A DNA stretch of 7,128 nucleotides. Origin: Chloroflexota bacterium (GTDB lineage Bacteria; Chloroflexota; Anaerolineae; Promineifilales; Promineifilaceae). A program made the position numbers and the translations under genes. Shown in pieces: positions 1 to 7,128 of the stretch (its first letter is position 1; every line of letters starts with the position of its first letter). The DNA is taken from positions 1 to 7,128 of the forward strand of contig QQUD01000452.1 of assembly GCA_008501785.1 (NCBI GenBank), read 5' to 3'. The notes beneath the pieces are model-generated. The model saw only the letters and a program-made list of their open reading frames with translations. It did no database searches and had not been told where the DNA came from.

Positions 1-293
1 GAACCACCGCGACCGCCAGCGACGCCGGTTGCTTTGCCCCTCAATTCGGCCATGACATTTTTGGTGGGCAGGCCAACTGCGAGTGCGTGCCCATGATCGC
101 GGTAGGCGGTCACGAGATGGTCTTGGTCTTGACGCGCAGCAATTGTCCCCACAGCAATTGCCTCTTGTCCGATATAAAGATGAAGGAAGCCTTTGATTTT
201 TCCTTCGAGTTGATACAGTTCGTCACTTTTTTCTTCAAAGCGGCGAATGAGCACCATTTGCCGGTACCAATCTAATAAGGTTGCTTTGTCCAT
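1..293 (-). CDS. pdhA: Pyruvate dehydrogenase E1 component, alpha subunit (5' part, runs off the window)
   Basis: The thiamine-diphosphate-dependent E1 enzyme decarboxylates pyruvate (or a related 2-oxo acid) and passes the acyl group to the E2 lipoyl domain. Translating the minus strand from 293 gives 97 residues typical of the E1-alpha N-terminus: [12 protein letters not shown] at residues 10-21, [15 protein letters not shown] at 35-49, the conserved YRDHGHAL at 64-71, and GVAGGRGGS at 90-98, which leads toward the usual substrate-channel loop. The thiamine-diphosphate motif (GDG...N) lies outside the window. The ATG is preceded by AAGGAG with a 6-base spacer. An earlier ATG four bases upstream is out of frame. 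An E1-alpha for acetoin (AcoA) or branched-chain oxo acids has the same N-terminal pattern and cannot be excluded. An E1-beta gene would be expected next, beyond position 1. Confidence 0.85.
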
Positions 294-317
294 TCATATC
301 TCCTTGAAATAGCATGA

Positions 318-351
318 AGCTATTAGCTTTCAGCTTTTAGCTATCAGCTTG
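318..351. repeat. Heptanucleotide tandem repeat (AGCTWTY)
   Basis: Four full 7-base units (AGCTATT, AGCTTTC, AGCTTTT, AGCTATC) and a fifth partial unit (AGCTTG) follow one another without gaps. The array lies 25-58 bases upstream of the pdhA start codon, so it would be in the leader of that transcript if the promoter lies farther upstream. It could be a simple-sequence expansion or a fragment of a dispersed repeat; one window cannot separate these. Confidence 0.7.
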
Positions 352-368
352 TTGTTTATCAATCATGG

Positions 369-407
369 GGCAAAATAGCGTTTTCTGTTGGAGACAGAGG
401 TTTTGCC
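369..407 (-). promoter_or_regulatory. Nested inverted repeat in the pdhA leader
   Basis: Outer arms GGCAAAA (369-375) and TTTTGCC (401-407) enclose inner arms TCTGT (384-388) and ACAGA (394-398) with a 5-base loop. A separate hairpin GTTTG-ctat-CAAAC follows at 409-422. In the minus-strand transcript these would lie roughly 75-130 bases before the pdhA start. No known riboswitch is recognised, so a regulatory role is inference from structure and position only. Confidence 0.3.
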
Positions 408-831
408 TGTTTGCTATCAAACCCAGCGAGATTGTGTGATTTTTAGATTTTAAAATGCAATTTTGTTGTGTCGTTTGTTTTGCAGACAAAGTTGCACCAT
501 CAACTAATTAGTTTAACAAAACTCCTGTAACATGGCGAGTTTCTGTTAATGTGACACTTAGTGAAATTTTAAGGTTTGGGACTAATCGTGGGTGTCTCAA
601 ATAGTGACTGACTTAGCTCATGAATTGATGATTCATAACTAGTTTGTTGACATTTTGTCAGTATATTGGGTTTTGTCGATTTTGGGTAATTATTTAGACT
701 TTCTTAATGGAGTGCAGGCACTTTGTTTTGAAGCTATTTTTGATGTGGATTGGGTTGGCTTTGTGATATGATTTGGGGGGTGGAAACGGCCGTTTTGTCA
801 AATTAACGTGCCGGTTAACAAAACTGAATGG

Positions 832-860
832 TTGGTTTGTGCAGATTCCATGCGTATAGA
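832..860 (+). promoter_or_regulatory. Possible sigma70-type promoter for the methyltransferase gene
   Basis: TTGGTT (832-837) and TATAGA (855-860) are separated by exactly 17 bases and lie about 70 bases before the ATG at 930. Each hexamer matches the consensus only partly (3/6 and 4/6). The -10 hexamer overlaps the right arm of the inverted repeat at 841-866, so a protein bound there could block it. This is a weak call based on spacing and position. Confidence 0.25.
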
Positions 861-866
861 ATCTGC
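841..866. repeat. Perfect 8-bp inverted repeat (GCAGATTC / GAATCTGC)
   Basis: Arms at 841-848 and 859-866 are exact reverse complements around a 10-base loop. The repeat lies between TAAC (816-819) and GTTA (888-891), with a second pair AACTG (822-826) / CAGTT (886-890) outside it. It could be an operator, an RNA hairpin or the central stem of an attC-like recombination site. Confidence 0.55.
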
Positions 867-929
867 TGAATAAATTGTAGGACGGCAGTTACGCATAACG
901 CATCAAATAAGTAACGGAAAAATAATAAA

Positions 930-1565
930 ATGGACCCAAAACAAATAGTTGCAGATGGATATGATTACATTGGAGAGCAACACGAGAAATGGGCAGGTGA
1001 TGTCAGGGTGGCAGAACGCACCAAATACACAAATGTATTGCTTGAGAAATTGCCAAAGGGTGCAAAAGTACTTGAGTTGGGTTGTGGCTCAGGTATACCG
1101 ACAACCAAACAATTAGCAAAAAGGTTTGATGTTACAGGGGTAGATATTTCTGCACAACAAGTTGCGCTTGCACGGCAAAAAGTTCCTGAAGCCAAATTTA
1201 TTCATGCAGATATGACAAAACTCAATTTCAAAAAAAATAGCTTTGATGCAATAACTGCATTTTATTCCATCATCCATGTCCCTCGTCAAGAACATGCAAA
1301 TCTTTTGTACAAAATAGCATCATGGTTGTGTCCTGGAGGGTTGCTGGTAATAACAATGGGAGCTAATTCAAACGAAACACAATTTAATGAAAACTGGTTA
1401 GGTGGCTTACCAATGTATTGGAGTAACTTTGACAGTAAAACAAATCGAAGATTAGTTAAAGAAACAGGTTTAACCATCATTAGTGCAATAGACGAAACTG
1501 CAAATGAATTTGACAAGCCTATTACCTTTCTTTGGATAATTGCACAAAAGTCAGAAGTCACCTAA
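930..1565 (+). CDS. Class I SAM-dependent methyltransferase, substrate unknown
   Basis: This 211-residue cytosolic protein has the Rossmann-fold methyltransferase core. The SAM-binding motif I, LELGCGSG, is at residues 48-55, and the acidic ribose-binding VDIS follows at 71-74. HADM is at 92-95, the motif IV-like segment DAITAFYSIIHV at 106-117, and LCPGGLLVIT at 133-142. The length fits small stand-alone methyltransferases of the Methyltransf_11/25 type. The substrate cannot be read from the sequence. The ATG at 930 is the first start after an in-frame stop at 912-914, and no Shine-Dalgarno sequence precedes it. Base composition is clearly more AT-rich than thrB or rlmI, and the gene contains no ACGGCCGT palindrome. 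With the structured segments on both sides, this suggests an acquired gene, possibly an integron-type cassette. Confidence 0.85.
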   Translation: MDPKQIVADGYDYIGEQHEKWAGDVRVAERTKYTNVLLEKLPKGAKVLELGCGSGIPTTKQLAKRFDVTGVDISAQQVALARQKVPEAKFIHADMTKLNFKKNSFDAITAFYSIIHVPRQEHANLLYKIASWLCPGGLLVITMGANSNETQFNENWLGGLPMYWSNFDSKTNRRLVKETGLTIISAIDETANEFDKPITFLWIIAQKSEVT

Positions 1566-1578
1566 TCCTGCGTAAATT

Positions 1579-1674
1579 TAACCCGCCCATAGCTCTCAGG
1601 GTTCTTGGTCAAAAGCCACCCAACAAGGTTTCCATCTGAGCCATTTTTCCCGCAAGCGGGATATGTGGGCGTTA
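1579..1674 (+). other. attC-like structured segment (candidate integron recombination site)
   Basis: The segment begins 14 bases after the methyltransferase stop. Its outer ends are TAAC (1579-1582) and GTTA (1671-1674). Inside these, GCCCA (1585-1589) can pair with TGGGC (1666-1670). Further in, GCTCTCAG (1592-1599) pairs partly with CTGAGC (1636-1641), and there is a compact hairpin TCCCGC-AA-GCGGGA (1648-1661). The 96-base length, the AAC/GTT outer triplets and the imperfect stem match attC architecture. The right end GTTAGTC departs from the GTTRRRY consensus, and no integrase is visible. This is inference by shape. Confidence 0.3.
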
Positions 1675-1682
1675 GTCTGCTC

Positions 1683-1689
1683 AGAGGAG
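1683..1689 (+). promoter_or_regulatory. Shine-Dalgarno that sets a TTG start
   Basis: AGAGGAG lies 6 bases before the TTG at 1696, which decides the start of the flavodoxin-ferredoxin gene. Its first bases are also part of GCTCAGA (1679-1685), the reverse complement of TCTGAGC (1635-1641), so the site could be partly hidden in an RNA stem. Confidence 0.6.
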
Positions 1690-1695
1690 ATTTCT

Positions 1696-2553
1696 TTGAC
1701 AGATAGAAAAATAGCGATTGTGTACTTTTCTGGAACGAAAGTGACGCAGACCTATGCAGAGGTTATGCGGGATGTTTTGATTGAACGTGGCTGCGAGGTT
1801 CGATTGTTCAATGTGACCTCGTATTCTGCTCGCCAGAAATCATTGCCAATCAATGATTTTGATGGAATCATTTTTGGGTTTCCTGTGTTTGCTGATTTTG
1901 CGCCTGAGGTGATTAATGAGTGGCTAAAAACCTTGGATGGGAAGGGGAAGCGATGTGCCTTGTTTTTTACGTATGGTGCAAGAACGACTGGATATGCCCA
2001 TTTTCACACCAAATTGCTGTTGGAGGAAGCGGGTTTCCAGGTGATGTTGTCAGCAGAATTTCTGGGACGGCATTCGTTTAATGTGGGTGGTTGGCAGATA
2101 TTGCCTGATCGTCCCGACGAGCAGGATTTTGCTGTGGCTCGTGACTATGTGGCATTAGTTTTGGATCGCTTTATGCAGGAATCGCCAGTTGTTTTTCAGT
2201 TGCAGAAACCGTTTGGCTACAATCATGCGATTACTTTGCGCGAAAACCCGCAGAAAAGCAGTGAGCGCAGGTGGACCCACCCTGTACGCGTTGTGGATGA
2301 ATGTGTGATGTGTCGTGATTGTGAAACGGAGTGTCCCACACAGGCATTTAATGCTGATACGGGCCTGTCAGAGCCAGAAAGTTGTATTGAGTGTATGCAT
2401 TGTGTGTACATTTGCCCTGATGAAGTTATAAAAATTAATGAGGGCATGAAAGGCGTTTACGAGAAATTTTTAGGGAACTGGCATTTAACAGAAGAAATGA
2501 TGAATGCCAAGAAGAGTAAGATTATTACGGAAGCGTGGCAAGCTGCTTTTTGA
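1696..2553 (+). CDS. EFR1-type flavodoxin-ferredoxin fusion protein
   Basis: The N-terminal half (about residues 1-165) is flavodoxin-like. It opens with beta strand IAIVYFSGT, whose SGT (12-14) is the expected FMN phosphate loop, followed by GFPVFADFAP (61-70) and FFTYGARTTG (90-99). The C-terminal part carries two ferredoxin motifs CxxCxxCxxxCP, with cysteines 203/206/209/213 and 230/233/236/240, so two [4Fe-4S] clusters are expected. Such fusions move electrons between an FMN and low-potential clusters in the cytosol; the partner is unknown. I choose the TTG at 1696 because AGAGGAG (1683-1689) precedes it by 6 bases and the fold begins immediately, giving 285 residues. The in-frame ATG at 1663 has no ribosome site, adds 11 unrelated residues and falls inside the upstream structured segment. 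The gene has no ACGGCCGT site. Confidence 0.85.
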   Translation: MTDRKIAIVYFSGTKVTQTYAEVMRDVLIERGCEVRLFNVTSYSARQKSLPINDFDGIIFGFPVFADFAPEVINEWLKTLDGKGKRCALFFTYGARTTGYAHFHTKLLLEEAGFQVMLSAEFLGRHSFNVGGWQILPDRPDEQDFAVARDYVALVLDRFMQESPVVFQLQKPFGYNHAITLRENPQKSSERRWTHPVRVVDECVMCRDCETECPTQAFNADTGLSEPESCIECMHCVYICPDEVIKINEGMKGVYEKFLGNWHLTEEMMNAKKSKIITEAWQAAF

Positions 2554-2603
2554 TCAAAGAAACGATTGCTTTATTTTAGTATTGGAAAGTTGATTTCCAG
2601 ACA

Positions 2604-2656
2604 GATAGGGAGGAATATGGATTTTTGTTGACTTAATATCCGTATTTCTCCCTATC
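2604..2656 (+). terminator. Long 19-bp hairpin after the flavodoxin-ferredoxin gene
   Basis: Left arm GATAGGGAGGAATATGGAT (2604-2622) and right arm ATCCGTATTTCTCCCTATC (2638-2656) pair over all 19 positions around a 15-base loop. Two of the pairs are G-U in the plus-strand RNA (2613/2647 and 2618/2642); the minus-strand RNA would have A-C mismatches there. It lies 50 bases after a plus-strand stop codon and before oppositely oriented genes. No T-tract follows, so it is not a classical intrinsic terminator. A 3'-end stabiliser or a small mobile-element remnant is equally possible. Confidence 0.45.
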
Positions 2657-2706
2657 CGAAAATCTTTCGTGCGGTTTTTGACACCTTTTTTTTGGCGTGG
2701 AATGTA

Positions 2707-2817
2707 TTATTGGGGCTGCTCGTTTTTTGCGATGATTTGGACGGTGCTGTCGGTTTTGTTGGTGGGTAGTATCCAGGATCGGCTGGTGAGTTTGGCGTTG
2801 GCGAAAACGGCCGTTAC
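2707..2817 (-). pseudogene. thrB: Duplicated 3' end of homoserine kinase (thrB relic)
   Basis: Read on the minus strand, this stretch encodes 33 residues that align with residues 283-315 of the intact homoserine kinase at 4508-5455. It runs from VTAVFANAKLTSRSWILP to KNE, with 25 of 33 identical by my hand count. At the DNA level 2734-2817 matches 4526-4609 at 75 of 84 positions. The native stop has become CAG, so the frame runs three codons further to a TAA at 2707-2709. No start or GHMP kinase core is present, and the frame upstream has unrelated sequence followed by a stop. Homology also extends past the stop: the 12-base word GTGCGGTTTTTG recurs at 2669-2680 and 4460-4471. Many of the base differences change the amino acid, as expected for a copy no longer under selection. 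Confidence 0.85.
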
Positions 2818-2854
2818 CCACCCTTGGCATGTCGGATAACAAAATGTAAATATA

Positions 2855-2899
2855 AACGCTAATGGCATCAGATTGTTGTTTCAATCCATTAAAAGCGTT
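2855..2899 (-). terminator. Inverted repeat just downstream of the oxidoreductase gene
   Basis: AACGCTAATGG (2855-2865) pairs with CCATT (2886-2890) and AGCGTT (2894-2899), with a three-base AAA bulge and a 20-base loop. It starts two bases after the stop codon on the minus strand and is followed there by the T-rich stretch TTTATATTTACATTTTG. A weak terminator or 3'-end structure is plausible, but the loop is long and the T-tract is interrupted. Confidence 0.35.
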
Positions 2900-2900
2900 G

Positions 2901-4394
2901 TCAAGCCGTCTGAAACTTCTTGCGGTCCTGCTTGCAAATGATTCGACTAACATCTCGCCCGGAAACGAAGGCCGCTGAAACGCCGCCGCCCGGGGATATC
3001 CATTGCCCAATCATGTGGAAATTTTTCAGCTTTGGCAGGGTTTTCTGCATCGTCTCCGGAATGAGTCCGGGCAACCAATCCCACCCTTGAATGCTACCCT
3101 TCCAGTTGTGTGTGTAACGAATAAATGTGGCTGGCGTCGAAACATCGATCACTTCAACTTGATCTTTGATATTTCCCAATCGTTGTTCCAGAATTTCGAT
3201 GAAATCCTGCGCTACGCGCTCTTTTTCTTGTGTGTATTTCTCAGGATCGTTTATTCGTAATTCCTGCCAGAAACGATGGTTTGTGGTTTTTAGAATGACA
3301 CGCAGACAGGTTTTTCCCTCCTCTGCCAAGGTGGGGTCAAACTTGTAGATCGTAATTGGTAGTGAAGTTAATTTTGATTCATCGTCCACAATCAATGGAT
3401 CGGTCAGCATTAAGTCGATCTGTGCCGGTTCACTTTCAAAGGTGCGCTTTAGCCCTAGAGATACCAGCACGGCTGAGGGCCACATCGCATGTTCTTGGTA
3501 CCGTTGTTTAATTTTCTTGTCGACAAATTGGCCTGCCAACATCTTGAAAATTGTGGCATGACCATCGGCGGCTGAGATTACCAAATCCGCAGGATGGGTT
3601 TCGCCCTTTTCAAGTGTGATCCCGATTGCTCGCTTATCCTTAACGTTGATCTTCTCTACCTTGGCATTGTAATGAATTTTGCCGCCCAGTTCTTTATACT
3701 TCTTTTCGATTTGCCGCACAAAACGCAACGATCCCCCAATCGGGTAGCCCGAGTTGTGGTTATGCAGTTCTCCAATACTCATTAAGAAGAAGTAAGCTGG
3801 AAAATGGGAGAAGAAATCTTGGTTTAGAACGCGTCTTAACAGGGGGCTTTGACAGGTTTTTGTGATTTCTGCCATGCTTTTCTGCCATCTGGATAACTGC
3901 TGTAAGTAAGGCCCGGTTCTGAACTGGCTCAGAAAATAATCAAGCGGATTCCACAGTTCTAGCGGTTTGGCAAGCTGCATATCATATTTTGCGAAATGCT
4001 TGATATCCTTGATTAAACTCTCAATGAATTTGCTGTCTTCTTGAGCGATTGTTTTCAGTTCTTGTTCCAATTTGTCTGGGTCGGTGTAGAGATGCACGAC
4101 GCGGCCATCTTCCAGGAACACCTGGCAAATCTCATCGTGGAAGTAGAAATCCATCTCCTCCAGGTCGACGATCTCATTCCACCACTGGTTGAGCTTATAT
4201 TCGGGTTTCAACGCGCCAAAGGAGTGCAGGCAACCGTCGAACATGTAGCCATTGGTTTTCCAAGAAGTACACAACCCACCCGGGATATTGTGGGCCTCGA
4301 AAATTTCGGTCTGGTAACCATTCATCTGCAGATAACAGCCAGCAGATAACCCTGCCACTCCTGCTCCGATGATGATTGTTTTTTTTGTTTTCAT
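2901..4394 (-). CDS. FAD-dependent oxidoreductase, phytoene desaturase / retinol saturase type
   Basis: This 497-residue protein has an N-terminal FAD-binding Rossmann motif GAGVAG (G10, G12, G15), with E33 placed to bind the FAD ribose and PGG at 38-40. A C-terminal FAD-contacting segment GQWISPGGGVSAAFVSGRD lies near residues 465-485. This pattern and length match the CrtI/CrtO/RetSat group, which oxidises or saturates carotenoids and related isoprenoid lipids. No other carotenoid gene is nearby, so the substrate is unknown. I choose ATG 4394 because AGGAG lies 4 bases upstream and the fold begins at once. An in-frame ATG at 4433 has no ribosome site and adds 13 unrelated residues. The gene lies between intact thrB and a thrB tail relic and contains no ACGGCCGT site, both of which suggest insertion of foreign DNA. 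Confidence 0.85.
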   Translation of the reverse strand: MKTKKTIIIGAGVAGLSAGCYLQMNGYQTEIFEAHNIPGGLCTSWKTNGYMFDGCLHSFGALKPEYKLNQWWNEIVDLEEMDFYFHDEICQVFLEDGRVVHLYTDPDKLEQELKTIAQEDSKFIESLIKDIKHFAKYDMQLAKPLELWNPLDYFLSQFRTGPYLQQLSRWQKSMAEITKTCQSPLLRRVLNQDFFSHFPAYFFLMSIGELHNHNSGYPIGGSLRFVRQIEKKYKELGGKIHYNAKVEKINVKDKRAIGITLEKGETHPADLVISAADGHATIFKMLAGQFVDKKIKQRYQEHAMWPSAVLVSLGLKRTFESEPAQIDLMLTDPLIVDDESKLTSLPITIYKFDPTLAEEGKTCLRVILKTTNHRFWQELRINDPEKYTQEKERVAQDFIEILEQRLGNIKDQVEVIDVSTPATFIRYTHNWKGSIQGWDWLPGLIPETMQKTLPKLKNFHMIGQWISPGGGVSAAFVSGRDVSRIICKQDRKKFQTA

Positions 4395-4507
4395 GGTACT
4401 CCTAATACTATGTTTGAATGATTGATTGTTCATTTGATTGACAGCTAATGGTATTTCTTGTGCGGTTTTTGTTATTTTGATTCGTATGGGGTGTGTTTTG
4501 TGTGGGG

Positions 4508-5455
4508 TTACTCATTTTTTGTGTCGATTTGGATGGTGCTGCCGGTTTTGTCGATGGGGAGTATCCAGGATCGGCTGGTGAGTCCGGCGTTGGCGAACAC
4601 GGCCGTTATCACCTCCACAATCTTCTCATGCCCATCTGGCGCAAATGCAATCACGCTGGGTCCTGCGCCACTGAGCGCAACCCCTTTTGCGCCAGCCTCT
4701 TTGGCTGCGGCAAATGCAGATGCCATGCCAGGAATGAGAGGGATGCGGTATTGGTGGTGTATTTTGTCTTGCATGGCGATGGCTAGTTTGTGGTAATCGG
4801 CCGTTTCTAACGCGCGGATGAGCAGCCCGAGATGACCTGCGTTGTAGATGGCGTCGGCGCGGCTGACGGTTTTGGGGAGTGCTGCACGTGCTTCGGTGGT
4901 GAGTAGGTGGAAATCGGGGAGGACGACGGCTGCTTGCATTGGCGCAATGGGCAGTTTTTCGATGTGCAAAACTGGGCCGGTTTGTGTGCCTAGCACGAGT
5001 CCGCCGTACAGTGCTGGTGCGACGTTGTCGGGATGTCCTTCGATTTCGTAGGCGATTTCGAGCAGTTCTGCGCGAGATAGCGGATTGTCTAACAGGGCGT
5101 TGGCTCCAAGTATTCCGGCGAGAACGGCCGTTGAACTGCTGCCCAGCCCGCTGCCGACGGGGATGTTGTTGGTTTGGTGGATGTGGAGGCAAGACGGCCG
5201 TTTTCCCAATCTCTCAAACAACACATTAGCCGATTCTACGACCAAATTACGGTGGGTAGTGGTGACTTTGTGAGCATCAATGCCGTCAACGGTGATGTGC
5301 AGCTCGGTGGGTTCTGGGTGGGTGAAGGGGATAAGTATTTCGGAAACGGCCGTGAACATTACATGATTAAATAATTCAAGTGCAAGACCAAGGCAGTCGA
5401 AGCCTGGGCCGAGGTTGGCGGTGGTGGCAGGGATGGATATTTTGATTTGTTTCAT
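4508..5455 (-). CDS. thrB: Homoserine kinase
   Basis: This enzyme phosphorylates L-homoserine with ATP to O-phosphohomoserine, the step before threonine synthase, in the cytosol. The 315-residue sequence is a full GHMP kinase. It has PATTANLGPGFDCLG at residues 9-23, the phosphate-binding loop PVGSGLGSSSTA at 99-110, EGHPDN at 139-144, and the C-terminal LSGAGPS at 261-267. Length is normal for the family. The ATG at 5455 fits the conserved N-terminus. Only a weak GGGA precedes it, so translation may be modest. No thrA or thrC is adjacent. The gene carries five CGGCCG-centred palindromes (4599, 4798, 5123, 5194 and 5345 regions), used in different reading frames. A diverged copy of its last 33 codons lies at 2707-2817. 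Confidence 0.95.
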   Translation of the reverse strand: MKQIKISIPATTANLGPGFDCLGLALELFNHVMFTAVSEILIPFTHPEPTELHITVDGIDAHKVTTTHRNLVVESANVLFERLGKRPSCLHIHQTNNIPVGSGLGSSSTAVLAGILGANALLDNPLSRAELLEIAYEIEGHPDNVAPALYGGLVLGTQTGPVLHIEKLPIAPMQAAVVLPDFHLLTTEARAALPKTVSRADAIYNAGHLGLLIRALETADYHKLAIAMQDKIHHQYRIPLIPGMASAFAAAKEAGAKGVALSGAGPSVIAFAPDGHEKIVEVITAVFANAGLTSRSWILPIDKTGSTIQIDTKNE

Positions 5456-5471
5456 GCTGGTCCCAATTTAG

Positions 5472-5486
5472 AGGTGCGTCGCACCT
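5472..5486. promoter_or_regulatory. 15-base perfect palindrome in the thrB-rlmI divergent region
   Basis: AGGTGCG (5472-5478) and CGCACCT (5480-5486) are exact reverse complements around one T. The palindrome lies 17 bases upstream of the thrB start and about 100 bases upstream of the likely rlmI start, where an operator for either gene could lie. It could also be a dispersed intergenic repeat. No factor is assigned. Confidence 0.4.
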
Positions 5487-5506
5487 GATGTTATATTTGT
5501 TTGTCA

Positions 5507-5528
5507 TTTGCGCAGTTATTTGTGCAAA
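5507..5528. repeat. Near-perfect inverted repeat TTTGCGCA / TGTGCAAA
   Basis: The arms at 5507-5514 and 5521-5528 match at 7 of 8 positions; the eighth is a G-T pair. The spacer is six bases. It lies in the leader of the rlmI gene, in the stretch that I think is not translated. A binding site or leader hairpin is possible. Confidence 0.35.
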
Positions 5529-5583
5529 CTGCATTTTATTGTACGCTAGAATGGTGAGACATCAATGGGATAGGAACACTAAA

Positions 5584-6828
5584 ATGGTTGCAGCAGTTTT
5601 GAACAATTTACCAAAAGCATCAGACAAAAGGCTGGCTGTGCGGGTGACGCCAGTGGCGGAGCGGGCTGTGCGCAGCGGGCATCCTTGGTTGTTTGATCAG
5701 GGGATTCGTCAATTGAGCCACGCAGGGCAGTCGGGTGATTTGGCGGTGGTTTTTGATCGGAAGAAGCGATTTATGGGGATTGGTTTATATGATCCGAAGT
5801 CACCGATTCGGGTGCGGATGCTGCACGCGGGTAAACCTGTGCAGATTGATGCGGAATGGTTTCAGGGGAGGATAGAAACGGCCGTTTCCCATCGCACCTC
5901 CCTGCAAAATACAGAAACAACCGGCTACCGGCTTGTGCATGGCGCAAATGACGGGCTGGAGGGTGTGGTGATTGACCGGTACGACCAAACGTATGTGGTG
6001 AAATTGTATACAGCGGCGTGGGTACGGCATTTACGGCCGTTACTGACTGCCCTGGTTGACTGTGTACAGCCGGAGCGAATTGTACTGCGGTTGAGCCGTA
6101 CAACAGCACAGGATGAGAATTTGCTCTATGGTTTGGAAAACGGGATGGTGCTGTACGGTGCGCCGTTGGATGGGCCGGTGATTTTTCAGGAAAATGGACT
6201 GCGTTTTATGGCTGATGTGGCGCGTGGGCAAAAAACCGGCTTCTTTTTAGACCAACGGGATAATCGGGCGCGGGTGGAAGCATTGGCGCAGGGCCAATCA
6301 GTGTTGAATGTGTTTGCCTATTCTGGCGGATTTTCGCTGTATGCGGCGCGAGGTGGGGCGACTGAGGCGGTAAGTCTTGATTTAAGTCGTCCGGCATTGG
6401 AGATGGCGGTAAACAATTTTGAACTAAATCGGGCGAATACGGCCGTTTCGCAATCCCATCACGAGTTGTTGGCGGGAGATGCGTTTCAGGAACTGGCGAA
6501 TTTGGCGGAAAACGGCCGTTTGTTTGACGTCGTGATTATCGATCCACCATCGTTTGCGCATAGCCAAGAACAAGTGGACCGAGCACTGGGCGCTTATGCG
6601 CGGCTGGTGCGGTTGGGTCTGCGGGTGCTGCACAGCGGCGGCACGTTGGTGATGGCATCTTGTTCGAGCCGAGTAACGGCGGACCGCTTTTTTGCAATGG
6701 TGCATGAGATGGCGGTGGGGGAAAAACGGCCGTTAATCGAACAAGAACGCACCGGTCATGCAATTGATCACCCGATTCGGTACAAAGAGGCGGCTTATTT
6801 GAAGTGTTTGTTTGCGGTGGCTCCTTAG
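5584..6828 (+). CDS. rlmI: 23S rRNA (cytosine-C5) methyltransferase, RlmI/RlmK-L family
   Basis: RlmI-type enzymes use SAM to make m5C1962 in 23S rRNA. The 414-residue product opens with a PUA-like RNA-binding domain (about 16-85, including SGHPWLFDQGI at 31-41). A central EEHUD-like domain follows, with GANDGLEGVVIDRY at 120-133. The Rossmann methyltransferase domain has GQKTGFFLDQRDNR at 215-228, SAM motif NVFAYSGGF at 242-250, DPPSF at 320-324, and ASCSS at 358-362, where C360 is the likely catalytic cysteine. I choose ATG 5584, which has AGGA 8 bases upstream. The in-frame ATG at 5488 would add a hydrophobic segment foreign to this soluble family, and it lacks a ribosome site. E. coli RlmI is about 396 residues. 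Five CGGCCG palindromes occur in the gene. The next gene starts 43 bases downstream and may be co-transcribed. Confidence 0.9.
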   Translation: MVAAVLNNLPKASDKRLAVRVTPVAERAVRSGHPWLFDQGIRQLSHAGQSGDLAVVFDRKKRFMGIGLYDPKSPIRVRMLHAGKPVQIDAEWFQGRIETAVSHRTSLQNTETTGYRLVHGANDGLEGVVIDRYDQTYVVKLYTAAWVRHLRPLLTALVDCVQPERIVLRLSRTTAQDENLLYGLENGMVLYGAPLDGPVIFQENGLRFMADVARGQKTGFFLDQRDNRARVEALAQGQSVLNVFAYSGGFSLYAARGGATEAVSLDLSRPALEMAVNNFELNRANTAVSQSHHELLAGDAFQELANLAENGRLFDVVIIDPPSFAHSQEQVDRALGAYARLVRLGLRVLHSGGTLVMASCSSRVTADRFFAMVHEMAVGEKRPLIEQERTGHAIDHPIRYKEAAYLKCLFAVAP

Positions 6829-6871
6829 AAGGCAACAACGGATAGGCGGGAGGAACGGATAGGGAAAAAAG

Positions 6872-7128
6872 ATGAAATTTCCTTGGGCGAATGTGGCGTT
6901 ATTGGTTTTTTTGGTTGTTTTGTTGGTGACTGGCTATTTTGGGTTTACGAATGGGCGTGTGGCGGGAGAATGGTTGCTGTGGCTGCATGGGATTGCAGCG
7001 TATGGGTTGATGGTGCTGCTGTTTTGGAAGGCGAGCATTGTTTTGGATGCTTACCGTCGCAAAAAGACGTGGACACGGGCGCGTGTGGTGTTTGCAATTA
7101 TGGCAGGACTGCTGCTGTTGACGCTGGT
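6872..7128 (+). CDS. Polytopic membrane protein, N-terminal part (cytochrome b-like or molybdopterin-oxidoreductase anchor?)
   Basis: Only the first 85 residues are in the window. A hydrophobic helix at about residues 7-25 is followed by a short loop. A second helix (33-53) begins with WLLWLHGIAAYGL, a basic loop YRRKKTWTRAR follows, and a third helix starts near residue 71. The ATG is preceded by AGGG (6861-6864) at a 7-base spacing. The pattern of a helix, a tryptophan-histidine-glycine helix and a basic loop resembles b-type cytochrome-like membrane regions, including those fused to sulfite-oxidase-type molybdopterin domains. The diagnostic C-terminal region is not visible, so this is only a suggestion. 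The start lies 43 bases after rlmI in the same direction. Confidence 0.6.
   Translation, partial: MKFPWANVALLVFLVVLLVTGYFGFTNGRVAGEWLLWLHGIAAYGLMVLLFWKASIVLDAYRRKKTWTRARVVFAIMAGLLLLTL

Follow-up and report, generated by a model that had tools for sequence, protein, structure and literature searches.

A highly iterated octamer palindrome maintained at the DNA level in Chloroflexota, a candidate self-identity or DNA-repair mark

EagI-type restriction-modification systems recognize CGGCCG, and dialects of DNA uptake sequences exist in Neisseriaceae and Pasteurellaceae. The closest described counterpart of the repeat analysed here is HIP1 of cyanobacteria (GCGATCGC), also a GC-rich octamer palindrome, present about once per kb, whose function is described as a mystery in Elhai 2015 (PMC4390886). 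According to the same work, every cyanobacterial genome with highly over-represented sequences is said to encode one or more putative cognate methylases, and four HIP1 genomes are listed without a CGATCG methylase. For Chi, another source (PMC12904381) describes the loading of RecA onto the 3' single strand as well as phages that inhibit RecBCD, presumably those poor in Chi. The first-pass annotation of the window, i.e., the whole stretch of 7,128 nucleotides analysed here, had proposed a HIP1-like palindrome for which it knew of no described equivalent; the matches listed from the open-access literature contained none either. The repeat is a highly iterated palindrome of a known type, in a phylum for which those matches held no description.

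Distribution of the octamer in the window and in related genomes

Both counts given by the annotation were reproduced: ACGGCCGT occurs 11 times in 7128 bases against 0.09 expected, and CGGCCG 12 times against 1.49 expected, with none of 200 dinucleotide shuffles reaching the observed number in either case. As had also been stated, the coding sites use all three frames and further sites are intergenic (nine and two ACGGCCGT, respectively; Table 1). Six of the 11 octamers are part of the longer 10-mer AACGGCCGTT. The site at 2807 lies in a duplicated thrB-end fragment and is therefore not fully independent of that at 4599. The spread is uneven, with nine octamers in thrB and rlmI (4508-6828) and none in the three genes at 930-4433, among which the intergenic octamer at 2807 sits. 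The GC content of these site-free genes is 0.38-0.46, versus 0.54-0.55 in thrB and rlmI, and we infer that they were probably acquired.

Table 1. Palindromic sites and genes in the window
Feature	Position	Strand	Remark
ACGGCCGT	786..793	.	intergenic
SAM methyltransferase	930..1565	+	site-free
EFR1-type flavodoxin/ferredoxin	1663..2553	+	site-free
ACGGCCGT	2807..2814	.	intergenic, inside duplicated piece of thrB 3' end
Phytoene-desaturase-type FAD protein	2901..4433	-	site-free
thrB, homoserine kinase	4508..5455	-	TIGR00191 264 bits, cut-off 168; 4 sites/948 bp
ACGGCCGT	4599..4606	.	thrB, frame 0 (TAV)
TCGGCCGT, near-site with CGGCCG core only (twelfth CGGCCG)	4797..4804	.	thrB
ACGGCCGT	5124..5131	.	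thrB, frame 0 (TAV)
ACGGCCGT	5194..5201	.	thrB, frame 2 (RP)
ACGGCCGT	5346..5353	.	thrB, frame 0 (TAV)
rlmI, RlmI-kind class I SAM-dependent rRNA methyltransferase	5584..6828	+	5 sites/1245 bp
ACGGCCGT	5878..5885	.	rlmI, frame 0 (TAV)
ACGGCCGT	6033..6040	.	rlmI, frame 2 (RP)
ACGGCCGT	6439..6446	.	rlmI, frame 0 (TAV)
ACGGCCGT	6512..6519	.	rlmI, frame 1 (NGR)
ACGGCCGT	6726..6733	.	rlmI, frame 2 (RP)

The genome-wide counts refer to relatives of the window within one Chloroflexota order rather than to the window's own genome. In samples of 47-200 kb per genome, ACGGCCGT stood at 34-123 times the order-3 Markov expectation in 11/11 sampled ACGGCCGT genomes, in line with the predicted over-representation of tens of fold; it ranked first among the 256 octamer palindromes in all 11, and its density was 1.1-1.9 per kb. 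Whole-genome counts of AACGGCCGTT reached 5060 in the 29 dense genomes, i.e., those with at least 360 copies (the order held 27 others), and were at most 42 for reversed controls. The enrichment is thus not limited to the window, the whole genomes of its relatives being enriched too. All three reading frames were used in 7/7 genomes, frame 0 most and frame 2 least, and the noncoding density was 0.77-1.96 per kb versus 1.46-1.92 in coding DNA, being lower in five of the seven. The HIP1-like behaviour held, in the form of a palindrome over-represented by tens of fold throughout the sampled relatives and indifferent to reading frame. In the order of G378 (201 genomes), ACGGCCGT did not exceed about 80 per Mb; the order and class of G012 were represented by one genome each. 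A thrB search for relatives' contigs yielded three distant loci only, and an RlmI search among plasmids nothing useful.

Genes and intergenic DNA have comparable densities (in G880, 1.92 and 1.96 per kb, respectively), which would suit a dimeric protein, abundant and of nucleoid or silencing type, that binds the octamer and packs self DNA, with phages copying the tag to pass as self, as would the exact palindrome, its conservation at the DNA level and its carriage by some phages. We consider this explanation unlikely, since it does not predict the strand-polar skew at the sites (see below) and a candidate protein was not found.

The repeat unit is the octamer ACGGCCGT, its outer A/T pair being a weaker, lineage-dependent preference. 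The 10-mer was rejected as the unit, as G880, at 7.7 Mb, has just 877 AACGGCCGTT, whereas its ACGGCCGT density is 1930 per Mb. In ten pooled genomes, the core-only variants TCGGCCGT and GCGGCCGT were found at 4.4 and 2.1 times expectation. The near-variants ACCGCCGT and ACGGCCCT were depleted to 0.40 and 0.42 of expectation, as conversion into the site would produce, and the flanking skew could be a repair footprint. Mutation or conversion bias alone, devoid of function, nevertheless appears very unlikely: transitions within the core, the expected deamination intermediates, were little depleted (0.77-1.1 of expectation), and some phage contigs are as dense as chromosomes, though their stay in a host may be brief.

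Conservation, effect on proteins and dialects

In orthologous DNA of 81% identity, 196 of 225 sites were kept, versus 0.289 for anagrams; at 93% identity, 196/200 and 78/80 were kept, versus 0.64. Third codon positions were identical at a fraction of 0.958 inside sites versus 0.649 outside. In the window's relatives, ACGGCCGT is a highly iterated palindrome maintained at the DNA level, and preference for codons or amino acids is excluded by the use of three frames, by the intergenic sites and by the third-position conservation. Because the octamer is kept so strictly, Thr-Ala-Val (TAV) is the commonest tripeptide in 3/3 ACGGCCGT genomes tested, where the site encodes 190/195, 139/152, and 103/107 of its occurrences; in the TCGGCCGA genome G642, the commonest tripeptide is SAE. 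The need for the octamer overrides protein sequence, and a DNA word strong enough to fix a proteome's commonest tripeptide calls for caution in reading such residues as protein adaptation.

A deamination hot-spot was rejected, as no C-to-T excess was seen among the few lost sites, and so was a REP or hairpin element, mirror positions of the flanks showing at most weak pairing effects (z -2.4 to 2.3). When 300 sites exchanged their right flanks, the folding energy stayed the same (+0.21 ± 0.27 kcal/mol); the value of -1.25 ± 0.23 from a first fold test with shuffled flanks is attributed to the removal of the composition gradient by shuffling.

Elsewhere in the order, relatives carry TCGGCCGA, GCGGCCGC, TGCCGGCA or just the hexamer CGGCCG, and G912 has the core GCCGGC in place of CGGCCG. 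The order shows five sequence types in addition to apparent losses. Absence of the 10-mer was rejected as a sign of no palindrome, several such genomes carrying other octamers. G924 has a weak hexamer excess and is labelled 'none' in the RlmI tree, whose strands were set by hand, the label having been given prior to typing; in the D12 tree, row L117 was apparently misread.

Density of about 1 per kb, dialects, the proteome effect and a mildly regular spacing (CV 0.81-0.94 in 4/7 genomes) recall DNA uptake sequences, in which case competent cells would favour tagged fragments and octamers would spread by biased transformation. ComEC was present in 27/29 dense genomes, as this explanation would have it, but also in 23/27 other genomes of the order, and therefore does not discriminate. 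In addition, an uptake tag would bring no obvious gain to phages, and we know of no palindromic uptake sequence, which makes uptake a distinctly unlikely explanation.

Methylases, flanking skew and phage contigs

The solitary CGGCCG methyltransferase suggested by the first-pass annotation did not emerge. Among the cytosine-methylase families PF00145 and PF01555, searched in assemblies that may have gaps, no family was common to all carriers: PF00145 had no match in 14/29 dense genomes (E up to 1e-10), PF01555 none in 4/29 (E up to 1e-6), and three genomes (G880, G910, and G922) had neither, though all three have the yardstick gene ComEC. PF02086 was present in 26/29 dense genomes and also in the palindrome-free relatives G911, G833, and G857; the two of its proteins that were tested appear to be of Dam type. 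As a common factor, m5C, N4/N6, and D12 methylases were rejected, though methylases of other families, or different ones in different genomes, may still be involved. The passages retrieved from the main text of two works on Chloroflexi methylation (PMC6329791 and PMC12772301) did not contain CGGCCG as a methylated motif. Overall, the HIP reading is supported and the methylation reading is not.

These results weigh on a HIP1-type explanation after the model of Elhai 2015, in which CGGCCG is modified by an orphan enzyme, and the octamers are both made and kept by methyl-directed mismatch repair or some other reader. A fixed CGGCCG core with variable outer bases resembles cyanobacterial HIP1 and TCGATCGA (PMC4390886), and the core-only variants are tolerated. 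We regard this explanation as rather unlikely, given the distribution of the two methylase families next to that of ComEC, the Dam-type look of PF02086, a slow repair bias that would not give dense phage sites, and Elhai's GmeC rule, from which, by our reasoning, flanks of A..T or T..A would not be predicted.

The octamers are flanked by a strand-symmetric skew: the strand with its 3' end toward the site is rich in G, an effect that fades over about 50 bp. At 3-30 bp, the G-C skew was 0.113-0.134 in 9/9 ACGGCCGT sets from relatives, 0.214 at the window's own sites (n=11), 0.070 in G642, 0.122 in G909, 0.105 in G720, and 0.086 in G912 (z 2.5, n=17). Third codon positions showed it most strongly. 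No comparable gradient surrounded eight control palindromes or copies of CGGCCG not belonging to the octamer, and hexamer-type genomes had almost no skew (0.026). Such a skew suggests that the site is processed in a strand-specific way, which is testable. Across ten viral-collection stretches dense in octamers it was weak (0.036, n=226), so that it may be a footprint left by slow mutation rather than a part of the signal.

The viral search, with a two-site seed, returned 25 stretches on 22 contigs; 16 stretches (13 contigs) carried at least five ACGGCCGT, and nine stretches just the two seed sites. The phage contigs L316, L300, and L310, found by site seeds, hold 1.7-2.2 sites per kb, densities biased upward by the choice of contigs through dense seeds, and restriction-type avoidance was not seen in them. 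They encode terminase, portal, head-protease or tape-measure proteins, with sites within those genes. Contig L320 holds 11 TCGGCCGA and no ACGGCCGT.

After processing to Chi, the strand left single is the 3'-ended one, matching the skewed strand. We tentatively read the octamer as a Chi-type or other palindromic self-DNA tag read by a predicted recombination or defence enzyme, and give this reading somewhat less than an even chance. It takes up the observed density, conservation and dialects, the G-rich 3'-ended strand, the site-poor lower-GC stretches and the dense phage contigs, and agrees with the lack of a cytosine methylase common to all carriers in the two families tested. A sequence-specific enzyme would bind the tag symmetrically; the likeliest one is an end-processing recombination nuclease of the AddAB, RecBCD or AdnAB kind. 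Being palindromic, the tag would act in either direction. DNA would be degraded from a break as far as the nearest octamer, leaving a 3' single strand that ends there and could then serve in repair with a homologue. Native DNA would be rescued and untagged incoming DNA degraded, and phages would benefit from carrying the tag. The predicted parts of this scheme are the enzyme that reads the tag, its cutting or unwinding of DNA, and recombination; among the sampled contigs, a rough motif search for AddA/RecB-like proteins yielded one candidate ORF. Chi sites are not known to be palindromic, which counts against a Chi reading, and any dimeric DNA-binding protein would account for conservation and dialects equally. 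More doubtful is a fuller version, namely a bidirectional Chi-like self-identity code with dialects, marking self DNA every few hundred bases, read by a nuclease and rewriting the proteome (TAV, SAE or AAA by dialect), with strand-polar skew, lineage switching, and copying by phages in matching dialects. Overall, the octamer looks like a self-identity or DNA-repair mark.

Cyanobacteria cannot offer the comparative tests that become possible with a second, independent HIP system from a different phylum, in which a single order shows five types and apparent losses, and phages are among the carriers. The octamer may also help to recognize recently acquired genes by their composition and to link phages to uncultured hosts.

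Comparison with known systems

EagI-type restriction-modification has the same six-base core; phage depletion would be expected from it, but some phages are rich in the octamer, and no common methylase was found. DNA uptake sequences share density, dialects and protein effect, whereas the octamer is palindromic, is dense in some phages and occurs in genomes that hardly differ in ComEC from the others of the order. The Chi sites of RecBCD and AddAB are likewise short, dense, lineage-specific words that are over-represented and conserved, with a G-rich 3'-ended strand, and phages with abundant Chi have been reported, by the title of a cited work; Chi differs in its orientation along replication, a palindromic octamer having none. 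The octamer is not HIP1 itself, given its different sequence, with the core CGGCCG (GCCGGC in G912), and phylum. Unlike HIP1, it has no cytosine methylase common to all carriers in the two families tested and is dense in some phage contigs, and its skew is 0.11-0.13, versus 0.030 for HIP1 in three cyanobacterial plasmids (0.020 for a control palindrome there). Shared with HIP1 are the sites in all frames and between genes and, going by Elhai 2015 (PMC4390886) on HIP1 and alternate HIPs, a six-base core that stays constant while the outer bases differ among relatives, with an occasional change of core.

Occurrence of the palindrome in the window and in related genomes

The site counts of the first-pass annotation were confirmed: the window holds 11 copies of the octamer ACGGCCGT (0.09 expected in 7128 bases) and 12 of its core CGGCCG (1.49 expected). 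As also claimed there, sites occur in all three frames and between genes, with nine octamers in thrB and rlmI and two in intergenic DNA. Three adjoining genes of lower GC content (0.38 to 0.46 versus 0.54 to 0.55 in thrB and rlmI) contain none, and this lack may be a sign of recent gene acquisition. The thrB 3' end is present twice (80% identity over 151 columns), flanking a phytoene-desaturase-type gene, which suggests an insertion or duplication tied to that gene. The rRNA methyltransferase best fits NCBIfam Rlm_2499C5, but with 465 bits, under the cut-off of 650.

Positions of features in the window and in the related genome G916
Feature	Sequence	Positions	Strand
Three genes without ACGGCCGT	window	930-4433	
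thrB 3' end, one copy	window	2669-2816	
Phytoene-desaturase-type gene	window	2901-4433	
thrB 3' end, other copy	window	4460-4608	
thrB	window	4508-5455	-
rlmI-type rRNA methyltransferase gene	window	5584-6828	+
Stretch without sites (L220-L221)	G916 C90	103165-128944	

Genome-wide counts were made in the window's relatives. Among the 120 RlmI relatives listed, the named entries were mostly Chloroflexota (Anaerolineales, Ardenticatenaceae, Promineifilaceae, and Candidatus Leptofilum, placed in Promineifilales by NCBI). Across 396 genomes of the class, AACGGCCGTT, a 10-mer containing the octamer, occurred 396 to 5060 times in 19 genomes, 79 to 149 times in three further ones, and at most 29 times in all others. 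All 22 carriers belong to a single order of 56 genomes, 29 of which are dense, with at least 360 copies; in these 29, reversed-sequence controls stayed at or below 42. Across the 201 genomes of the order that includes G378, ACGGCCGT reached at most about 80 per Mb. In 11 of 11 sampled ACGGCCGT genomes (G880, G916, G884, G777, G904, G677, G888, G876, G900, G915, and G917; 47 to 200 kb each), the octamer was the top of 256 palindromes, with 1075 to 1944 copies per Mb and observed-to-expected ratios of 34 to 123 under an order-3 Markov model trained with sites masked; the over-representation anticipated from the window thus holds in its relatives. G908 had 47 copies in 20 kb. In G677 (L040-L044), unrelated octamers of the TCAAGTCT/GTCAAGTC family were also enriched (ratios of 22 to 24), perhaps as a local repeat.

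Sites per kb in coding and noncoding DNA numbered 1.92 and 1.96 in G880 and 1.52 and 1.67 in G642; in five other genomes noncoding density (0.77 to 1.38) was below coding density. Spacing had a coefficient of variation of 0.81 to 0.94 in four genomes; it exceeded 1 in three others, in G916 owing to a 25.8-kb stretch without sites (GC content 0.469 versus 0.554), which may be a mobile island or one gained recently. Exponential (random) spacing was rejected at 0.05 in four of these seven genomes.

Palindrome dialects

Some genomes without AACGGCCGTT possess other palindromes. TCGGCCGA occurs 308 times in 200 kb of G642 (observed-to-expected ratio 21) and 38 times in 31.6 kb of G909, and GCGGCCGC 56 times in 35.2 kb of G720 (0.9 expected). 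In G912 (L238), TGCCGGCA takes the place of the CGGCCG core (17 copies in 20 kb, with one CGGCCG), as independently confirmed by 157 TTGCCGGCAA in the reversed-control count. CGGCCG as a bare hexamer, with varied flanking bases, predominates in G693, G741, G810, and G871 (144, 80, 80, and 96 copies in 20 to 29 kb; 8 to 13 expected from a first-order model) and in G926 (87 in 17 kb; 6.6 expected). G810 is among the 29 dense genomes by AACGGCCGTT count, so not all of these are octamer-type. The five hexamer genomes, with about 3300 to 5100 CGGCCG per Mb and almost no flanking skew, may represent an ancestral or different state. Hexamer excess was weak (2.4- to 4.6-fold, in GC-rich DNA) in G145, G373, G660, G802, G818, G845, G851, and G920, and 4.5- to 5.8-fold in 6 to 11 kb of G923, G924, and G928. 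No such palindrome was found in order members G911, G833, G857, G919, and G759, in 3.3 kb of G925, or, outside the order, in G006, G113, G298, G378, and G241; the G921 and G927 pieces consist of N only. Also outside the order, G012 (L269; GC content 0.66) has a threefold excess of GCCGGC (86 in 20 kb versus 29 expected).

In a tree of the single gene RlmI (44 rows, weakly supported backbone), four hexamer genomes were placed outside, G693 clustered with the TCGGCCGA genomes, G720 was sister to one ACGGCCGT genome (95/82), and G912 to another (84/77). On this one gene, these placements make dialect switching between lineages likely.

Constraint on the sites and composition of their flanks

In a 66.8-kb alignment of G915 and G917 (81.2% identity), 196 of 225 ACGGCCGT were retained (anagrams, 0.289), the highest rank among 70 octamers having at least 20 cases. 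Identity was 0.95 to 0.99 at each of the eight positions and 0.68 to 0.89 in the flanks, except for one position with 0.95. For G900 and G876 (93% identity), retention was 196/200 and 78/80 versus 0.64. With sites taken as the union from both genomes, identity inside and outside them was 0.958 (n = 259) and 0.649 (n = 17031) at third codon positions, 0.947 and 0.880 at first, 0.949 and 0.938 at second, and 0.945 and 0.820 in noncoding DNA. These identities indicate that the constraint acts on DNA, not protein.

According to gene calls from a simple ORF rule, TAV ranks first among all tripeptides in G880, G916, and G876 (329, 249, and 354 per 100,000 residues; 45 and 49 in two pooled palindrome-free sets, 45 in G642), being encoded by the site in 190/195, 139/152, and 103/107 cases. 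In G642 the commonest tripeptide is SAE (208 per 100,000), with 155/172 SAE and SAD encoded as TCGGCCGA; in G909 SAE ties with ALL (17 each; 18/23 SAE and SAD as TCGGCCGA). AAA is commonest in G720 (33/37 as GCGGCCGC) and also in a GC-rich palindrome-free set, but there GCGGCCGC spells only 3/84.

Read on the strand with its 3' end toward the site (n = 1410), G/C was 0.50/0.17 at 3 to 4 bases, 0.39/0.20 at 5 to 7, 0.34/0.21 at 11 to 15, 0.31/0.24 at 21 to 30, and, close to level, 0.30/0.28 at 51 to 100. No comparable gradient was present at eight other palindromes or at CGGCCG outside the octamer (n = 424). The skew peaks at third codon positions (0.52/0.16 at 5 to 7 bases) and is seen in noncoding DNA (0.34/0.23), at the window's sites, and in all four octamer dialects, for G912 with 17 sites only (z 2.5); hexamer genomes have barely any (0.026), and T-A skew in the ACGGCCGT sets is small (0.004 to 0.04). 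A hairpin as its source was ruled out, since mirror positions do not pair and swapping flanks between sites left folding unchanged. Near-site substitution spectra seem to track composition, and no mutation behind the skew was visible in them.

Candidate readers and carriers of the site

A solitary CGGCCG methyltransferase, as proposed in the first-pass annotation, found no support among the methylase families tested in the order. PF00145 (E up to 1e-10) was present in 25/56 genomes and missing from 14/29 dense ones. Matches to PF01555 (E up to 1e-6) came from 43/56 genomes, with 4/29 of the dense group lacking any and two further dense genomes (G707 and G917) having only weak ones. G880, G910, and G922 (3/29 dense) had neither family. 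The completeness yardstick ComEC was found in 50/56 and 27/29; absence from a single genome could reflect assembly gaps. PF02086 (E up to 1e-4) occurs in 43/56 genomes and 26/29 dense ones, and also in palindrome-free relatives; all 30 proteins inspected contain DPPY, both tested match the Dam family TIGR00571, and one compared with the PDB was closest to DpnM and Dam. Hexamer-type G741 lacks all three families, and a methylase from outside them is possible. In Synechocystis, GGCC is the target of the methylase M.Ssp6803II (PMC6560206).

A seed of two AACGGCCGTT 5 to 35 bases apart retrieved 25 IMG/VR stretches from 22 contigs; nine have just the seed sites, and 16 have at least five octamers. 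L316 (31 sites in 14.3 kb), L300 (22 in 12.9 kb), and L310 (27 in 14.8 kb) carry genes for phage proteins that serve in packaging, the head, or the tail, with sites within these genes; the phage assignment covers these three. The maximum, 49 in 13.2 kb (3.7 per kb), is in L293 (3300033417_000002), which encodes ParA, an FtsK-like protein, and a transglycosylase and looks like a plasmid, though filed as viral. L320 has 11 TCGGCCGA and no ACGGCCGT; five other stretches from its scan have two or three TCGGCCGA each. Seeding with three sites yielded 19 stretches, two of them already retrieved before, including L332 (3300048592_001391; 48 octamers in 13.6 kb), L338 (31 in 12.2 kb), and L336 (19 in 9.3 kb); the remaining new ones have three to eight.

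A symmetric sequence-specific reader most simply explains why the octamer is exact, is maintained whatever the context, and differs between lineages as a whole unit. Carriage by some phages argues that possessing the site benefits DNA inside these cells. Processing by a Chi-type enzyme leaves single the same strand that is G-rich and 3'-ended here. Background on RecBCD and phages is given in PMC12904381. From the symmetric reader, the phage carriage, and this strand, we tentatively favor a bidirectional Chi-type site or related self tag over four rivals, namely HIP1-type modification (doubtful), a nucleoid protein (unlikely), an uptake signal (quite unlikely), and a bias without function (very improbable).

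The excerpted text of Elhai 2015 (PMC4390886) mentions neither CGGCCG nor Chloroflexi. For HIP1 itself, 446 kb of sequence from parts of three cyanobacterial plasmids (n = 198) gave a flanking skew of 0.030 (z 3.9), compared with 0.020 (z 2.1) and 0.006 for two control palindromes.
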